Shown one piece after another: positions 1 through 64,000 of a DNA stretch of 64,000 nt. The DNA comes from [Clostridium] celerecrescens 18A (GTDB taxonomy: Bacteria; Bacillota; Clostridia; Lachnospirales; Lachnospiraceae). Below the pieces are notes generated by a model that did no database searches, was not told the origin of the DNA, and worked only from the letters and a program-made list of their open reading frames with translations. The position numbers were made by a program, and so were the translations under genes. The first letter of the stretch is position 1. Every line of letters starts with the position of its first letter. The stretch covers positions 4,080,001 through 4,144,000 of the forward strand of contig NZ_PGET01000001.1 in the NCBI RefSeq assembly GCF_002797975.1. The letters run 5' to 3'.

Positions 1-74
1 TTTTCAGGGATCCCACACCTACTATATATAAGTATTTATCCTTAATTTTTCTATATTTTGTGGTTTATAAAAAG

Positions 75-112
75 ATCTGCAAGCAGAGATTCTCACATCT
101 TTGCTTGCAGAT
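75..112 (-). terminator. Terminator of the pfkA-to-cvpA operon
   Basis: An 11-bp inverted repeat (ATCTGCAAGCA and its complement) with a 16-nt loop is followed on the minus strand by CTTTTT, about 40 nt past the cvpA stop. On the plus strand it is followed by TTGTTTTA, so it may work in both directions. Bases 1-74 hold no other recognisable feature. Confidence 0.8.
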
Positions 113-150
113 TTGTTTTAATTGAATATATGATAGGTACAATTCTGGTC

Positions 151-885
151 TCACACAAAGCCACGCAGGACCCCTAGAACCATCAGATTTAAGAAATTAT
201 GGGTGTATATAAAGGACAGCCATTTACTCGCTTCAATCTGCCGGGTCAGCATCAGGCCCCACTCGGTTCCGGAGAACGCAGTGACCAGCAGACAGGCAAT
301 CCAAAGGAATACAAGTCCTTCCAAACCACCAAGCAGAGCGCCTGCTATCTTATTGATTCCTGATATAATAGGAAGTCTTGAGATAATATCCAGCCACCTC
401 ATAACCAGCCTTGAAAACAGATAGATTGCAGCAAACAGAAGAACGAATCCCACAGAATTAAGAATTACATCTGCAAGATAGTTACCAACATAGTCTGTAA
501 AAGCCTGAACTCCAAGCATTTGATACACTTCACTGTTGTTATTTTCAATGAGTGCGTTCTTGACGCTTTGGGGCAGCTTAAGATTTTCAATAATCATACG
601 CTGGGCAGATGGAGCTTCCAAGACTTCCCCGGAAGGATTTTCTTCCTGTTCCAAACCTACGGATTTTTTCATGCTCTCTGAAATAGTCTGCTGAAGACCT
701 GTATTTTCCTTTAAATACCCCGTTACCGAAGGTAAAGCAACCCGGACAATGGTCAAAGACAGGACCACCGCCAGCATTGATACAATCAACCGTATAAATC
801 CTCTGTGATGTCCATAAAGGACCATTCCCAAAAGATAAACTCCGGCTGCTACAGATAACCAGTTTTCCATATATAGCTTTGTCAT
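151..885 (-). CDS. cvpA: CvpA family membrane protein
   Basis: A 244-residue membrane protein related to the CvpA (colicin V production) family. Hydrophobic segments lie near residues 8-28, 31-50, 138-160 and 180-205, and a polar loop at about 55-130 probably faces outward. The segment with GFIRLIVSMLAVVLSL near the N-terminus and the Gly-rich GINKIAGALLGGLEGLVFLW segment are typical of the family. The molecular role of CvpA in Firmicutes is poorly defined; envelope homeostasis is the usual suggestion. It is the last gene of the dnaX operon, and its ribosome-binding site (AGGAGACAAAT) belongs to the repeat at 886-976. The family call is firm; the role is not. Confidence 0.85.
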   Translation of the reverse strand: MTKLYMENWLSVAAGVYLLGMVLYGHHRGFIRLIVSMLAVVLSLTIVRVALPSVTGYLKENTGLQQTISESMKKSVGLEQEENPSGEVLEAPSAQRMIIENLKLPQSVKNALIENNNSEVYQMLGVQAFTDYVGNYLADVILNSVGFVLLFAAIYLFSRLVMRWLDIISRLPIISGINKIAGALLGGLEGLVFLWIACLLVTAFSGTEWGLMLTRQIEASKWLSFIYTHNFLNLMVLGVLRGFV

Positions 886-976
886 AATTTGTCTCCTAAT
901 GAATCAACTGGATATGTGGACATATCCAGTTGATTCATAAACTCAAAGTTGAAGGATATCTTTCTTTCAACCTTTT
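886..976 (-). repeat. Intergenic structured repeat, copy 1
   Basis: This element fills the whole gap between the HAD gene and cvpA. Read on the minus strand it has an imperfect hairpin (AAAGGTTGAA with TTCAACTTT), a perfect 16-bp hairpin (GAATCAACTGGATATG, 4-nt loop, complement) and then ATTAGGAGACAAATT directly before the cvpA ATG. The first hairpin begins in the last codons of the HAD gene, so its stop codon is part of the repeat. Related copies are at 4129-4241, 4862-4950 and, reduced, 49425-49461. Confidence 0.85.
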
Positions 977-1800
977 GCTCCGAATATTAAACGGTTAATA
1001 GCTGATGCCACTCCATTTTCATCATTCGTATCCGTTATATAGTCAGCAGCCTCATGGAGCTCTTTGCTTCCATTTTTCATAGCCACTCCGATTCCTGCCT
1101 TTTGGATCATGGAAAAGTCATTTTCCCCATCTCCAATTGCCATTGTCTGATTTCCATTGAGCCCTAAATGAGAAGCGAGTCTTAAGATCGCCTCACCTTT
1201 TGTAGCTCCGATTGCATTGATCTCCAGATTGTTTGGTATGGAGGAGGTGACCAGAATATCCTCTCTTTTCTCCAATTCAGCCCTTAGTCTGGCGCGTTCT
1301 TCCATTTCAGGGAAAAACAGGTTGATTTTCTCTACTGGCTTATGACCCTTTTCCACAAACTCTATGATATTGGGATGGACATCCCTGGTCTGAAAGACCA
1401 TTTCCTGTAATTCAGTCGACAGACCGTATTCTGATAAGTGTTCATAAAAGCGTGGTTCTGTTATCCCGCGTCTGTCTATGTAGGGATCGTACATAACATA
1501 GTAGGATTCCACCAGGTGCAAAAGCTCCAACGCTAATTCCCGGGATAACATCCGGGTGTCAATAACCGTTTTTTCTTCCATGTTCTCAATGACAGCTCCA
1601 TTGGTGGTAATTGCATAACGGATTCCGGAAATGCCTTTTATTTCTTCAGGTATTCCATGCACGGTTCGTCCGGTACACGGAACAACCCATATTCCTTTTT
1701 GAACACATTGGATGAGGGCCTGACGGTTGACATCGGAAAGTCGCTTCTTACTGTCTAACAGGGTTCCATCCAAATCTATTGCAATGAGTTTAATATCCAC
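967..1800 (-). CDS. Cof-type HAD-IIB family phosphatase
   Basis: A 277-residue haloacid dehalogenase of the Cof/IIB group, which hydrolyses small phosphorylated metabolites such as sugar phosphates. Motif I is DLDGTLLDS (residues 9-17, nucleophile and acid Asp). Motif II is the TTNGA region near 66. The motif III lysine lies in the INAIGATKGEA region near 200, and motif IV is GDGENDFSM near 223. The C2-type cap sits in between. The start is GTG at 1800, preceded by GGAG; it follows the TPR gene by 15 nt, so the two are co-transcribed. Its last codons run into the repeat at 886-976. The exact substrate cannot be told from sequence. Confidence 0.9.
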   Translation of the reverse strand: MDIKLIAIDLDGTLLDSKKRLSDVNRQALIQCVQKGIWVVPCTGRTVHGIPEEIKGISGIRYAITTNGAVIENMEEKTVIDTRMLSRELALELLHLVESYYVMYDPYIDRRGITEPRFYEHLSEYGLSTELQEMVFQTRDVHPNIIEFVEKGHKPVEKINLFFPEMEERARLRAELEKREDILVTSSIPNNLEINAIGATKGEAILRLASHLGLNGNQTMAIGDGENDFSMIQKAGIGVAMKNGSKELHEAADYITDTNDENGVASAINRLIFGAKG

Positions 1801-1815
1801 TTTTAATACTCCAAT

Positions 1816-4128
1816 TTAATAAATGAAATGTTCTTCTTTTAAAACAAGAAGGCCGTCTTTGTCATATTTTGAGGAAAACAGACCTTTAATCCGTTTTCCA
1901 ATGGAAGGCTTTTCCGCACGGTCAGCCGCCTCTTCAATCAGACTTTCTGCATTGGCTCTGTTTAAAGGAAGTCCATCCTCTTCCATGATCTCAATTCTCT
2001 CATAGAGTGCCAGCATGCTTTTTCCGGTAATGCTGCAGTCGATCTCATTGGCATAACGACAGGCATATTGGGCGAATTCGTCAATATCCATTTCTTCTCC
2101 CTGAAAACCAGGGCCTTCCTCATCCCGGACAGATGAGTGGAATTCTTCACTCTCTTCATAGAAATCATTGTCTTCATAGACACCGTCTTCATAAGCATCG
2201 TTTCCATAGGAGCCATTTTCATAGGAGCCGTTTTCAAAGGTTCCATTTACATAGGCCCCGGTATGCCCATATTCATTCTCCTGCAAGGAATCAGATTCAT
2301 AACTATATTCCTGATCTCCATAATCTTCGTAGGATTCTTCTCTTAAGTCTTTCTTATTAAAAGCAGGAGTCAAAGGTTTAAAAGCAGGCTTCTGAACGAC
2401 TCTAACCGGTCTTTCCTTCTTCACCGTTTCTCTCACACAGAAAACCGGGGGTTCTTCCCCGCTTCCAATGCACTCAAATTTACTTGCAAGTGCCGGATGC
2501 TCCTGGTGAAGGGTTTCCATTTGCTTTGGGTTATCAATAAGAACCACGATCATCCCGCTTGTATCCTGGTCCATCAATTCATTTAATTCTTCCAACGCTT
2601 CTCTGGTAAGATCACCGGCTTCCTCGATGACCAGATCTTTTCCGGCCAGCCTGTCTGCGGATGCCAGTACTCCCCGGCTGGACAACTTGGACCCGGTGAT
2701 TTTGGCCACCGGATTCTTTACGTTATTTTCATTGTGAATCTGTTTTAAGGCTTCAACAGCCATTTGAAGTCCTTTTTCAGGAGTCCTTGCCTCTATCATG
2801 AGGTGGTTTTGAACCGGTGTTTCCTCCAGTTCCTCTTCCTCTTCCTCATATAAGTCCTCGAACTCCAGATTATCATCATAGCCGTAAGGAGCGTTTTCCT
2901 CTTCTAAGGTTGAATTTAATGATCCATCAGGCTGGTTATAATCATTTTCTTCATATCCAAAATCTTCCTCCGGCTGATCACCGGATTCCTGAAAATCATC
3001 TTCTGCAGCGGCGAACTGTCCTCTGGCATCATCAGGCGCTTCATATTCAGCCTCTCCGTCATAGTATCCGCCGATGTCAGTCTCTTCCATTCCAGGACCT
3101 TCTGGTTCCTCTTCCTCAATAACCGGTTCCGAATGATACAAAAGAGACTCCTCTTCTACAGGTGCATAGATATTCCCTGGCCTTGGTATGGCAGTAACAG
3201 GGCGGCCCACTCTCCGGATGTCCTCCAGCACTCTGGTGCGTTCCATCTTAGGTTCATCCCGCATAACGGGTTCTTCATAGGAGATTTTTGACATTTCTCT
3301 TGCCAGCGTCTCCTGAACCGCAGCTTCCTGAAGCCTCGCCTCCAGATTATCCACTCCAGGATTCTCTTCAAATTCTATGACCGGCTCCTGGTAAAACTCC
3401 TGCTCTTCTTCATAGTATTCCTCTTCTGGTTCTGATTCTGGTACTGGCTCTGGTTCTGAGTTCGGTCTTCTTCCGATGCTGTATTCCTGTTCAACTGCCC
3501 GCAGCTTTGCTTCGTATTTATCCCGATTCTCTACAAGATCCATCTGGTAGTTGGTAAGCGGTGCATACTGTATTTTTAAGTCCATGGCCTTGTCCACATA
3601 TTTTCCAAGGCCAAACATCAGCATGATCCTGTCGCATGTATCCACGCAGCGATCAGGCATGCCCGCAAGGCTATAAAGTTCAGCAAGCTCATACAGCCAT
3701 TTCTCATCCAGCTCCACACTGGTATAGGATTCCAGGGAGTGAATGAGCTGCTGGGCCGGTGCTCCTTTTGCTTTTAAAATCATAAAGCGCAGAAGCTGCT
3801 GCCTGGGATCATCAGAGGCCAGATCACCAAATTCTTTATAATAGGCTTCTGCCTCTTCGATATTTCCTTCCTTGATCGCAAGCTCTGCAAGCTTATACAG
3901 CAGACGTTTTCCAATGGGAGCACGTTCAAAAGCCTGGAGAAGGATCTCCTTGGCTTCCTGATAATCTTCATTTTTCTCATAAATTGTGGCTACCATGGAA
4001 AGCAGATTGGTGTTGCGGACTCTCTTCCAGTCTATTGTGTCGGCTATTTTCATAGCCGTATCATAGTCGTTTTTGCCGACCAATTTTTTAATCTGTTCAA
4101 CCTTTATATTAAACTCGTACTTATCCAT
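1816..4128 (-). CDS. Large acidic TPR protein with AAA-lid-like C-terminal region
   Basis: A 770-residue protein in three parts. Residues 1-230 are helical, with tetratricopeptide-like repeats (for example NEDYQEAKEILLQAFERAP). Residues 230-440 and 590-690 are very acidic, low-complexity linkers; the second contains a degenerate short tandem repeat (YENGS/YEDGV type). Between them, at about 445-580, is a folded region with GKDLVIEEAGDLTREAL and GMIVVLIDNP segments that resemble the Walker B and sensor part of SpoVK/CbxX-type AAA proteins, but no Walker A motif is visible. The C-terminal 90 residues resemble an AAA lid. It lies between recR and a HAD gene, with its RBS inside a repeat. An ATP-independent scaffold role is inference. 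Confidence 0.7.
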   Translation of the reverse strand: MDKYEFNIKVEQIKKLVGKNDYDTAMKIADTIDWKRVRNTNLLSMVATIYEKNEDYQEAKEILLQAFERAPIGKRLLYKLAELAIKEGNIEEAEAYYKEFGDLASDDPRQQLLRFMILKAKGAPAQQLIHSLESYTSVELDEKWLYELAELYSLAGMPDRCVDTCDRIMLMFGLGKYVDKAMDLKIQYAPLTNYQMDLVENRDKYEAKLRAVEQEYSIGRRPNSEPEPVPESEPEEEYYEEEQEFYQEPVIEFEENPGVDNLEARLQEAAVQETLAREMSKISYEEPVMRDEPKMERTRVLEDIRRVGRPVTAIPRPGNIYAPVEEESLLYHSEPVIEEEEPEGPGMEETDIGGYYDGEAEYEAPDDARGQFAAAEDDFQESGDQPEEDFGYEENDYNQPDGSLNSTLEEENAPYGYDDNLEFEDLYEEEEEELEETPVQNHLMIEARTPEKGLQMAVEALKQIHNENNVKNPVAKITGSKLSSRGVLASADRLAGKDLVIEEAGDLTREALEELNELMDQDTSGMIVVLIDNPKQMETLHQEHPALASKFECIGSGEEPPVFCVRETVKKERPVRVVQKPAFKPLTPAFNKKDLREESYEDYGDQEYSYESDSLQENEYGHTGAYVNGTFENGSYENGSYGNDAYEDGVYEDNDFYEESEEFHSSVRDEEGPGFQGEEMDIDEFAQYACRYANEIDCSITGKSMLALYERIEIMEEDGLPLNRANAESLIEEAADRAEKPSIGKRIKGLFSSKYDKDGLLVLKEEHFIY

Positions 4129-4241
4129 TATTTGTCTCCTAATGAATCAGGCGGATATGCTTGCCTGTCCCGTTGATGCCCGGTAAAGCGGGGCATGCTA
4201 TTCGTAAACTTAAGGCCAAAGGATGTTTTTCTTTCAACCTT
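4129..4241 (-). repeat. Intergenic structured repeat, copy 2 (expanded)
   Basis: A longer, diverged copy of the 886-976 repeat between recR and the TPR gene. On the minus strand the first hairpin is AAGGTTGAAAG with CTTTGGCCTT, which still pairs through G-U and a bulge. The second hairpin is enlarged by a GC-rich insertion containing GCCCCGCTTTACCGGGC. The element ends in the same ATTAGGAGACAAATA that forms the next gene's RBS. Confidence 0.75.
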
Positions 4242-4264
4242 ATATCTCTAACAAGGCAAATGAT

Positions 4265-4861
4265 CTACAATTCGACCCGGCCTTCCAGGGCCCGTAACAA
4301 CGTTACCTCATCTATGTACTCTAAGTCTCCTCCAACGGGAACCCCGCTGGCTATACGGGTAACCCTGATTCCTGTCGGTTTGATCAGCTTGCTGATATAC
4401 ATGGCTGTCGTCTCTCCCTCAAGACTGGAATTGGTGGCAATGATCACCTCTTCCACATCCCCCTGCAGTCTCTGCATCAGCTCTTTCAACTTTATGTCAC
4501 CAGGTCCAATTCCCAGCATGGGAGAGATAGCTCCATGCAGGACATGATAAACGCCATCGAATTTTCCTGTTTTCTCATAAGCAGCCAAGTCCCTGGTGTC
4601 TTCCACTACCATAATCATCTTATGATTGCGTTTTTCACTCTGGCAGATGGGGCATTTTTCCTGATCCGTCAGGGTAAAGCATTCCTTGCAATAACGTACA
4701 TTCCGTTTTGCTTCTGTAATGGATGAAGCAAGACCTGCCACTTGTTCCTCCGGCATATTGATGATATGAAATGCCAGGCGCTGCGCAGATTTACTGCCGA
4801 TACCCGGAAGCCTGGACAGTTCTTCTATTAATCTGGTTATCTGACTGCTATAGTAATTCAT
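4265..4861 (-). CDS. recR: Recombination mediator RecR
   Basis: A full-length RecR (198 aa), which with RecO and RecF loads RecA at gapped DNA. The N-terminal helix-hairpin-helix contains [19 protein letters not shown] (about residues 15-33). A four-Cys zinc finger follows (CKEC ... CPIC, about 57-72). The Toprim domain starts with [12 protein letters not shown] (about 85-96) and includes [15 protein letters not shown]. It lies downstream of dnaX and ybaB, the classic dnaX-ybaB-recR order conserved in bacteria. Repeats occur on both sides; the upstream one supplies its RBS. Confidence 0.97.
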
Positions 4862-4950
4862 AATTTGTCTCCTAATGAATCAAACGGATATGCTTTCATA
4901 TCCAGTTGGTTCACAAATTCATGGCTGAAAAATGCTTATTTTTCAACCTT
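4862..4950 (-). repeat. Intergenic structured repeat, copy 3
   Basis: This fills the ybaB-recR gap. On the minus strand it starts at the ybaB stop codon. The first hairpin is GGTTGAAAAAT pairing with ATTTTTCAGCC (one G-U pair). The second is GAACCAACTGGATATG pairing with CATATCCGTTTGATTC (two mismatches). It ends in ATTAGGAGACAAATT before the recR ATG. The stem changes relative to copy 1 largely keep pairing. Confidence 0.85.
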
Positions 4951-5303
4951 TAGAACGGAAAACCGCCGCCTAAACCGCCAAGACCGCCGGTCAGCTTAGC
5001 CATGGCAGAGCTGTTGTCTTCTTCCATCTGGCGGAATGCTTCATTGGTAGCAGCCATGATCAGATCCTCAAGCATCTCGATATCATCTGGATCTACTACT
5101 TCCTGGGATAATTTAACCCCAGTCACTTCCTTTTTTCCTGAAACAGTGACTGACACGGCTCCGCCGCCTGCTGCAGCTGTATATTCCTTTTCCTCCAGCG
5201 CCTTTGTTGTCTCTTCCATCTGGCGCTGCATCTTCTGAGCCTGCTTCATTAAATTATTCATATTGCCAGGCATTGCGCCTGGAAAACCGCCACGTTTTGC
5301 CAT
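4950..5303 (-). CDS. ybaB: YbaB/EbfC family nucleoid-associated protein
   Basis: A 117-residue YbaB/EbfC protein, a small dimeric DNA-binding protein of the nucleoid. The N-terminus is Gly- and Met-rich (MAKRGGFPGAMPGNMNNLMK), followed by a long amphipathic helix (QKMQRQMEETTKALEEKEY). The family core has VSVTVSGKKEVTGVKLSQEVVDPDDIEMLEDL, and the tail is Gly-rich. It sits directly between dnaX (32 nt upstream) and recR, as in most bacteria. The start ATG follows GGAGGACATACACC. Confidence 0.95.
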   Translation of the reverse strand: MAKRGGFPGAMPGNMNNLMKQAQKMQRQMEETTKALEEKEYTAAAGGGAVSVTVSGKKEVTGVKLSQEVVDPDDIEMLEDLIMAATNEAFRQMEEDNSSAMAKLTGGLGGLGGGFPF

Positions 5304-5335
5304 GGTGTATGTCCTCCTGCTATTTTGATTATTTT

Positions 5336-6931
5336 TTAATCTTCTATTGTTATATCCATTAAAATATTTGCTTTTATTTCTTCATCGCTGACATAAACGG
5401 TATTAAGCCGTTCTCCTCCGCCCAGAAGCCTGGTCTTAAAGGTAATGGACTTTTGGTAATGGTCTTCCACATACCGCTCAATCGCCGCAACTGTTGTATC
5501 CCTGCTTCCGATCATGTAATTGCTTTGATCGGAAAAGACAACGCAAAGACAGCTCTCTCCTGCTGGTTCTACAACCGTATCCCGGAAGCTGGCCCGGATA
5601 GGCCCTCCCAGTTCCCGAATGATCTTTCCCCATTCACTTCGGATCAGATTTAAATCCTCCAGCTGGCCTTTGGGAAGAGCCACCCGCTCTGCAGGGGTTA
5701 ATTCTGGGACAGTGGCATTACTGCCACCTTTTCCTTCCCCCGCGTTTAAGGTATCTGGGGAAGTATTTACTACAATACCGCTTTCCAGCTGTTTTTCTAT
5801 ATTGCTGATCCGCTGAAGTATGGAATCGAGATTCTGTTCCATCTGAGGGCGGGTCAGCTTGATTAAGGCTACCTCAATCAGAACTCTTTTCTGGAAAGCA
5901 TAGCGAAGCTGATTGGAAAGATCTGAAAACACCCGGATATACCGCAAAAGTGTATCGTTGTCCGTAAGCTTGCTGTCCTCTTTTAACAGATTTTGGTTCT
6001 CTGTTGACATATCGAGCAGATTTTCTGCATTATCAACGGATTTTAATATTAAAAGGTTTCTTAAGTACCAGATAAAGTCAATAACAAACTGGCCCAGCTC
6101 TCTTCCCTGGATCACCAGCTCTTCAAGACTGGTTATACAGTCTTTTGTCCGGCTTTCCACGATTGCGCGGAACATCGTTCCAAACACGGTGATGTCTACG
6201 GCTCCCAGGACATCAAGGACATTGTCATAGGTAAGAAGCTCTCCGTAATGAAAAGCAATACACTGGTCCAGAAGACTTAAGGCATCACGCAACGCCCCGT
6301 CAGCTGCCTTGGCGATATAAGTAAGGGCCCGGTCTTCTACCTGGATATGTTCTGCGACGGTCAGCTCTTTTAAATGCTCTACAATGGTTTCCACCGTAAT
6401 TCGTTTAAAATCATACCGCTGGCACCGTGACAGGACCGTCACCGGGATCTTCTGGACTTCCGTAGTCGCAAGAATAAATATAACATAGGATGGAGGTTCT
6501 TCCAATGTCTTTAACAGTGCATTAAATGCTCCTGTAGAAAGCATATGAACCTCATCGATGATATAAACCCGATATTTGCCTTCCGTGGGAGGATACTGGA
6601 CTTCATCCCTTATCTCCCTGATATTCTCCACGCCATTGTTTGACGCAGCATCAATTTCAACCACGTTAAGGGATGCGCCGGCTGCGATGTTCTTACAGGT
6701 CTGGCATTCCCCGCAGGGACTTCCGTCTGCAGGATGTTCACAGTTAACCGCTTTTGCAAAGATCTTTGCAATACTGGTCTTACCGGTTCCTCTTGTTCCG
6801 CAAAACAGATACGCATGCCCGATACGCCCGGATACTATCTGGTTTTTCAATGTTTGTACGATATGGTCCTGACCCTTTACATCCGAGAAGGAAGGAGGGC
6901 GCCATTTCCGATACAATGCCGTATATGACAT
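5336..6931 (-). CDS. dnaX: DNA polymerase III subunit gamma/tau
   Basis: The clamp-loader ATPase of DNA polymerase III (531 aa). Residues 1-17 (MSYTALYRKWRPPSFSD) are the signature start. Walker A is GTRGTGKTSIAK (about 45-56). The four-Cys zinc module has CEHPADGSPCGECQTC (about 64-79), Walker B is IIDEVH (about 124-129) and sensor 1 is ILATTEVQKIP. Domain III and a short C-terminal tau-like tail follow. The protein is shorter than E. coli tau, as is usual in Clostridia, and I see no slippery frameshift site that would make a separate gamma. It begins 13 nt after pfkA. Confidence 0.97.
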   Translation of the reverse strand: MSYTALYRKWRPPSFSDVKGQDHIVQTLKNQIVSGRIGHAYLFCGTRGTGKTSIAKIFAKAVNCEHPADGSPCGECQTCKNIAAGASLNVVEIDAASNNGVENIREIRDEVQYPPTEGKYRVYIIDEVHMLSTGAFNALLKTLEEPPSYVIFILATTEVQKIPVTVLSRCQRYDFKRITVETIVEHLKELTVAEHIQVEDRALTYIAKAADGALRDALSLLDQCIAFHYGELLTYDNVLDVLGAVDITVFGTMFRAIVESRTKDCITSLEELVIQGRELGQFVIDFIWYLRNLLILKSVDNAENLLDMSTENQNLLKEDSKLTDNDTLLRYIRVFSDLSNQLRYAFQKRVLIEVALIKLTRPQMEQNLDSILQRISNIEKQLESGIVVNTSPDTLNAGEGKGGSNATVPELTPAERVALPKGQLEDLNLIRSEWGKIIRELGGPIRASFRDTVVEPAGESCLCVVFSDQSNYMIGSRDTTVAAIERYVEDHYQKSITFKTRLLGGGERLNTVYVSDEEIKANILMDITIED

Positions 6932-6944
6932 GCCTGTTAACTCC

Positions 6945-8024
6945 TTATTCGTCGCCGAAGCTAATGCCTATCATCTTGGCCTCCTTAACGATAGAGCCTT
7001 CCGGATCGACGGTTTTTAATTTTCCGGCTACATCGGCTAACGGAATCTTAACAATCTCATTGTTTTTCACCGCTACCATATATCCGTATTCTTTGTTATT
7101 TATGAGCTTTGCTGCCTCAGCCCCAAGGCGGGTGGAAAGCACTCTGTCGTAGGGGCATGGGTCGCCGCCTCTCTGCATATGACCCGGTACGGTAACCCGC
7201 ACTTCCTGTCCGGTACGCTCCGTGATCTGAGCCCCGATTTCATATGCCACAGAGGGATATACCACTCCATTTTTCTTTTTTTCTTTTAATTCCTTTTTCG
7301 TCAGGCAGGCATCTTCCTTGGAAATTGCCCCTTCCGCCACAGCAAGAATGGAAAATTTCTTACCATTTTGGGCCCTGCTCTTTAATGCCTTTATTACGTT
7401 ATCCAGATCATACGGGATCTCCGGCAGTAGGATGATGTCAGCCCCGCCTGCAATCCCTGCATGCAGGGTAAGCCATCCAACCTTGTGTCCCATGACCTCC
7501 ACGATGAAGACTCGTCCATGGGAAGCTGCCGTTGTATGGATGCAATCAATGGCATTGGTAGCCACATTGACAGCGCTCTGGAAACCAAAGGTAATATCGG
7601 TTCCCCATAAATCATTATCAATGGTTTTGGGGAGGGATACTACATTCAGCCCCTCTTCCCGAAGGAGATTGGCTGTTTTCTGACTTCCATTGCCGCCTAA
7701 TACCACCAGGCATTCCAGTTTCAGCTTTCTATAGGTGTGCTTCATAGCTTCTACTTTATTAAGACCATTCTCATCAGGTGTCCGCATAAGTTTAAATGGC
7801 TGTCTGGAAGTACCAAGGATTGTCCCACCCGTTGTAAGAATCCCTGAAAAATTTTCCGGTTTCATTACACGATACTCCTCATAAATCAACCCTTTGTAGC
7901 CATCCTCAAATCCAACAATCTCAATATCGCCGGGCATCCGGTACAGTGCCTTTGCTACGCCTCGCATGGTAGCGTTTAAGCTCTGGCAGTCGCCTCCGCT
8001 TGTAAGCATTCCAATTCTTATCAT
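6945..8024 (-). CDS. pfkA: 6-phosphofructokinase, mixed-substrate (group III) type
   Basis: Phosphofructokinase (359 aa) that phosphorylates fructose 6-phosphate to the 1,6-bisphosphate in glycolysis. The N-terminal nucleotide loop is MLTSGGDCQSLNATMRG. GGNGSQKTANLL stands where ATP-PFKs have GGDGS, and the catalytic segment is PKTIDNDLWGTD rather than PGTIDND; the PKTIDND lysine is shared with PPi-dependent and group III enzymes. The substrate-binding MGHKVGWL (usually MGR.AG) and the PGHMQRGGDP region are also present. The donor (ATP or PPi) cannot be settled by reading. It is the first gene of the dnaX operon, with its own promoter at 8092-8120. Confidence 0.93.
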   Translation of the reverse strand: MIRIGMLTSGGDCQSLNATMRGVAKALYRMPGDIEIVGFEDGYKGLIYEEYRVMKPENFSGILTTGGTILGTSRQPFKLMRTPDENGLNKVEAMKHTYRKLKLECLVVLGGNGSQKTANLLREEGLNVVSLPKTIDNDLWGTDITFGFQSAVNVATNAIDCIHTTAASHGRVFIVEVMGHKVGWLTLHAGIAGGADIILLPEIPYDLDNVIKALKSRAQNGKKFSILAVAEGAISKEDACLTKKELKEKKKNGVVYPSVAYEIGAQITERTGQEVRVTVPGHMQRGGDPCPYDRVLSTRLGAEAAKLINNKEYGYMVAVKNNEIVKIPLADVAGKLKTVDPEGSIVKEAKMIGISFGDE

Positions 8025-8091
8025 AAAAGCACACCTCTTTTTTTGATTAGATTTGTCATTAGGAAATAGGTAGTATTATACCCATTTTATA

Positions 8092-8120
8092 ATTATAATA
8101 CAAAGGGGAATATGGGGCAA
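8092..8120 (-). promoter_or_regulatory. Predicted sigma-A promoter of the pfkA-dnaX operon
   Basis: On the minus strand TTGCCC and TATAAT are separated by 17 nt. A second TATAAT follows closer to the gene (8075-8080). The gene start is about 70 nt downstream. Confidence 0.7.
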
Positions 8121-8179
8121 GGGAAAACTTTATTTCATAAGAAATGTAAGAAAATATTAAAAATGGTAATCAAACATTG

Positions 8180-8222
8180 CAAAAGACACCGCAAAACAGT
8201 TTCCTGTTCTCCGGCGTCTGAT
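8180..8222 (-). terminator. Terminator of the SRP RNA gene
   Basis: On the minus strand, just past the SRP RNA, a 16-bp stem with one mismatch (AGACGCCGGAGAACAG with CTGTTTTGCGGTGTCT, GAAA loop) is followed by TTTGC. It separates the RNA gene from the pfkA promoter. Confidence 0.75.
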
Positions 8223-8241
8223 AATTCTTTATATTTTTAAT

Positions 8242-8503
8242 CCGTGCGTCTCACTTTGAACCGCTATCACAGGCGTTACCCTGGCAGTTAACTCGGTCCA
8301 GGCACCCTCACGGCACACAGAAGGTTTCACTTAGTGCTGCTGCATTCCTGCCCTGACACGGTTCATGAAGATCTGTTGCGTAAGACCCAAACGTCATCGC
8401 CACTTACCAGGGGCAGCCCTGCAATAGGCAGCCCGGGGTGAGACATCACCCCTGCTAGAGCGGATTGCAGGTACAGGGCACCGCTATCTCCCCGGCTGCA
8501 CGG
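8242..8503 (-). ncRNA. ffs: Signal recognition particle RNA, large bacterial type
   Basis: The SRP (4.5S/scRNA) RNA scaffolds Ffh to target membrane proteins. On the minus strand the conserved domain IV tip region is visible as GTGTCAGGGCAGGAATGCAG followed by CAGCACTAAG (8331-8362). It is flanked by long complementary arms: CCGTGCAGCC... at the 5' end and ...GAGACGCACGG at the 3' end. At about 260 nt it is the large form with an Alu domain seen in Bacillus and Clostridia. The tip reads CAGGGCAGGAATGCAGC rather than the common CAGGTCCGGAAGGAAGC; both keep the tetraloop and asymmetric loop. Ends are estimated to within about 5 nt. Confidence 0.9.
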
Positions 8504-8538
8504 AAACTTTATGACATGTATTGGTTTAATCGCACTTT

Positions 8539-8567
8539 AGTATACATGGAAACGGGCAGGTTGTCAA
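8539..8567 (-). promoter_or_regulatory. Predicted promoter of SRP RNA
   Basis: On the minus strand a consensus -35 (TTGACA) and -10 (TATACT) are separated by exactly 17 nt, with the predicted transcription start near 8532. The RNA would carry a short 5' leader that is trimmed to the mature end near 8503. Confidence 0.8.
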
Positions 8568-9255
8568 GGAGTTGAGGGGGATTTGCATTTTATTGGAATT
8601 AGTTTGTTGGGAAGTTAACCTTGTACTACTCTTGGCCTATTGTTTCTAGCAATACACCTGCTGACATTATAAGCATCAAAGCCCAGACTTTCTGGGTCGA
8701 AAATAGAGCAGGAGATTTTACCATGGCTGGATTTTTTTGAAAAGAGGGGTTCAGCTTGTATCAGCAGAATTTTTCCTTGCTTTTCTGTGACAATTTTAAA
8801 TGTCCTCTCCAAGTAATTTTCTAACCTGACCACATCTTCTTTCAGCCATTCATTCTCCTTAGCCCGTGTACGCTCGTGTCGCCCCAGTATGCCCTCAAAA
8901 AGACAGAGGTGGCATAGTTTCTCATATATAGGGACAAAGGCAAATGTGAGCCGATTTGTAGAAAGAATTGATAACAGTTTTGCTGATATGTTTTCCGTCA
9001 AAGAACATCGGACACCACTATGTGCATCATTTTCAGAATCCACTTTTCAGGAAAATTCCAAGCTTATTGACTGGGTCGAAAAAAGAACAGGATAAAGCCG
9101 GGTGGTCAAAAGCCCAGCAGTGCTGGGCATTTGATCTCCTTTGCGATAGGTGGTCGGATTTGTGGTTTGGCACGGTCGAGGTGGTCGTAATCTTGAGAAT
9201 TGAGCATAAATTAAGGCTTTATTCCGTACCCCTAAACAGTTATTATTAGGCATAA
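8568..9255. other. Decayed region at the edge of the accessory island
   Basis: No gene here can be firmly supported. A 142-codon minus-strand open frame (8615-9043) has a charged stretch RHERTRAKENEWLKEDVVRL that reads like a helical coding remnant, but no good RBS precedes it and I recognise no family. Around 9117-9133 lies a palindrome (GCCCAGCACTGCTGGGC), and two GACCACC-like words stand near it. The region may be the remains of a mobile element. Confidence 0.45.
8615..9043 (-). CDS. Hypothetical open frame, probably a remnant
   Basis: A 142-codon frame. The first 45 codons look non-coding, while residues 48-110 look more protein-like (charged helix, then KQGKILLIQAEPLF). There are two or more Cys in the tail (ISCSIF and SRCIAR). 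No ribosome-binding site of the strength seen elsewhere in this window precedes the ATG. It ends about 50 nt from the SRP RNA promoter. I do not recognise it, and it may be the 3' end of a deleted gene. Confidence 0.25.
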   Translation of the reverse strand: MDSENDAHSGVRCSLTENISAKLLSILSTNRLTFAFVPIYEKLCHLCLFEGILGRHERTRAKENEWLKEDVVRLENYLERTFKIVTEKQGKILLIQAEPLFSKKSSHGKISCSIFDPESLGFDAYNVSRCIARNNRPRVVQG

Positions 9256-9259
9256 AGGG

Positions 9260-9330
9260 ATTTCACCACCAGGCTGGAGCCTTGTCTTCGTAATCTTTCC
9301 AAGAGCATCATACTCATACCTGCTCTCCAG
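9260..9330 (-). pseudogene. RHS/YD-repeat relic
   Basis: On the minus strand one frame reads LESRYEYDALGKITKTRLQP, a textbook RHS/YD repeat unit (YEYDALGKITK). A stop lies a few codons upstream (about 9340) and there is no extended frame downstream. It is thus an isolated fragment of an RHS gene, separate from the larger broken RHS gene at 10082-12294 and lying on the far side of the immunity-like gene. It suggests that the island once held a longer RHS locus or several tips. Confidence 0.6.
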
Positions 9331-9356
9331 TAGTGTTCAAACTATCAATTACTACT

Positions 9357-9755
9357 TTAAAAAATATACAAATCAAAATCAAATTCTGCACCTACAAAAT
9401 CCGCAAATTCAATCACTCTCTTATCTAAATAAATAGCAGGTTTAATATTATCTTCAATTTTTATAACAACAAAAAATTTGCAAATTAAATCCATTTCCTT
9501 TTCTATTTCTAAAATTAGTTCCTTCTTGCTTGCCAATTTGTCTAACAATATATCTAGTACTTCACTAACAAACAAAGTTTCCAAATATCCTGTGTTAATA
9601 CTCCAGCAAGATTCCTTCCTTTCAATATTTCGAGCATTTCTGCTACCTTTTAAGTACTGTTCACTGGGCTCAATCAACAATTTTGAAGTTATTTCTTCAG
9701 GGTTAAATTCGTCACCTAAGATACAAAATTCAACCATTATATTAGTTTTTTCCAT
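9357..9755 (-). CDS. DUF4279 domain protein, probable immunity protein
   Basis: A 132-residue cytosolic protein. The features I recall for DUF4279 are all present: an opening beta strand with ILGDEFNPEEITSKLLIEPS (about 11-30), a central CWSINTGYLETL (about 50-61), a helix-rich LDILLDKLASKKELILEIEK, and the closing FADFVGAEFDFDLYIF in which a Gly-Ala-Glu-aromatic-Asp pattern ends the domain. DUF4279 genes are often found beside polymorphic toxins, and this one lies just downstream of an RHS toxin gene on the same strand; a role as cognate immunity protein is inference. A good RBS (TAGGAGTTTAAATAAA) precedes the ATG. It is more AT-rich than the flanking core genes, which fits transfer. Confidence 0.75.
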   Translation of the reverse strand: MEKTNIMVEFCILGDEFNPEEITSKLLIEPSEQYLKGSRNARNIERKESCWSINTGYLETLFVSEVLDILLDKLASKKELILEIEKEMDLICKFFVVIKIEDNIKPAIYLDKRVIEFADFVGAEFDFDLYIF

Positions 9756-10081
9756 TTTATTTAAACTCCTATTAAAATCCGGTAATTAATGTTTAAAATC
9801 CCATAATTTCAGTATTATTTATTCACATACATGTAGATAAGTAAGACCCTTTTTTTCTTAAAATCATATTTTCTACACTGGAGATTACAAGGATGTACGT
9901 GCACGGTTATCGTAACTACATCCTTGGTAATCTCCAGTTAGCCAAATAATCAAGAACAGACATTATAGAACGTGTGTTATATCATTGATAAACTTACTGT
10001 ATCTCCTTAAAACAGTCCTCTAACTTCCTTTTTCTCTTGTTCAATTCCCATGGATACTATTAATTTTTATTTCAGATTATC
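9756..10081. other. Intergenic stretch between immunity-like and RHS genes
   Basis: AT-rich, with no supported gene. Its only clear structure is the long inverted repeat at 9878-9937. Confidence 0.5.
9878..9937. repeat. Long imperfect inverted repeat
   Basis: The arms are CTGGAGATTACAAGGATGTA and TACATCCTTGGTAATCTCCAG, around a loop of about 19 nt. They pair over about 19 bp with one small bulge. There is no T-tract on either side, so it is not an obvious intrinsic terminator. Confidence 0.7.
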
Positions 10082-11350
10082 TTACTTTATGTATTCTCCC
10101 GTAGGAATTGGGGGCTCTCCTGCCTTGTTATATTGTGGTTTTCTTTGGGTGTATAATTCTCCAGTTTTCTTATCTACATAAATATCATATTCTGCTACTT
10201 TTGCCTTTTTCCCATAAATATCTTTCTTAAGTTGATGTGCATCAACTCCTTTCTTTTTCAGGTATGAATCATCCACTTTATCCAAATCTAATTTAGCGTT
10301 TGAATCCCCCTTACCTCCAGTCATTCCCAGTATTGCTGCTCCAGCTCCCAGTTCTCCTGAAATACCACCCTCAATCACTGCCTGCGGAACCATCACGGAA
10401 TAGGTATTTCCATATTGATCCATTACTAAGACACTCTTGTAATCTCCTCCACTTACAGATTGTTTTCCTTTAGAACTGAGAAATGACAAGAGCATTGTAA
10501 GCCCTAGTCCATATCCCACGTCAATCCCTGCTTCATATATCTTACGGAGTTTTTTTAGTTCATTTGCATCTTGAGTTCCCGGCCCATATATTTTTTCTAT
10601 TATGTTCTTCCAAATTCTATCGCTGTCTTCCCAGAATTGTTTATCCGTATAATTATAACGGGATGTGTTTCCGAACAATACATATATTTTCCCTATCGTC
10701 TCTCTATCCAGGGTCTTCCAGAAAGTTGATCCCCCTAATTGCTTTCCTGCATTAAATATCTGACAATATTTTGCCATACTCGAATTCTTTGCAAGATTCA
10801 TCAATCGGGTAAGATTATCTACCGCCTCCTCTTGCATACGGTTTATGTCTTTTAAAGTCGCATATTTTACACCCGTTGCTGCGTATTCACTCCCTACCTT
10901 TTGATTTCCATAAGTATCTTCTTTTTTCGAATCATAGGCCGCTGCTGATTTCGGCACCGAATACATTCCGCTTGGATCTACATAATTAGGCGCACTGCCT
11001 TTTACATAATTATAACGATTCAGGCTCAGTGGGTCTGTGATCTGTCCAAGGTAAGTATCTTCCGTCAAGAAATCTCCACGTTCCACATCATAGTAACGGC
11101 TTCTTAAATACTGGAACTCCAGATTCGGGTTGTAATCCTCTGCATTGTAGCTGTAAACATTATTATACTGCGGCTTTCCAAAGGTAATATCTCCGGTAGG
11201 GCTGTAGCGGTAGGACTTCCATAAGGTTCCCTCGCTGTCGGTTACTCCGGTGACGCTTCCTCTGGGATCGTTGGTATAATAACCTGTGAAACGCTCTAAG
11301 GGCCAGACGCTCATTTCCATAAGTATAAGCCGTATCCATTTCTCCGTCAA
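10082..11350 (-). CDS. RHS core and C-terminal toxin tip (intact 3' part of the broken gene)
   Basis: This open frame (up to 422 codons) keeps the RHS-associated core intact: DPRGSVTGVTDSEGTLWKSY, YNPNLEFQYLRSRYYDVERG and the end of the core, YNYVKGSAPNYVDPSGMYS (about residues 110-130), after which RHS proteins switch to a variable toxin. The following roughly 290 residues include helical segments and a Gly-rich hydrophobic stretch. The end is VDAHQLKKDIYGKKAKVAEYDIYVD, then QRKP and PTGEYI. That end resembles, from memory, the polymorphic toxin type 33 family (predicted nuclease). Without its upstream part it has no export signal. Whether it is translated from an internal ATG is unknown. 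Confidence 0.6.
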   Translation of the reverse strand: MTEKWIRLILMEMSVWPLERFTGYYTNDPRGSVTGVTDSEGTLWKSYRYSPTGDITFGKPQYNNVYSYNAEDYNPNLEFQYLRSRYYDVERGDFLTEDTYLGQITDPLSLNRYNYVKGSAPNYVDPSGMYSVPKSAAAYDSKKEDTYGNQKVGSEYAATGVKYATLKDINRMQEEAVDNLTRLMNLAKNSSMAKYCQIFNAGKQLGGSTFWKTLDRETIGKIYVLFGNTSRYNYTDKQFWEDSDRIWKNIIEKIYGPGTQDANELKKLRKIYEAGIDVGYGLGLTMLLSFLSSKGKQSVSGGDYKSVLVMDQYGNTYSVMVPQAVIEGGISGELGAGAAILGMTGGKGDSNAKLDLDKVDDSYLKKKGVDAHQLKKDIYGKKAKVAEYDIYVDKKTGELYTQRKPQYNKAGEPPIPTGEYIK

Positions 11351-12294
11351 TGTTCACTTCCATTAACACTTCTGTGTAATCCCGGTTGACATCATTGACA
11401 TATTCAATCAGCTCATAGTTCTTATGCTTTCCTGTCGTTTTAATGAGATCAATTAGTCCTTGTTCCACATCGGAAATTGGCTTTTGGGGCATCAGGATTC
11501 CGCTTTGGTTCTGGCTTCCTCCTGTATTGTTGGTGTTTCCATTTCCGTTATTCCCGTTATTTCCGTTATTCCCACTAGAATTGTCTTTTCCGTTGCCATT
11601 CCCTTTTCCATTATTAGTGGCGTTCCCGTCATTGCCTTTGTCCTTGTTCTTATTCCCGTTGGACTTTGCTTCTGTCTCTGGCTCCGTTGCGGTTTCTACA
11701 GCTGATCCAGTAAAGAAATCCACAACGGAAGAAAGCGCTTCACTGATCACTCCGCTTATTCCACTGTTTCCATTATTCCTGCTTCCAGTGTTGTCCTTGT
11801 TATTTCCGTTTCCATTGCCAGAGTTTCCTTTCCAGTCATCATCCGTATGAAGGTTATAGTTTAACTGGAACAGGCGGTTTCCGTCTCCGTCATAGGCTGC
11901 CGCCACCAAAAGCTCATCTTGTACCGCTTGCATTCCCATCGGTATCTGCCGGACTGGTTTCCTCTTCATCCGTCCCTGCCGGGCTGGTTTCTGCCTCATG
12001 GCTCTCTTCCACTTCCGGCGTTTCTGCCGTGTTGGTTTCGTCCGAAGGATCTGTGGCAGCGGTCTCACTGGCGTCATCTTCCGCCACCGCCGCTTCTGTC
12101 TCATTCTGGTCAAACCCAAGTTCTTCCAGCGTCAATGCTTCCGGGCTTGCAAAGTCTACATACCTCGGCCTGTTGTTAATGTACTCCGCACCGAATGATA
12201 CAATCGGTGTCATGCCCGGCGCTACCATACTCACACAAAGCAGATAGCTAAACACTTGTTTAACAAATCGTCTTTTTTTGCCCCTCATACTCAT
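10082..12294 (-). pseudogene. Collapsed RHS polymorphic-toxin gene
   Basis: Three reading frames together encode a shortened RHS protein. Frame 1 (12294 to about 11914) has an export signal (KQVFSYLLCVSMVAPGMTPI) and an acidic Thr/Glu-rich stretch, and starts after AAAGGAGAAAG. Frame 2 (about 11925 to 11300) begins with LLVAAAYDGDGNRLFQLNYN, which normally follows hundreds of residues of YD repeats; it then has an Asn/Gly-rich linker and the EYVNDVNRDYTEVL motif. Frame 3 (from about 11300) holds ERFTGYYTNDPRGSVTGVTD and the RHS core. The frame changes near 11920 and 11300 each look like single-base indels. The missing repeat barrel implies a large internal deletion at or near the first junction. 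The gene cannot make a normal RHS shell. Confidence 0.8.
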
Positions 12295-12643
12295 CTTTCT
12301 CCTTTAATTCATATTTTTACAGCATAGAGCCTGCAAGAATAATATATAATAAAAAGAAAATGTTGTATGATATCAGAAACGGCCATTTTTATGGCATAAA
12401 CAGTTACTTAGGCAATAATCATCGCTTCAGTATCCTGAGGTTGGGAGCAATTTTAATTGTTTTTACATTTTCATCTATGCTTCTGATATTTTTAACTGTT
12501 GAAATCACGGTCTTAAATTACCTTATAGATATCCAGACAAAGCATCATTTTTATAACTCACTTCTTATTCCCCGAAAGAAATCCAGAAATTAAAAAAGCC
12601 TCCAAACTGAGATTTATTACTCAATTCAGAGACTTGAATGAAA
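12295..12643. other. Intergenic stretch upstream of the RHS gene
   Basis: AT-rich spacer between the RHS start and tadA. A 77-codon plus-strand frame at 12360 lacks an RBS and is not called. The tadA terminator occupies the right end. Confidence 0.4.
12592..12632 (-). terminator. Terminator of tadA
   Basis: On the minus strand a 12-bp stem with several G-U pairs (CTCTGAATTGAG with CTCAGTTTGGAG) is followed by GCTTTTTTAA, just past the tadA stop. Confidence 0.7.
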
Positions 12644-13141
12644 TCACTGTTCTGTTATAGAGGATTTGTCTTCCTGTTTTTTCTTGTTCCTTTCCCGCAG
12701 CTCTCTAAAAAAATCTTTCATCATTTGAGAACATTCTTCTCCCAAAACTCCTGTTTCTGTTAAAACCTGATGGTTAAAGCCCTCCTCATGAAGCATATCA
12801 AGCACCGATCCTGCACAACCGGCCTTTGCATTCATGCAGCCGATAACAACTCTGGGGATCCTGGCCTGAACAATAGCTCCGGCACACATGGGACAGGGTT
12901 CCAGGGTCACATACATGGTGCAGCCCTCAAGCCTCCAATCCCCTATTTTTCTGCACGCTTTGCGGATGGCATTGATCTCCGCATGGGACAGGACATTTTT
13001 ATCAATGGTGCGGCGGTTATATCCACGTGCAATGATCTTATCTTCATAAACAATAATGCAGCCGATGGGGACTTCACCAATGGCGCCTGCCTTTTCAGCC
13101 TGTTTTATTGCTGTACGCATATATTTCTCATCTGTTGTCAT
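12644..13141 (-). CDS. tadA: tRNA-specific adenosine deaminase TadA
   Basis: TadA (165 aa) converts A34 to inosine in tRNA-Arg(ACG) so that one tRNA reads several Arg codons. The zinc site is complete: HAEINAIRKA (His and catalytic Glu, about residues 53-62) and PCPMCAGAI (two Cys, about 82-90). The N-terminus MTTDEKYMRTAIKQAEKAG and the GEVPIGCIIVYEDKIIARGYN stretch are typical. The tail beyond about residue 148 is Lys/Glu-rich. It is transcribed alone, divergently from the activase gene at 13291. Confidence 0.95.
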   Translation of the reverse strand: MTTDEKYMRTAIKQAEKAGAIGEVPIGCIIVYEDKIIARGYNRRTIDKNVLSHAEINAIRKACRKIGDWRLEGCTMYVTLEPCPMCAGAIVQARIPRVVIGCMNAKAGCAGSVLDMLHEEGFNHQVLTETGVLGEECSQMMKDFFRELRERNKKKQEDKSSITEQ

Positions 13142-13242
13142 ATTTGTTCCTCTTTGCTATTAATATTACAGCCCATGTTTTCGGGGCATATTGGGACACC
13201 TTAAGGCATTTCAATATTACTGTACCCTCCAAGTGTTTAAAT

Positions 13243-13268
13243 GTGATATACTTGGATAAGTATATCAC
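13243..13268. promoter_or_regulatory. Perfect inverted repeat before the activase gene
   Basis: GTGATATACTT and its exact complement flank 4 nt. The palindrome ends 22 nt before the ATG and includes a -10-like TATACT. It could be an operator overlapping the promoter or an RNA hairpin ahead of the RBS. It does not match the NrdR box I know. Confidence 0.6.
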
Positions 13269-13290
13269 GAAACAAAGGAATGGTGAAGGT

Positions 13291-13986
13291 ATGAAACTAT
13301 GCGGTCTTCAAAAAACAACGCTACTGGATTTTCCCGGCCACGTGGCAGCCACAATCTTTCTTGGCGGCTGCAATTTCCGCTGCCCCTACTGCCATAACAG
13401 CGGGCTGATCGGCAATGAGGCAGAATCCCTGCTCAGTGAAGAGGAGATTTTGGATTTTTTAAAGAAAAGAAAAGGGATTTTAGAGGGGGTCTGCATTACT
13501 GGGGGAGAACCCACCCTGTCAGAGGATTTAGAATCCTTTATCCGGAAAATTCGGGATCTGGGCTATCTTATTAAACTGGATACCAACGGCTATCGGCCTG
13601 AGGTCTTAAAAAAGCTGGCTTTTGACGGACTTTTGGATTATGTGGCAATGGATATTAAAGCTGGCAGGGAAAATTATCCCAAGGCAGCGGGAATCAGGGG
13701 GCTAAGGATGAAGGACATTGAGGAAAGTGCTGCATTTCTCCTTCATGGAACCATTCCTTTTGAATTCCGCACAACTGCGGTAAAAGGAATCCATAGCCTC
13801 CTTGATTTTATAGATATCGGTGAATGGCTGACGGGCTGTCCTAATTATTATCTGCAGAACTATGTGGACTCGGATCAGGTCCTGTGTCCCGGCTTCCAGC
13901 CTTTTTCCAGGGAAGAGCTGAATCAATTCTTAAACATCCTAAAGCCCCTGATTTCCAATGCCGTGCTTCGAGGTGTTGAGGACTAA
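13291..13986 (+). CDS. nrdG: Anaerobic ribonucleoside-triphosphate reductase activating protein
   Basis: A radical-SAM activase (231 aa) of the NrdG2/PflA-like group, which installs the glycyl radical on anaerobic ribonucleotide reductase. The 4Fe-4S motif is CNFRCPYCHN (CxxxCxxC, about residues 26-35). The GGEP motif, ITGGEPTLSEDL, is at about 71-82, and KLDTNGYRPEVL and DYVAMDIKA are the following SAM-site strands. I chose the ATG at 13291, not the longer upstream frame, because AAAGGAATGGTGAAGG stands before it and MKLCGLQKTTLLDFPGHVA is the usual family N-terminus. No reductase gene is adjacent, so assignment to NrdD rather than another glycyl-radical enzyme is by family only. Confidence 0.88.
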   Translation: MKLCGLQKTTLLDFPGHVAATIFLGGCNFRCPYCHNSGLIGNEAESLLSEEEILDFLKKRKGILEGVCITGGEPTLSEDLESFIRKIRDLGYLIKLDTNGYRPEVLKKLAFDGLLDYVAMDIKAGRENYPKAAGIRGLRMKDIEESAAFLLHGTIPFEFRTTAVKGIHSLLDFIDIGEWLTGCPNYYLQNYVDSDQVLCPGFQPFSREELNQFLNILKPLISNAVLRGVED

Positions 13987-14002
13987 TCAGGGCAAGCCGA
14001 TA

Positions 14003-14022
14003 AGGGGGCTTAAATTAGCCCC
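14003..14022. terminator. Hairpin shared by two convergent genes
   Basis: GGGGGCTTAAATTAGCCCCC is a near-perfect hairpin lying across the stop codon of the minus-strand gene ending at 14015 and 17 nt after nrdG. U-tracts are short on both sides, so termination would be modest. Confidence 0.5.
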
Positions 14023-15787
14023 CTAAATTTACATCGGTATACCAGAACCCAAACCTGCCGTCTTCCATTGGCTGCTCTTTTGACAGAACGAAATTAGGAA
14101 AGCCGAACATGGAAGCCATGTATCGCTCATTGCTGTAATAATGCCCTGGAATTCCTAGAAGGTAACGGGGCATCCCGTTTGGGTTCAATAGTTTTGCCAG
14201 AATTAAGTAACGGTAATTGTAGTATCCATGCAGAAGGAAGCTGTTATTGCCATAAACCCAGGTATCCCTTGGAAGGACACCGATATCCTGGGGCTTAATG
14301 GTCAGTATTTCACAGCCATCCTCATAATCAAATGCAAGAATCCTTGTATGTTCACGTTTCAACTTTTCCCATATCATATGATGGGTATTATCTTCCTGGA
14401 CCTCATTTTGGCGAAGGCGCTCTAATTCATCAGGATTTCCCAGCTTTGGCCGTACTTCCTGATTGCCCATGCTTTCTTTTTTCACTGCATCTGCCCGGAA
14501 GCAAGTGGTTTCACCAATTCCATCCTGGGCGCTGAAGGGATAAGGCTCACTGAATACAGCTTCCCTCTCCTGGACATCCACTGCTTTCGCGGCCTCTTGC
14601 TCATCTTCCTTCTCCTGCATCCCACTTGGTATGTCTTCCTGTCCGTCATTTTGCCAATCTCCGGATATTTGCTCCGAAGTCTGCATGGCACTCTGCCGGG
14701 GTTCCGGCTTCGGCTCCTCTGCTTTGGTCCAGGCTCCCTGCTGCTGTGATTCCACTGATGCAAACCATTCCGGTTCTCCGGCCACTACCGGTTCTCCGGC
14801 CACTACCGGCTCTCCATCCGGCTCTCCGATTTTAGCCGGCTCTACACCCGGTTCCTCCGTGTACTGGAGGTCTTCTTCTGATTCCTCCGTGTACTGGAGG
14901 TCTTCTTCTGATTCCTCCGTATACTGGAGGTCTTCTTCCGATTCCTCCATGTACGGAAGACCTTCTTCCGATTTTTCTATGTACGAATGGTCTTTTTCCG
15001 ATTCCTCTGTGTACTGTAAGCCGTCTTCTTCCGCAACCGACTCGTCAGACATGATCCATTCCCGTTCACCATCTTCTGATTCTGCATTTACTGGTTCCTC
15101 ATCGTCAGATACGACAACATCCATATCTGCACTAACTGATCTTTGATCATCTTCATCAAGGTGTTCTGCCTGCAAATCCTCCTCTTCCGGCAGTTCCTGT
15201 TCTTCGGCAACCAAAACATCCTCTTCTACCATTTGGTCATTAGAGGAAGCCTTAATCGTTTCATCCTGTAAATTCTCTGCCCGGGAAATCTCTCTGGGGG
15301 CATCAGGCTCCAGCGGGAATTCTTCCTCGATCTCACGTACCGCCCGTTTTATCTGTTCTTCTGAAATATCGGCCTGTTCCTTTTCCAAAACAACTTTGGC
15401 CGCATTCTCCAGATCGACTTCCGCCGCATGGGCAACAGCATCTTCCCAAATGGTCGTATAGGAACGCCATGTATTTTTCACATCATGGATGGTCAGTCCG
15501 TAGCACTGATCCATGTTAATTCCGGAGTGTTCTATATCGCTTGCCGATACCACAGTCCTGAATTCACCGGAACCACCGCGTATAAAAATATTTCCCAGGA
15601 ATATTTCCTGGTCAGCAGCTAATAAGTATACTCCGATATCATTGCCGCCCACATATATTCTTTTGACACTGACCGTAATCTTGCACTGGACCCCTCTCGT
15701 CTCTATTTTGGCAAATCCGATGTTTTTTCCTTTGACTGCGCCTTCATAGGCGTAAATATATGAGATTAGTCTTCGATAATTAGGCAT
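14015..15787 (-). CDS. Acidic repeat protein with conserved ends (DUF6128-like)
   Basis: A 590-residue protein. The N-terminal domain (about 1-130, MPNYRRLISYIYAYEGAVKG ...) is beta-rich and well folded; the name DUF6128 is from memory. The middle (about 150-450) is highly acidic and repetitive. It includes about five tandem 10-residue units of the type ESEEDLQYTE (DNA 14850-15010, 30-bp period) and a GEPVVAGEPVVA doublet. The C-terminal domain (about 465-590) has KPQDIGVLPRDTWVYGNNSF, then YNYRYLILAKL and LGIPGHYYSNERYMASMFGF, and looks like a ligand-binding or shape domain. There is no signal peptide or membrane segment. The acidic middle is probably a disordered spacer. Function unknown; the RBS is AAAGGAGTGATGGC. 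Confidence 0.65.
   Translation of the reverse strand: MPNYRRLISYIYAYEGAVKGKNIGFAKIETRGVQCKITVSVKRIYVGGNDIGVYLLAADQEIFLGNIFIRGGSGEFRTVVSASDIEHSGINMDQCYGLTIHDVKNTWRSYTTIWEDAVAHAAEVDLENAAKVVLEKEQADISEEQIKRAVREIEEEFPLEPDAPREISRAENLQDETIKASSNDQMVEEDVLVAEEQELPEEEDLQAEHLDEDDQRSVSADMDVVVSDDEEPVNAESEDGEREWIMSDESVAEEDGLQYTEESEKDHSYIEKSEEGLPYMEESEEDLQYTEESEEDLQYTEESEEDLQYTEEPGVEPAKIGEPDGEPVVAGEPVVAGEPEWFASVESQQQGAWTKAEEPKPEPRQSAMQTSEQISGDWQNDGQEDIPSGMQEKEDEQEAAKAVDVQEREAVFSEPYPFSAQDGIGETTCFRADAVKKESMGNQEVRPKLGNPDELERLRQNEVQEDNTHHMIWEKLKREHTRILAFDYEDGCEILTIKPQDIGVLPRDTWVYGNNSFLLHGYYNYRYLILAKLLNPNGMPRYLLGIPGHYYSNERYMASMFGFPNFVLSKEQPMEDGRFGFWYTDVNLGG
14850..15010 (-). repeat. 30-bp tandem repeats inside the acidic protein gene
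   Basis: About five units of 30 bp encode variants of ESEEDLQYTE. The three units nearest the 3' end of the gene are almost identical and the older ones (KSEEGLPYME, ESEKDHSYIE) diverge, which fits recent slippage expansion. Confidence 0.8.
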
Positions 15788-15904
15788 GCCATCACTCCTT
15801 TATAATTATTTTATGCAAAATGCCATTGCATCTATGACACAAAAATGATATCCTTATGAAAAGAATGTATAAAATTTTTTTTAAACGTATGGAGGGATAG
15901 AGAA

Positions 15905-16639
15905 ATGAAGCTTTATCGCGCAAAGGACTACAATGATATGAGCCGTAAAGCGGCCAATATTATATCTGCCCAGATTATTATGAAACCGAGCTGTGTTCTT
16001 GGACTGGCTACCGGTTCCTCACCTATAGGCACCTACAAGCAGCTGATCGAGTGGTATAACAAAGGGGATTTGGATTTCTCCCAAGTTAAAACCGCAAACC
16101 TTGATGAATACAAGGGACTCACCAGGGATAATGATCAAAGCTATTACTATTTTATGCGTGAGAATCTGTTTCGCCACGTAAACATTGACGAAGCAAATAC
16201 CAACATCCCCGATGGGATGGAAAGTGACGCCAACAAAGAAGCTGCCCGCTACGAGGAAATTATCAAAGGCCTGGGCGGTGTTGATTTACAGCTCTTAGGA
16301 CTTGGGCACAATGGCCACATTGGCTTCAACGAGCCATCCGACATCTTCCCAAAGGATACGCACATTGTAGACCTTCAGGAAAGCACCATCGAAGCCAACA
16401 AGCGTTTCTTCGCATCAATTGACGAAGTTCCGCGCCAGGCCTATACCATGGGAATAGGCACTATAATGAGAGCCAGAAAGATCCTGCTGATCGTCAGCGG
16501 AGCTGAGAAAGCGGACATCCTTCATGATGTAATCTGCGGACCAGTTACATCTAAAGTTCCGGCTTCTATTTTACAGCTTCATCCGGATGTCACCATCGTT
16601 GCAGATGAAGCGGCTCTTTCCAGGATGGGAAATATTTAA
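15905..16639 (+). CDS. nagB: Glucosamine-6-phosphate deaminase
   Basis: NagB (244 aa) converts glucosamine 6-phosphate to fructose 6-phosphate and ammonia, feeding amino sugars into glycolysis. Visible family signatures are GLATGSSPIGTYKQLIEWY (phosphate loop, about 34-52), the TANLDEYKGL segment with catalytic Asp (about 63-72), LLGLGHNGHIGFNEP (catalytic His region, about 128-142), and the C-terminal HPDVTIVADEAALS. The RBS is GGAGGGATAGAGAA. It stands alone with a strong terminator downstream; no nagA or sugar PTS gene is adjacent. Confidence 0.97.
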   Translation: MKLYRAKDYNDMSRKAANIISAQIIMKPSCVLGLATGSSPIGTYKQLIEWYNKGDLDFSQVKTANLDEYKGLTRDNDQSYYYFMRENLFRHVNIDEANTNIPDGMESDANKEAARYEEIIKGLGGVDLQLLGLGHNGHIGFNEPSDIFPKDTHIVDLQESTIEANKRFFASIDEVPRQAYTMGIGTIMRARKILLIVSGAEKADILHDVICGPVTSKVPASILQLHPDVTIVADEAALSRMGNI

Positions 16640-16684
16640 ATCCGGCTGCTTAATCTTCCGTTTCCAAATTTTATGATAGTATCT

Positions 16685-16713
16685 GCCCGGCTGCTCCTGC
16701 GCCGGGCTTTTTT
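16685..16713 (+). terminator. Terminator of nagB
   Basis: GCCCGGC and GCCGGGC form a perfect 7-bp GC stem with a 9-nt loop, followed by TTTTTT. Confidence 0.85.
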
Positions 16714-16785
16714 ATGCCCATTTTAAGGGTGAATATTACGAATAGGAAAACCAGGGTTCCCCCTGATGAGGCAGGAAAATAACGG

Positions 16786-16814
16786 TTGGAATTTATCTGG
16801 AAATAGTGTAGAAT
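16786..16814 (+). promoter_or_regulatory. Predicted promoter of the hemerythrin gene
   Basis: TTGGAA and TAGAAT are separated by 17 nt, with the last base of the -10 33 nt before the ATG. Confidence 0.6.
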
Positions 16815-16846
16815 GAGTTTAAAACTTAAGATAAGGAGACAGTAAT

Positions 16847-17251
16847 ATGGCATATACATTTTCAAAGGATTTGGAAACCGGAAACCAGTTAATTGATTCT
16901 GAACATCGCCAGCTGATCGATGCAGTCAATAACCTGCTCACTGCCTGCTCCACAGGGAAAGGACGTGCGGAACTGGCCAATACCACCAAGTTTCTGCAGG
17001 ACTATACTGCAAAGCATTTCGGCAATGAAGAAAAGCTCCAGATCCAGAATCAGTATCCAGATTATGTAAACCACAAACGTTATCACGAGGAATTTAAAAA
17101 GGTGGTGGCTGGAATCTGTGCCAAGCTGGAAAAGGAAGGCCCGACCATCATTCTGGTAGGGGAAGTCAACAGTGCCATTGCGGGCTGGCTGATCAACCAT
17201 ATAAAAAAAGAGGATGCCAAGGTAGCCGCTCATATTAGAAGCAGGGCTTAA
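16847..17251 (+). CDS. Bacteriohemerythrin
   Basis: A single-domain hemerythrin (134 aa), a four-helix bundle that binds O2 at a di-iron site. The ligand pattern is visible: DSEHRQLIDAVNNL (His about 19), KHFGNEEKLQ (His and Glu about 57-61), VNHKRYHEEF (two His about 71-75) and NHIKKEDAKVAAHI (His and Asp about 117-122). In anaerobes such proteins are thought to scavenge or sense oxygen. The RBS is AAGGAGACAGTAAT. It is followed by the HIT gene without a terminator, so co-transcription is likely. Confidence 0.92.
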   Translation: MAYTFSKDLETGNQLIDSEHRQLIDAVNNLLTACSTGKGRAELANTTKFLQDYTAKHFGNEEKLQIQNQYPDYVNHKRYHEEFKKVVAGICAKLEKEGPTIILVGEVNSAIAGWLINHIKKEDAKVAAHIRSRA

Positions 17252-17338
17252 TCTTCCAGAGTGAAGTGTATCTCATGGAACCAATACTATGACAGAACAG
17301 CCGGAAAACTAAAACAAACTCCGGCAAAAGGAAGGAAC

Positions 17339-17764
17339 ATGATTATGAAAGATCCAAATTGCGCATACTGCATGAAGGGAGATCTTGTTGCAAAATTCGG
17401 CTATCCTATTTGCGAAATGGAGACAGGATTTTTATATTTATTTAAAGAGCAAAGTAAAAAGGGCAGAGTGATTCTGGCTTATAAGGATCACGTAAGTGAG
17501 CTGGTTGATATTGAGGATGAGGAAAGAAATGCCTTTTTTGCTGATGTAGCCAGAGTTTCTAAGGCTGTCCATAAAGTATTTAACCCGGATAAAGTAAATT
17601 ACGGCGCTTATGGCGACACCGGATGCCACCTTCATATGCATATTGTTCCAAAATATAACGGCATGGACGAATGGGGCAGTACCTTTACCATGAATCCGGA
17701 CAAGATATATCTGTCGGATAAAGAATATGAGGAAATGGCGGCTGCCATCCGTGCAGCATTATAA
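17339..17764 (+). CDS. HIT family protein
   Basis: A 141-residue histidine-triad nucleotide hydrolase or transferase. The triad HLHMHIVPK is at about residues 99-107. The start has a CAYC pair (CAYCMKG), and the family loop GRVILAYKDHVSEL replaces the usual GH.LV.PK.H. I chose the ATG at 17339 because AAAGGAAGG stands 5 nt upstream, rather than the frame's first ATG at 17261. The C-terminal half, ending in TMNPDKIYLSDKEYEEMAAA, is longer than in Hint proteins and occurs in clostridial homologues. Substrate unknown. It is distinct from the second HIT protein at 34514. Confidence 0.88.
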   Translation: MIMKDPNCAYCMKGDLVAKFGYPICEMETGFLYLFKEQSKKGRVILAYKDHVSELVDIEDEERNAFFADVARVSKAVHKVFNPDKVNYGAYGDTGCHLHMHIVPKYNGMDEWGSTFTMNPDKIYLSDKEYEEMAAAIRAAL

Positions 17765-17799
17765 AAGAGAAAAAAGACTCATGAGGAGGATGCTGGATT

Positions 17800-18351
17800 A
17801 TGTTGGATGAAATCAGAGTGCAGGCCGCAATGGCTGCAAAAGAACTGCTGGAAGTGGCACACTTAAATGAGAAGGACCTGGTCGTAATCGGATGCTCCTC
17901 CAGCGAGATATCCGACCACCGGATCGGTTCCCATTCCAGTGCGGAGATCGGACAGACTGTGTTTTCTGCTATTTATGAGGTTTTTAACGAGCAGGGGATT
18001 TATGTTGCAGCCCAGTGCTGTGAACATTTAAACCGGGCTTTGATTCTGGAAAAGGAGGCCGCCATACGCTATGGCTACGAACCGGTCAATGTGGTCCCGC
18101 AGTTAAAAGCCGGCAGTTCTTTTGCCACTGCGGCTTACCATACCCTGCAATGCCCTGTGGCGGTAGAATCTATTAAAGCCAATGCCGGAATTGATATCGG
18201 CGACACGTTAATCGGCATGCACTTAAAGGCCGTAGCCGTTCCAGTCCGCATTAAGACCAGGTATATCGGTGCCGCCCACGTGGTCACCGCCCGTACCAGG
18301 CCGAAATACATTGGCGGAGCCCGCGCCTGCTATGACGAATCCTTAGGTTAA
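17800..18351 (+). CDS. TIGR01440 family protein (YwlG-like, UPF0340)
   Basis: A 183-residue conserved Firmicutes protein of unknown function. Recognised by VIGCSSSEISDHRIGSHSS (about 29-47), the AAQCCEHLNRALILEKEAA segment with adjacent Cys (about 68-86), and the C-terminal IGMHLKAVAVPVRIKTRYIG with TARTRPKYIGGARA. The compact alpha/beta fold and invariant Cys/His suggest an enzyme, but none is proven to my knowledge. It is 35 nt after the HIT gene, with a strong RBS (GAGGAGGATGCTGGATT), and is the last gene before the terminator at 18400. Confidence 0.88.
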   Translation: MLDEIRVQAAMAAKELLEVAHLNEKDLVVIGCSSSEISDHRIGSHSSAEIGQTVFSAIYEVFNEQGIYVAAQCCEHLNRALILEKEAAIRYGYEPVNVVPQLKAGSSFATAAYHTLQCPVAVESIKANAGIDIGDTLIGMHLKAVAVPVRIKTRYIGAAHVVTARTRPKYIGGARACYDESLG

Positions 18352-18399
18352 ACAGGGATCATAGAACCAGGTATCTGGGACAGCAGCTTGTATTACGTA

Positions 18400-18449
18400 A
18401 AAAGCGCGTCTTGAAGCTGTATTTACAGCCAGTCAAGACGCGTTTTTTT
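18400..18449. terminator. Bidirectional terminator between convergent genes
   Basis: CGCGTCTTGA and TCAAGACGCG pair around an inner GCTGTA/TACAGC stem. TTTTTTT follows on the plus strand, and CTTTTTAC follows on the minus strand. The outer sequence is nearly the same as the terminator at 55215. Confidence 0.9.
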
Positions 18450-18495
18450 GCATTTTTTTATTATACTAATTTATAAGTTGCTTTAGCTCCAGTCA

Positions 18496-20166
18496 TTATT
18501 CCATGGTAGCATGGGTAAAGAACCAGAAGCCATATGGAGAATGCCATGTACCCTTTAATTCCGGCTTCTGCAGATAGAAATCGCTGGAGTATACAAGCGG
18601 AGCAACCGCTGCATCTTCCATGATCAGCTTTTCTGCTGCATGAAGCTTCTCATAATGCTCTGTCTTATCAGCTGTATCACGGGCCTGCTTTAATAAGCTG
18701 TCCACCTCAGGATTGGAATACTTTCCGTCGTTGTTTCCGCTTTCAGTCGTGAATAAGTTCAGCATATTGGAAGGATCATCATAATCATATACCCAGCCTC
18801 CGCGGGCAATCTGGAAATCACCAGCACGTCGGGTTGGTGCGAAGGTAGACCATTCAACAATCTTAATATCCATTCTGATACCCAGTTCGCTCCAGGCGCT
18901 CTGTAAATATTCTGCAATGGCCTTATTGTAACCGGCATCATTGGTCATATATTCGATCACCGGGAATCCTTTTCCGTCCGGATAGCCTGCTTCTGCCAGA
19001 AGTTCTTTAGCCTTTATAAGATCTTCTTCGTAATTGTCTACATTAAAGTAATCACCGCCATTGTTTTTTCTTGTTACTTCTTCAAAGGAAGAACCACCTT
19101 CCACATCAGAAATACCAGGGCCAACGAAGTTGGTAGCCGGTAAAACGGTTCCAGCCATTACGGTACTGGCAACATATTCCCGGTCCGTTGCAAGGGACAA
19201 TGCACGGCGTACCAGCGCATTGTCAAAAGGCGCTTTGTTAACGTTGAAAATCGTATAGGAAGTCGCCATACGTGGATCCAGGTGGTAATCAGGCGTGCCC
19301 TCAAGGCTTGGGATCTCGTCAGTAGGAACATCCTTGATCATGGAAACTTCTCCTGTCTGATATGCACTGTAAGCTGCGTTGGAATCTTCCATAAGGACAA
19401 ATTTTAAGGTATTTAAGGTCACAGTATCTCCGGCCCAGTAATTTTCATTCTTTGCAAAGGTGATATGGGAACCTGGTACCCATTCGATCATCTTTAACGG
19501 TCCGTTGGATATATAAGAATCAGGAGTTAAGGACCACTGGTCACCCTTTGCCTCAACTACATCCTTTTTTACAGGAGCCATGCTGGCATGGGTCGTAATT
19601 TTGTCAAAATAAACGCAGGGAGACGCAAGCTCTACTACAAAGGTTTTCGCATCAGGTGCGGATACAGCCAGGGCATCAACATTTCCTGCTGTTGCCTCAT
19701 CATAACCTTTTACCATAGAAAGCATGTCTGCTGCATAAGGGGCTGCTGTTGCAGGATCTGCCAGACGCTTCCAGGAATATACAAAGTCTTCTGATGTAAG
19801 CTCAGAGCCATCGCTCCATTTCAAACCCTCCCTTAAATGAAAGGTATAAGTGAGTCCGTCATCACTCACATCATAGGTTTCTGCCTGTCCGGGAATAATA
19901 TTATTATCCTTATCAAAGGTCAAAAGTGTCTCAAACGCATGCAGGATCATATTGGCTGCATCAGCTGATGAATTTAAGGCAGGGTCAATGGTTTCCGGAT
20001 CCGGACCAATCTGAACTGCCAGATCAAGACCCCCTGCAGTATTTCCTTCTGCTTCTGTTTTTTGTGTTTCATTGCCGGCCGTACCGGATTTTCCGGAACC
20101 CCCGCATGCTGTCAGGATCATCCCTGAAGCAAGGACTGCCGCTAATACAAGCGCCATTTTCTTCAT
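18496..20166 (-). CDS. Oligopeptide ABC transporter substrate-binding lipoprotein
   Basis: An OppA-type (SBP family 5) extracellular peptide-binding protein of 556 aa. The signal peptide ends in the lipobox LTAC (about residues 17-20), so it would be anchored by lipid to the membrane. Family segments are IGPDPETIDPALNSSADA, TYTFHLREGLKWSDGSELTS and NENYWAGDTVTLNTLKF. The start is the ATG at 20166 after GGAGGAACAGAT, not the longer frame. No permease or ATPase gene is nearby, so it is an orphan that probably serves a transporter encoded elsewhere. Confidence 0.93.
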   Translation of the reverse strand: MKKMALVLAAVLASGMILTACGGSGKSGTAGNETQKTEAEGNTAGGLDLAVQIGPDPETIDPALNSSADAANMILHAFETLLTFDKDNNIIPGQAETYDVSDDGLTYTFHLREGLKWSDGSELTSEDFVYSWKRLADPATAAPYAADMLSMVKGYDEATAGNVDALAVSAPDAKTFVVELASPCVYFDKITTHASMAPVKKDVVEAKGDQWSLTPDSYISNGPLKMIEWVPGSHITFAKNENYWAGDTVTLNTLKFVLMEDSNAAYSAYQTGEVSMIKDVPTDEIPSLEGTPDYHLDPRMATSYTIFNVNKAPFDNALVRRALSLATDREYVASTVMAGTVLPATNFVGPGISDVEGGSSFEEVTRKNNGGDYFNVDNYEEDLIKAKELLAEAGYPDGKGFPVIEYMTNDAGYNKAIAEYLQSAWSELGIRMDIKIVEWSTFAPTRRAGDFQIARGGWVYDYDDPSNMLNLFTTESGNNDGKYSNPEVDSLLKQARDTADKTEHYEKLHAAEKLIMEDAAVAPLVYSSDFYLQKPELKGTWHSPYGFWFFTHATME

Positions 20167-20298
20167 ATCTGTTCCTCCATATCTGCTATTTTTGCGTCCG
20201 CCCTTCAAAGACAGCGCAGGTTTTAGCATACCACAGAAAGATGGTTCTTGCAACGAGGAAATTTATGACACCCGCGTGTTAACACGGTAATTTGGTAA

Positions 20299-20336
20299 AG
20301 GGCCAGACATTTCCGAAAACGAAAGTGTCTGGCCCA
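20299..20336 (-). terminator. Hairpin downstream of oleate hydratase
   Basis: GGGCCAGACA and TGTCTGGCCC form a 10-bp perfect stem, extended by TTTC/GAAA beyond a one-base bulge. On the minus strand it lies 22 nt past the oleate hydratase stop and is followed by TTTACC. It is a stable structure but a weak U-tract. Confidence 0.65.
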
Positions 20337-20357
20337 TAAAGACATTTTTATATTTTA

Positions 20358-22085
20358 TTAACGGTATGAGGTCTGTACTGCCTTCATTAAAACCTTTGGA
20401 TCCTTCACATAAGGGGTGACCGGACAAACCTTTTTATTTGATCCCATCAGCGTGTAAACTGCGATTCTGGCGGCCCTGACCGAATATTCCTCTGTAAATA
20501 CCATGTCGTCCGGAATCTCCACAAACTGACTTATCATAGCGAAGTTGGTAGAGCCGGCCGGAACTACCTTCGGGCGGTCAGTCATTTTGCGTGGCTGGAA
20601 CTGGGCATCTACATAAGGCATCATGCAGGGAATGACGTTGACCACATCTGCCAGGATTTCATCCTTACGATTTTCCATATGAAGATGATGAAGAAGCTCG
20701 ATGAGCATTTCCTCTCCGGTACAATCTTTCATCGGTTTCTTTATGAAGTCTCCTTCACGGTCCGTATAAAGACCGTATCCCCAGAAGATCGTCTGGTCCA
20801 TAGGCTGATTGATAAAATGTGGCTGGGCAGCTACAACAATGCTCATCAGCCAGTTGGAATCCTTAAAGGTCATAAGTGCCCCGCTTCCAGGTACATTGCC
20901 GGAGTAATCCTCAATCAATTTAAGAAGCTTATTTCCACGGCTTGTTACGGTAAAGCTTTCCCAATTGGTCTCATGAACATCGCCAAAGAATGGGTAAGGA
21001 TTTCCAAGCCCAGGCTTCTTTGCAGATACCTTGGTCCATAATTCCCCTGAAATTGGCCTTAACACAGGCTCCGGAGCCGGAGTGTGGAGATCTCCCAGGG
21101 TTGCGCTGTCGGTCATACAGGCATTGGTCATGATACAGATATCGCCATCCTGAAGCTCTATCTGCCTTTCTATACCGTTATCCTTTAAGTGAAGCACCTT
21201 AGCCGTGATTCCGTCTCCATCTGCGAAATCAATATCAGTAACTGTACAGTTTTCCGCAAAGACAACTCCCTGCTTTCTTAAATAGTTTTCCAAAGGACGA
21301 ATTACACTGTCATACTGGTTTAATGGGGTTCTTGTTACCCCTTCCAAAGTTTCAATCCTTGAAAATTCCAGGATCATCCGGCGCATGTAGCGGCGGAACT
21401 CAAAAAGGCTGCTCCATTTCTGGAATGCAAAGGTGGTCTGCCACATATACCAGAAATTTGTTGTAAAGAAATGAGGCATGTCAGCGAACCATTCCTCAAT
21501 GGTCATATCATCAAGCTTTTCTTCCGATGTATTCATAAGCTTTAACATTGCCATACGTTCCTGCTGGGTAAATCCCATGCTCTTCACATCAAGAATGGTT
21601 CCATTCTTGTCCACAAGCCTGGCCTTTGCATGGGTTGGGTGTGCATGGTCAAAGCTTAAGATCTCTTCCGTTACGCTTCTGGCAGGGTTATTTAAAGACG
21701 GGATGGTACGGAACAGTTCCCAGAAGTTTTCATACGTCTCTTCATTAAGCATACGTCCGCCCCGGCATACAAAGCCTTTTTCCGGGGTTCCGATCCCATC
21801 GTTACTTCCTCCGAGAATATGCATTCCTTCAAAAATCGTGATCTGGTCTCCCGGCATGTTGCAGTCGCGTATGAGGTAAGCCGCTCCTGCCATGCTTCCA
21901 AGACCGCCGCCTACAAAATACGCTTTTCCAGGGGCCTGCCCATTTTCCATATGCCTTATGTTTTCTTCATTTTTTAAATCCATCTGTTTTTTTGAATAAT
22001 CATAGGCTTTTTTTGCGGCTACTCCCGCCGCAGTTGCCGCAGCTCCCCATGCAAGCACTTTTCCAAAATTACTTTTTCCTTTCAT
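20358..22085 (-). CDS. ohyA: Oleate hydratase (MCRA family flavoprotein)
   Basis: A 575-residue FAD-dependent fatty acid hydratase that adds water to the cis-9 double bond of oleate or linoleate to give 10-hydroxy acids. The dinucleotide motif AYFVGGGLGSMAGAAYLI is at about 55-72, followed by ITIFEGMHILGGSNDG. Other signatures are GFVCRGGRMLNEETYENFWE (about 104-123) and NTSEEKLDDMTIEEWF. The N-terminal 50 residues include a hydrophobic stretch (VLAWGAAATAAGVAA) that may attach it to the membrane. ATG at 22085 is preferred to TTG at 22091 because of the GGAG spacing. In gut bacteria the enzyme detoxifies unsaturated fatty acids. Confidence 0.93.
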   Translation of the reverse strand: MKGKSNFGKVLAWGAAATAAGVAAKKAYDYSKKQMDLKNEENIRHMENGQAPGKAYFVGGGLGSMAGAAYLIRDCNMPGDQITIFEGMHILGGSNDGIGTPEKGFVCRGGRMLNEETYENFWELFRTIPSLNNPARSVTEEILSFDHAHPTHAKARLVDKNGTILDVKSMGFTQQERMAMLKLMNTSEEKLDDMTIEEWFADMPHFFTTNFWYMWQTTFAFQKWSSLFEFRRYMRRMILEFSRIETLEGVTRTPLNQYDSVIRPLENYLRKQGVVFAENCTVTDIDFADGDGITAKVLHLKDNGIERQIELQDGDICIMTNACMTDSATLGDLHTPAPEPVLRPISGELWTKVSAKKPGLGNPYPFFGDVHETNWESFTVTSRGNKLLKLIEDYSGNVPGSGALMTFKDSNWLMSIVVAAQPHFINQPMDQTIFWGYGLYTDREGDFIKKPMKDCTGEEMLIELLHHLHMENRKDEILADVVNVIPCMMPYVDAQFQPRKMTDRPKVVPAGSTNFAMISQFVEIPDDMVFTEEYSVRAARIAVYTLMGSNKKVCPVTPYVKDPKVLMKAVQTSYR

Positions 22086-22179
22086 ATGCAACGCTCCATT
22101 CTATGAATTGTGTTAACTGATATGCTTATATTATCATACTTCATTTTATCCGTCACCATACATGGTTTTTCAGTTGTAT

Positions 22180-22209
22180 AAAAAAACGACATCAGGGAAA
22201 TGATGTCGT
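22180..22209 (-). terminator. Terminator on the minus strand upstream of oleate hydratase
   Basis: ACGACATCA and TGATGTCGT form a 9-bp perfect stem followed on the minus strand by a run of seven T. It would end transcripts coming from the rsmA-tetR direction before they reach oleate hydratase, after crossing the 77-aa gene antisense. Confidence 0.8.
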
Positions 22210-22294
22210 AAAACCAGACAAATTTACGTTTTTGTCTATAGAAGATTTTTTTACCTTATTTTAAAATTAATATAATGATAAAGGAGGACTTTTT

Positions 22295-22528
22295 ATGTCG
22301 ACCACTATACACAAACATATCCGGGAGTCCGTCCTTAAAACGGCGCTGCTCCACCAGCTAAGAAATGGGCAGAAATCTCCGGAGCGGACCGCCCGGAACT
22401 TAGAAGAGCTGTTGGAAAAATTCAGCCCTATAGCTGCAGAGCTTTTTTCTTATTCTGATCTGGTTGCGCTCATTAAAAGCTGTACCAGGGAAGAATGTCT
22501 GGATATCATCATGCATAAGCTTTCTTAA
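22295..22528 (+). CDS. Small helical protein of unknown function
   Basis: A 77-residue protein with an excellent RBS (AAAGGAGGACTTTTT). It is predicted all-helical: RESVLKTALLHQLRNGQ, then RTARNLEELLEKFSPIAAEL and SYSDLVALIKSCTREECLDI. Two Cys lie near the end (CTREEC). No signal peptide or membrane span is seen. Its stop codon overlaps by 3 nt with the stop of the convergent TetR-family gene, and the minus-strand terminator of that gene lies beyond this gene's start, so each transcript can be antisense to the other. I do not recognise the family. Confidence 0.7.
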   Translation: MSTTIHKHIRESVLKTALLHQLRNGQKSPERTARNLEELLEKFSPIAAELFSYSDLVALIKSCTREECLDIIMHKLS

Positions 22529-23088
22529 AGCCCTGCCTGGCTCCGGAGATATCCGGCCCGCTCCGAAGCCTTGGCCAGGCTTTTTAAGCGTTCCGCCACG
22601 AGACGCGGTTCTGTTCTCATTCCCTTCTCCACCCAGTCAACGATAATCCCGCAAATGCCATATGCATAAAATCCTGCGTCAAAATCTCTCTCCTCATCGG
22701 TGAGTTTCTTCTTTTCATCCAGTTTTATAATTGCTTCGGAAAACAGGGCCTTTGCCATATCAAACAGATAACTCTCAAAGGTATGTTCCTGTTCTTTAAT
22801 GGTATTGATATAAAAGGCTTTTTCTTCTTTCATATTCTGAAGCAGTTCATAAATCTTCTGGTCCCAGTTCTCAAGGGTAATGTCTTCTGCTATTTTAGCA
22901 AAATTCTCATTGTAATAGATCCAGCTTAAAAGCTCATATTTATCCTGAAAATGATAATAGAAGGTCTGCCGGTTTAATCCCCATACAGATGTGATATTGG
23001 ATATGGATATCTTATCAAAAGGTTTTTCCCTGCATACCTGTTTTAGGGCTTCCGCTATTGCGCGTTTTGTAATCAGCGAATCCGACAT
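22525..23088 (-). CDS. TetR/AcrR family transcriptional regulator
   Basis: A 187-residue regulator. The N-terminal helix-turn-helix is ISNITSVWGLNRQTFYYHFQ (about 23-42), typical of TetR. The C-terminal ligand domain with FYINTIKEQEHTFESYLFDM and YAYGICGIIVDWVEKGMR matches the DhaS-like group. It follows rsmA by 14 nt with RBS CAGGAGGGATT, so it is part of the tatD-rsmA transcript. The nearest possible target is oleate hydratase just downstream; TetR regulators commonly control fatty-acid-responsive genes, but this link is inference. Confidence 0.9.
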   Translation of the reverse strand: MSDSLITKRAIAEALKQVCREKPFDKISISNITSVWGLNRQTFYYHFQDKYELLSWIYYNENFAKIAEDITLENWDQKIYELLQNMKEEKAFYINTIKEQEHTFESYLFDMAKALFSEAIIKLDEKKKLTDEERDFDAGFYAYGICGIIVDWVEKGMRTEPRLVAERLKSLAKASERAGYLRSQAGL

Positions 23089-23102
23089 AATCCCTCCTGG
23101 TC

Positions 23103-23972
23103 TTATCCTTTCATTCCTGTAAAATAGTTGCTGAGGGAAGAAAACTGCTCCAGAGTCAATGCCTCTCCCCGTACGGATGGCCCAAGCCCCAGGCTTTCAA
23201 CCGCTTCCGTGATCTGTTCCTTTGCAAAGGGTATTTCCGGCGAATTGTTTAATCCGTTTTGAAGCGTCTTTCTTCTCTGGTTAAATGAAGCACGGATCAG
23301 CTTGAACATAAGCCCTGGATCCACTGCTTTTACCGGCGGTTCCTTGTGGCGGGTCAGGCGGATGACCGCAGACCCTACGTTAGGACGGGGCATGAAGCAG
23401 TTAGGCGGGACGTTTGCCACAATATAGGGCTCCGCATAATATTGGACGGCCAGGGAAAGAGCACCGTAATCCTTGGAACCAGGCCCTACCTGCATGCGGT
23501 CTGCCACCTCCTTCTGAACCATGACCGTAATATTGTCGATTGGAACCATGTTTTCAAAAAGACCCATAATGATAGGGGTTGTGATGTAATACGGAAGATT
23601 TGCAACTACTTTGATGGGACGTCCGCCGTTATATTGTTCCGTTATCTGATTGATGTCAACTTTAAGAATATCCGCATGGATAATGGTCACATTCTCATAG
23701 TCTGCCAGGGTCTCGTTGAGAATGGGGATCAGGTTTGAATCGATCTCCACTGCCACTACATGTCTGGCATTTTCAGCCAGGTACTGGGTCATCGTACCGA
23801 TCCCCGGCCCGATTTCCAGAACGCAATCATCCTTTGTTACGCCTGCCGCGGCTATGATCTTATCTAATACGTGAGTATCTATCAAAAAATTCTGACCGAA
23901 TTTCTTCTGGAATGCGAATTCGTATTTCTTTATGATCTCGATTGTTTTTTGGGGATTTCCCAGTGTTGCCAT
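23103..23972 (-). CDS. rsmA: 16S rRNA dimethyladenosine transferase RsmA (KsgA)
   Basis: RsmA (289 aa) dimethylates two adjacent adenines (A1518 and A1519, E. coli numbering) in the 3' hairpin of 16S rRNA late in 30S assembly. Motifs: FAFQKKFGQNFLIDTHVLDK (about 20-39), the SAM site LEIGPGIGTMTQYLAE (about 53-68), the acidic EIDSNLIP, and the catalytic NLPYYITTPIIM (about 123-134). The C-terminal domain has RASFNQRRKTLQN. The start ATG at 23972 gives the usual N-terminus; the longer frame would overlap tatD. It lies 19 nt after tatD, a common clostridial arrangement. Confidence 0.97.
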   Translation of the reverse strand: MATLGNPQKTIEIIKKYEFAFQKKFGQNFLIDTHVLDKIIAAAGVTKDDCVLEIGPGIGTMTQYLAENARHVVAVEIDSNLIPILNETLADYENVTIIHADILKVDINQITEQYNGGRPIKVVANLPYYITTPIIMGLFENMVPIDNITVMVQKEVADRMQVGPGSKDYGALSLAVQYYAEPYIVANVPPNCFMPRPNVGSAVIRLTRHKEPPVKAVDPGLMFKLIRASFNQRRKTLQNGLNNSPEIPFAKEQITEAVESLGLGPSVRGEALTLEQFSSLSNYFTGMKG

Positions 23973-23991
23973 GCCTGTCCTCCGTTTTCTT

Positions 23992-24768
23992 TTATGGCTG
24001 TTCCTTAAGCCTGTATAGCCTTTTGGCATTCTGATTGGTAATATCAATAACTGTTTCTTCCGGGATTCCCTTAATGGCACTGATCTCCTGCACCACATAA
24101 GGAAGATTTAAGGAGGAATTACGCTTTCCCCTGTTGGGAGCGGGAGCCAGATAAGGGCAGTCAGTCTCAAGGACCAGCTGTTCTATCGGCATATACTCCA
24201 CTACTTCTTTAAGTTTTTTAGCATTCTTAAAGGTGAGGACGCCTCCGATCCCAAGATAATACCCCATAGTTAAGTATTCCCTGGCGATCTCCTTTCCATA
24301 AGAAAAGCAGTGAATCACTCCTCCAATGTCCTTTGCCCCCTCTGCCTTCATGATATCCAGAGTATCCTTTGCCGCGTCCCGGCTGTGGATGACCACAGGA
24401 AGCTTCACTTCCCTGGCCAGGCTAAGCTGGCGGACAAACCACTTCTTCTGGGTTTCATGATCCGGCTCATCCCAGTAATAATCAAGACCGATCTCACCGA
24501 TTGCCACGACTTTTTTATGGGCGGAATGTTTCTTCAGCCAGGCTAAGTCCTCCTCGTTCAGTTCTCCGGTTTCATTGGGGTGAACACCGATGGCGCCATA
24601 TATATATGGATATTTCTCTGCCAATTCCAAGGTATGTCTGGAAGTATCCATGCTGGCACCCACATTGGTGACAGCCTCAATTCCATGGTTAAAAAGGCTT
24701 GCCAGCAATTCCTCCCTGTCTTCATCAAATGCCTCATCATCATAATGGGCGTGTGTATCAAAAATCAT
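23992..24768 (-). CDS. tatD: TatD family metal-dependent hydrolase
   Basis: A 258-residue TatD/YabD-type TIM-barrel hydrolase (DNase-like). The metal site begins with IFDTHAHYDDEAFDEDREEL (HxH). Then come YGAIGVHPNE, VVAIGEIGLDYYWDEP (Glu ligand), VVIHSRDAAKDTLDI, GVIHCFSYGKEIAREYL and LVLETDCPYLAP (final Asp). The start at 24768 follows AAGGAGATTTCT and gives the standard N-terminus. Upstream of rsmA, in the order usual for Firmicutes. Confidence 0.95.
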   Translation of the reverse strand: MIFDTHAHYDDEAFDEDREELLASLFNHGIEAVTNVGASMDTSRHTLELAEKYPYIYGAIGVHPNETGELNEEDLAWLKKHSAHKKVVAIGEIGLDYYWDEPDHETQKKWFVRQLSLAREVKLPVVIHSRDAAKDTLDIMKAEGAKDIGGVIHCFSYGKEIAREYLTMGYYLGIGGVLTFKNAKKLKEVVEYMPIEQLVLETDCPYLAPAPNRGKRNSSLNLPYVVQEISAIKGIPEETVIDITNQNAKRLYRLKEQP

Positions 24769-24794
24769 AGAAATCTCCTTTAAAAAGCTGTTTC

Positions 24795-25550
24795 TTACTT
24801 TATAATAATCAAACGCAGGATATAAAGCAAAACTAAGTGAGCGGGATAAAACCAATAAAAAAAGTATTTTAAATTCCTTTTCCCCCTTGCCCCGCTGTAC
24901 ATTCGGATGGGGATGAAGGCCAGGATGGCGGCTCCAAAGCAGCTAAGGCTTTCAAAGGCAGCCAGGATTCCTGCAAATATGGTCTGTCTTTTCTTATCTT
25001 TATAGAACACATAAAAAAGCAGGATCATGGTAATCCCAATGATATCATAATCACATTTCAAAAAAACTGCCGCACCGCATCCGGCCAAAAATACCAGGGT
25101 CTGTCTGATTGGATTACCCAAAGCCCTATCATACCAGTAAAGGACCCATAGGCCAATGAACAGGGTAACATATACATTCTGATAGCCAGGATAAAACCAT
25201 TGGTCAAAGAGAGCCAGATCAAAAGGAATTTCGGAAATAAGGGCGAATAATAAAAGTCTGGCACCATATTTCTTAATATCCCTGGTGTGGAAAAATCCTT
25301 CTACCAGCAGAAAACAAAAGATAGGGAATGCAATTCTTCCAATGGTGCGGAGCACCAGGTCCGCTATATTCCACATGCTTCCGCCCGAAAGGCTAAACAT
25401 CCCCCAGGCCGGAAGGTTGTCCTGATATTTTAATATACCGTTTTCAACGACAGCCACTCCGATATGATCTATGAGCATGGTAATAATGGCGATCATCTTT
25501 AAGGTGTTTCCTGTTATTCCTCTCGTTCGGGCGCTCATTGATTCCTTCAT
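24795..25550 (-). CDS. TraX family membrane protein
   Basis: A 251-residue integral membrane protein with about seven hydrophobic segments. It matches the TraX family (named for F-plasmid pilin acetylation): the start GNTLKMIAIITMLIDHIGVA, the IGRIAFPIFCFLLVEGFFHT segment and the C-terminal FYWFYPAHLVLLYILRL are characteristic. Chromosomal Firmicutes copies are common and probably act as acyltransferases, with no conjugation genes nearby. It is first in the traX-tatD-rsmA-tetR run; RBS GGAGGATTCC. Confidence 0.88.
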   Translation of the reverse strand: MKESMSARTRGITGNTLKMIAIITMLIDHIGVAVVENGILKYQDNLPAWGMFSLSGGSMWNIADLVLRTIGRIAFPIFCFLLVEGFFHTRDIKKYGARLLLFALISEIPFDLALFDQWFYPGYQNVYVTLFIGLWVLYWYDRALGNPIRQTLVFLAGCGAAVFLKCDYDIIGITMILLFYVFYKDKKRQTIFAGILAAFESLSCFGAAILAFIPIRMYSGARGKRNLKYFFYWFYPAHLVLLYILRLIIIK

Positions 25551-25573
25551 GGAATCCTCCTTCTTAAAACAAT

Positions 25574-25599
25574 AAGGCCGGATCTAATTACCCGGCCTT
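25574..25599 (-). terminator. Terminator of metG
   Basis: AAGGCCGG and CCGGCCTT form a perfect 8-bp stem with a 10-nt loop between metG and traX. On the minus strand it is followed by ATTGTTTTAAG. Confidence 0.75.
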
Positions 25600-25639
25600 T
25601 CGTTGTTTCCATTTAAGTGTCTTCAGACATTCCCCTGTA

Positions 25640-27619
25640 TCAGCAGATTTCCGCTCCAGCCGGCATTGCTTTCTCCGGTATCATAAGGGACAGATTGCCT
25701 TCTGCATCTTCCGCGCAGAGAAGCATGCCTTCAGACATGACTCCAGCCAGTTTTGCTGGTTTTAAGTTTACCACAACCATCACCTTTTTGCCAACCATTT
25801 CTTCTGGTGAATAGTGGGCTTTGATTCCGCTGACAATCTGTTTTACCTGGCTTCCGATCCTTACCTGGGAGCACAGAAGCTTCTTTGACTTTGGAACCAC
25901 CTCGCAGGCGATGATCTCGCCTACCTGGAACTGCAGCTTGGCAAAATCGTCATATTCGATCTCTGCCTTTGCTTCTATATCAATTACAGCAGAAGAATCT
26001 GCTTTTTCAGTCTCTTTATTTTCTTCCTCTTTCGGCCCAAACATGACTTCCACCTTCTCCATGACTTCCTTGATATCCATACGGGCAAACAAGATCTCCG
26101 GCTTATCAGTTACTTTATCTCCAGAGGGATATAATCCGAATTCATTCATCTGGGACAAGTCTCTTTTGGTTGTATTAAGCTGGTTAAGAATCTTCTTGGA
26201 TGTTTCAGGCATAAAGGAATCAAGGAGGGAGGCTCCGATAGCAATGGCTTCCGTCAGATTATAAAGAACGGTTTCCAGCCGGCTTTTTGAATCTTCATCC
26301 TTAGCAAGGGTCCACGGAGCCGTTTCATCAATGTATTTGTTGCTCCTTCTGAAAATATTAAAGATTGCTGTCATGGCATCAGCAACACGGAGCTTCTCCA
26401 TCTTCTCCTGGACCTTTTTCACTTCTTCCAGCACCACTGCCTTTAAGTCCTCATCAACAGCCTCTGCTGCCTTCCCGTCAGATACGATTCCTCCAAAGTA
26501 TTTATTGGACATGGAAATGGTACGGTTCACCAGATTGCCCAGGATGTTGGCGAGGTCAGAGTTCATGCGCTCTACCATAAGCTCCCAGGAGATAACTCCG
26601 TCATTGTCAAAAGGCATTTCATGAAGGACGAAATAGCGGACTGCATCCACGCCAAAGAAATCCACAAGCGTATCTGCATAGAGGACATTTCCCTTGGATT
26701 TGCTCATCTTGCCGTCCCCCTGGAGCAGCCATGGATGGCCAAATACCTGCTTGGGAAGGGGAATATCAAGAGCCATCAGGAAAATAGGCCAGTAAATCGT
26801 ATGGAAGCGGATAATATCCTTTCCGATGAGGTGAAGGTCTGCCGGCCATAATCTGGCAAACTGCTCACTGCTATTGCCGTCACAATCGTAACCGATGCCG
26901 GTAATATAATTGGTCAGCGCATCAAGCCAGACATAGGTGACATGCTTCGGGTCAAAGGACACCGGAATTCCCCATTTAAAAGTAGTCCTGGATACACAAA
27001 GATCCTGAAGCCCCGGAAGGAGAAAATTGTTCATCATTTCATTTTTTCTGGACACAGGCTGGATAAAGTCTGGGTTCTCATTGATGTGGTTTATCAAACG
27101 GTCCGCATATTTGCTCATGCGGAAGAAATATGCCTCTTCTTTTGCCGGCTTCACCTCACGTCCGCAGTCAGGACATTTACCGTCTACAAGCTGGGATTCT
27201 GTGAAAAAGGATTCACATGGAGTACAATATAAGCCTTCATAATGTCCCTTATAGATATCACCCTGATCATAGAGCTTCTTAAAGATCTTCTGGACCTGTT
27301 CTTCGTGGTCTTTGTCTGTAGTACGGATGAATTTATCGTAAGAGGTATTCATTAAATCCCAGATGTTCTTAATTTCACCGGCCGCCCTGTCTACGAATTC
27401 CTTCGGTGTGATTCCTGCAGCCTCTGCCTTTTCCTCAATCTTCTGGCCGTGTTCATCAGTTCCTGTCTGGAAAAATACGTCATAGCCTTCCGCTCTTTTA
27501 TAGCGGGCAATAGCATCCGCCAATACTGCCTCATAGGTATTGCCGATATGAGGCTTTCCTGATGCATAGGCAATGGCTGTAGTGATATAGTATGGTTTCT
27601 TGTTAGAATCTTTACACAT
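25640..27619 (-). CDS. metG: Methionine-tRNA ligase
   Basis: MetRS (659 aa) charges initiator and elongator tRNA-Met. The HIGH motif is KPHIGNTYEA (about 17-26). The zinc module has CTPCESFF ... CPDCGREV (about 129-152), and KMSKSKGN is the KMSKS loop (about 300). After the anticodon-binding domain, a C-terminal Trbp111/EMAP-like tRNA-binding domain starts near residue 550 (FAKLQFQVGEIIACEVVPKS). The RBS is AGGAGGAAAACAG. Expression is probably controlled by the T-box leader just upstream. Confidence 0.97.
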   Translation of the reverse strand: MCKDSNKKPYYITTAIAYASGKPHIGNTYEAVLADAIARYKRAEGYDVFFQTGTDEHGQKIEEKAEAAGITPKEFVDRAAGEIKNIWDLMNTSYDKFIRTTDKDHEEQVQKIFKKLYDQGDIYKGHYEGLYCTPCESFFTESQLVDGKCPDCGREVKPAKEEAYFFRMSKYADRLINHINENPDFIQPVSRKNEMMNNFLLPGLQDLCVSRTTFKWGIPVSFDPKHVTYVWLDALTNYITGIGYDCDGNSSEQFARLWPADLHLIGKDIIRFHTIYWPIFLMALDIPLPKQVFGHPWLLQGDGKMSKSKGNVLYADTLVDFFGVDAVRYFVLHEMPFDNDGVISWELMVERMNSDLANILGNLVNRTISMSNKYFGGIVSDGKAAEAVDEDLKAVVLEEVKKVQEKMEKLRVADAMTAIFNIFRRSNKYIDETAPWTLAKDEDSKSRLETVLYNLTEAIAIGASLLDSFMPETSKKILNQLNTTKRDLSQMNEFGLYPSGDKVTDKPEILFARMDIKEVMEKVEVMFGPKEEENKETEKADSSAVIDIEAKAEIEYDDFAKLQFQVGEIIACEVVPKSKKLLCSQVRIGSQVKQIVSGIKAHYSPEEMVGKKVMVVVNLKPAKLAGVMSEGMLLCAEDAEGNLSLMIPEKAMPAGAEIC

Positions 27620-27689
27620 TCTGTTTTCCTCCTGTTTATGAAATGGGATAGGTTGAAGGGACTTTTCCCTTCCCCCAAAGAAAAACCCG

Positions 27690-28000
27690 CCTAAAAAAAT
27701 CCTTTCGGAAATTTAAAGACGGGGAACTGTCCCGTGTTACCACTTTAATTTATCCGTACCTTTCAGTACAGACCTTACCGGCTGCTTTTGTTCCATAAAA
27801 TCTCCTTAAGATCTTATGGTCACTTAATAACAGTCTGACACGATAACGGGTGTAACCGTCGAAATTTAAAGGCGCGGCTTCGCCAATTCAATTCCGCTGC
27901 TCCAAGGCCATGTTGGGAAATACACTCAAGCTTCCTTTTCAGCTTCCGGAAGTCTCTGCACATGAGGTTGATTTCTTACTCTTCTTTTCTCAGCATTCTT
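27690..28000 (-). promoter_or_regulatory. T-box leader of metG
   Basis: A minus-strand leader of about 300 nt that should sense uncharged tRNA-Met. Landmarks in order: a GAAGAGTAAG start near 27990; stem I with an AGAGA purine bulge and CTTCCGGAAG stem; the candidate specifier AUG in CCCAACATGGCC (27909-27911); a GGCGAAGCCGC stem; and the T-box itself, AAAGTGGTAACACGG (27731-27745), whose UGG pairs with tRNA NCCA. The antiterminator/terminator switch follows (ACGGG and CCCCGT, then U-rich sequence and a run of seven T). The T-box reads UGGUAACACG instead of the consensus UGGUACCGCG. Confidence 0.87.
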
Positions 28001-28142
28001 TTATAAATAGATTGTTAGTAACCCTAGTTTAATGGTTTCAGTAAAGTTTGTCAAGCGGGTATGTTGGTACATCAGCGCTTTTGTCATGACTTTTTTAATA
28101 TCATCATATAAATAATAATAGTGAATCACGGAGGAAGCAAAT

Positions 28143-29963
28143 ATGAAAAACATCGTTTTGAAACAGGGCCGCCGATTTCTATCTTTCATCCTGGCTGTTT
28201 CCCTGCTTTGTGCTTGTGCACCCCCCGATAAATCGCCCGCCACGCCGTCAGGGGCCGGGTATGAACAATTCCATGCAAAGGATTTGTCCTCACAAAACAA
28301 GTTTGATCAATTTACAAACGACCTGTTTCTTGAGGAGATCAGCGATTCCGGAATCAGCTTTCATTTTAGTATAGCAAATCCTGCTTCCCGGGGGCTTGAT
28401 AAAGTTCCTTTGACCCTGGGAGATTTTTCTCTGGATAAAATGAAACAGGGATCTAATGACCTTAGGGAGTTAAAAAAGAAGCTTGAAGGTTTTAACCCCC
28501 GCCAGCTAACCGATGAGCAGCGGCTTACCTGGCAGATTCTCCGCTCCTACATAAATACAGAATTAAAATCTGACGGTCTGGAGCTTTACGCCCAGCCTTT
28601 AACAACCACCATAGGAATCCAGGCACAGCTACCCATCTTGTTTTCAGAATACGCCTTTTACACCCGGGATGATGTGGACCACTATCTTGCTCTGCTTTCT
28701 ACCATAGATGATTATTATGGGCAGATTATGGAGTTTGAAAAGAAAAAATCAGAAGCCGGCCTGTTTATGTCTGATGCTACCGCAGATCATGTATTAAAAT
28801 CCTGCGAAGCATATTTAATCCAGCCTGACCACAGCTTCCTTGCCGACACATTCAACACCCGTATCGATGCACTTACGGACTTAACCGATGAAGAAAAAGC
28901 TTCTTATAAAGAGAAGAATTTAAAAATCCTGGAAGAACATTTCATACCTGCCTATAAAAATCTTGTAAATGGTATCACCGCTCTAATGGGGACTGGGACC
29001 AATGATAAGGGCTTATCCTTCTATCCCAAGGGGAAAGAATATTTTGAATACCTGGTCAATTCCAACACCGGAACCTCCTATGATTCCATCCGAAGCCTGA
29101 CAAAAGCAATCGAAAAACAGTTAAACTCCGATATCCAGGCCATAGGAGCGATCACAAAGGAGCATCCGGAAGTGCTGGACCACCTTGACAACTATTCCTT
29201 CCATTATACCAAACCGGACGATATCCTGAACTCTCTAAAAACCCAGATATCCACAGATTTTCCTGAGCTTCCACCCTGCACCCATACCGTAAAATACGTT
29301 CCAAGTTCCCTGGAAGCCTCCTTAAGCCCTGCCTTCTACTTAGTCCCTCCTCTGGACCGTTATGAAGATAATGTCATTTACATCAACGGCAATCCGCGTT
29401 TTCAAAATGATGACCTTTTCACCACCCTGGCTCATGAAGGTTATCCCGGACATTTGTATCAGAACGTTTATTTTTTAAGCAGGAAACCAAATGACTTAAG
29501 AAGCATCCTCTCCTTCCCCAGTTATTCGGAAGGCTGGGCTACCTATGTGGAGTTCTACTCCTACACCTTGGATAACGGGCTGCCTCCTGGGCTTGGAGAG
29601 CTTCTGGCGCATAACACGGCTGTTACCTTGGGCATCTATGCCTATCTGGATATTTGCATCAATTATGAGGGCTGGGATAAAGAGCAGACAGCCAAATATC
29701 TTGGCACGTTTTATAATATTGAGAAAACAGATATTGTTGATTCCATTTACTCCAGCCTGATCGAAAATCCCACCAATTACATGGAATACTACGTGGGATA
29801 TATGGAGATTATGGAAATGCTTGGCACTGCCAAGAGGATCTTAAAGGATGATTTTAATTTAAAGGACTTCCACGCTTTTATACTTGATATAGGTCCTGCT
29901 CCGTTTTCAGTTATCCAGCCTGCGTTCCGCACCTGGCTGTCCAAACAATTAAGAAGCCAATAA
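28143..29963 (+). CDS. DUF885 family lipoprotein, putative metallopeptidase
   Basis: A 606-residue exported lipoprotein. The signal peptide ends in LLCAC (lipobox near residue 22). The DUF885 fold follows, with the zinc-type motif TLAHEGYPGHLYQ (HExxxGH-like, about 430-442) and the downstream FPSYSEGWATYVEFYSYTL with a third Glu ligand. These motifs resemble M2/M3-like peptidases, so a secreted carboxypeptidase role is likely but unproven. It is transcribed alone after GGAGGAAGCAAAT and ends in the terminator at 29971. Confidence 0.88.
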   Translation: MKNIVLKQGRRFLSFILAVSLLCACAPPDKSPATPSGAGYEQFHAKDLSSQNKFDQFTNDLFLEEISDSGISFHFSIANPASRGLDKVPLTLGDFSLDKMKQGSNDLRELKKKLEGFNPRQLTDEQRLTWQILRSYINTELKSDGLELYAQPLTTTIGIQAQLPILFSEYAFYTRDDVDHYLALLSTIDDYYGQIMEFEKKKSEAGLFMSDATADHVLKSCEAYLIQPDHSFLADTFNTRIDALTDLTDEEKASYKEKNLKILEEHFIPAYKNLVNGITALMGTGTNDKGLSFYPKGKEYFEYLVNSNTGTSYDSIRSLTKAIEKQLNSDIQAIGAITKEHPEVLDHLDNYSFHYTKPDDILNSLKTQISTDFPELPPCTHTVKYVPSSLEASLSPAFYLVPPLDRYEDNVIYINGNPRFQNDDLFTTLAHEGYPGHLYQNVYFLSRKPNDLRSILSFPSYSEGWATYVEFYSYTLDNGLPPGLGELLAHNTAVTLGIYAYLDICINYEGWDKEQTAKYLGTFYNIEKTDIVDSIYSSLIENPTNYMEYYVGYMEIMEMLGTAKRILKDDFNLKDFHAFILDIGPAPFSVIQPAFRTWLSKQLRSQ

Positions 29964-29970
29964 ATCAAAA

Positions 29971-30013
29971 AGGGCAGAAGCTTGTAATATGCCGCTTCTG
30001 CCCTGCTTTTTTA
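29971..30013. terminator. Bidirectional terminator
   Basis: AGGGCAGAAGC and GCTTCTGCCCT form an 11-bp stem. TGCTTTTTT follows on the plus strand and TTTTTGATT on the minus strand, serving the DUF885 gene and the convergent lipoprotein gene. Confidence 0.9.
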
Positions 30014-30015
30014 TC

Positions 30016-30555
30016 TTATTTTATTTTCTTATAATTCTTAACATATTCCAGGTAATCACTATCTCCCTGCTTGATCTGATCATTGGAATAGTTCTTACCA
30101 TTAACAAGAATTTGTAATTTGTCCAATTCAAAATTTTCTATAAAGGTATTGCCAACCGCGGTCAGTGTAAGTACATCTTCTGTTGTACCCTTTTCCGGCA
30201 TCTGGGATAAATCAAGAGTGGCCGTACCATCATCTTTCTTATCAAACTTCAGAACCTTTGTACCATCCTCTAATACGCTGTATTCAATCAGCTTGTCCAC
30301 CATAGCGTCAGCCGTCAGCTCAGATACCGCATCCATCGCCTGATTTAATCCGGTGGAGTCATCATTCCTGCTATATACCGAAATAATCTCCATAGGCTCT
30401 GCGTTAGGATCAGGAACTTTATCACTGGCGCCTCCCGTTGAAGCTATTGCCCCAGGGCCAGGTGCTGTGGTCTCCATCTTAGGCTGCGTTGGTGCACATG
30501 CCACCAGGGACATCATCATCATAGCGCTCATTAAAAACACGATGAGTTTTTTCAT
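30016..30555 (-). CDS. GerM-domain-like lipoprotein
   Basis: A 179-residue lipoprotein: signal peptide with lipobox LVAC (about residues 17-20), a short Pro/Gly-rich linker, then a domain resembling the GerMN domain of spore germination protein GerM. Recognisable parts are the opening EIISVYSRNDDSTGLN, the helix AVSELTADAMVDKLIEYSVL, the strand GTATLDLSQMP, a Thr-rich helix ending in NTFIENFELDKLQILVNGK. GerM-like domains occur in spore-envelope or cell-wall proteins. It follows a MarR-type regulator gene on the same strand. A sporulation role is inference. Confidence 0.7.
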   Translation of the reverse strand: MKKLIVFLMSAMMMMSLVACAPTQPKMETTAPGPGAIASTGGASDKVPDPNAEPMEIISVYSRNDDSTGLNQAMDAVSELTADAMVDKLIEYSVLEDGTKVLKFDKKDDGTATLDLSQMPEKGTTEDVLTLTAVGNTFIENFELDKLQILVNGKNYSNDQIKQGDSDYLEYVKNYKKIK

Positions 30556-30582
30556 AATTGAGTATTGCCTCCTTAAATTCTC

Positions 30583-31017
30583 TTAAAGGCTCCGAAACCA
30601 CTGGTTTAACTTGGTCAGAGCTTTGATCAAAACTTCTATTTCATTCTCACTTAAACCTGCAACTATGCCGGCGATCATCTCCTGATGAAATCTGGCATGG
30701 TGTTCATAGGCTTCTTTCCCTTTTTCTGAAAGAGAGATGTATACAACACGTCGGTCCTCTTTTCCTCTCTGACGGGTCACATACCCCTTCTTTACAAGAC
30801 TGTTCATGGCTATGGTCAGCGTACCGACCGTAACAGACAATTCCCTGGCTATGGCCGACATGTTTTTGGGTTCTCCAATGCCAATGGCCTCGATTACATG
30901 CATATCATTATTTGTAATATTGGTAAATTCCTGTGTAATGATAGCCTGTTGCTCTATATCCATAACATCTCGAAACAGTCTTACCAAAACTTCGTTAAGA
31001 GTCCCGTAAGTATCCAC
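30583..31017 (-). CDS. MarR family transcriptional regulator
   Basis: A winged-helix repressor of about 144 residues. The recognition region is MSAIARELSVTVGTLTIAMNSLVKKGYVTR and the wing is RGKEDRRVVYISLSEKGKEA. The sequence resembles the FabT-like group of MarR proteins that control lipid genes, but no fatty acid genes are nearby. GTG at 31017 is chosen because AAGGGGATAAAC lies just before it; GTG at 31032 would add five residues but lacks an RBS. It is the first gene in a two-gene run with the GerM-like lipoprotein. Confidence 0.88.
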   Translation of the reverse strand: MDTYGTLNEVLVRLFRDVMDIEQQAIITQEFTNITNNDMHVIEAIGIGEPKNMSAIARELSVTVGTLTIAMNSLVKKGYVTRQRGKEDRRVVYISLSEKGKEAYEHHARFHQEMIAGIVAGLSENEIEVLIKALTKLNQWFRSL

Positions 31018-31135
31018 GTTTATCCCCTTCACTTATGACAATAAAAGCTTCTTCGTAATTATACATGATTATGTATCCCAAGACAACCACCTGAATTCTT
31101 ATGAAATTCTTAAAATAGGATCAAATAAATACCTT

Positions 31136-31663
31136 TTATACCAAAAAACGGGATATGATAACACTTGCGGCTACGCCTGCAGCCGTGGCAACCAATGCAC
31201 CGCCCAGGGTATAACGGGTCTTTTTGATTTTTACGGTACCAAAATAAATGCTCAGGCAATAGAAAACGGTTTCCGTACAGCTCATAATCACTGACGTCAG
31301 CATGCCTATATAGGAGTCTGTTCCATATTTCTTAAAAATATCAAGCACAAGACCTGTGGCTGCTGAGTTTGATACCAGACGCACTAAAATCACCGGAACG
31401 ACCGGTGCGGGTAGAAACAAGAGGGCAGCCGGCTTTGTCAGGCATTTTGCCAGAAAGTCTAAAAAACCGGAAGCACGGAGCACCCCCACTGCGGTCATAA
31501 GACCGATGAGCGTAGGCATGATCCCTGCCACTGTTTTCATCCCTTCCTTGGCCCCGTCTATAAAATCATCAAAAACCGGACGTTTGGACAATATGCCAAA
31601 GCCTACCATGTAAAAAATGATAAGCGGCACTGCCGCCTCAGACAGAAATAATAGAAATTTCAT
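31136..31663 (-). CDS. spmB: Spore maturation protein SpmB (nucleoside recognition domain)
   Basis: A 175-residue membrane protein of the Gate/nucleoside-recognition family, matching SpmB, which with SpmA affects spore core dehydration. Four or five hydrophobic segments are seen. The signature IPTLIGLMTAVGVLRASGFLDF (as MPTLIGL...) is at about 47-70, followed by LVSNSAATGLVLDIFKKYGT with conserved Asn-Ser, and SVIMSCTETVFYCLSIYFG. The RBS is TAGGTGAAGGT. spmA, usually directly upstream, is not in this position, so the pair is split or spmA lies elsewhere. Confidence 0.88.
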   Translation of the reverse strand: MKFLLFLSEAAVPLIIFYMVGFGILSKRPVFDDFIDGAKEGMKTVAGIMPTLIGLMTAVGVLRASGFLDFLAKCLTKPAALLFLPAPVVPVILVRLVSNSAATGLVLDIFKKYGTDSYIGMLTSVIMSCTETVFYCLSIYFGTVKIKKTRYTLGGALVATAAGVAASVIISRFLV

Positions 31664-31837
31664 ACCTTCACCTAAAAAACCTTAATTGTTATAGTTTATT
31701 CCAAATCCTCCCTTTTCATTCAAGTCGTTTTGAGGTAAACTATCAGCGAAAGCAATGAACAGTGCGAGACAGGTCAGGCCAGAATCCACTGGCTGCTCTG
31801 CGTACTTACGCGATAAACAAAAAGGAGATGTACCAAT

Positions 31838-32197
31838 ATGAGTATTTTATTTTTACAGTATCCCCCCTGCAGTACCTGCAAAAATGCAAAAAAGTGGCTA
31901 GATGCCCATGAAGTAGCATATGACTCCAGAAATATCAAAGAAGAAAATCCAAACTCTATAGAGCTCGCAGACTGGATTCAAAAAAGCGGTCTTCCCATAA
32001 AGCGTTTTTTCAACACCAGCGGAATCATCTACAAGGAAAAAAATTTAAAAGAGCTTTTGCCCGGCATGAGCGAAAAAGAACAGATCGATCTCCTGGCGAC
32101 CGATGGAATGCTGGTCAAGCGTCCCTTAATCATTGGCGATGATTTCGTCCTGGTCGGCTTTAAGGAGAAGGAATGGGAGACGTACCTGCTCCGGTAA
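31838..32197 (+). CDS. Spx/ArsC family thioredoxin-fold protein
   Basis: A 119-residue ArsC/Spx/MgsR-type protein. The redox motif CSTC (residues 12-15, PPCSTCKNAKKWL) is intact. The family helix and loop continue with SGLPIKRFFNTSGIIYKEKN, and the C-terminal MLVKRPLIIGDDFVLVGFKE carries the conserved Arg-Pro. Family members are either arsenate reductases or RNA polymerase regulators; residues needed for either are not decisive here. Transcribed alone with RBS AAAGGAGATGTACCAAT. Confidence 0.88.
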   Translation: MSILFLQYPPCSTCKNAKKWLDAHEVAYDSRNIKEENPNSIELADWIQKSGLPIKRFFNTSGIIYKEKNLKELLPGMSEKEQIDLLATDGMLVKRPLIIGDDFVLVGFKEKEWETYLLR

Positions 32198-32241
32198 ATG
32201 CTTATCAAAACAACAACGCTTTTCCATGTCTGAACAAGCGA

Positions 32242-32290
32242 AATACCCGGCGGATTTAAGAGTTGTATCCTCTCTCTTCCGCCGGGTATT
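32242..32290. terminator. Hairpin between convergent genes
   Basis: AATACCCGGCGGA and TCCGCCGGGTATT form a perfect 13-bp stem around a 23-nt loop, between the Spx-like gene and the convergent membrane protein gene. Neither side has a long U-tract. Confidence 0.6.
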
Positions 32291-32302
32291 CTGCCATAAA
32301 CT

Positions 32303-32791
32303 TTACTGGCCTATTATATGGGACATGCTGTTAATCATTAACAGTTCGATCCCCAGATGCTCTTTTATTTCTTCATACGCATTTGACATCTTATCCGCTT
32401 TGAGTACCTCATTACTGCTCTTACCGGCCTCCTGCTCTTTCAAGCGATAAGCAAGAGCTTTCTTTGCCGATGCCCCGATTGCGGAAGCAGCCAATATAAT
32501 CAGGACCACCATTACGATGAGGAAGGGCTTTTGTATGGTATTCACTAATCTGTGGCCGTAATATAATACCTTCAGCTGTTTTCCTATTACTGTTTCTGTC
32601 CCTCTCCGGTTAAGCTCCGCCATGATCGTTTGAAATTCACCGGGCGGAGGGGACGGGGGCTCAGGTGTTAATTCTGGATGCTCCTGCATATAATCAAGCA
32701 GATGGGCTTCTAATTTTTCCTGATACGACAAATGATATTTTATCCGTTTTAAAATTGAATATTTTTTTCCATGGTTTCTCTCCTTCTCCAC
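32303..32791 (-). CDS. Hypothetical single-pass membrane protein
   Basis: A 162-residue protein I do not recognise. The N-terminal half is basic and helical (KYSILKRIKYHLSYQEKLEA), followed by a Pro-rich segment (PELTPEPPSPPPGEF). One transmembrane segment follows (PFLIVMVVLIILAASAIGA, about 100-120). The tail of about 40 residues is charged. GTG at 32791 is proposed because AAGAGG lies 7 nt upstream; a TTG at 32833 is possible but has no RBS. It is transcribed divergently from the MurG-type gene. Confidence 0.6.
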   Translation of the reverse strand: MEKERNHGKKYSILKRIKYHLSYQEKLEAHLLDYMQEHPELTPEPPSPPPGEFQTIMAELNRRGTETVIGKQLKVLYYGHRLVNTIQKPFLIVMVVLIILAASAIGASAKKALAYRLKEQEAGKSSNEVLKADKMSNAYEEIKEHLGIELLMINSMSHIIGQ

Positions 32792-32903
32792 GTACACACC
32801 TCTTAAATACAAGTTATCCTTAAGTTCCCACAAGCTTTGGGGTTGACTTTTTATCGCTAACGTTTACTATTATAAGTATATCGAATTTGGGAGGCAACGC
32901 TTT

Positions 32904-33971
32904 ATGAAAAAAATCATCTTAACCGGCGGTGGTACTGCCGGTCATGTTACCCCGAACCTGGCCTTAGTTCCCTCGTTAAAAGAGCGGAATTACGATATTC
33001 ACTATATAGGATCATACCAGGGAATCGAACGCAAGCTCATTGAGGGAGCCGGCATCCCCTATGACGGCATTTCTTCCGGTAAATTCCGTCGGTATTTTGA
33101 CTTGAAAAACTTCTCTGATCCCTTCCGGGTATTAAAAGGATATTGGGAAGCTTTGAGATTGATAAAAAACTATAAGCCGGATGTGGTTTTCTCAAAAGGA
33201 GGTTTTGTAGCCGTTCCCGTAGTGTTGGCTGCAAAACACTGCAAGGTACCTGTTATCATTCACGAATCAGATATGACTCCAGGGCTAGCCAACAGGCTCA
33301 GTATTTCGTCTGCAGCAAAAATCTGCTGCAATTTTCCGGAAACCCTTCCTTATCTTCCAAAGGAAAAAGCCGTACTCACTGGCTCTCCTATAAGGAAAGA
33401 GCTTTTAATGGGCGATCGTCAGACAGGTTTAAAATATGCACGTTTGTCTGCAAACCGGCCTGTTATCTTGATCATCGGCGGAAGTCTTGGTTCCGTAACG
33501 GTCAATACCGCATTACGGGGCATTCTCCCAAAACTGCTTAAAAATTACCAGGTGATACATATCTGCGGAAAAGGCAATCTGGACGAAAGCCTGATCGGAA
33601 TGGAAGGATATGTACAATATGAATATGTTGACGCCCCTTTAAAACATCTTTTTGCTGCTGCTGACCTGATGATCTCAAGGGCCGGAGCAAATTCCATCTG
33701 TGAAATACTCGCACTTAGAAAGCCAAATATCCTGATTCCTCTTTCCGCTGCCGCCAGCAGGGGGGATCAGATTTTAAATGCAAGATCCTTTGCAAAACAA
33801 GGCTTCAGCTCCCTTCTGGAAGAAGAAAACCTTACCGGAGATTCCCTTTTGCAGGCAATCAGCGAAACATTTGCCAACCGGCAGGCTTTTATCTCTAAAA
33901 TGGAGAAAAGTGAATTACACAATGCGGTCGATACCATTATTGATATGATTGAATCCCAGGTTCAAAATTAA
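32904..33971 (+). CDS. murG: MurG-type UDP-GlcNAc undecaprenyl-pyrophosphoryl-muramoyl-pentapeptide transferase
   Basis: A 355-residue GT28 glycosyltransferase like MurG, which adds GlcNAc to lipid I to make lipid II on the inner membrane face. The start ILTGGGTAGHVTPNLALVPS carries the Gly-rich G-loop. FSKGGFVAVPVVLAA and VIHESDMTPGLANRLS are in the acceptor domain. GGSLGSVTVN and ISRAGANSICEILALRKPNI lie in the UDP-binding domain. It stands alone, outside a dcw cluster, next to a sigma factor gene. It could be the housekeeping MurG or a second copy; the rest of the genome would decide. Confidence 0.9.
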   Translation: MKKIILTGGGTAGHVTPNLALVPSLKERNYDIHYIGSYQGIERKLIEGAGIPYDGISSGKFRRYFDLKNFSDPFRVLKGYWEALRLIKNYKPDVVFSKGGFVAVPVVLAAKHCKVPVIIHESDMTPGLANRLSISSAAKICCNFPETLPYLPKEKAVLTGSPIRKELLMGDRQTGLKYARLSANRPVILIIGGSLGSVTVNTALRGILPKLLKNYQVIHICGKGNLDESLIGMEGYVQYEYVDAPLKHLFAAADLMISRAGANSICEILALRKPNILIPLSAAASRGDQILNARSFAKQGFSSLLEEENLTGDSLLQAISETFANRQAFISKMEKSELHNAVDTIIDMIESQVQN

Positions 33972-33974
33972 CCT

Positions 33975-34517
33975 TTACAAATGAAAATTAGGACCGAGGA
34001 TCTTTTTCAAGCAAACTCTTGTACGATATATCCGGGAACGGCAGACCGTTCCCGGAATTTTTAGGATTTCGCAAATTTCAGGAATGGTAAGCTGTTCCAG
34101 AAAATAAAGAATAGCCATTTCCTTCCATTCCTCTCTCATATTGGAAATCTCCCAGGTTATCTTTAAAAGAGCTTCCTCTCCAAGGATCACATCCAGGGGA
34201 TCAGTGACCACATATCTCGTAAGCATCGCCACCTCATTAACTGCATCTCCCTCATCCAGGCTCACCTTTTCATAATGGCCGTTCTTACGGAGGCAGTCAA
34301 TGGATTTACGTTTTAAAATCTTAATCAACATGCCTTTCTTTCGTGTATCGGTCCATGATAATGAATAATTCTCAAAATATGCAATAAAAGTTTCCTGCAC
34401 CACATCATCCAGTTCCATGTCCGGCACATTGAGTGTTTTCGCTATCCTGCGGAGCAATCCCTGATATTCCCCATATATAGACTGCAGTAACAAATTTTCA
34501 TCTTCATGTATGCTCAT
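33975..34517 (-). CDS. RNA polymerase sigma factor, sigma-70 family (ECF-like)
   Basis: A 180-residue sigma factor with regions 2 and 4. Region 2 includes LDDVVQETFIAYFENYSLSW (core binding and -10 recognition). Region 4 contains WKEMAILYFLEQLTIPEICEILKIPGTVCRSRIYRTRVCLKK. Region 3 is absent, so it is ECF-type. ATG at 34517 after GAGGGACACAATC is preferred to the longer frame; it overlaps the HIT gene stop by 4 nt (ATGA), so the two are translationally coupled. No anti-sigma gene is adjacent. It is convergent with the MurG-type gene, with only 3 nt between the stops. Confidence 0.88.
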   Translation of the reverse strand: MSIHEDENLLLQSIYGEYQGLLRRIAKTLNVPDMELDDVVQETFIAYFENYSLSWTDTRKKGMLIKILKRKSIDCLRKNGHYEKVSLDEGDAVNEVAMLTRYVVTDPLDVILGEEALLKITWEISNMREEWKEMAILYFLEQLTIPEICEILKIPGTVCRSRIYRTRVCLKKILGPNFHL

Positions 34518-34951
34518 TGATTGTGTCCCTCTGATTGTAGGGCGCTCCTTATAGCGTCTCCTGTCTGTATTAATTCTCCTGGATCTGCCTCGCCCGGCAC
34601 CCATGAAACCATAACAGGGCCTTCCTCATAACGAGGAATCAAATGTACATGAAAATGAAAAACCGTCTGGCCTGCTGCTTTCCCATTATTCTGCACAACA
34701 TTAAATCCGGCACAGCCTAATGAGTTTTTCATGGCGTTTCCTATTTTAGCCGCTAACGGGAGAACCTTTTTTGCTGTTTCCTCTTCCAGCTCACAGATAT
34801 CTTTGTAATGCTGTTTAGGAAGTATCAGGGCATGCCCCCTGGAAGCTGGTCCTAAATCCAGGATCACACGAAACATGTCATCCTCGTAGATCGTTTCAGA
34901 AGGTATCACGCCATTTGCAATTTTGCAGAAAATGCAATTATCGTCCCTCAC
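34514..34951 (-). CDS. HIT family protein (Hint-like)
   Basis: A 145-residue histidine triad hydrolase. It begins with the zinc-type CIFCKIANGVIPSETIYED (about 5-23), has GHALILPKQHYKDICELEE (about 39-57) and the triad TVFHFHVHLIPRYEEGPV (about 96-113). This is the canonical Hint/HinT (AMP-lysine hydrolase-like) type, unlike the shorter-motif HIT protein at 17339. It lies between rhomboid (upstream) and a sigma factor (4-nt overlap). Confidence 0.93.
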   Translation of the reverse strand: MRDDNCIFCKIANGVIPSETIYEDDMFRVILDLGPASRGHALILPKQHYKDICELEEETAKKVLPLAAKIGNAMKNSLGCAGFNVVQNNGKAAGQTVFHFHVHLIPRYEEGPVMVSWVPGEADPGELIQTGDAIRSALQSEGHNQ

Positions 34952-34974
34952 TTACTCACCTCCTTCCAAATAGA

Positions 34975-35595
34975 TTATCCCCATATCTCCATATTCTGGT
35001 GCCTTCTTGGCTTGCGGTACAGAAGTATCCCCATAACAATGCCAACAATGAGCCCACCAATATGGGCTGCATTATCTACGCCTGTGCTGGTAAAGCCAAA
35101 ATACAAGGAACACGCAATCACAACTGCCAGCTGTCTGACACTTAAGTCTTCCAGCCGGCCGCGATTAACTAATACCGCATATAAAAGGCCTCCGATCACG
35201 CCAAAAATTGCGCCTGACGCTCCTGCCGAGACTACGGTCCTGTATTCTCCAAGGTTCACTGCCATAGACACCACATTGGCGCCCAATCCGCAAAGCAAAT
35301 AGAAGAGCAGGTATTTTATATGGCCCAAGGCCCTCTCCAGATTATCTCCCAATATAAATAAAATGAGCATGTTATTCATAATATGGTTAATGCCAAAATG
35401 CATAAAAACAGAAGTGAGAAGCCGGTAATACTCTCCTCCCTCCAATACAAGCGGAGCGTACATCGCTCCATGTGCCACCATAAACTGCGTATTTTCCGTG
35501 GAGCCTGTCACCTCCAGATATAGGAAATAGATGACATTTATTGCGATCAAACCAATGTTTACAAATGCCTTCTTACGCCTGTATAAATCCTTCAT
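34975..35595 (-). CDS. Rhomboid family intramembrane serine protease
   Basis: A 206-residue membrane protease with six hydrophobic segments. The catalytic Ser is in GASGAIFGVIGGLLYAV (about 128-144) and the His in AAHIGGLIVGIVMGILLY (about 177-194). The L1-loop HFGINHIMNNMLILFILGD and the N-terminal YYRLLTSVFMHFG (residues 56-68) fit rhomboid. Its substrate is unknown. Just upstream, at 35639-35685, lies a relic of the 3' end of an FHA gene, so its ancestral neighbour on this strand was probably the FHA gene now at 39957. Confidence 0.92.
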   Translation of the reverse strand: MKDLYRRKKAFVNIGLIAINVIYFLYLEVTGSTENTQFMVAHGAMYAPLVLEGGEYYRLLTSVFMHFGINHIMNNMLILFILGDNLERALGHIKYLLFYLLCGLGANVVSMAVNLGEYRTVVSAGASGAIFGVIGGLLYAVLVNRGRLEDLSVRQLAVVIACSLYFGFTSTGVDNAAHIGGLIVGIVMGILLYRKPRRHQNMEIWG

Positions 35596-35638
35596 TGCAG
35601 CTCTCCTTGATAAATATTATGCCTATTTTAACACAAGT

Positions 35639-35685
35639 TGACATATTATGTAAATATAAACCCGAAATTTGCGGTAAAAACTTCA
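35639..35685 (-). repeat. FHA-gene 3'-end duplicate, left flank of the zinc cassette
   Basis: On the minus strand this reads GEVFTANFGFIFT and a stop. The real FHA protein at 39957 ends GDEVFIANYPFIFT and a stop. At DNA level it matches 39952-39996 with about five mismatches and a 2-nt gap over some 45 nt; the stop codon and a few bases beyond are included. Upstream of this the frame breaks. Confidence 0.75.
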
Positions 35686-35777
35686 CCATTTCAGCCTAAT
35701 CCTTCTTATATCCGGACGGCTGTTTCAAAAGGCATCCGGGGAACTTTTCCTGCCCGGCAAAGGGCTTTAAAGAAGGT

Positions 35778-35800
35778 AATTTGCGAAACATTCGCAAATT
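35778..35800. promoter_or_regulatory. Fur-family operator palindrome, upstream site
   Basis: AATTTGCGAA and its exact complement TTCGCAAATT flank 3 nt. It lies immediately upstream of the -35 box of the Fur-family gene. Confidence 0.8.
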
Positions 35801-35803
35801 ATC

Positions 35804-35832
35804 TTGACAACATTTCAATTCCGCAGTACACT
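35804..35832 (+). promoter_or_regulatory. Promoter of the metal-uptake operon
   Basis: A consensus -35 (TTGACA) and a -10 (TACACT) are separated by exactly 17 nt. Operator palindromes stand on both sides, so a bound repressor would occlude RNA polymerase. Confidence 0.85.
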
Positions 35833-35833
35833 T

Positions 35834-35854
35834 ATTTGCGAACAAATCGCAAAT
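35834..35854. promoter_or_regulatory. Fur-family operator palindrome, downstream site
   Basis: ATTTGCGA and its exact complement TCGCAAAT flank 5 nt. The site sits at the predicted transcription start and shares its half-site with the upstream palindrome. Confidence 0.8.
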
Positions 35855-35870
35855 TAGGAAGTGAACCCTT

Positions 35871-36260
35871 TTGGCCAACTATATGACAGCACAAAGAAAA
35901 CTGCTTTTTGCCTTTTTGCAGGAAAATCCTGACAGGCAATTCTCCGCAAAACAAATTGCAGACAGCCTTTCCGATTCATCCGTCAGTTTAAGTGCAGTGT
36001 ACCGTAATCTCACTTATCTGGAGGAGAAAGGGCTGATTAACCGCTTTACGAAAGAAGGTAGCCGGGAGCTTTTTTATCAGTATATTCATTCAGAGTATTG
36101 CCGTAATTGTATTCATATGAACTGCATAAAATGCGGAAGAACATTTCATATGGATGCCCACATTGCCGACAGGATGCTGGAGGACATTTTAAAAGTAGAC
36201 GGTTTTCAGATCAGAAAAGAGAAATCCGTTCTTTACGGAATCTGCAAAAACTGTATCTGA
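35871..36260 (+). CDS. Fur family metal-responsive repressor (Zur-like)
   Basis: A 129-residue Fur superfamily regulator: N-terminal winged helix (QRKLLFAFLQENPDRQFSAKQIADSL, SLSAVYRNLTYLEEKGLINR), then a metal-binding C-terminal domain with CRNCIHMNCIKCGRTFHMDAH and a final CKNC, giving two CxxC pairs for structural zinc. The start is TTG at 35871 after TTAGGAAG; ATG at 35883 is an alternative. It heads an operon with ZnuA, ZnuC and ZnuB components, so it most likely senses zinc (Zur), with manganese or peroxide sensing less likely. Its own promoter lies between two palindromes and is probably autoregulated. Confidence 0.87.
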   Translation: MANYMTAQRKLLFAFLQENPDRQFSAKQIADSLSDSSVSLSAVYRNLTYLEEKGLINRFTKEGSRELFYQYIHSEYCRNCIHMNCIKCGRTFHMDAHIADRMLEDILKVDGFQIRKEKSVLYGICKNCI

Positions 36261-36293
36261 TGTTTTCATCGTTTTTTAAAAGGAGGAAGAGAC

Positions 36294-36590
36294 ATGGCAA
36301 AAAACAAAAAGCTGCTTGCCGGGTTTATCACCCTGGCGATTCTTTTTATGCTGCTCTTTTCCGTATTTTATATCACTGCTGAAGCCCGCCATCAATGCAT
36401 AGGCGAGGACTGCCCCATCTGTCTTGAAGTTCAGGCCTGTGTCCAGGCCCTGAATACTCTTGGAACAGGCTTTGCGCCTGCTATTGCCGTTTTCGCGGCA
36501 GCCCACTTTTTTGTGATCTGCGTGATCCCGGTCTTTCACCGCAATCCTTCTCACACTTTGGTTTCTCTTAAGGTAAAGCTTACGAATTGA
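36294..36590 (+). CDS. Small Cys-rich membrane protein of the metal-uptake operon
   Basis: A 98-residue protein with two hydrophobic segments (about 8-28 and 58-82). Between them an outward or periplasm-side loop carries His and four Cys in HQCIGEDCPICLEVQAC, a good candidate metal-binding motif (CxxxxCxxC plus C). The tail is basic (VSLKVKLTN). It starts after AAAGGAGGAAGAGAC, 33 nt past the repressor gene. I do not know a named family; its position suggests a metal-handling accessory of the ABC importer. Confidence 0.75.
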   Translation: MAKNKKLLAGFITLAILFMLLFSVFYITAEARHQCIGEDCPICLEVQACVQALNTLGTGFAPAIAVFAAAHFFVICVIPVFHRNPSHTLVSLKVKLTN

Positions 36591-36709
36591 ATATTGATTG
36601 TAACAAGGGAGAATTCTGCCCATTTTAGGCAGAGACCGATTTCAGTCGACGCTCCCTTATATTCTTATGCCCATTTTTAATGATCTATATTTATTCGGAG
36701 GTTCTAATA

Positions 36710-37699
36710 ATGAAAAAATTAATTTCCTGCCTGTTAGCAGGACTTATGATTATAGGAGCACTAACTGCTTGCTCCAATACAAATGCAACGACAACGGCCA
36801 GCGATAACAATAAACTAAGCGTAGTATGCACAATTTTCCCGGAATACGATTGGGTCATGGAAATTCTTGGCAGCCATGGGGAAAATGGAGAGGTCACCAT
36901 GCTTTTAGATAACGGTGTGGATCTGCACAGCTATCAGCCGACAGCAGATGATATCATCAAAATTTCAACCTGCGATATGTTCATCTATGTGGGCGGCGAA
37001 TCCGACCAATGGGTGAAGGATGCCTTAAAGGAAGCTAAAAACAAAGATATGGTCGTAATCAATCTCCTTGAAGTTCTGGGCGACACCGTCAAAGAGGAAG
37101 AGGTCGTTGAAGGAATGGAGTCAGAGGAGGAGGAAGCCCACGAGGACAGTGAAGACGGCCCGGAATATGACGAGCACGTTTGGCTGTCACTGGAAAATGC
37201 CAAAACGTATTGCAATTATATTGCTGAAAAGCTGGGTGAAATCGACAGTGCAAATGCCGCGTACTATTCTGCAAACGCAGATGCCTATGGAAAAAAGCTG
37301 GATCAATTGGATGAAAGCTATCAGCAGGCGGTGGACTCTGCCAAACAGAATACCGTGCTGTTTGGGGACCGCTTTCCCTTCCGCTACCTGGCAGACGATT
37401 ACGGCCTTACCTATTATGCCGCATTTGTGGGCTGCTCAGCAGAAACGGAGGCCAGCTTTGAAACCATCGCCTTTCTTTCAAAAAAAGTTGATGAATTGGG
37501 GCTTGGCACTGTGCTGACGATTGAAGGCGCCAAGCATAAAATCGCCGAAACCATCGTTCAAAACACGAAGGATAAAAATCAGGCAGTCCGTACCATGGAT
37601 TCCATGCAGTCTACCACTTCCAAGGATGCAGAAAGTGGTACCACCTATCTTTCCATTATGCAGACGAATCTGGAAGTATTGAAAGATGCATTAAATTAA
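36710..37699 (+). CDS. znuA: Zinc ABC transporter substrate-binding lipoprotein
   Basis: A 329-residue ZnuA-type (cluster A-1) metal-binding protein. The lipobox LTAC lies near residue 19. The mature domain starts LSVVCTIFPEYDWVMEIL. Metal-ligand positions are in GVDLHSYQPTADDI (first His), DEHVWLSLENAK (second His) and the later FGDRFPFRYLADDYGLTYYA segment. An acidic loop rich in Glu and Asp with one His (about 132-152) is the flexible metal-capture loop typical of zinc-specific members. The start ATG at 36710 follows CGGAGGTTCTAATA. It feeds ZnuC and ZnuB, the next two genes. Confidence 0.93.
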   Translation: MKKLISCLLAGLMIIGALTACSNTNATTTASDNNKLSVVCTIFPEYDWVMEILGSHGENGEVTMLLDNGVDLHSYQPTADDIIKISTCDMFIYVGGESDQWVKDALKEAKNKDMVVINLLEVLGDTVKEEEVVEGMESEEEEAHEDSEDGPEYDEHVWLSLENAKTYCNYIAEKLGEIDSANAAYYSANADAYGKKLDQLDESYQQAVDSAKQNTVLFGDRFPFRYLADDYGLTYYAAFVGCSAETEASFETIAFLSKKVDELGLGTVLTIEGAKHKIAETIVQNTKDKNQAVRTMDSMQSTTSKDAESGTTYLSIMQTNLEVLKDALN

Positions 37700-37713
37700 G
37701 AGGAGGAATCAAT

Positions 37714-38424
37714 GTGGCACAGCTAACATGTAACAACCTTACCATCGGGTATGACGGTAAAACGGTCCTTAAGGGACTTAACTTTTCCGTAAACAGCGGT
37801 GATTATCTCTGTATCGTGGGAGAAAACGGTTCCGGGAAAAGTACTCTCATGAAAACCATTCTGCACCTTCTGGCGCCGCTTGAAGGAAGCATTGTTATAG
37901 AAAACAAGCAGCAGCCAGGAGGGATCGGGTATCTGCCTCAGCAGACAGTGGTACAAAAGGATTTTCCGGCATCTGTTTGGGAAATTGTTTTATCGGGCTG
38001 TCTGAACCGCTGTGGGATGCGTCCCTATTACAGCCGTGAAGAAAAACAGCTTTCCCGTGAAAATATGGAGAAAATGGGGATCTCTCATTTGTCCAAACGG
38101 TGTTACAGAGAATTGTCCGGAGGCCAGCAGCAGCGGGTTCTGCTGGCACGGGCGCTGTGCGCTGCCGGAAAAATGCTTCTGCTTGACGAGCCTGTTTCAG
38201 GGCTTGATCCAAAGGCCGCTGCTGAGATGTATGAGTTGATCCAAAAGCTGAATGAGGAGGGAATCACCATTATTATGATATCTCATGATATCGGCGCTGC
38301 CGTTAACTATGCAAGCCATATCCTGCACATGGGAAATCCCCTCTTTTTCGGAACAAGAGTTGAGTATTTGGACAGCAGCATCGGCAAAGCTTATTCTTCT
38401 CAGAACGGGGGCACAGAAGCATGA
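37714..38424 (+). CDS. znuC: Zinc ABC transporter ATP-binding protein
   Basis: The ATPase (236 aa) of the metal importer. Walker A is GENGSGKSTLMK (about 37-48), the signature LSGGQQQRVLLARAL (about 134-148) and Walker B LLLDEPVSGLD (about 156-166), with ISHD as the H-loop. The start codon is GTG at 37714 following AGGAGGAATCAAT; an ATG two bases earlier is out of frame and closes after four codons. It begins 14 nt after znuA and overlaps znuB by 4 nt. Confidence 0.95.
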   Translation: MAQLTCNNLTIGYDGKTVLKGLNFSVNSGDYLCIVGENGSGKSTLMKTILHLLAPLEGSIVIENKQQPGGIGYLPQQTVVQKDFPASVWEIVLSGCLNRCGMRPYYSREEKQLSRENMEKMGISHLSKRCYRELSGGQQQRVLLARALCAAGKMLLLDEPVSGLDPKAAAEMYELIQKLNEEGITIIMISHDIGAAVNYASHILHMGNPLFFGTRVEYLDSSIGKAYSSQNGGTEA

Positions 38425-39275
38425 ATATATTGATTGAAAAATTAACCTTATATTTTGAATATCCCTTTGTACGCTATGCACTGATTGTTGGGATATTAAT
38501 AGCTCTCTGTTCCTCCCTTTTGGGTGTTACGCTGGTATTAAAGCGTTTTTCTTTTATTGGCGACGGACTTTCCCATGTTGCTTTTGGCGGCATGGCAATC
38601 GCTACGGTAATGAAACTGTCCAATCAGATGCTGCTCATTCTGCCGGTTACCGTCATCTGCGCAATTCTTCTGCTGCGCACCGGTCAAAATGCCAAAATCA
38701 AGGGCGATGCGGCTATCGCTATGATTTCCGTGGGTGCGCTGGCCCTGGGCTACCTGCTTATGAATATATTTTCTGCTTCAGCCAACCTGGCAGGAGACGT
38801 ATGCAGCACGCTGTTTGGTTCAACCTCCATTCTGACACTGACAAAGACGGAAGTATGGCTTTGTGTTGCCCTTTCGGTGGTCGTTATCGCCGTATTTCTT
38901 CTATTTTACCATAAGATATTTGCAGTCACCTTTGATGAAGACTTTGCAAGGGCAACCGGCACAAAAGCGGAACAATACAACCTGATGATCGCGGTCATCA
39001 TAGCCATTATCATCGTACTTGCCATGAATCTGGTAGGCTCACTGCTGATCTCTGCATTGGTCATTTTTCCGGCGCTCTCAGCAATGCGTTTATTTAAAAA
39101 CTTTAAGTCTGTAATCCTTTGTTCGGCAATTCTTTCCGTATTCTGCGCCGTACTGGGAATTCTGACATCCATTCTGGCAGGAACGCCGGTCGGCTCTACC
39201 ATTGTAGCCGTTGATATCGCCGCGTTCGCCATATGCTCACTCATTGGGTGGATCTGGGGAGGTGTCAAAGGATGA
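38421..39275 (+). CDS. znuB: Zinc ABC transporter permease
   Basis: A 284-residue ABC-3 family permease with seven or eight membrane segments. Diagnostic parts are SLLGVTLVLKRFSFIGDGLSHVAFGG (about 33-58), GDAAIAMISVGALALGYLL and the NLVGSLLISALVIFPALSAM segment near 200. ATGA overlaps join it to znuC upstream and to the lipoprotein gene downstream, so translation is coupled across the three genes. Confidence 0.94.
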   Translation: MNILIEKLTLYFEYPFVRYALIVGILIALCSSLLGVTLVLKRFSFIGDGLSHVAFGGMAIATVMKLSNQMLLILPVTVICAILLLRTGQNAKIKGDAAIAMISVGALALGYLLMNIFSASANLAGDVCSTLFGSTSILTLTKTEVWLCVALSVVVIAVFLLFYHKIFAVTFDEDFARATGTKAEQYNLMIAVIIAIIIVLAMNLVGSLLISALVIFPALSAMRLFKNFKSVILCSAILSVFCAVLGILTSILAGTPVGSTIVAVDIAAFAICSLIGWIWGGVKG

Positions 39276-39880
39276 AACGTATCTTTGGAATGGTTCTGAT
39301 GCTTTTCATGGTAAACCTTGCATTAACAGGCTGCGGAAAAGACGCAGTGACCGCCCCCGGTCCGTCGTTAGCGCAAGGGGATCGGGCAGAGTCCGGACAA
39401 TATGAGGCTGCAGGCTCTGAACAATACGATTCTGAGAGTACAGAAGAATTTGACATAAATTCCTATCCTTCGGATTCCTTCGAACCAACTACGGAGCAAT
39501 TTCAGGATGATCCGGCGGGCTCCGCAAATAACACCGGATTTGATATTGACCTGACGAAATTAAGCAGCACTATGGTTTTTTCCGAGGTATACAATATGAT
39601 GATATCTCCGGAAGAATATATGGGAAAAACCATTAAAGCCGAAGGGATATTCCAGGTTTACCAGGATTCGAATAATATCAATTTTTATGCTTTGGTCATT
39701 GCGGATGCCACTGCCTGCTGCCAGCAAGGATTGGAATTAATCTGGGACGGAGATCCCGCCTATCCCGATGACTATCCGGTTGAAAATAGCGAAATAGAAA
39801 TAACAGGTGTGTATCAAAGTTATATAGAGGAAGGCAACACGTATTATTATGTACAGGTAAACGATGTTAAGGCGGTATAG
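39272..39880 (+). CDS. Lipoprotein with CC-motif OB-like domain in the zinc operon
   Basis: A 202-residue lipoprotein (lipobox LTGC near residue 21). About 65 residues of low-complexity acidic linker follow, rich in Ser, Glu and Tyr. The C-terminal 110-residue domain has GKTIKAEGIFQVYQDSN, then ADATACCQQGLELIWDGD with adjacent Cys, and EIEITGVYQSYIEEGNTYYYVQV. The pattern G-x-W/K-x-x-G ... CC ... V/ITG resembles the C-terminal domain of TIGR03943/YcgQ-type proteins that travel with zinc-uptake genes, from memory. It overlaps znuB by 4 nt and ends the operon. Possibly an extracellular metal-binding subunit; that is inference. Confidence 0.75.
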   Translation: MKRIFGMVLMLFMVNLALTGCGKDAVTAPGPSLAQGDRAESGQYEAAGSEQYDSESTEEFDINSYPSDSFEPTTEQFQDDPAGSANNTGFDIDLTKLSSTMVFSEVYNMMISPEEYMGKTIKAEGIFQVYQDSNNINFYALVIADATACCQQGLELIWDGDPAYPDDYPVENSEIEITGVYQSYIEEGNTYYYVQVNDVKAV

Positions 39881-39902
39881 AATTTCATTCCCATACCGCC
39901 AG

Positions 39903-39935
39903 TACACCGGTCTGAAAAAGGCCGGTGTATTTTTA
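39903..39935 (+). terminator. Terminator of the metal-uptake operon
   Basis: TACACCGG and CCGGTGTA form an 8-bp perfect stem followed by TTTTTAT on the plus strand. Confidence 0.85.
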
Positions 39936-39951
39936 TATAAATTAATATATA

Positions 39952-39996
39952 TGACATTATGTAAATATAAACGGGTAATTTGCAATAAAAACTTCA
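39952..39996 (-). repeat. FHA-gene 3' end, right flank of the zinc cassette
   Basis: The end of the intact FHA gene, which is duplicated at 35639-35685. The two copies are in the same orientation and bracket the metal-uptake operon almost exactly. Confidence 0.75.
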
Positions 39997-41261
39997 TCTC
40001 CTGTTTTCAGCAATACCGTCTCATTTGTTTCTAATACCCGCCCGTTCACAACGGTTCCATTGGTAGAATTTAAGTCACTGATCCGGTATTCTTCGCCTTC
40101 TCTGTCTATCCTGGCATGAATCCTGCTGATGGCTTCTCCCGCGAGAACACAATCGACCATACCTTCCTGCTTTCCAATTAAATAAGGGACATAAGTGATT
40201 GCGATATCTTCCCCATCAGCACCAACTGCTCGTAAGTACCGGATACTTTTATCGGCCTTTGTATCGTTTAACAAAACCGTTTGAAAAACTTCCTCATCTC
40301 CTGTATCAGGTTTTGGTGTCTTTTCCTCTATATCTTCTTCAAATGTCAACTTCCAGTCATAGCCTTCCGCCGGTTGACGCCCTCGCTCTTCCTTTTTCAC
40401 CATCATCTCTTTTGGCTGCCTGGAATCTTTTCTCCATATGGCCAAAGCTGCAAAAGCTGATACCCCCCCGGTGACGGGCACCCCATACCAGAATTTCCGA
40501 ATCCCTTCCATGCCAAAAACCAACCATAAAGCTGCGGCAATACCAAACATGGCTAAAATCGGGATAATGAAAACAGCACCATTCTCCTTACCATCTAAAA
40601 AGCGATTTCTTTCTTCGATCTCCTCATTAAATGAATACGAAAGGTGAGAGCTATGATTTTCTTCCGTCTTATTATCTCTTTCCGTCTGATGGCTGCTCTC
40701 ATTACTTTCTTTTTCGCTGGAACAATTCTTTCCGGCAATTTCAAGAAGGTCCTTCACCCCGTAATTTTCCTTAAGGCTTTCCTGATACAGGCCATACGCC
40801 ATAACTACACATTCCTTATCCTGATGATTGACCTTACCCAGAAGATACCGCAGCAACTCGGTCATCTCCTCCGGAAACCCCACCTGCCTTCCGGGGACAA
40901 GGCAAAGAGAAACCGTAAACTGCTCCGGCTCAACATAAATATATTCTGGCTCCAGAAGGATTTGTTTTTCCTTAAGCAGGTAAGCCTCCAGCCGCTCCAG
41001 AGTCCGTCCAATATCCTCTATTAACTTCTTAAGCTCCTCCCGGCCCAGACTATGATATTCAAGAACCCTGTTTAAGGGCTGCTTTGAGGTGATCTCATAA
41101 TAATATAACTTCTGGTTATCCACCTGCTTTACATGGAACTTCAGCAGTCCTCCGATTCTGTTTGCAGCCATCATATGTACCTCATAACTGTCATATACGG
41201 TCTCTTCCGGCTCCAGGATCAAATAATTGTGCTTCATTTCCCGCCTGTATACAGCCTTCAT
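39957..41261 (-). CDS. FHA domain protein with membrane segment (DUF6382-like)
   Basis: A 434-residue protein. The N-terminal 170 residues form a conserved domain (DUF6382, name from memory) with YRREMKHNYLILEPEE and LPGIRQ-like strands. Near 230-275 are two hydrophobic segments (FIIPILAMFGIAAALWLVFG and GVPVTGGVSAFAALAIW). The C-terminal FHA domain (about 345-434) has the phosphothreonine-binding residues: YLIGKQEG, ISRIHARID and DLNSTNGTVVNGR. It is the last gene of the Tad pilus operon, 1 nt after the small TadE gene. A Ser/Thr phosphorylation link for the pilus is inference. RBS CAGGAGGAATGAG. Confidence 0.85.
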   Translation of the reverse strand: MKAVYRREMKHNYLILEPEETVYDSYEVHMMAANRIGGLLKFHVKQVDNQKLYYYEITSKQPLNRVLEYHSLGREELKKLIEDIGRTLERLEAYLLKEKQILLEPEYIYVEPEQFTVSLCLVPGRQVGFPEEMTELLRYLLGKVNHQDKECVVMAYGLYQESLKENYGVKDLLEIAGKNCSSEKESNESSHQTERDNKTEENHSSHLSYSFNEEIEERNRFLDGKENGAVFIIPILAMFGIAAALWLVFGMEGIRKFWYGVPVTGGVSAFAALAIWRKDSRQPKEMMVKKEERGRQPAEGYDWKLTFEEDIEEKTPKPDTGDEEVFQTVLLNDTKADKSIRYLRAVGADGEDIAITYVPYLIGKQEGMVDCVLAGEAISRIHARIDREGEEYRISDLNSTNGTVVNGRVLETNETVLLKTGDEVFIANYPFIFT

Positions 41262-41262
41262 C

Positions 41263-41652
41263 TCATTCCTCCTGATTGATGAGCGTCAACATCCTTAAAA
41301 AATTCTCCGGATCAAATACGCCCTGTTCCATTTCCAGCTTCCAGGTCCCCGCACTTCCATAAGCTTCCACCCTCCTGCCTGTTAAAGGGTTTCCTGACAT
41401 CTTGATCTGGAAATCATATTTTTTCCAGGAAAAAGGATTGCCGGCCCTTCTGGCTGCCCACAACGCAGCCTCATCAGACGGCTCTGTTTCATTATGGCGC
41501 AGTCTTTGCACCGTCTCCCCCAATGCCACTGATCCCACAACTTCATCCCTCAACCGGTAAGCTGCTTGTACAGAAACAATCAGCGCCCATAATACAATTG
41601 CCATAATAAAAGCCGCCTCAACAGTATAGCTTCCATGCAGCCTTTTCTTCAT
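41263..41652 (-). CDS. Small TadE-like pilus protein
   Basis: A protein of about 129 residues with a prepilin-like start: basic KKRLHGSYTVEAAFIMAIVLW, in which Gly-Ser-x-x-x-Glu then a hydrophobic stretch is a class III cleavage and TadE signature. The rest is a globular extracytoplasmic part with basic and aromatic residues. ATG at 41652 is used; GTG at 41673 would add seven residues within the preceding gene. It overlaps the second prepilin peptidase stop and precedes the FHA gene. A minor pseudopilin role is inference. Confidence 0.75.
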   Translation of the reverse strand: MKKRLHGSYTVEAAFIMAIVLWALIVSVQAAYRLRDEVVGSVALGETVQRLRHNETEPSDEAALWAARRAGNPFSWKKYDFQIKMSGNPLTGRRVEAYGSAGTWKLEMEQGVFDPENFLRMLTLINQEE

Positions 41653-42083
41653 ATCATCACCAGTCCAATCCACACAGGAACCAGAAATGGCAGAAACGGT
41701 ATCGTTTTCTTTTTATAATCCCGTCCCCGCAGACAGCCCAAGAGATAAATTCCGCCGCATACAACGCCATTTAAAAAAGCTCCATAGATCAATAATTTCA
41801 GATTCAAAAATGTTCTTAAAAACAGGCCGCTGACTACAAAAAACCAACCATCTCCCATTCCGATTGCCTCACCTGTTAACCGGCTTAAAAGAAGGAGTCC
41901 AACTCCTATCATACAGCTTAACAGCCGTTCTATGCCAATATCTCCCTGTAATAGAGCCAGAATCAGTCCCGCAATGCCTGCCGCCTGAAAAAGCCACACG
42001 CTGACTGCCTTTTCTCTTCCGTCTTCCCAGGCAGCCGCCAATAAAAACAATCCAAATATAATTTTATTCACGCTATCCACCAT
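41649..42083 (-). CDS. Prepilin peptidase, A24 family (second copy)
   Basis: A 144-residue aspartic prepilin peptidase catalytic domain with about five membrane segments. The first catalytic Asp is in FLLAAAWEDGREKAVSVWL (DxxxxxVP-like, about 15-34), and the second is in GEAIGMGDGWFFVVSGLF (GxGD, about 70-87). It has no methylase domain, as in TadV/CpaA types. It differs in sequence from the prepilin peptidase at 49459; two in one pilus operon is unusual. 12 nt after the TadE-like gene. Confidence 0.85.
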   Translation of the reverse strand: MVDSVNKIIFGLFLLAAAWEDGREKAVSVWLFQAAGIAGLILALLQGDIGIERLLSCMIGVGLLLLSRLTGEAIGMGDGWFFVVSGLFLRTFLNLKLLIYGAFLNGVVCGGIYLLGCLRGRDYKKKTIPFLPFLVPVWIGLVMI

Positions 42084-42095
42084 AGTGGTACCTCC

Positions 42096-43016
42096 CTATT
42101 GAGAACAGTAAGAGCACGGTCCCAGATGGCGCACCTGGGATAAAGGGACAGCCTCCACATATGCCATGATAGAGTTACAATTCCTGTCACTATGATACCG
42201 CTCTCCTGACGGCATGATGTATACACTGCCGCTTTCCTCTGCAAACCCGCCGCATCTGCTGCAGGGCTTATATTTACCGCCGGATAAATTACGAACAGTT
42301 TTTACTTCCTTAAAAGATATCTGTTCTATATCATTGTATAAGTAATGGCAGGTTCTCTGGCGGTGATACCTTGTACTCGCCTTTCCAATGTATACAAGCT
42401 CATCCTCCCGTCCGTTCTTTCTGCTGCTGCCCTCCTGGCCGATCCAGGCCCTCCGGCAGCTTCTGGCGGTCATGGGTATACTGCTTAACCCAAAAACAGA
42501 AAAAGGAATTCTTATCCGGTAGTCCATAATTAAATCAATGGTCTCTCCGTCTGTTAATACAGAGGAACGAACAAAGGAAACTGATTCAAGCCGTTCAACC
42601 CCCGCCCGTCCTCCTACCCGCTTTCTGACATAGAGAAGGATACCTTCCTCTGTGAGCCCGTCTATAAACTCCTCTGAAAAGCCATCGATTCCTGTGCCCT
42701 CCAGCTCTTCTCCAAGTTTAAGCTGATGCAATACATAAGCATACTGGCTGACTTCTTCTCCTGCCGCTTCCAGAGCGGTTTGTATGCGCCTCCCTTCCTT
42801 CATAATCCCCATAGGAAGCATGAGAATCACCATAAAGAACAGGAAAAGGGGCAGGACCAGGGCAGTCTCTATGGTCAGGCTCCCCTTGTTTCGATGGCAG
42901 GAGGCAGATGATAATACCCTTTTTACAAGGAATCCTTGTTTCATGAAGGGGATTTGTACCTGGAGAGTAACAATTTTTTTCTTATTTTTTCTTTGGAACT
43001 CCTTGAAAAAGGGCAT
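42096..43016 (-). CDS. TadE-like protein with tandem C-terminal Cys motifs
   Basis: A 306-residue pilus-assembly protein. After a basic leader comes the class III signal KGSLTIETALVLPLFLFFMV (about 44-63), then an extracytoplasmic TadE-like domain. The C-terminal 100 residues hold a duplicated motif: VYIGKASTRYHRQRTCHYL ... PCSRCG and VYIMPSGERYHSDRNCNSI ... GPCSYC. Each has YHxxxxC and PCxxC about 25 residues later, a plausible zinc or iron-sulfur ribbon. Such YHxxxC/PCxxC ribbons also end some nucleases and Ada-like proteins. I know of no Tad protein where this is a standard part. It follows DUF5702, near the end of the pilus operon. Confidence 0.82.
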   Translation of the reverse strand: MPFFKEFQRKNKKKIVTLQVQIPFMKQGFLVKRVLSSASCHRNKGSLTIETALVLPLFLFFMVILMLPMGIMKEGRRIQTALEAAGEEVSQYAYVLHQLKLGEELEGTGIDGFSEEFIDGLTEEGILLYVRKRVGGRAGVERLESVSFVRSSVLTDGETIDLIMDYRIRIPFSVFGLSSIPMTARSCRRAWIGQEGSSRKNGREDELVYIGKASTRYHRQRTCHYLYNDIEQISFKEVKTVRNLSGGKYKPCSRCGGFAEESGSVYIMPSGERYHSDRNCNSIMAYVEAVPLSQVRHLGPCSYCSQ

Positions 43017-43080
43017 GATCAGCCACCTCCTAACCCTTTTTTACATTTCTCTGGCATAATGGGATACCTGCAGGCAGCCC

Positions 43081-44967
43081 TTAATATGCTTTTTCTGTCC
43101 GGACTTCTACCGGATAGGAGGGATTATTTCCTCCGAAAAACATATGCCTTGATCTCACAGTTCCCATTACTTCCGCCTGGTAAATGCAGTTTGCCATGCG
43201 AAAGTCCGCATGTTTCTCACATAAATTCATCTGGATCACATCCATAAGACGGTAATGCTGCTGCCGGGATTCTCCCGGAAAAAGAAGAAGCTTCAAATAG
43301 CCGGTATAATCAATTCCGTTTTCATCCTCTTTCCCACCTTCCCATGTTCCCGTTCTTCCTAATTCAAGTAAGGCATCAAGGGACAGCTTCCATGTGTTTC
43401 CTGACTTAAGAAAGACTACCTTTTTCCCCTCTAAAAGCATTCTCACATCCACAATCGCCTCTCCAAGCGCCCAGATGCTCATCACAAAAAATGCAACGAT
43501 TCCGGTTAGAGGAGCCATGCCTACTGCTCCGGTAATTAGGCCGGCAAGAGACATTGCCTCCTCCCGTTTCTGGTCGTCTGAAAGAATATGGACTAAGTTC
43601 ATGCCTTCCCTTATCATGAGTACATCTAAAACTGTCTGCTTTAAGTTTTCCTCATCTGTTTTCTTTCCAGAAACCAGATACTCCAATTCGTACACTACCT
43701 CCTTATCCTCCTCTGAGAGAACGTTTGTGAGAAAACGGCCGCAATACTCTCCAAAGAGAATCCGGTCCAAAAGGCCTGACTCCAGCGCCTGGCCATCCCC
43801 GCAGGTAGCAGAAGGAAAAGAATCGTCTGATATAATGCCTTTGGATATTTCTTTTCCATCAGGCAGAACCAGAGATAAAAGCCCTGTCTGTATGAAACCT
43901 TCTAACTGTTCCAAAAGTCTCTGCTTTTCCGGGTCCTTCACCCCATTGGAATAAGAAAGAGTGGGGATGTCTGCCTTTGCCCATAGTTCCCCTACAGACC
44001 CCCATAGTCCGGACAGATCGGGGCCGTCATCCTCTTCATCATCACGGTCCCAGTTATCAATGATCTGCTCTACCTCAGAGGAACGATATCTTGCCTGTCC
44101 CATAACCTGTTTAATCTGTTCCATCTGCCCCGGCAGGGCCTCAATTTCCCGCCTTCGCTCTCCATCCTGATTTACATAGGATCCATAGCAAGAGGTATCC
44201 CCGATTAAGGCCTCACGTACTTCTTTGCTTAATTTGTACTGAGCCGCAGTTAAGTCATTATTAGTTCCACTTAAGCTGTTTTTTAAATCATCTGCTTTCT
44301 TCCCATAGGCCTTTACAAGGGAAGGAATCCGGTTTATTTCCCGCTCCAAAAGATCCGCCTCTCTGCGAAATCCCGAACCGTCATAATCTCTGATTCTTTC
44401 ATAAGCAGACCGCCAGTAAGTCTTCTGCTGCTTTAATGAATCATTGATATCCTCCAAAGCCCTTTCCAACCGGACAGCTTCCCGTTCATGGTCACGGAAC
44501 GAACCGGATAACTCTTTCACTGCGTTCGCTTCCGTTAAGTTCCTAAGCAGGGCTTCTGCACCCTTATCATCTGTCATATCTTCAAATATTCCATACTTCA
44601 TATAGTCCAAAATCTCCTGCTTCAAATACTGTCCTTCCCCATCAGTGATACGAAAAAGCTGCATCGTATCCGCCTTTTCCATATCCATGGAATACCAACC
44701 GGAGCTATCCATATAAGGCTCCATAAATCCCTTCCATGCTTTTTCCAGTTCCTCGCCATTCTCACATTCCAGAAGAAATAGACGATATTTATCCCAGGCT
44801 TCTCTGTGAAACCTGCTGAATACAGAGTCCATGGAAGAATCAGCCGCCAGCTTTAGATAATACCTGGTTCCGGCAGTCCGTGCGGACTCTAAAAGTCCGC
44901 ACATCAGGCTGAATATGCATAAAAGAGCTAAACTGAAAAATACTGTTACCTGTCCGCTTTTGCGCAT
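43081..44967 (-). CDS. DUF5702 domain Tad-locus protein
   Basis: A 628-residue protein with an N-terminal membrane segment (KSGQVTVFFSLALLCIFSLMCG) and TadG-like character, then a long helical region with coiled-coil potential (about 150-330). A second hydrophobic segment lies near 487-510 (GAVGMAPLTGIVAFFVMSIW). The DUF5702 name is from memory of clostridial Tad loci. It begins at ATG 44967, overlapping the Flp pilin stop (ATGA) after AAAGAGGTG. It is probably exposed outside the cell, anchored by its N-terminus, like TadG/TadE family minor components. Confidence 0.8.
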   Translation of the reverse strand: MRKSGQVTVFFSLALLCIFSLMCGLLESARTAGTRYYLKLAADSSMDSVFSRFHREAWDKYRLFLLECENGEELEKAWKGFMEPYMDSSGWYSMDMEKADTMQLFRITDGEGQYLKQEILDYMKYGIFEDMTDDKGAEALLRNLTEANAVKELSGSFRDHEREAVRLERALEDINDSLKQQKTYWRSAYERIRDYDGSGFRREADLLEREINRIPSLVKAYGKKADDLKNSLSGTNNDLTAAQYKLSKEVREALIGDTSCYGSYVNQDGERRREIEALPGQMEQIKQVMGQARYRSSEVEQIIDNWDRDDEEDDGPDLSGLWGSVGELWAKADIPTLSYSNGVKDPEKQRLLEQLEGFIQTGLLSLVLPDGKEISKGIISDDSFPSATCGDGQALESGLLDRILFGEYCGRFLTNVLSEEDKEVVYELEYLVSGKKTDEENLKQTVLDVLMIREGMNLVHILSDDQKREEAMSLAGLITGAVGMAPLTGIVAFFVMSIWALGEAIVDVRMLLEGKKVVFLKSGNTWKLSLDALLELGRTGTWEGGKEDENGIDYTGYLKLLLFPGESRQQHYRLMDVIQMNLCEKHADFRMANCIYQAEVMGTVRSRHMFFGGNNPSYPVEVRTEKAY

Positions 44968-45155
44968 CAATACACCTCTTTAGACTGGCTGTTGATTTCC
45001 TTGAATATGTTATCAAGAAGAGTCGTTATCTGCTTTTTAAAAATAATGACAAGCCCAATTAAAACAACCAGAATCAGCACCACTTCAATTACGCCTACTC
45101 CGTCTTCTTCCTTAAAAAAATCCAGGATCTGTCTGTTTACCGATGTCAGCATCAT
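44967..45155 (-). CDS. flp: Flp1-type IVb pilin
   Basis: The pilin of the Tad system, 62 residues. The leader with FFKEEDGVGVIEVVLILVVL shows the class III prepilin site: cleavage follows Gly, Glu is at +5 of the mature protein, then a long hydrophobic helix (VVLILVVLIGLVIIFKK). The short C-terminal tail is polar. It stands between TadC and the DUF5702 protein, with the two prepilin peptidases in the same operon. The short AGGGAGG RBS is 12 nt past tadC. Confidence 0.9.
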   Translation of the reverse strand: MMLTSVNRQILDFFKEEDGVGVIEVVLILVVLIGLVIIFKKQITTLLDNIFKEINSQSKEVY

Positions 45156-45167
45156 ATCACCTCCCTT

Positions 45168-46418
45168 CTAATAAAATGCCAGGAACGCAGGAACTACGAT
45201 CATGACCATGACCACTCCCAGCATCATAAACAGGGGCAGCAAAAGTTTGGTTCCTGCTTCTTCCCCCAGCTTTTTCGCCAAGTTCTTCCTTTGCTCAAAG
45301 GCTGAAGCCATCTCAAGCTCCAAAGCCGGGCGAAGCTGCCTGCTTCCGTTTTTCTGGCTCTGTTCCAGAAGGGTAGAAAGCTTTATGTAGGCCTGTAAGC
45401 CGCAACGCCTTCCAAAATCACTGTACGCCCGTCCTTCCGACAGCCCGCTGCTAATCTGCCCTGCTGTTTTCACCATCTCCTCATACGCCGGACGAACGCT
45501 CCTTTTCCCCTGCTTTACCGCCTCCTTATAGCCAGCTGCAATCCTCTCCCAGGCTCCACGGACGGTAAGACCTGCTCCGATATAGACTACCAGCTTGGAA
45601 ACCAACTCAGAATAATCAAACAGCAATTGCTGCTCACGGATCTTCGCCTGACTTTTCCTGTCAAACTCTTCTTTCACGTGCAGGAGAGCTGCTAGTAAGA
45701 ACCCCAGTACCGGCAATATCCGGTGATCCGCCTCCTCAGGCTTGAAATACGTCAGCCGGCTCCCCTCATAAACTGATGGCAGTAACAGGCGATCCTCCGT
45801 CTGCTGTTTCATATCCATCTGGCCAATCCACTGAAGAAAGTCTGCTGCTGCTTTTTCTTCCTTGGTAAGGGAGGCTGGGTAAACCGTCACTTTAAACTCA
45901 AATCGGTCTTCATGATGCCCATCCGTCACTCTGGCCCTTAACCAGACCTGCTCTCCCTCTTCTGGTATTTCTTCATTATGAACAACTCCAAAGGAATCGA
46001 TCACCTGGGGATTATCAGACTCCCAGCTGATTCTAAGCCCATACTCTCCCAGGCTGTTTTTTAAATTTAAGCTTTCTCTCACCTCCTCAAGGGACTCATT
46101 TTCCCCCAGCATCTGCCGGGTCAGTTCAGGCCCGATCCTTTGAAACAGCTCCTTTGCCTCTTCCTCCCCATACTGCCGCTCCCTGACAGGGATTCTCACC
46201 GGTATCTTCCTATCCCCATTCTCTCCGTCAAGCCCGGATACCAGGATATCATATGTAATCTCTCCGTGCCCCGGACCTGCCCGTTTAAGCCCTCCCCCTT
46301 CCGATACCGCCTTTCCGCCTGCTGCATAAAACAGCTCCAAAGCAACATATAAGGCAATTCCGGAAACAGCGCATGCCGTCTGTATCTTTGTAAAGGGAAA
46401 TCTCCATGTTCTTTTCAT
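45168..46418 (-). CDS. tadC: TadC-like inner-membrane platform protein
   Basis: A 416-residue type II secretion F-domain protein. The N-terminal 240 residues are atypical: one membrane segment (ACAVSGIALYVALELFYAAGG) followed by a periplasm-facing region with two YxxxxSGLDGENGDRK-like beta domains. The C-terminal T2SF domain starts near 265 with LLFDYSELVSKLVVYIGAGLTVRGAWERIA and ends in PLFMMLGVVMVMIVVPAFLAFY. It pairs with TadB (46415), with which it overlaps by 4 nt, to form the platform that the CpaF ATPase drives. Confidence 0.85.
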   Translation of the reverse strand: MKRTWRFPFTKIQTACAVSGIALYVALELFYAAGGKAVSEGGGLKRAGPGHGEITYDILVSGLDGENGDRKIPVRIPVRERQYGEEEAKELFQRIGPELTRQMLGENESLEEVRESLNLKNSLGEYGLRISWESDNPQVIDSFGVVHNEEIPEEGEQVWLRARVTDGHHEDRFEFKVTVYPASLTKEEKAAADFLQWIGQMDMKQQTEDRLLLPSVYEGSRLTYFKPEEADHRILPVLGFLLAALLHVKEEFDRKSQAKIREQQLLFDYSELVSKLVVYIGAGLTVRGAWERIAAGYKEAVKQGKRSVRPAYEEMVKTAGQISSGLSEGRAYSDFGRRCGLQAYIKLSTLLEQSQKNGSRQLRPALELEMASAFEQRKNLAKKLGEEAGTKLLLPLFMMLGVVMVMIVVPAFLAFY

Positions 46419-47152
46419 ATCTCAATCCTCATAATCCACTTAGCAATCCCCAGTGCAGCAATGTAAATGATCATGCAAAGGGTCATGAGAATCCTTCCGA
46501 TTCCTGTACTGTACATGATGTTAAAAAAGCCTGGAGAAGTCAGATCAATATAAAGGACAATAAAAAAGGGGATCATGCTCATAATTTTTTGTTCAAACTG
46601 TTTTGAGGCTGTCATCGTTAAAATCTCCTGTCTTACCTGTACTTTGTCCCTTATTACATCCGCCGTCTGGCTTATGATCAAAACCAGTTCTCCTCCACTT
46701 CGCTTTGCCGAGGCAAATACCTCCGCAAAGTTCTTAACATCATCAAGGCCGCTGCGGCCTGCAAAATCGGAAAGCGCCAGCTCCACCGAACGGTTCATCC
46801 GGATCTGGCTCTCAATATGCTTAAATTCCCTGGAAACCATCCCCTCCTCCCCGAAAAGCAAACCCAATTCCTTTACAGAAGCAGAAAACGCATTCTCCAC
46901 AGAGTAACCGGCACTTAAGAAGGAGGCTAAAAGCAGGATGCCCTCCTTAAATTCCAGATTTAACTGCTGAAGCCGGCTTTCCTTCAGCTCTCCTTTTTTA
47001 ATCATTGGGAATATAAAAACCATTGGGACAAATAACAGAAGAGACGTAGCGCTGCGGTAAAAGATGTAAGCAAAAAGCCCTGCAATTGCCAGGCCCTGAA
47101 ATCCATACAGGCACCACTGAACGGGTGTCAGATCATAGGTTTCATATCTCAA
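46415..47152 (-). CDS. tadB: TadB-like inner-membrane platform protein
   Basis: A type II secretion F-domain protein with membrane segments near its start (LAIAGLFAYIFYRSATSLLLFVPMVFIFPM) and end (MIPFFIVLYIDLTSPGFFN, ILMTLCMIIYIAALGIAKW). The T2SF core is EGILLLASFLSAGYSVENAF ... SGLDDVKNFAEVFASAKRSGGEL. The start is uncertain: the frame opens with ATG at 47299, which would overlap cpaF by 158 nt. TTG at 47152 (11-nt overlap) or TTG at 47194 gives the usual TadB length; I place it at 47152. Operon partner of TadC. Confidence 0.85.
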   Translation of the reverse strand: MRYETYDLTPVQWCLYGFQGLAIAGLFAYIFYRSATSLLLFVPMVFIFPMIKKGELKESRLQQLNLEFKEGILLLASFLSAGYSVENAFSASVKELGLLFGEEGMVSREFKHIESQIRMNRSVELALSDFAGRSGLDDVKNFAEVFASAKRSGGELVLIISQTADVIRDKVQVRQEILTMTASKQFEQKIMSMIPFFIVLYIDLTSPGFFNIMYSTGIGRILMTLCMIIYIAALGIAKWIMRIEI

Positions 47153-48362
47153 TGCCTGCTGCTTTAAGTTTTTCGGCGTTTTGAATAGTTCCAACTTTTT
47201 TAAGGCTTCCGTGAACAGCCTGTCCTTCTTCCAGATTCCCACAATCTTCCTCAAACCTGTATAATGGATTAAGCCTGATTTCTCCGTTCTCATAACCAAT
47301 TACCTCCACAATGGACAGGACCCTCCTGCTTTTATCTCTGAGCCGTCCCAAATGAATTAAGATATCAATTGCTGCCGCAACCTGGCTTCTGACTGCTGCC
47401 AATGGAATATCCGCTCCCATAAGCACCATAGTCTCCAGCCTGGAAAGCATGTCCCTGGGACTGTTACCATGGCCGGTGCTAAGGCTTCCGTCATGGCCGG
47501 TGTTCATGGCTGATATCATGTCCAAAGCCTCCTTTCCTCTTACTTCTCCGACGATTATTCTGCTGGGATTCATTCTAAGTGCAGCCCGGATCAGATCACC
47601 AATGGACACCTCCCCAGCCCCCTCTCCATTAGCCTCTCTTGTTTCAAGCCGCACCAGATTGGGAATATGAGCAATCTTCAATTCCGCAGAATCTTCAATG
47701 GTCACAATCCGCTCATCCCTGGGGATGTAGGCGGACAGGGCATTAAGGAACGTACTTTTTCCTGAATTGGTCCCTCCGCTGATAAAAATATTGTATCCTG
47801 CTTCTACAATGCATTTTAGAAAATTCGCAGCCTCTTCCGTAACCGAGCCCAGTCTTAACAGTCTTGTCATGGTAATGGGCTTTGGAAACTTACGGATGGT
47901 CACTGCAGGACCGTCTAAGGCAATGGGCGGCAGCACGACATGGACCCTGGAACCATCAGACAACCGGGCATCCGCTATGGGCCTTGATACATTTACCGTT
48001 CGGTTTACTCTGCTGACGATCTGCTGGATGGTATCCTCCAGCTGCTCCTGGCTGTCAAAGGATCTGCCCCACTGCTCCATACGCCCGTTTTTCTCCACAA
48101 AGACATGATCTGCCCCATTTACCATGATCTCCGTCACATCCTCATCATCTACCAGCTCCTGAAGGGACCCAAGCCTCCGGAAGGAATCGAAAAGCCTGCC
48201 ACGAAGCTCCTTCTTATCTTTTAGGGGAAGAAAACTGCCCTGCCCATATTCCAAAATTCTACGGTCTATGATGCTATAAAGCTCCTCATCAGTTACCTGC
48301 TGCCGTTCATCCAGCTCTATTATGATTTCTTCCCGAAGCCTTCTTCTCTCCTTATCGTCCAT
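47142..48362 (-). CDS. cpaF: CpaF/TadA family pilus assembly ATPase
   Basis: A 406-residue hexameric secretion ATPase that powers Flp pilus assembly. Motifs: DVTEIMVNGADHVFVEKNGR (N-terminal domain), Walker A ISGGTNSGKSTFLNAL (about 210-225), the Asp box RIVTIEDSAELKI, Walker B-like RIIVGEVRGKEALDMI, and the His box GHDGSLSTGHGNSPRDML. The start ATG 48362 follows AAGGAGGAACAACC; a longer frame exists but lacks support. It lies 32 nt after the CpaE-like gene and its end overlaps the tadB frame. Confidence 0.94.
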   Translation of the reverse strand: MDDKERRRLREEIIIELDERQQVTDEELYSIIDRRILEYGQGSFLPLKDKKELRGRLFDSFRRLGSLQELVDDEDVTEIMVNGADHVFVEKNGRMEQWGRSFDSQEQLEDTIQQIVSRVNRTVNVSRPIADARLSDGSRVHVVLPPIALDGPAVTIRKFPKPITMTRLLRLGSVTEEAANFLKCIVEAGYNIFISGGTNSGKSTFLNALSAYIPRDERIVTIEDSAELKIAHIPNLVRLETREANGEGAGEVSIGDLIRAALRMNPSRIIVGEVRGKEALDMISAMNTGHDGSLSTGHGNSPRDMLSRLETMVLMGADIPLAAVRSQVAAAIDILIHLGRLRDKSRRVLSIVEVIGYENGEIRLNPLYRFEEDCGNLEEGQAVHGSLKKVGTIQNAEKLKAAGIEI

Positions 48363-48394
48363 GGTTGTTCCTCCTTGCACAATTCTTATGCAGC

Positions 48395-49402
48395 TTATGG
48401 CTGCTTCCTTAAAAGCTGTCTTGTATAATCTCCCAATTCTCCCCATAAGAGCTGTTCCAGATAGTTATCTTTTCGTCCAAAGCTGCAGTGATAGGGAGGC
48501 TTTATTTTCTGTATCCGGTTTTTCAGAGACTCATGACCGGATGATACCAGATATTCCTCAAACTCTTCTATTTTTGCTGCAGATACGCAGTCATCCTTTA
48601 CCGGCATATATACTACATCGCATATCTCCAGTACCTCCGCAGCTTTCTTGCCAAATTGGCCTAAATCCAGAATAATGGATTCATAAACACTTTCCCTGGC
48701 AATGTGGGATACCAGCTCCGCCATCATCTGTCCGGTCGCCTGGCAAAGGTCCTCAGGATATTGCACAGGCGGCACATAATCCAGCTCTCCCCAGGTATAG
48801 ACGACGGATCCAAGGCGTACCCAGCGAAAACCTTCCTGGCTGTAATAATATAAAAGATCAGACAAACCTCCCCTGTACTCTTCTCCGATCAGCCGCCGAA
48901 ATCCTGAGCAATCCTCAAAGTTTAAATAAAGAACCTTTAAATCCCGGGCCAGAAGCTGTCCTATGGTAAGGGAGAAAGAGGTCTTTAAACACCGGTTGAT
49001 GGGAGAATAGATTCCTATGATCCTCCCCGTCTTTGAAACCATGGCATAACCCGGATCTCCGGGATCGTCACAGTAGTAATCCAACACCTCACGCATCAGG
49101 CTGTCAGCCGCCTGATATTTATAAACACCTGGATACTGTCCTCCCGGAGGGACTGCTTCACCGTCAGCCAGCATGATCACAACGGCTGCGCCTATTTTCT
49201 CTATTTCCTCCCTGGGAACGGAGGAACTAATGAGCAAAAGCTCTATCTTATGGTCTTCCCCATAGGACTTCAGCCGTTCCAGGGCTGTAAATGCCATAAC
49301 CAAGAACCCGACCTGCTCCTTTTGGTTTACAAATTCCGTGAACCTCTCCGTATACAAAGGGTCCGTATCATAAACCGCCATCACTTTTTTTGCCAAATTC
49401 AA
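48395..49402 (-). CDS. CpaE-like protein with degenerate ATP site
   Basis: A 335-residue MinD/ParA-type protein in the position of CpaE/TadZ. Its N-terminal receiver-like half (VMAVYDTDPLYTERFTEFVN) and the C-terminal P-loop half are recognisable by IIGIYSPINRCLKTSFSLTIGQLLARDLKVLYLNFED. The expected Walker A (KGGxGKT) reads SPINRCLKTSFS: the Lys-Thr survives but the Gly residues are gone, so ATP binding may be weak or lost. The later IILDLGQFGKKAAEVLEICD matches the ParA switch II. Proposed role: placing the pilus machinery at the pole, by analogy. Confidence 0.85.
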   Translation of the reverse strand: MNLAKKVMAVYDTDPLYTERFTEFVNQKEQVGFLVMAFTALERLKSYGEDHKIELLLISSSVPREEIEKIGAAVVIMLADGEAVPPGGQYPGVYKYQAADSLMREVLDYYCDDPGDPGYAMVSKTGRIIGIYSPINRCLKTSFSLTIGQLLARDLKVLYLNFEDCSGFRRLIGEEYRGGLSDLLYYYSQEGFRWVRLGSVVYTWGELDYVPPVQYPEDLCQATGQMMAELVSHIARESVYESIILDLGQFGKKAAEVLEICDVVYMPVKDDCVSAAKIEEFEEYLVSSGHESLKNRIQKIKPPYHCSFGRKDNYLEQLLWGELGDYTRQLLRKQP

Positions 49403-49424
49403 ACCTCCTTATTTTGTATACTGT

Positions 49425-49461
49425 AAAATCAAGCGGAAATGTTTTCATATCCCGTCGTTCA
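49425..49461 (-). repeat. Reduced copy of the intergenic structured repeat
   Basis: Between the prepilin peptidase stop and the CpaE-like gene the minus strand reads GAACGACGGGATATGAAAAC followed by ATTTCCGCTTGATTT. It matches the second hairpin of copy 3 (4862-4950) closely. The first hairpin and the AGGAGACAAAT end are absent; a separate AAGGAGG RBS follows instead. Confidence 0.6.
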
Positions 49462-50001
49462 AAATAACACAGAACCCAGTGTCCCTAAAAACAGGCACAG
49501 ACCTAGAGGTATCACCATATCATATCCATCCCGGACAGGATCATAGTAGGTTGTAAGTTTCCCTGTTTGAAATACGTGCCTGATATAGGCAAGAAGACAA
49601 GAAAGGCGGACGAAAAAGCTGCCACTCCCTGCCATTTTGAAAAAGGACCAGAAAGCCCCTATAAGAAAACCAAGTCCAACTGCCAAAGCGCCTGCTTTAA
49701 GCCCAAGAAAGCCGCATATAAGTGCAGTCAGCTTGATATCTCCCGCACCGATCATCCGGCACAGGAACAGTAAAAAGAATATCCCTGTCACAATTATTAG
49801 TCTAAGTAAGAACAGAAGACCTCCAAAAGGATTCTTTGATCCAGGGATTTCAAGCAGAATGCCAAGGACAATCCCTGAAAGCACCAGCCAGTTAGGGATA
49901 CGGTGTTCCCGGACATCATAAAAAGCTCCTGCTCCTAAAATAAGCAGCAAAATAACATACCGAACGATACAATCCCCCCTTTTTACAAATAATTTTAACA
50001 T
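49459..50001 (-). CDS. cpaA: Prepilin peptidase, A24 family (first copy)
   Basis: A 180-residue A24 peptidase. The first catalytic Asp is in LGAGAFYDVREHRIPNWLVL (D29 region, DxxxxxIPN, canonical). The second is in FLCRMIGAGDIKLTALICGF (GAGDIK, about 82-101). Membrane segments are seen throughout. It opens the Tad operon, 56 nt before the CpaE-like gene. The ATG at 50001 has no strong RBS; an AGGGGGG lies a few codons inside, so the true start may be downstream at a non-standard codon. This copy is more canonical than the one at 41649. Confidence 0.88.
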   Translation of the reverse strand: MLKLFVKRGDCIVRYVILLLILGAGAFYDVREHRIPNWLVLSGIVLGILLEIPGSKNPFGGLLFLLRLIIVTGIFFLLFLCRMIGAGDIKLTALICGFLGLKAGALAVGLGFLIGAFWSFFKMAGSGSFFVRLSCLLAYIRHVFQTGKLTTYYDPVRDGYDMVIPLGLCLFLGTLGSVLF

Positions 50002-50334
50002 TGGAATTCATGCTGGAAAATCAGCTATGGATTATAAAAAACTTTTGAAATGCAGTATGCGGAACGCATATAAGAATGTGCCTTTATTATGCACAAGGGA
50101 AAATGAAATGTCAACTGTTTTTTATAAGAAATATTGTATACATTCATTTATGTGGTTTTCTGGAAGCGAAGGCTCTTCCGTTAATTTATTGTCATATTTC
50201 AACAAATTTTTTCAATATTCCTCATTTATCGCAGCATAAATAACAAAATTTCAGCTACAAAACATTGACGTTATCCTTCAGGGATGATAAAATAAAATTA
50301 GTTTAATTTTTTAAACCAAAGGGGGAATCCACCG
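50002..50334. other. Intergenic region between divergent pilus operon and ArsR gene
   Basis: AT-rich, about 330 bp, no supported gene. The right end holds the arsR promoter at 50265. The pilus operon promoter should lie here on the minus strand, but I see no convincing consensus. Confidence 0.5.
50265..50293 (+). promoter_or_regulatory. Predicted promoter of the ArsR-type regulator gene
   Basis: TTGACG and TAAAAT are separated by 17 nt, ending 41 nt before the ATG. Confidence 0.65.
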
Positions 50335-50715
50335 ATGCATGCCGAGGATTTTAATGAACTTTTCCAGAATTGCATGCCGATTTTTATCGCTCTCGGGGAC
50401 GAAGTGCGGCTGACCATTATTAAGGTTCTGGCCAATGCAGGTATTTATGATGACCCGGGAAACGACGTTTCAAACATCAAAGATGACCTAAGCATAAGAC
50501 CCAGGCAGGGAATGAATGTAAAGGAAATCACGGAAATGACCCGGTTGTCCCGCCCTGCCATTTCCCATCATTTAAAGATTTTAAAAACAGCAGGTCTTGT
50601 GAATGTCCGCCAGGAAGGGACAGCTAATTATTACTACCTGACCATTGGCGACAGCACAAAAAAGCTTTGTTCTCTGGGACTGTATTTACAGGAACTGATG
50701 AATCAAGTTACATAA
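50335..50715 (+). CDS. ArsR-type winged-helix transcriptional regulator
   Basis: A 126-residue regulator. The helix-turn-helix is VKEITEMTRLSRPAISHHLKILKTAGLV (about 62-89) followed by the wing VRQEGTANYYYLTIG. Unlike classic ArsR metal sensors it has no ELCVCD metal box, and it carries an insertion (about 36-58) between the first helices. RBS AAAGGGGGAATCCACCG. Target unknown; it is divergent from the pilus operon, which is a possible target (inference only). Confidence 0.88.
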   Translation: MHAEDFNELFQNCMPIFIALGDEVRLTIIKVLANAGIYDDPGNDVSNIKDDLSIRPRQGMNVKEITEMTRLSRPAISHHLKILKTAGLVNVRQEGTANYYYLTIGDSTKKLCSLGLYLQELMNQVT

Positions 50716-50815
50716 GTATTAAAGATATACAGGTAATATATGAATAAAGTGCCATTTTCCAGACATACTGAAATTATAGCATTCGGTAAAAATTATAAAA
50801 TCTGGAGATGATAAA

Positions 50816-51034
50816 ATGAAACATGGTCTTTTAAAAAAACATCTGGTCCTGTCAGAGGAAGAGCGGAATTTAAGGCGTGAGATCGAACGTTCCAAAACCG
50901 CCATTGATTCCGCCAGAAATCACTTTGAACAGGTGGTTGACCCAACGCTTATTGATTGTTATATCTACGAACTTAACGCAGCACAGCTGCGTTACCAGTT
51001 CCTTCTGCGACGCTTTAAAAGCCGGGAGGTATAA
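50816..51034 (+). CDS. YaaL-like small protein (DUF2508)
   Basis: A 72-residue protein matching the YaaL/DUF2508 pattern by LRREIERSKTAIDSARNHFEQV, then DPTLIDCYIYELNAAQLRYQFLL. It is all-helical with no membrane segment. Family function is unknown; in Bacillus it lies near recR, whereas here it is far from recR, next to glycogen genes. Short but well supported by RBS CTGGAGATGATAAA and by the family pattern. Confidence 0.85.
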   Translation: MKHGLLKKHLVLSEEERNLRREIERSKTAIDSARNHFEQVVDPTLIDCYIYELNAAQLRYQFLLRRFKSREV

Positions 51035-51060
51035 ACTACTATAATCTGGAGGATAAGTAT

Positions 51061-52395
51061 ATGAGCAAGTGGTATGAAAGGGGAGTTTTTTATCACATAT
51101 ATCCCCTGGGGCTTGTGGGCGCTCCGAAAGAGAACAGGGAATCTTCTGCTGTGAACCGGTTTGGGGAACTTAGTGAGTGGATTTCCCATATCCGTTCTCT
51201 GGGGTGCAATGCGATCTACATCGGGCCACTGTTTGAATCCTCTACCCATGGGTACGATACGCGTGATTACCAGATGGTGGACCGCCGTCTTGGTGACAGA
51301 GAAGGCTTTCAGGAGTTTGTATCCCGTTCCCATGAAGCTGGTATCAAAGTGGTTGTTGACGGCGTCTTTAACCATACGGGGCGGGAGTTTTTTGCATTTC
51401 AGGATATTTTAAACCATGGGGAGAATTCTCCCTACAGGGACTGGTACCGTGGAATCAACTTTGCCGGCGGCAGTCCTCTGGGAGATTCCTTTGGTTACGA
51501 AGCGTGGCAGGGACACTTTGAGCTTCCTTGCCTTAATCTTTTTAATCCGGCAGTCAGGCAGTATTTATTTGACACCGTACAGTTTTGGATCAGCACCTTT
51601 GATATTGACGGAATACGCCTTGACTGTGCCAATGTGCTGGACTTTGGATTTATGAGGGAGCTGCGGCAGCATACGACGGAAATGAAAGAAGATTTCTGGC
51701 TCATGGGGGAAGTTATCCATGGAGAGTACGGCAGATGGGTCAGTCCCGGTATGCTTCATTCCGTCACAAATTACGAATTACATAAAAGCATTTACTCGGG
51801 TCACAATGACCACAATTATTTTGAGATTGCACACAATGTAAAAAGGCTGGAATCCATCGGATCACAGCTTTATACCTTTGTGGATAATCATGACGAAAAC
51901 CGGATCGCAAGCAAGCTGTGCAATACCCAGCACCTCTATCCGGTTTACATCCTGTTATTTACCCTTCCCGGAATCCCCTCCGTCTACTATGGCAGCGAGT
52001 TTGGGATGGAGGGCAGACGGACCAATACGGATGACTCCATGCTGCGTCCCTTGGTTTCCATTTCTAAAGTAAAGAAGTTATCCTGTCCGCTTGAGGACTT
52101 TATCAGCAAGCTGGGGCATATCCATGAACAAAACCCGGAGTTTCATGGAGGCCGGTACCAGGAGCTTCTTCTCACCAACCGTCAGTATGCATTTGCACGG
52201 TTTCATGAAAGGCAGGTCATCATTACTGCAGTAAACAATGATGATTCCGATGCATTTACCGGAATTCCCTGTCCTTGTGAGGAAAGCACTGCTGTTAATC
52301 TTCTGAACGGAGAAGTTTTTCCAGTGATTGACCATAGAATCGGATTGACCATACCCGCAAACCGGGGTGTAATCTTAAAGATCATGGAGGGATGA
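51061..52395 (+). CDS. Alpha-amylase family glycoside hydrolase (GH13)
   Basis: A 444-residue GH13 enzyme, smaller than most amylases. The (beta/alpha)8 conserved regions are visible: VVVDGVFNHTG (region I, about 96-106), GIRLDCANVLDF (region II, catalytic Asp nucleophile, about 182-193), GEVIHG (region III, acid Glu, about 217-222) and FVDNHDENR (region IV, about 272-280). No signal peptide, so it acts inside the cell, probably on glycogen-derived or imported maltodextrin. It ends 4 nt before glgB, with which it forms a glycogen operon. RBS CTGGAGGATAAGTAT. Confidence 0.9.
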   Translation: MSKWYERGVFYHIYPLGLVGAPKENRESSAVNRFGELSEWISHIRSLGCNAIYIGPLFESSTHGYDTRDYQMVDRRLGDREGFQEFVSRSHEAGIKVVVDGVFNHTGREFFAFQDILNHGENSPYRDWYRGINFAGGSPLGDSFGYEAWQGHFELPCLNLFNPAVRQYLFDTVQFWISTFDIDGIRLDCANVLDFGFMRELRQHTTEMKEDFWLMGEVIHGEYGRWVSPGMLHSVTNYELHKSIYSGHNDHNYFEIAHNVKRLESIGSQLYTFVDNHDENRIASKLCNTQHLYPVYILLFTLPGIPSVYYGSEFGMEGRRTNTDDSMLRPLVSISKVKKLSCPLEDFISKLGHIHEQNPEFHGGRYQELLLTNRQYAFARFHERQVIITAVNNDDSDAFTGIPCPCEESTAVNLLNGEVFPVIDHRIGLTIPANRGVILKIMEG

Positions 52396-52399
52396 GCGA

Positions 52400-54310
52400 A
52401 TGGAAAGTGGCAGAAATGAAATCGGAATGGGTTTTATCACAGAGGTGGACCGATACCTTTATAACAATGGAAGGCATTACGAAATTTACGAAAAACTGGG
52501 CGCCCATCCGGAAAACTACGAAGGCTACGATGGAATGTATTTTGCAGTCTGGGCACCTCATGGCAGTCAGGTCAGCGTGGTTGGTGATTTTAACGGCTGG
52601 GATCCGGAAGCAAATCCCATGGAATCCCTTGCTGATTCCGGAATCTGGGAAGCTTTTGTCCCGGATCTAAGCGTCGGGGAGCTATATAAATATGCAATCA
52701 CCACAAAGAGCGGAAAGATCCTATTCAAGGCGGATCCTTACGCGTTTCAGGCAGAATATCGTCCCCAGACTGCCTCAGTTACCGCAGACCTTTCAGGATT
52801 TCAGTGGAAGGATCTGGCCTGGATGGAAAAGCGGAAGGCCAAAGACCCATTAAATGGACCTCTCAGCATTTATGAGGTACATTTAGGCTCCTGGCGGAAG
52901 AAGAGCAGGGATGAAAAGGATGGCTTTTATACTTATATCGAAGCGGCTCATGAACTGGCTGATTATATTCTGGAAATGGGTTATACCCATGTGGAGCTGA
53001 TGGGAATTGCAGAGCATCCCTATGACGGGTCCTGGGGATATCAGGTGACAGGGTATTTTGCCCCCACTTCCCGGTTTGGGACTCCAAGGGAGTTTATGTA
53101 TTTTGTTGATTACATGCACAAAAAAGGAATCGGGGTCATCCTTGACTGGGTTCCGGCCCATTTTCCAAAGGATGCTCATGGCCTGGCGGATTTTGACGGA
53201 GAAGCCTGCTACGAATATGCAGACCCCAGGAAGGGGGAACATCCTGATTGGGGAACAAAAGTATTTGATTACAGCAAATATGAGGTGGATAATTTCCTTA
53301 TTGCCAATGCCCTTTACTGGGTGGATAAATTCCATGTAGATGGGCTTCGGGTCGACGCGGTCGCTTCCATGCTTTATCTGGATTATGGAAGAAATAACGG
53401 GGACTGGGTACCAAACCAGTACGGCGGAAACGAGAATCTGGAAGCCATTGAGTTTTTCAAGCATTTAAACAGTGCCATAAAAAAACGGGGAAACGGAGCA
53501 ATGGTCATTGCCGAGGAATCTACCGTCTGGCCAAAGGTCACCGGAAATCAGGAAGAGGGGGGCCTTGGCTTTACCTTTAAATGGAATATGGGCTGGATGC
53601 ATGATTTTCTGGAATATATGAAGCTGGATCCTTACTTCCGGAAATACAACCACCACAAAATGACATTTGGCCTTACATATTTCACCAGTGAAAATTATAT
53701 ACTGGTATTATCCCATGATGAAGTGGTGCATTTGAAATGTTCCATGATCAACAAAATGCCGGGACTTCTGGAAGATAAATTTGCTAACCTAAAATTGGGA
53801 TATACGTTTATGCTGGGTCATCCCGGTAAAAAACTGCTGTTTATGGGACAGGACTTCGGACAGTTTCATGAATGGGATGAAAAAACCTCCCTGGACTGGT
53901 ATCTGTCTGAGGAGCCTTTCGGTAAAAGCCTTAAGGATTATGTAAGAGATCTTCTGCACCTGTATAAAAAATATCCTGCTCTTTATGAGAAGGACTATGA
54001 CTGGGAAGGCTTCTTCTGGGTCAATGCCAATGACAAGGAACGAAGCATCTTCAGCTTTGTCAGGTATAGTACGGATAAAAAGCGCAGCCTGCTGTTTGTG
54101 TTAAACTTCACTCCCGTAGCCCGTCCAGATTACCGGGTAGGAGTTCCCAAACGGGGAACTTATACTCTTGTTTTAGACCAGGATCACGGACTGTACAAGC
54201 GGGGAGAGAAAGCACCTTCTTTCCGCTCTGAAAAGATGGAATGGGATGAGCAGGAATACTCCTTCCCTTACCAGCTTCCGGCTTACGGTGCGGCTGTTTT
54301 CCGCTTTTAA
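52400..54310 (+). CDS. glgB: 1,4-alpha-glucan branching enzyme
   Basis: GlgB (636 aa) forms the alpha-1,6 branches of glycogen. An N-terminal CBM48 domain has MYFAVWAPHGSQVSVVGDFN (about 51-70). The GH13 barrel has VILDWVPAHFPKD (region I), GLRVDAVASMLYLDYGR (region II, nucleophile Asp), VIAEESTVWP (region III, Glu) and LVLSHDEVVH (region IV). The C-terminal domain has FVLNFTPVARPDYRVGVPKRG. Length matches the usual 630-730. The ATG at 52400 follows GGAGGGATGAGCGA. Coupled to the amylase gene upstream. Confidence 0.96.
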   Translation: MESGRNEIGMGFITEVDRYLYNNGRHYEIYEKLGAHPENYEGYDGMYFAVWAPHGSQVSVVGDFNGWDPEANPMESLADSGIWEAFVPDLSVGELYKYAITTKSGKILFKADPYAFQAEYRPQTASVTADLSGFQWKDLAWMEKRKAKDPLNGPLSIYEVHLGSWRKKSRDEKDGFYTYIEAAHELADYILEMGYTHVELMGIAEHPYDGSWGYQVTGYFAPTSRFGTPREFMYFVDYMHKKGIGVILDWVPAHFPKDAHGLADFDGEACYEYADPRKGEHPDWGTKVFDYSKYEVDNFLIANALYWVDKFHVDGLRVDAVASMLYLDYGRNNGDWVPNQYGGNENLEAIEFFKHLNSAIKKRGNGAMVIAEESTVWPKVTGNQEEGGLGFTFKWNMGWMHDFLEYMKLDPYFRKYNHHKMTFGLTYFTSENYILVLSHDEVVHLKCSMINKMPGLLEDKFANLKLGYTFMLGHPGKKLLFMGQDFGQFHEWDEKTSLDWYLSEEPFGKSLKDYVRDLLHLYKKYPALYEKDYDWEGFFWVNANDKERSIFSFVRYSTDKKRSLLFVLNFTPVARPDYRVGVPKRGTYTLVLDQDHGLYKRGEKAPSFRSEKMEWDEQEYSFPYQLPAYGAAVFRF

Positions 54311-54448
54311 ATTACAGAATTATTCAGTAATTTTATCCTGATAAATCTCAAAACAAGCTATACTTTTTATGGATTTTGTAGTAAAATATAAGTACAGAAT
54401 CACTACATAACGGTTCAGACTAATGGTTGGATGGAAGGAGAGATTCGT

Positions 54449-55198
54449 ATGGCAGCACAATTAATTGCTACAACTGCAACAAAAAAGGTCTTTCGTGATG
54501 GAGATAAAGCGATCAAGGTTTTTAACGCTGATTTCCCAAAGGCAGATGTATTGAATGAAGCATTGATTACGGCCCGCGTGGAAGAAGTCGGCGGAATCAA
54601 TGTTCCTAAGGTTTTAGAGGTTGGTGTTTTCGAGGGAAAGTGGTCCATTACCTTTGATTTCATTGAAGGCAAGACTCTCCAACAGCTCATGGATGAAAAT
54701 CCTGATAAATTACCGGAATACATGGAGAATATGGTAGATCTTCATTTGAGTATTCTGTCAAAGCAGTGCCCGCTTCTTAATAAGCTGAAAGATAAGATGT
54801 CACGGCAGATTCTGGATACGGAAGAATTAGAGGATGTAACCAGATACGATATGCGGACGCAGCTGGACAGTATGCCTAAGCATACAAAATTATGCCATGG
54901 AGATTTTAATCCCAGCAATATTGTGGTAACAGATGACGGAACCATGTTTGTTCTGGACTGGGTACACGCGACTCAGGGAAATGCCAGCGCGGATGTGGCA
55001 AGAACTTATCTGCTGTTCTGTCTGCAGGACCAGAATAAGGCAGACATGTATATGAATCTGTTTTGTAAGAAGACCGGTACTGCAAAGAAATATGTGCAGA
55101 CCTGGCTTCCCATGGTTGCTGCTGCCCAGCTTTCAAAGAGAAGACCGGAAGAGGCGGAATTGCTGCAGCAGTGGGCCACCGTTTGTGATTATCAGTAA
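54449..55198 (+). CDS. Aminoglycoside phosphotransferase-like kinase
   Basis: A 249-residue small-molecule kinase with the APH fold. The nucleotide lobe has VFRDGDKAIKVFNADFPKADVLNEA (K at about 30). The catalytic loop is KLCHGDFNPSNIVVTDDG (HGDxxxxN, about 145-162), and the metal DxD-like segment is FVLDWVHATQGNASADVART. It is more likely a choline or sugar kinase-like enzyme than a resistance gene, since it lacks the aminoglycoside acceptor loop I would expect. ATG at 54449 after GGAGAG is preferred to 54431. Monocistronic; the terminator at 55215 follows. Confidence 0.85.
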   Translation: MAAQLIATTATKKVFRDGDKAIKVFNADFPKADVLNEALITARVEEVGGINVPKVLEVGVFEGKWSITFDFIEGKTLQQLMDENPDKLPEYMENMVDLHLSILSKQCPLLNKLKDKMSRQILDTEELEDVTRYDMRTQLDSMPKHTKLCHGDFNPSNIVVTDDGTMFVLDWVHATQGNASADVARTYLLFCLQDQNKADMYMNLFCKKTGTAKKYVQTWLPMVAAAQLSKRRPEEAELLQQWATVCDYQ

Positions 55199-55214
55199 AT
55201 TCGCAGCATAAAAC

Positions 55215-55261
55215 AAAAACGCGTCCTGAGAGGGTTTACACCTTGATCAAGACGCGTTTTT
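55215..55261. terminator. Bidirectional terminator
   Basis: AAAAACGCGTC and GACGCGTTTTT form the outer 11-bp stem around an interior with CCTGA/TCAAG. T-tracts are on both strands. The outer arm matches the terminator at 18400. Confidence 0.85.
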
Positions 55262-55314
55262 ACGTACTATTTTCCAAATTTTCAATATATCAAACTTACA
55301 TTCTGTCCGACACT

Positions 55315-55764
55315 TTAAACCGTTTCTGTTTCGTTCGCTTCCGCGTCCTTCGAGTCTGTCTCAATCGTTCCTGACATGGTATCATGTTCTTTCTTAAGCT
55401 CCAGATACAGGTCATAGAAATTCCATTTACAATTGGTATCGGTGATTACCGCTTTTAAGTCGATTTTAGGAACTCCGGCCCGCCTTAAGTTTAAGAGCAG
55501 TTCGTCAATCCGGCGGTTTGAAAAATTTTTCATTACCAGGATCTCCTCTTCCACACCAGGGCAGCCCTCCTGCTCCTTTTCTTCAAAGCCGTCTAAGCCT
55601 GCCAGATATCCTACGGTCTGATTCACCTGTTCCGGGGAAATGTTTTTAATCCGTATCCCCATACGGACAAGAACTGCTTTAAGCTTCGCGGCCTTTGTAT
55701 CATTTCCGCTCTGCCTGTCCTTCTCAGGCTGATAATACAGGACCATTTCTTTTCTCGCCGTCAT
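55315..55764 (-). CDS. DUF3783 family protein
   Basis: A 149-residue cytosolic protein. Recognisable by the middle ILVMKNFSNRRIDELLLNLRRAGVPKIDLKAVITDTNCKWNFYDLYLELKKEH, in which LKA.IT.TN..W is diagnostic for DUF3783 (name from memory). The C-terminal tail is acidic. Function unknown. It is on the minus strand, downstream of diaminopimelate dehydrogenase by 24 nt, so probably co-transcribed. The terminator at 55215 follows it. Confidence 0.8.
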   Translation of the reverse strand: MTARKEMVLYYQPEKDRQSGNDTKAAKLKAVLVRMGIRIKNISPEQVNQTVGYLAGLDGFEEKEQEGCPGVEEEILVMKNFSNRRIDELLLNLRRAGVPKIDLKAVITDTNCKWNFYDLYLELKKEHDTMSGTIETDSKDAEANETETV

Positions 55765-55787
55765 TCTCTATTCCTCCTGCCTCTGAA

Positions 55788-56774
55788 TTATAACAGACGT
55801 CCTCTCAACTCTTTTCCGCTGAAAGCACTTAAATATGCCGGAGCAATATCAAGCACGGTTTTACATCCGCTCTGGCCTTCTTGATTCAAACGATAAGCGG
55901 CTCTTGCATAAGCCGTCAGTACGGAAGCCGTAAATTCCGGATTGGAATCCAGCTTTAGGCTGTATTCGATCACATGTCTGTTCTCATCCTCCCAGCCTGT
56001 CTTTCCGGTACTTATAACAAACCCTCCATGGGGAATTCCCCCGTGGTCCCTAATAAGGTCCTCTTCGCTGATAAAATGAACCGTAGTATCATAATCTGCA
56101 AAATAATTTGGCATTGTTACGATTTCTTCCCTGATCCGGTCTAAATCTGCGTTATCTTCCGCCACTACAAAACACTCGCGGGTGTGCTTCTCTCTGGTGG
56201 ACAATTCTGGGTTTTTCCCGCTCCGGACTGCTTCAAGGGCTCCTTCAACCGGAATGGTATACTGTCTGGCATCCCGGACACCTTCTATCCTGCGGATCGC
56301 ATCGGAATGGCCCTGGCTTACGCCCCTGCCCCAGAACGTATAATCATGTCCGCCTGGTAAAATGGACTCTCCATACAGGCGGTTTAAGGAAAACATACCC
56401 GGATCCCAGCCAACGGATATGATCCCAACCTTATTTCCTTCCTTTGCCGACCCATCCACTGCTTCAAAATGCTGGGGAATCCGTGCATGGGTGTCAAAGC
56501 TGTCCACTACATTAAAATGTCTGGCAAGAAGGGGAGTCTGTACCGGAAGATCTACCGCGCTTCCACCGCAGAGGATCATCACATCAATGGAGTCCTTTTT
56601 TGAAATAGCGTCCTCCATGGAATACACCTTTACACCCGGAGTAAGAAGGGTTAATGATGCCGGATCTCTTCTGGTAAATACGGCAGAAAGCTCAAGATCC
56701 GGATTATGGCGGATGGCACATTCCACTCCTTTTCCCAGATTTCCATATCCTGCAATACCTATTTTTATCGTCAT
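55788..56774 (-). CDS. ddh: Meso-diaminopimelate dehydrogenase
   Basis: Ddh (328 aa) makes meso-diaminopimelate from tetrahydrodipicolinate in one NADPH-dependent step, for lysine and peptidoglycan. The Rossmann start is IGIAGYGNLGKGVECAI. Also present are LCGGSAVDLPVQTP (about 69-82), the catalytic region VDSFDTHARIPQHFEAV, VGWDPGMFSLNRLYGES and the substrate loop FWGRGVSQGHSDAIRRIEG. No other lysine genes are adjacent. Full length. Confidence 0.94.
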   Translation of the reverse strand: MTIKIGIAGYGNLGKGVECAIRHNPDLELSAVFTRRDPASLTLLTPGVKVYSMEDAISKKDSIDVMILCGGSAVDLPVQTPLLARHFNVVDSFDTHARIPQHFEAVDGSAKEGNKVGIISVGWDPGMFSLNRLYGESILPGGHDYTFWGRGVSQGHSDAIRRIEGVRDARQYTIPVEGALEAVRSGKNPELSTREKHTRECFVVAEDNADLDRIREEIVTMPNYFADYDTTVHFISEEDLIRDHGGIPHGGFVISTGKTGWEDENRHVIEYSLKLDSNPEFTASVLTAYARAAYRLNQEGQSGCKTVLDIAPAYLSAFSGKELRGRLL

Positions 56775-56868
56775 GTTTTCATCTACCTTTCCAAAATTAT
56801 TACTTTTTATTATAACCCCAAAAAGAGCCCCGTGTAAATCCTGTATTTAAGGAGAGTCTCAATACAAA

Positions 56869-56902
56869 AATCCGCAGGCAGAGTCACCCCTGCCTGCGGA
56901 TT
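56869..56902 (-). terminator. Terminator of spoVG
   Basis: AATCCGCAGGCAG and CTGCCTGCGGATT form a perfect 13-bp stem; on the minus strand it is followed by TTTTG. It lies just past the spoVG stop. Confidence 0.85.
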
Positions 56903-56912
56903 AAAAGACTTA

Positions 56913-57197
56913 TTAAGCAAATGCCGTCACCTCCGGCATCTCTAATGCCGTGGTCTCATACTTATCCAGAATGACCCTCTGGATCATATCACGGGTGTCG
57001 GAATTTATGGGATGTGCAATATCCCGGTATTCCCCATCAGCAGCCTTGCGGCTTGGCATAGCAATAAATAGCCCCTTCTCCCCTTCGATTACCTTGATAT
57101 CATGAATTACAAATTCATTATCAAGAGTAATCGATACAATTGCTTTCATCTTTCCTTCTTTTTCGATACGTCTAACCCTCACGTCTGTAATCTGCAT
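56913..57197 (-). CDS. spoVG: Septation regulator SpoVG
   Basis: SpoVG (94 aa), a small RNA- or DNA-binding regulator involved in sporulation and cell-surface gene control. [20 protein letters not shown] (1-20) and [29 protein letters not shown] are canonical, and [19 protein letters not shown] closes the conserved part. ATG at 57197 is the usual start (preceded by GGGGGAAAGCTTGAC); an upstream extension is spurious. It stands alone downstream of glgD (23 nt). Confidence 0.95.
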
Positions 57198-57220
57198 GTC
57201 AAGCTTTCCCCCGCATTTCC

Positions 57221-58342
57221 TTATAATGTGTATCTTTCGTTTTTCTCTAAGACAATTTTTATATTGTCTGGTGTTCCAATATGAGTGGTATTCGCCCGGA
57301 TTGTATCCCGGCTTTCCACGATACAATTTTCAATAACCGTATTATCACCTATGTAAACGTCATTTAAAATGATAGAATTTTTAATGACACAGTTATTGCC
57401 TACATACGCCTTTTTAAACAGAACAGAATTTTCGACCACACCATTGACAATGCTGCCGCTGGATATCAAACTGTTCTTAACTGAGGCTCCAGGATTATAC
57501 TTCGCCGGAGGCAAATCATCTATTTTAGAATAAACATCCGGGTACTGGCGGAAGAAATAATCCCTTACTTCAGATTTCAGAAAATCCATGTTGGTCTTGT
57601 AGTAAGATTCAACAGAAGCGATATTCCTCCAGTAAGTGTTCATCTTATAAGCATAAATCCTCTTTAAGTTCCGGTAACGTATCAGAATATCGCTAACAAA
57701 ATCATAACGGTCTTCCATCGCACAGCGCTCAATGAGCTCAATCAGCTGCCGTCTGCGGATGACATAAATACCGCAGGATACGATATTAGAAGATGCGACC
57801 ATAGGCTTTTCTTCAAAGTCCGTAATCCTTCCGTCTTCATTGGTTCTCACCAGACCGAATCGTGTGATATCCTCTCCCTCGGGAAGTTCCGTGCATACGA
57901 CGGTGATATCAGCCTTCTTCTCAATATGATATTCCAGAACTTTACCATAATCCAGCTTATAGATGCCGTCACCTGCTGCGATGACCACATAGGGTTCATG
58001 GCTGTTCTTTAAGAATGTAAGGTTCTGGAAAAGCGCATCTGCAGTTCCCCGGTACCAGTCACTGCTTTCTGCGGTTATGGTTGGAGTGAATACAAACAAT
58101 CCCCCCTGCTTTCTTCCAAAATCCCACCATTTGGAAGAGCTCAAATGCAGATGAAGCGATCTGGAATTATACTGAGTTAAAACCGCTACGTTCTGAATAT
58201 GGGAATTCGTCATATTGCTGAGGGCAAAGTCAATGCTGCGGTAATTCCCTGCAATGGGCATGGCCGAGATCGCCCTTTTATTTGATAATTCCCGCATTCT
58301 CTTACTGTTTCCGCCTGCTAATACAATTCCTATCGCTCTCAT
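57221..58342 (-). CDS. glgD: Glucose-1-phosphate adenylyltransferase subunit GlgD
   Basis: GlgD (373 aa), the partner subunit of ADP-glucose pyrophosphorylase in Firmicutes. The N-terminal nucleotidyltransferase domain keeps [25 protein letters not shown], but the pyrophosphorylase GGxGxRLxxLT and catalytic residues are partly replaced, so it is mainly regulatory. Left-handed beta-helix repeats at the C-terminus ([27 protein letters not shown]). Its ATG overlaps the glgC stop (ATGA), which makes tight 1:1 expression likely. Confidence 0.93.
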
Positions 58343-59613
58343 CGTATGCCACCTGCCTTTATGATGTAGTCTCCGCCAGCCAGCTCACCGTCAGCATAAT
58401 CCTCTGCTGTTGTTACACCGACAATTGCTGTATTCTTACCTACCTTCACATTTTCCGGTATGGTTGAATTCTCACCGACTGTTACCAGATCGGACTGATA
58501 GACCTTGGGATCATATTTGCTGGGGGCAAATTCCCCGAAACCCAGCTCAGAGTTCGCTCCTATCTTTACATTTTCAGCGATTATGGCCTTCTGGATCTTA
58601 ACATTCTCTCCCAGTATGCATTCCCTCATGATAATGGAATCCCTGACCACAGCTCCCTTTTTAATGGTAACACCTGCACCTATAACGGAATTGTGGATTT
58701 CTCCGCAGATTTCTGACCCTTCTCCGATGATGCTTCTGTCTATAACAGCATCTTCCGACACATATTGAGGCGGAATGATGTCGCTCTTTGTATAGATCTT
58801 CCAGTACTCCTCGTAAAGGTTAAATTCCGGAATGATATCAATCAGCTCCATGTTGGCTTCCCAGTAAGAGCTTAAGGTTCCCACATCCTTCCAATAACCA
58901 TTGTATTCGTAGGCAAATACCCGGTCCCCTGCCTCGAAGCAGTATGGAATGATATGTTTGCCAAAATCACAGCCCGGTACTTCAGACATCTTGATAAGTG
59001 CCTCTCTTAATACTTTCCAGCTGAATATGTAGATACCCATGGATGCCAGGTTGCTTCTTGGATTTACCGGTTTTTCCTCAAACTCCGTGATACGGTTGCC
59101 CTCATCGGTTATAAGGATACCAAAACGGCTGGCTTCCTCAATCGGCACCGGCATAGCAGCAATGGTGATATCAGCATTATTCGCCTTATGGTATTCCAGC
59201 ATGACCTCATAATCCATCTTATAGATATGGTCCCCTGACAATATGAGGACATAGTCCGGATTGTAAGTTTCCATATATTCGAGGTTCTGATATATGGCAT
59301 TTGCCGTTCCAGTATACCAATCACTGCCCTTGCTCTTTTCATAGGGAGGAAGGATCGTGACGCCGCCAACGTTCCGGTCCAGATCCCATGGGATGCCGAT
59401 CCCGATATGGGTATTTAAGCGCAATGGCTGATACTGAGTCAGAACTCCCACTGTATCTACTCCTGAGTTGATGCAGTTACTGAGTGGGAAATCAATTATA
59501 CGGTACTTGCCGCCAAATGATACTGCTGGTTTGGCCACTTTTTGCGTTAACACGCCTAACCGGCTTCCCTGCCCGCCTGCCAAAAGCATGGCAATCATTT
59601 CTTTCTTGATCAC
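58339..59613 (-). CDS. glgC: Glucose-1-phosphate adenylyltransferase (catalytic subunit)
   Basis: GlgC (424 aa) makes ADP-glucose from glucose 1-phosphate and ATP, the first committed step of glycogen synthesis. Motifs: [39 protein letters not shown] (about 9-47, with catalytic Arg and Lys), [12 protein letters not shown] (catalytic Asp, about 122-133), [11 protein letters not shown] (about 175-185). C-terminal beta-helix with [23 protein letters not shown]. The start is GTG at 59613, preceded by GAGAGGTGATAAC. Promoter at 59652. Companion to GlgD. Confidence 0.96.
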
Positions 59614-59651
59614 GTTATCACCTCTCGCTGTTGTAATTTTATTGTACTAGC

Positions 59652-59680
59652 ATTATAACACATATTCAGAAAATAGTGAA
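59652..59680 (-). promoter_or_regulatory. Predicted promoter of glgCD
   Basis: On the minus strand TTCACT and TATAAT are separated by 17 nt, with the GTG start about 40 nt downstream. Confidence 0.65.
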
Positions 59681-59791
59681 CAAAATTTTGAATTATTAGG
59701 ATAATTTTTTGTGCATTTTCCGACATTTTTCATGCTTTTTTCGATTCTTTTACATTTTAAGCCATATCTTGCGTTTTTACACCCTTCCCCC

Positions 59792-59820
59792 TTGAATCAA
59801 TGCTCGAAATACAGTATAAT
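59792..59820 (+). promoter_or_regulatory. Predicted promoter of asnS
   Basis: TTGAAT and TATAAT are separated by exactly 17 nt, ending 38 nt before the ATG. No T-box features are seen between them and the gene. Confidence 0.75.
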
Positions 59821-59858
59821 CTTACTAAGTATGCGAACATGTAAAAGGAGAAGCCACT

Positions 59859-61250
59859 ATGGATTTAATCACTGTAAGACAAATATATAAAGACAAAGAA
59901 TCACTTCTTAACACTCAGGTTACGATCGGAGGCTGGGTGAGAAGTTTACGGGATTCCAAATCATTTGGATTCATTGTTTTAAATGACGGAACTTATTTTG
60001 ATACACTTCAGGTCGTCTATCATGACACTATGGAAAATTTCTCTGAGATATCCAAACTAAATGTAGGAACTGCTGTTATCGTAACCGGTACCCTGGTGCC
60101 CACTCCTGAGGCAAAACAGCCATTTGAGATCCAGGCAGATAAGATTATTGTTGAAGGAACTTCTACACCCGACTATCCCCTTCAGAAAAAGCGCCATTCC
60201 TTTGAATATTTAAGAACCATTTCCCATCTGCGTCCCAGAACCAATACCTTCCAGGCCGTTTTCCGTGTGCGATCTCTGATTGCTTATGCCATTCACCAGT
60301 TCTTCCAGGAAAGGGACTTTGTGTATGTACACACCCCCATCATCACCGGAAGCGACTGTGAGGGCGCCGGAGAGATGTTCCAGGTTACTACCATGGATTT
60401 AAACGATATACCAAAGACTAAGGAAGGTTCTGTGGATTTCAGCCAGGACTTCTTTGGAAAGCCTACCAACTTAACCGTAAGCGGCCAGCTCAATGCGGAG
60501 ACCTATGCCATGGCATTCCGCAATGTTTATACCTTTGGACCTACATTCCGTGCAGAAAACTCCAATACTACCCGCCATGCGGCAGAGTTCTGGATGATCG
60601 AGCCGGAGATGGCCTTTGCCGATCTCGATGACAATATGGAGCTGGCGGAAGCCATGCTTAAATATGTGATCCGTTTCGTCCTGGAGCATGCACCGGAAGA
60701 GATGAACTTCTTCAATCAGTTTGTGGACAAGGAGCTGCTTAACCGCTTAAACCATGTTCTTAACTCTGAATTTGCCCATGTGACTTATACCGAGGCCATA
60801 GAGCTTCTGGAAAAGCACAATGAGGAATTCGACTATAAGGTATTCTGGGGCTGTGACTTACAGACCGAGCATGAGCGCTATTTAACTGAGCAGCTCTATA
60901 AGAAGCCTGTATTCGTAACAGATTATCCAAAGGAGATCAAGGCCTTCTACATGAAGCTTAATCCGGATAACAAGACCGTGGCTGCCGTAGACTGCCTGGT
61001 ACCCGGAATCGGCGAGATCATCGGAGGGAGCCAGAGAGAGGATAATTATGACAAGCTTGTGGCACGTATGGACGAGCTTGGCCTTGAGAAAGAGGATTAC
61101 GAATTCTACCTTGACTTAAGAAAATACGGATCTACCCGCCATGCAGGCTTTGGCCTTGGCTTTGAGCGCTGCGTGATGTATCTTACCGGAATGGGCAACA
61201 TCCGTGATGTGGTTCCATTCCCAAGAACTGTCAACAACTGCGAGCTTTAA
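59859..61250 (+). CDS. asnS: Asparagine-tRNA ligase
   Basis: AsnRS (463 aa), a class IIb synthetase. The OB-fold anticodon-binding domain starts with [24 protein letters not shown] (about 22-45). The class II motif 2 region is [24 protein letters not shown] (about 229-252), and motif 3 is [20 protein letters not shown] (about 434-453). The Asn-type [19 protein letters not shown] is typical of AsnRS rather than AspRS. RBS AAAGGAGAAGCCACT. Not preceded by a T-box. Confidence 0.97.
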
Positions 61251-61334
61251 GCCTGTACCGCAAATTCCCTTCCCAAACGGCAGGGAATTTGTGGTTTCAG
61301 TTCAGCCATGCAGAGGACCAGCGAGGTAATGATA

Positions 61335-62405
61335 ATGAAATTCATACATATTGCAGATGTTCACTGGGGCATGAGCCCGGACAGCGACAAGCCCTGGAGC
61401 AAGGAGCGGTATCAGGACATCAAGGACACCTTTGCAAAGGCGGTCAGCCAGGCAAAGGCCCTGGAAGCCAACTGCCTCTTTATTTCCGGAGACTTATTTC
61501 ACCGCCAGCCCCTGGCCAGAGATTTGAAAGAAGTAAATTTTCTATTTACTACCATACCGGATATCCATGTGATCATCATTGCCGGAAACCATGACCGCAT
61601 CCGGAACAACTCTGCCCTTCTAAGCTTCACCTGGGCTCCCAATGTATCTTATCTCATGGGAGGGGAGCTGGAAAGCGTTTACTTTAAGGACATCAATACC
61701 GAAGTTTACGGTTTCAGTTACCACTCAGCAGAAATCCCGGAAAACCGCCTTGATCATTTAAAGGTGCCCAACAACGGACGAATCCATGTCCTGCTTGGTC
61801 ATGGGGGTGATGCCAACCACATCCCCTTTGACAAGGGCGCCATGGCCAATCTGGACTTTTCCTACATCGCCATGGGGCACATCCACCGGCCGGAGATCTT
61901 ACTGGAAAACCGTATGGCATTTGCCGGTTCCTTAGAGCCGCTTGATAAGACGGAATCCGGACAGCACGGCATGATGGTGGGGGAGATCAATGAGGTGACC
62001 CGTATGGTGACTTCCTTAAAGTTCATTCCCCTTGCAAGGCTTCAGTATATCTCCCTGGCAGTTAATGTAACAACTGCCACTACCAATACGGAACTTGCCA
62101 TGAAAATTACCCAGGAAATCCAGAACCGGGGATCGGAAAACATATTCCGGTTTCGAATCCGCGGCATGAGGGACCCTGACATTTCCTTTGACTTAGAGAT
62201 GCTTTCCACCCGTTTTAAGATCATGGAAATCATTGACGAATCTGAACCTCAGTATGATTTTCCCGCATTGTTTGCCGAACATCCCAGCGACATGATCGGT
62301 TTCTTTATCCAGGCCCTTCAGAAACCAGAGATGAGCCCTGTGGAAAAAAAGGCCCTTCATTACGGCATCAACGCATTGCTTCGAACAACGGACGAAAGGA
62401 GCTGA
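61335..62405 (+). CDS. SbcD/YhaO-like DNA repair exonuclease
   Basis: A 356-residue Mre11-family metallophosphoesterase. Motifs: FIHIADVHWGMSPDSDKPWS (DxH, about 3-22), CLFISGDLFHRQPLA (GDxxH, about 49-63), VIIIAGNHDRIRNNSAL (GNHD, about 86-102), HVLLGHGGDANHIPFDKG (about 155-172) and YIAMGHIHRPEI (GHxH). The C-terminal cap differs from that of E. coli SbcD. ATG at 61335 follows GAGGTAATGATA. It lies directly before a Rad50/YhaN-like ATPase gene (4 nt apart), so they form the nuclease-ATPase pair. Confidence 0.9.
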   Translation: MKFIHIADVHWGMSPDSDKPWSKERYQDIKDTFAKAVSQAKALEANCLFISGDLFHRQPLARDLKEVNFLFTTIPDIHVIIIAGNHDRIRNNSALLSFTWAPNVSYLMGGELESVYFKDINTEVYGFSYHSAEIPENRLDHLKVPNNGRIHVLLGHGGDANHIPFDKGAMANLDFSYIAMGHIHRPEILLENRMAFAGSLEPLDKTESGQHGMMVGEINEVTRMVTSLKFIPLARLQYISLAVNVTTATTNTELAMKITQEIQNRGSENIFRFRIRGMRDPDISFDLEMLSTRFKIMEIIDESEPQYDFPALFAEHPSDMIGFFIQALQKPEMSPVEKKALHYGINALLRTTDERS

Positions 62406-62409
62406 CCCC

Positions 62410-64000
62410 ATGAAAATAATTGATATCTATATCAATGGCTTTGGGAAATTCCATGGCAGAAACCTTACCTTCCGGGATGGGCTAAACATTGTATATGGGA
62501 AAAATGAGGCCGGAAAATCCACCATCCATACGTTCATCCGGGGAATGCTTTTCGGTATTGAACGCCAGAGAGGCCGTGCATCCCGGAATGATCTTTACAC
62601 AAAATTCGAGCCTTGGGAAAACAGCGGTACTTATGAGGGGCAGATACGGCTGGAGCATAAGGATCACATTTACCGGATCGAACGCACCTTCCAGAAGAAT
62701 AAAAAAGAGTTTAAGATCGTAGATGAAACTGCCGGACGGGAAATAGAACCGACTAAGGCATTTTTAGATGACTTATTATGCGGTTTAAGCGAATCGGCAT
62801 ACATTAACACCGTCAGTATCGGCCAGCTTAAAAGCGCTACCGATGAGGGCATGGTTTCCGAACTTAAAAATTACATAGCCAACTTAAACACCACGGGAAA
62901 CCTGGCCCTTAATATCACAAAGGCGGCCGCCTTTTTAAAATCACAGAAAAAGGAGCTGGAATCCCAGATGGTTCCGGAAGCGGCCCGGACTTATACCTCG
63001 TTATTAAGCGAAATCCGCAACACAGAAAAGGAAATCTCATCTCCGGAGTATGAAAACCAGATTCAGGAATACCATAAGCTCCGCTCCCATATCAGGGTAT
63101 CCATGGAGGAACAGCAAAAGGAAAAGGAAGAACTTCTTCAAAAAGCCGCAAGGGGCAGGCAGGTACTGAACAGCAACCAGTTTTCCGACCAGGCATCTAT
63201 TAACGCCTGTCAGGCAAAGGCCCAGGAAAATTATGATGAATATATGGAAGCCAGGGCGGCCTGCAATAAAAAACCGAGAAAGATCTTTTCTGTCCTTTCC
63301 CTGGTCATAGCCACCTTGCTGTTATGCGGCACGGGAGTGCTTTATTATCTGGGAGAAGCAAATTATTTCACCGCTTACTATGGACTTGACCTCCTCCTTT
63401 TGCTGGGTGTTTTTATCGGAACCGCCACGATCTTCTACCTGATCGGCCTGATCCTGTTTTTACGGTTAAGGCACAGCCAAAAGGACATGGAAATGAGCGC
63501 CAAGATTTTGCAGGAGATCCTGTCCAGGCATTTGGGAAATACTGAGATATCTTCAGATTCGATCCGTGCATTCCAGACAAAGATGGCAGAGTTCACCCGC
63601 TTATGCTCAGCGGTAGCCAAATCGGAAGCCGTCATCACTCAAAAAGCGAAAGAAATTGAGGATCTTTCAAAAAAGCAGGAAAATTGCGGGGAATCCATTG
63701 AAAAGCAGCAGAAAAGCCAGTGGGAGCTGGAGAAAAAGCTGGAGCACTTATCAAGCTGCAAAACCCAGGCAGAAGGACTTAAGCACATCCTGGCAGAGAA
63801 CGACCGGATCCGGGAAGAAATATCCGCCATTGACTTAGCACTGGAAACTATGACCAGCCTTTCCTCCTCTATCCGTGATTCCTTTGGCCTGTATTTAAAT
63901 AAAACAGCCTCTGACCTTATTGCCGGAATCACAGGGGGAATCTATACCAGTATGAGCGTAGATGAGAACCTGAATGTATTTTTGAATACAAAAACCAAAC
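62410..64000 (+). CDS. YhaN/Rad50-like ATPase, truncated by the window edge
   Basis: The gene starts at ATG 62410 and stays open for 530 codons to the right edge, so it is partial here. Walker A is VYGKNEAGKSTIHTFIRG (about residues 29-46), typical for the AAA_23/27 class of SMC-like ATPases. A Q-loop-like TVSIGQLK follows (about 137). Coiled-coil segments with a hinge-less middle follow. At about 298-318 and 323-352 there are two strongly hydrophobic segments (SVLSLVIATLLLCGTGVLYYL, GLDLLLLLGVFIGTATIFYL) where Rad50 would have a zinc hook. The end, SDLIAGITGGIYTSMSVDE, is near the C-terminal ATPase half. Partner of the exonuclease at 61335. Confidence 0.85.
   Translation, partial: MKIIDIYINGFGKFHGRNLTFRDGLNIVYGKNEAGKSTIHTFIRGMLFGIERQRGRASRNDLYTKFEPWENSGTYEGQIRLEHKDHIYRIERTFQKNKKEFKIVDETAGREIEPTKAFLDDLLCGLSESAYINTVSIGQLKSATDEGMVSELKNYIANLNTTGNLALNITKAAAFLKSQKKELESQMVPEAARTYTSLLSEIRNTEKEISSPEYENQIQEYHKLRSHIRVSMEEQQKEKEELLQKAARGRQVLNSNQFSDQASINACQAKAQENYDEYMEARAACNKKPRKIFSVLSLVIATLLLCGTGVLYYLGEANYFTAYYGLDLLLLLGVFIGTATIFYLIGLILFLRLRHSQKDMEMSAKILQEILSRHLGNTEISSDSIRAFQTKMAEFTRLCSAVAKSEAVITQKAKEIEDLSKKQENCGESIEKQQKSQWELEKKLEHLSSCKTQAEGLKHILAENDRIREEISAIDLALETMTSLSSSIRDSFGLYLNKTASDLIAGITGGIYTSMSVDENLNVFLNTKTK

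Follow-up and report, generated by a model that had tools for sequence, protein, structure and literature searches.

A ZnuABC-type cassette at an FHA-rhomboid junction of [Clostridium] celerecrescens lies between two copies of a gene end that appears to have doubled as a promoter region

In the 64,000-nucleotide stretch of the [Clostridium] celerecrescens 18A genome analyzed here (the window), a cassette of 4271 bp (35,686 to 39,956) occupies the junction between an FHA gene and the gene of a rhomboid-family intramembrane protease (Table 1). The cassette is read from the plus strand and both neighbors from the minus strand, which agrees with the opposite orientation described in an earlier note on this DNA. 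It codes, in this order, for a Fur-family regulator, a small protein (orf98), ZnuA, ZnuC, ZnuB and a CC-motif lipoprotein, and the gene coordinates leave no intergenic gap larger than approximately 120 bp. As judged by their protein families, a ZnuA, an ABC ATPase and an ABC-3 permease (PF01297, PF00005 and PF00950) lie together in one operon, and the cassette is best described as a metal-uptake operon of the ZnuABC type with zinc as its putative substrate. The best solved relatives of its ZnuA, by sequence comparison only, are YcdH and AdcA. The regulator is probably Zur-like, although its NCBIfam scores fall short of the cut-offs for both Zur (27.7 bits, 167 needed) and PerR (46.4 bits, 180 needed). 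Zur, a Fur-family repressor of zinc uptake, is reviewed in PMC6103462. With ZnuABC/AdcABC zinc-uptake operons the cassette shares a substrate-binding protein, an ATPase, a permease, a Fur-family gene and palindromes around the promoter. Unlike those operons, it adds orf98 and the CC-motif lipoprotein, and its matches stay below the NCBIfam cut-offs. A foreign base composition was considered and rejected: with a GC content of 0.454 against 0.447 for the window, the two are alike and there is no compositional signal.

Table 1. Features of the cassette, its flanking repeats and the neighboring genes (positions in the window).
Feature	Position	Strand	Evidence or remark
Sigma-70-family factor gene	33975..34604	-	PF04542 on 33978-34511; start uncertain, ORF overlaps HIT
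HIT-domain protein gene, downstream of rhomboid	34514..34951	-	PF01230
Rhomboid-family intramembrane protease gene	34975..35595	-	PF01694, E 6.9e-37
Predicted rhomboid promoter, TTTACA-18-TAAAAT, TG before -10	35625..35654	-	Consensus scan
Copy A, displaced FHA 3' end	35646..35685	-	Contiguous with rhomboid; carries predicted rhomboid -35 and upstream element
Operator-like palindrome 1, TTTGCGA-N5-TCGCAAA	35780..35798	n/a	One of two exact genome matches
Predicted cassette promoter, TTGACA-17-TACACT	35804..35832	+	Consensus scan; sits between both palindromes
Operator-like palindrome 2, TTTGCGA-N5-TCGCAAA	35835..35853	n/a	Second of two exact genome matches
Fur-family metalloregulator gene, probably Zur-like	35871..36260	+	PF01475, E 1e-16
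orf98, small protein, HxCxGEDCxxC motif	36294..36590	+	Without Pfam or NCBIfam match
ZnuA-like metal-binding lipoprotein gene	36710..37699	+	PF01297, E 9.4e-70
ZnuC-like ABC ATPase gene	37714..38424	+	PF00005
ZnuB-like ABC-3 permease gene	38421..39275	+	PF00950, E 5.8e-50
CC-motif lipoprotein gene	39272..39880	+	Without Pfam or NCBIfam match
Predicted intrinsic terminator of cassette	39901..39931	+	13 pairs, T tail
Copy B, last codons and stop of intact FHA gene	39957..39996	-	35/40 identical to copy A
FHA gene (DUF6382 and FHA domain)	39957..41261	-	PF19909, PF00498

The cassette is bracketed by a direct repeat of the FHA 3' end, of which copy A lies on the rhomboid side and copy B closes the intact FHA gene. 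Over an ungapped core the copies agree at 35 of 40 bases; the runner-up among all other plus-strand 40-mers of the window agrees with copy A at 23. No third core site was found in the 5.27-Mb genome when the five differing bases were masked and up to three further mismatches allowed, a search whose backward-pattern control also gave 0 matches. The direct repeat reported in the earlier note is thus present, although the limits given there (35,639 and 39,952) overshoot the convincing match by a few bases, and both copies indeed read EVFxANxxFIFT-stop on the minus strand. Since both copies also occur in the six other cassette-bearing genomes of the genus, the repeat is not peculiar to one genome. 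By inspection, both look like descendants of the host's own FHA end.

Across 25 genomes of the genus, including the source genome, the cassette is found with both repeat copies and the same flanks in seven (the filled genomes). In the other 18 (the empty genomes), the FHA gene adjoins rhomboid at a distance of 52-55 bp with a single copy of the core, and none of the 18 junctions holds any other element. The seven cassette genomes are monophyletic (UFBoot 100) and sister to one empty genome (support 93), and the topology of the cassette tree is that of the host tree, some deep nodes of which are supported at only 62-78. ZnuA orthologues at 81-95% are confined to these seven genomes; the ZnuA matches of 17 empty genomes reach at most 35% identity and are located elsewhere, and the remaining one (G011, 67% complete) gave no match. 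A single clade and agreeing cassette and host trees argue for one old insertion, in an ancestor shared by these 7 of 25 sampled species, followed by vertical inheritance. The earlier note had anticipated both an old insertion and relatives in which FHA lies next to rhomboid with one FHA 3' end, which is the state of 18 of the 24 other genomes, so that the cassette is far from being kept in all relatives. Transfer of the FHA gene, or of its C-terminus, along with the cassette was rejected, as FHA trees keep the seven together beside G001 (support 100 for the full-length protein, 98 for the N-terminal part and a weaker 87 for the C-terminal part).

The repeated stretch has a second likely use, which escaped the earlier note. 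A consensus scan places a promoter upstream of rhomboid whose predicted -35 element falls within the last FHA codons, and the arrangement is identical in L039, the one empty relative scanned. By inspection, TTTACA is present in all 25 genomes and TAAAAT in 24, G022 having TAGAAT. The scan returned 14 consensus matches over 4.7 kb, for which shuffled sequence gives an expectation of 8.6. A promoter inside the coding end of the upstream gene is a known general concept, and such an overlap freezes synonymous sites. Over the last 13 FHA codons of the 18 empty genomes, synonymous identity is 0.921 against a gene median of 0.484-0.488, and this window of codons ranks first of 361 or 394, a rank that is not an independent test because the genomes are related. 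A codon-usage null gave a mean of 0.476 and a maximum of 0.566 in 500 draws, and the 3' ends of seven other tested genes range from 0.457 to 0.813. Among all 1821 codon windows, the gene starts of TadE1 (0.951) and HIT (0.934) stand above the FHA 3' end. The freezing begins near codons -14 and -13, in agreement with the repeat's left-hand limit. With predicted promoter elements lying in codons whose synonymous change is depressed, the FHA end appears to have doubled as the promoter region of rhomboid. As in the general concept, a downstream promoter would lie in upstream codons with frozen synonymous sites; unlike it, a later insertion here would have divided the two roles between two copies.

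The two copies have since changed differently. In the seven filled genomes, the FHA end has a synonymous identity of 0.715 against a median of 0.681 (rank 141 of 430). It is relaxed in these genomes although they are less diverged than the empty ones. Variable sites at the first, second and third codon positions number 2/2/3 in the empty genomes, 3/2/8 in copy B and 5/4/3 in copy A, which thus lacks coding periodicity among the seven genomes. Copy A retains the promoter elements, and upstream of the -35 its mean identity is 0.881, compared with 0.762 at rhomboid fourfold sites (21 pairs), the six pairs with G008 being lower in copy A identity (0.74-0.81). Overall, copy A is only moderately conserved.

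The order of events could in principle be reversed. Direct repeats can drive precise deletion, and recombination between the two copies could have removed an ancestral cassette from the genomes that are now empty. This is scarcely credible here, as the tree would require four or more independent losses (in G001, in the groups of G022 and of G005, and in G013), the filled genomes form one nested clade, and a cassette-type ZnuA was found in none of the 18 empty genomes. Another possibility, raised in the earlier note, is that the whole FHA gene was duplicated with the cassette inside, copy A being all that is left of a second FHA gene. Copy A can be read in frame with FHA up to a stop, yet no FHA homology was seen upstream of the core in the spacers of six genomes (12 comparisons, P 0.14 to 0.84, G008 left out), a weak test given that two spacers measure only 27 bp and short spacers have little power. 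This explanation was rejected and seems very improbable. A link between an operator half-site and the FHA end was dropped as post hoc; within the window, copy B and the operator region have two 9-mers in common, copy A and that region have none, and a shared 9-mer turns up for approximately 2% of random 50-mers (101 of 5000 draws).

The remaining two explanations are claims on mechanism and are compatible with the preferred reading given below. On the one hand, the cassette may be a relic of an integrative element of the site-specific kind, whose integrase, since lost or acting in trans, would have recombined the FHA 3' end with the att site of a circular form to produce attL and attR. Direct repeats of this kind, one of them inside the gene 3' end, flank the cassette in 7 of 7 filled genomes, and the empty site is clean. 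A possible parallel is L104, where a related cassette has an intact tRNA-Thr on one side and a copy of the tRNA-Thr 3' half with its terminator on the other, the repeats being 4.14 kb apart and no integrase being seen by eye among the listed ORFs. A tRNA or tmRNA also lies within 350 bp of detected cassette genes at L104, L097, L127, L111 and L284, a raw count of 5 in 153 distinct loci that includes L284, where only ZnuA was detected. Against this, and as the earlier note had said of the integrase, profiles of tyrosine and serine recombinases (PF00589 and PF00239) find nothing in the window at E 0.001, the nearest match being approximately 42 kb from copy A, and no integrase relic was found inside or beside the cassette. 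The 25 genus genomes contain no further element with this core, viral contigs hold 0 exact matches to it, and other elements have left the site unoccupied in 18 of 18 empty genomes. Strong flanking repeats were found around 3 of 138 cassettes outside the genus set, L104 among them, compared with 1 of 106 control positions (3 vs. 2 at a lower threshold), and general mobility of the cassette with such repeats was rejected as they are not clearly enriched. The apparent descent of both copies from the host's own FHA end also speaks against it, and a site-specific origin is judged rather unlikely. What does recur in the outside cassettes is orf98, alongside the znu genes in many of them, and the operator-like palindromes, which accompany Fur-bearing cassettes (20 of 122 tested with up to two mismatches, 6 exact).

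On the other hand, the repeat may stem from a tandem duplication of the junction or from a homology-assisted illegitimate insertion, with no site-specific recombinase. The duplication could have been longer, its outer parts having decayed until only the constrained stretch is still visible. The left limit of the repeat coincides with the onset of synonymous constraint and its right limit with the FHA stop, as expected if selection trimmed the repeat. Residual homology past the core was nevertheless not detected, either between the copy A spacer and FHA in the six genomes above or between the sequence downstream of copy B and rhomboid (P 0.045-0.76 in seven genomes, 0.045 being one of seven tests). 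On balance, this origin is regarded as somewhat better than an even bet.

Published systems resemble the locus in part. CIMEs, as characterized in PMC5704250, are cis-mobilizable or decayed integrative elements at gene 3' ends that may lack an integrase by definition. Like them, the cassette is cargo that lacks an integrase, has a gene 3' end repeated directly on its two sides and leaves an empty site in relatives. It is unlike them in that no integrase relic or sister element with the same core was found, the insertion is single and vertically inherited, and the repeat falls on a predicted promoter. PMC2884548 favors illegitimate recombination as the source of many small variable segments in bacterial genomes and gives 10-18% of segments with flanking direct repeats, mostly under 30 bp, which it takes as deletion sites, so that it serves as background and not as direct support for illegitimate insertion at this locus. 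Like such segments, the cassette is a short insert that separates conserved genes and has direct repeats but no recombinase; it differs in that its repeat of approximately 41 bp is a dual-use gene-end and promoter sequence, by our reading, fixed over a clade of species. Titles and abstract openings in the literature revealed no recognized case in which an insertion had separated a gene end from a promoter overlapping it, which is weak evidence of absence.

The preferred reading, to which we give a probability of roughly 80%, is a single insertion accompanied by a duplication that divided a dual-use stretch of gene end and promoter. The promoter match and the frozen synonymous sites suggest that in the ancestor the last 13 or so FHA codons also supplied rhomboid with the -35 and upstream part of its promoter. 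A whole metal-uptake transcription unit (operator, Fur-family repressor, orf98, ZnuABC, lipoprotein and terminator) would have entered this junction once. Because no single insertion point would spare both functions, the insertion that survived would be one flanked on both sides by the shared stretch of approximately 41 bp, which may have been duplicated by an integrase, by integration of a circle through short homology, or by tandem duplication before or during illegitimate insertion. From then on, copy A would have acted as the promoter of rhomboid and copy B as the coding end of FHA, each freed of the other's constraint, in line with the changed substitution patterns. Dual use of the FHA end would thus explain why just that stretch persists twice, whatever carried out the insertion. 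It is also fairly likely that dual use had made the junction insertion-proof, and that a horizontally acquired operon could become established there only if the stretch was duplicated and its functions were thereby divided between two copies.

When an insert has repeats at its ends, they are usually read as the footprint of an integrase. A second reading fits here, in which the repeat persists because both copies are selected, for different reasons. If this is general, repeat length at gene junctions may reflect functional overlap rather than the length of an att site. With 18 empty and 7 filled genomes, the locus offers a before-and-after comparison of how much of the synonymous conservation at a gene end is owed to the promoter of the next gene. 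If the proposed reading is true, it would be a natural experiment in which coding and regulatory constraint can be told apart at each base, and it may reveal a general rule on which insertions survive at overlapped gene junctions.

Copies A and B of the repeat are identical at 35 of 40 bases, the same strand of the window holds no other 40-mer closer to copy A than 23/40, and a masked pattern with three mismatches allowed matches only these two places in the 5.27-Mb genome; the duplicated 3′ end of the FHA gene described in the earlier note is therefore real. On the minus strand both copies read EVFxANxxFIFT-stop. Past this core, no homology was found on the spacer side of copy A (P 0.14–0.84 in six genomes, G008 left out) or on the copy B side (P 0.045–0.76 in seven genomes), short spacers making both tests weak.

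Coordinates of the repeat, the predicted promoter and features of related loci
Feature	Locus	Coordinates	Strand
Copy A, rhomboid side	window	35646-35685	minus
Copy B, end of intact FHA gene	window	39957-39996	minus
Predicted rhomboid promoter	window	35654-35625	minus
Operator with one mismatch	L203	G000:C1:1863883-1863901	
Broken ZnuA gene of G008	L035	8678-9693	
tRNA-Thr 3′-half repeats	L104	940-1040; 5079-5209	
Promoter-like 83-bp repeats	L134	7530-7611; 10528-10610	
tRNA-Arg(CCT), tmRNA or tRNA cluster	L097	7357-7432	
same	L127	6646-6721	
same	L111	6905-7249	
same	L284 (oriented copy)	9922-10195	

The genus sample comprised 25 genomes (our own and 24 others), all with an FHA-gene match; the locus was taken from all 24 relatives and its genes were placed by tblastn. 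As the earlier note had anticipated, FHA adjoins rhomboid on the same strand, with one FHA 3′ end and without the cassette, in 18/24 relatives, where 52–55 bp separate the last FHA sense codon from the rhomboid start. The cassette, made up of Fur, orf98, ZnuA, ZnuC, ZnuB and lipoprotein genes, lies between rhomboid and FHA in the remaining six (G006, G014, G008, G002, G009 and G012) and in the window's genome. Both copies are present in 7/7 filled genomes and a single copy in 18/18 empty ones; at two mismatches or fewer, the core pattern yields six more matches elsewhere in six of the 25 genomes, each with two mismatches, against two in the backward control.

In a host tree built from 1491 columns of seven flanking proteins, with G033 as outgroup, the seven filled genomes form one clade (UFBoot 100), sister to the empty genome G001 (93), some deeper nodes being at 62–78. 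A cassette tree from five proteins (orf98 excluded) has the same topology among these seven, to which ZnuA orthologues at 81–95% are confined. ZnuA matches in 17/18 empty genomes occur elsewhere only, at 35% identity or less, and G011, an empty genome that is 67% complete, has none. The nested clade, the matching trees and the restricted ZnuA thus establish one insertion event followed by vertical descent, which, with the empty sites, bears out the insertion proposed earlier. Trees of the whole FHA gene or of its halves gave no hint that it arrived together with the cassette. The top-scoring ZnuA outside the genus (G634, locus L246) is just 69% identical and comes from another family of the same order, which points to an unsampled donor.

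Judged from its predicted genes and operators, the cassette is a putatively self-regulated uptake operon of known kind. Pfam identifies Fur, ZnuA, ABC ATPase and ABC-3 permease, and the solved proteins nearest to ZnuA are YcdH and AdcA, so that zinc is the likely substrate; none of the cassette proteins reaches the NCBIfam cut-offs for Zur, ZnuA or AdcA. In G008, a draft genome, ZnuA is broken across two frames near codon 156, through error or decay. Two exact TTTGCGA-N5-TCGCAAA palindromes, the only exact sites in the genome, flank the predicted cassette promoter. One further site has a single mismatch and sits some 40 bp upstream of an ORF resembling a tRNA-Met cytidine acetate ligase; sites with two mismatches carry no weight, as the genome holds 24 at two or fewer against 28 in the backward control. 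Within about 350 bp upstream, the palindrome (two mismatches or fewer) precedes 20 of 122 outside cassettes tested, six of them with exact sites and all six with a detected Fur gene, against a chance expectation of about 0.2 in that much sequence, estimated from genome density.

The FHA end overlaps a predicted consensus promoter of rhomboid, TTTACA-18-TAAAAT with TG ahead of the −10, arranged identically in the empty G001. By inspection, TTTACA is found in 25/25 genomes and TAAAAT in 24/25 (TAGAAT in G022), a consensus match alone being weak (14 per 4.7 kb in a promoter scan vs 8.6 in shuffles). In empty genomes, TTTACA supplies the final two sense codons of FHA, with the stop codon falling within the spacer. 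A working promoter there should freeze synonymous sites, and across 121 pairs of empty genomes with FHA identity of at most 75% the last 13 codons have a synonymous identity of 0.921, ranking first under both filters against gene medians of 0.484 (361 windows) and, with the looser filter, 0.488 (394 windows). The top FHA window free of overlap with it reaches 0.724, a codon-usage null gives a mean of 0.476 and a maximum of 0.566 (500 draws), and seven neighbouring genes have 3′ ends ranging from 0.457 to 0.813. The FHA end stands out from other 3′ ends, but not from the full set of windows, because in 1821 windows of eight genes one of TadE1 (0.951) and one of HIT (0.934), near the gene start, exceed it and others come close.

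In filled genomes, where the FHA end lies 4.3 kb from rhomboid, the same FHA window is unremarkable (0.715 against a median of 0.681, rank 141/430, 19 pairs). Split by codon position, the variable sites among the 39 bases are 3/2/8 for copy B and 5/4/3 for copy A, against 2/2/3 for the single copy of the 18 empty genomes, small counts from related genomes that carry no formal probability. Copy B thus varies like ordinary coding sequence, and copy A like non-coding sequence that retains the −35 and most upstream bases. Conservation of copy A is moderate (mean identity without the −35 of 0.881 vs 0.762 at rhomboid fourfold sites, 21 pairs), except in six pairs involving G008 (0.74–0.81). The pattern fits two roles, formerly borne by one sequence, that would now be split. 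In L033 and L034, two cassette loci of the genus, the FHA stop is now TGA and is followed, between lipoprotein and FHA, by a tandem array of roughly 16-bp units starting TTTACAT, perhaps slippage at a relaxed copy B.

While the insertion stands, the integrase-mediated, site-specific route that the earlier note associated with it is one option among others. A recent integrase is disfavoured: the window contains no match to PF00589 or PF00239 (the nearest tyrosine recombinase is about 42 kb off), and no second element with the same core turned up in the 25 genomes or, by exact pattern, in viral contigs. The sample of outside loci with a related ZnuA numbered 160, of which 153 are distinct (80 retained from one search plus 80 among the better matches of three others): orf98, ZnuA, ZnuC, ZnuB and the lipoprotein are jointly detected in 62/153, with a detectable Fur in 15 of the 62, and ZnuA is the sole detected cassette gene in 17/153. 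Strong direct repeats (score of at least 25, within 2 kb) flank 3/138 loci with enough flank vs 1/106 control positions of equal size within those loci; lowering the score to 18 gives 3/138 and 2/106. The telling case in favour is L104, from a Saccharofermentans MAG, whose cassette sits between an intact tRNA-Thr gene and a partial copy comprising the 3′ half and terminator of that gene, the repeats lying 4.14 kb apart; paired changes in the T stem of the partial copy suggest that it probably derives from another functional tRNA gene. In L134, the promoter-like repeat stands before the cassette and before the next gene, which looks YbjQ-like by its motif, and L145 has a short 41-bp repeat; a search with 4-kb flanks (101 loci) added L147, located at the end of a contig, and, with a weak signal, L146. 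tRNA and tmRNA genes are classical integration sites. Four outside loci (L097, L127, L111 and L284) have such genes within 350 bp of detected cassette genes, and in the first three no flanking repeat attains the listed scores. Integrase-driven moves of this cassette may therefore happen, though not as a rule.

Better support, on the sequence comparisons, goes to reading the duplicated 3′ end as a dual-use sequence, predicted promoter and FHA end at once, whose overlap the insertion would have resolved. With the two interlocked as in empty genomes, any single insertion point would disrupt either the promoter or the FHA end, and the insertion able to survive would be one with the shared part on both sides. 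The limits of the present repeat, one where constraint sets in near codons −14 and −13 and the other at the stop codon, may hence have been set by selection, and would say nothing about how long the original duplication, or any att site, was.
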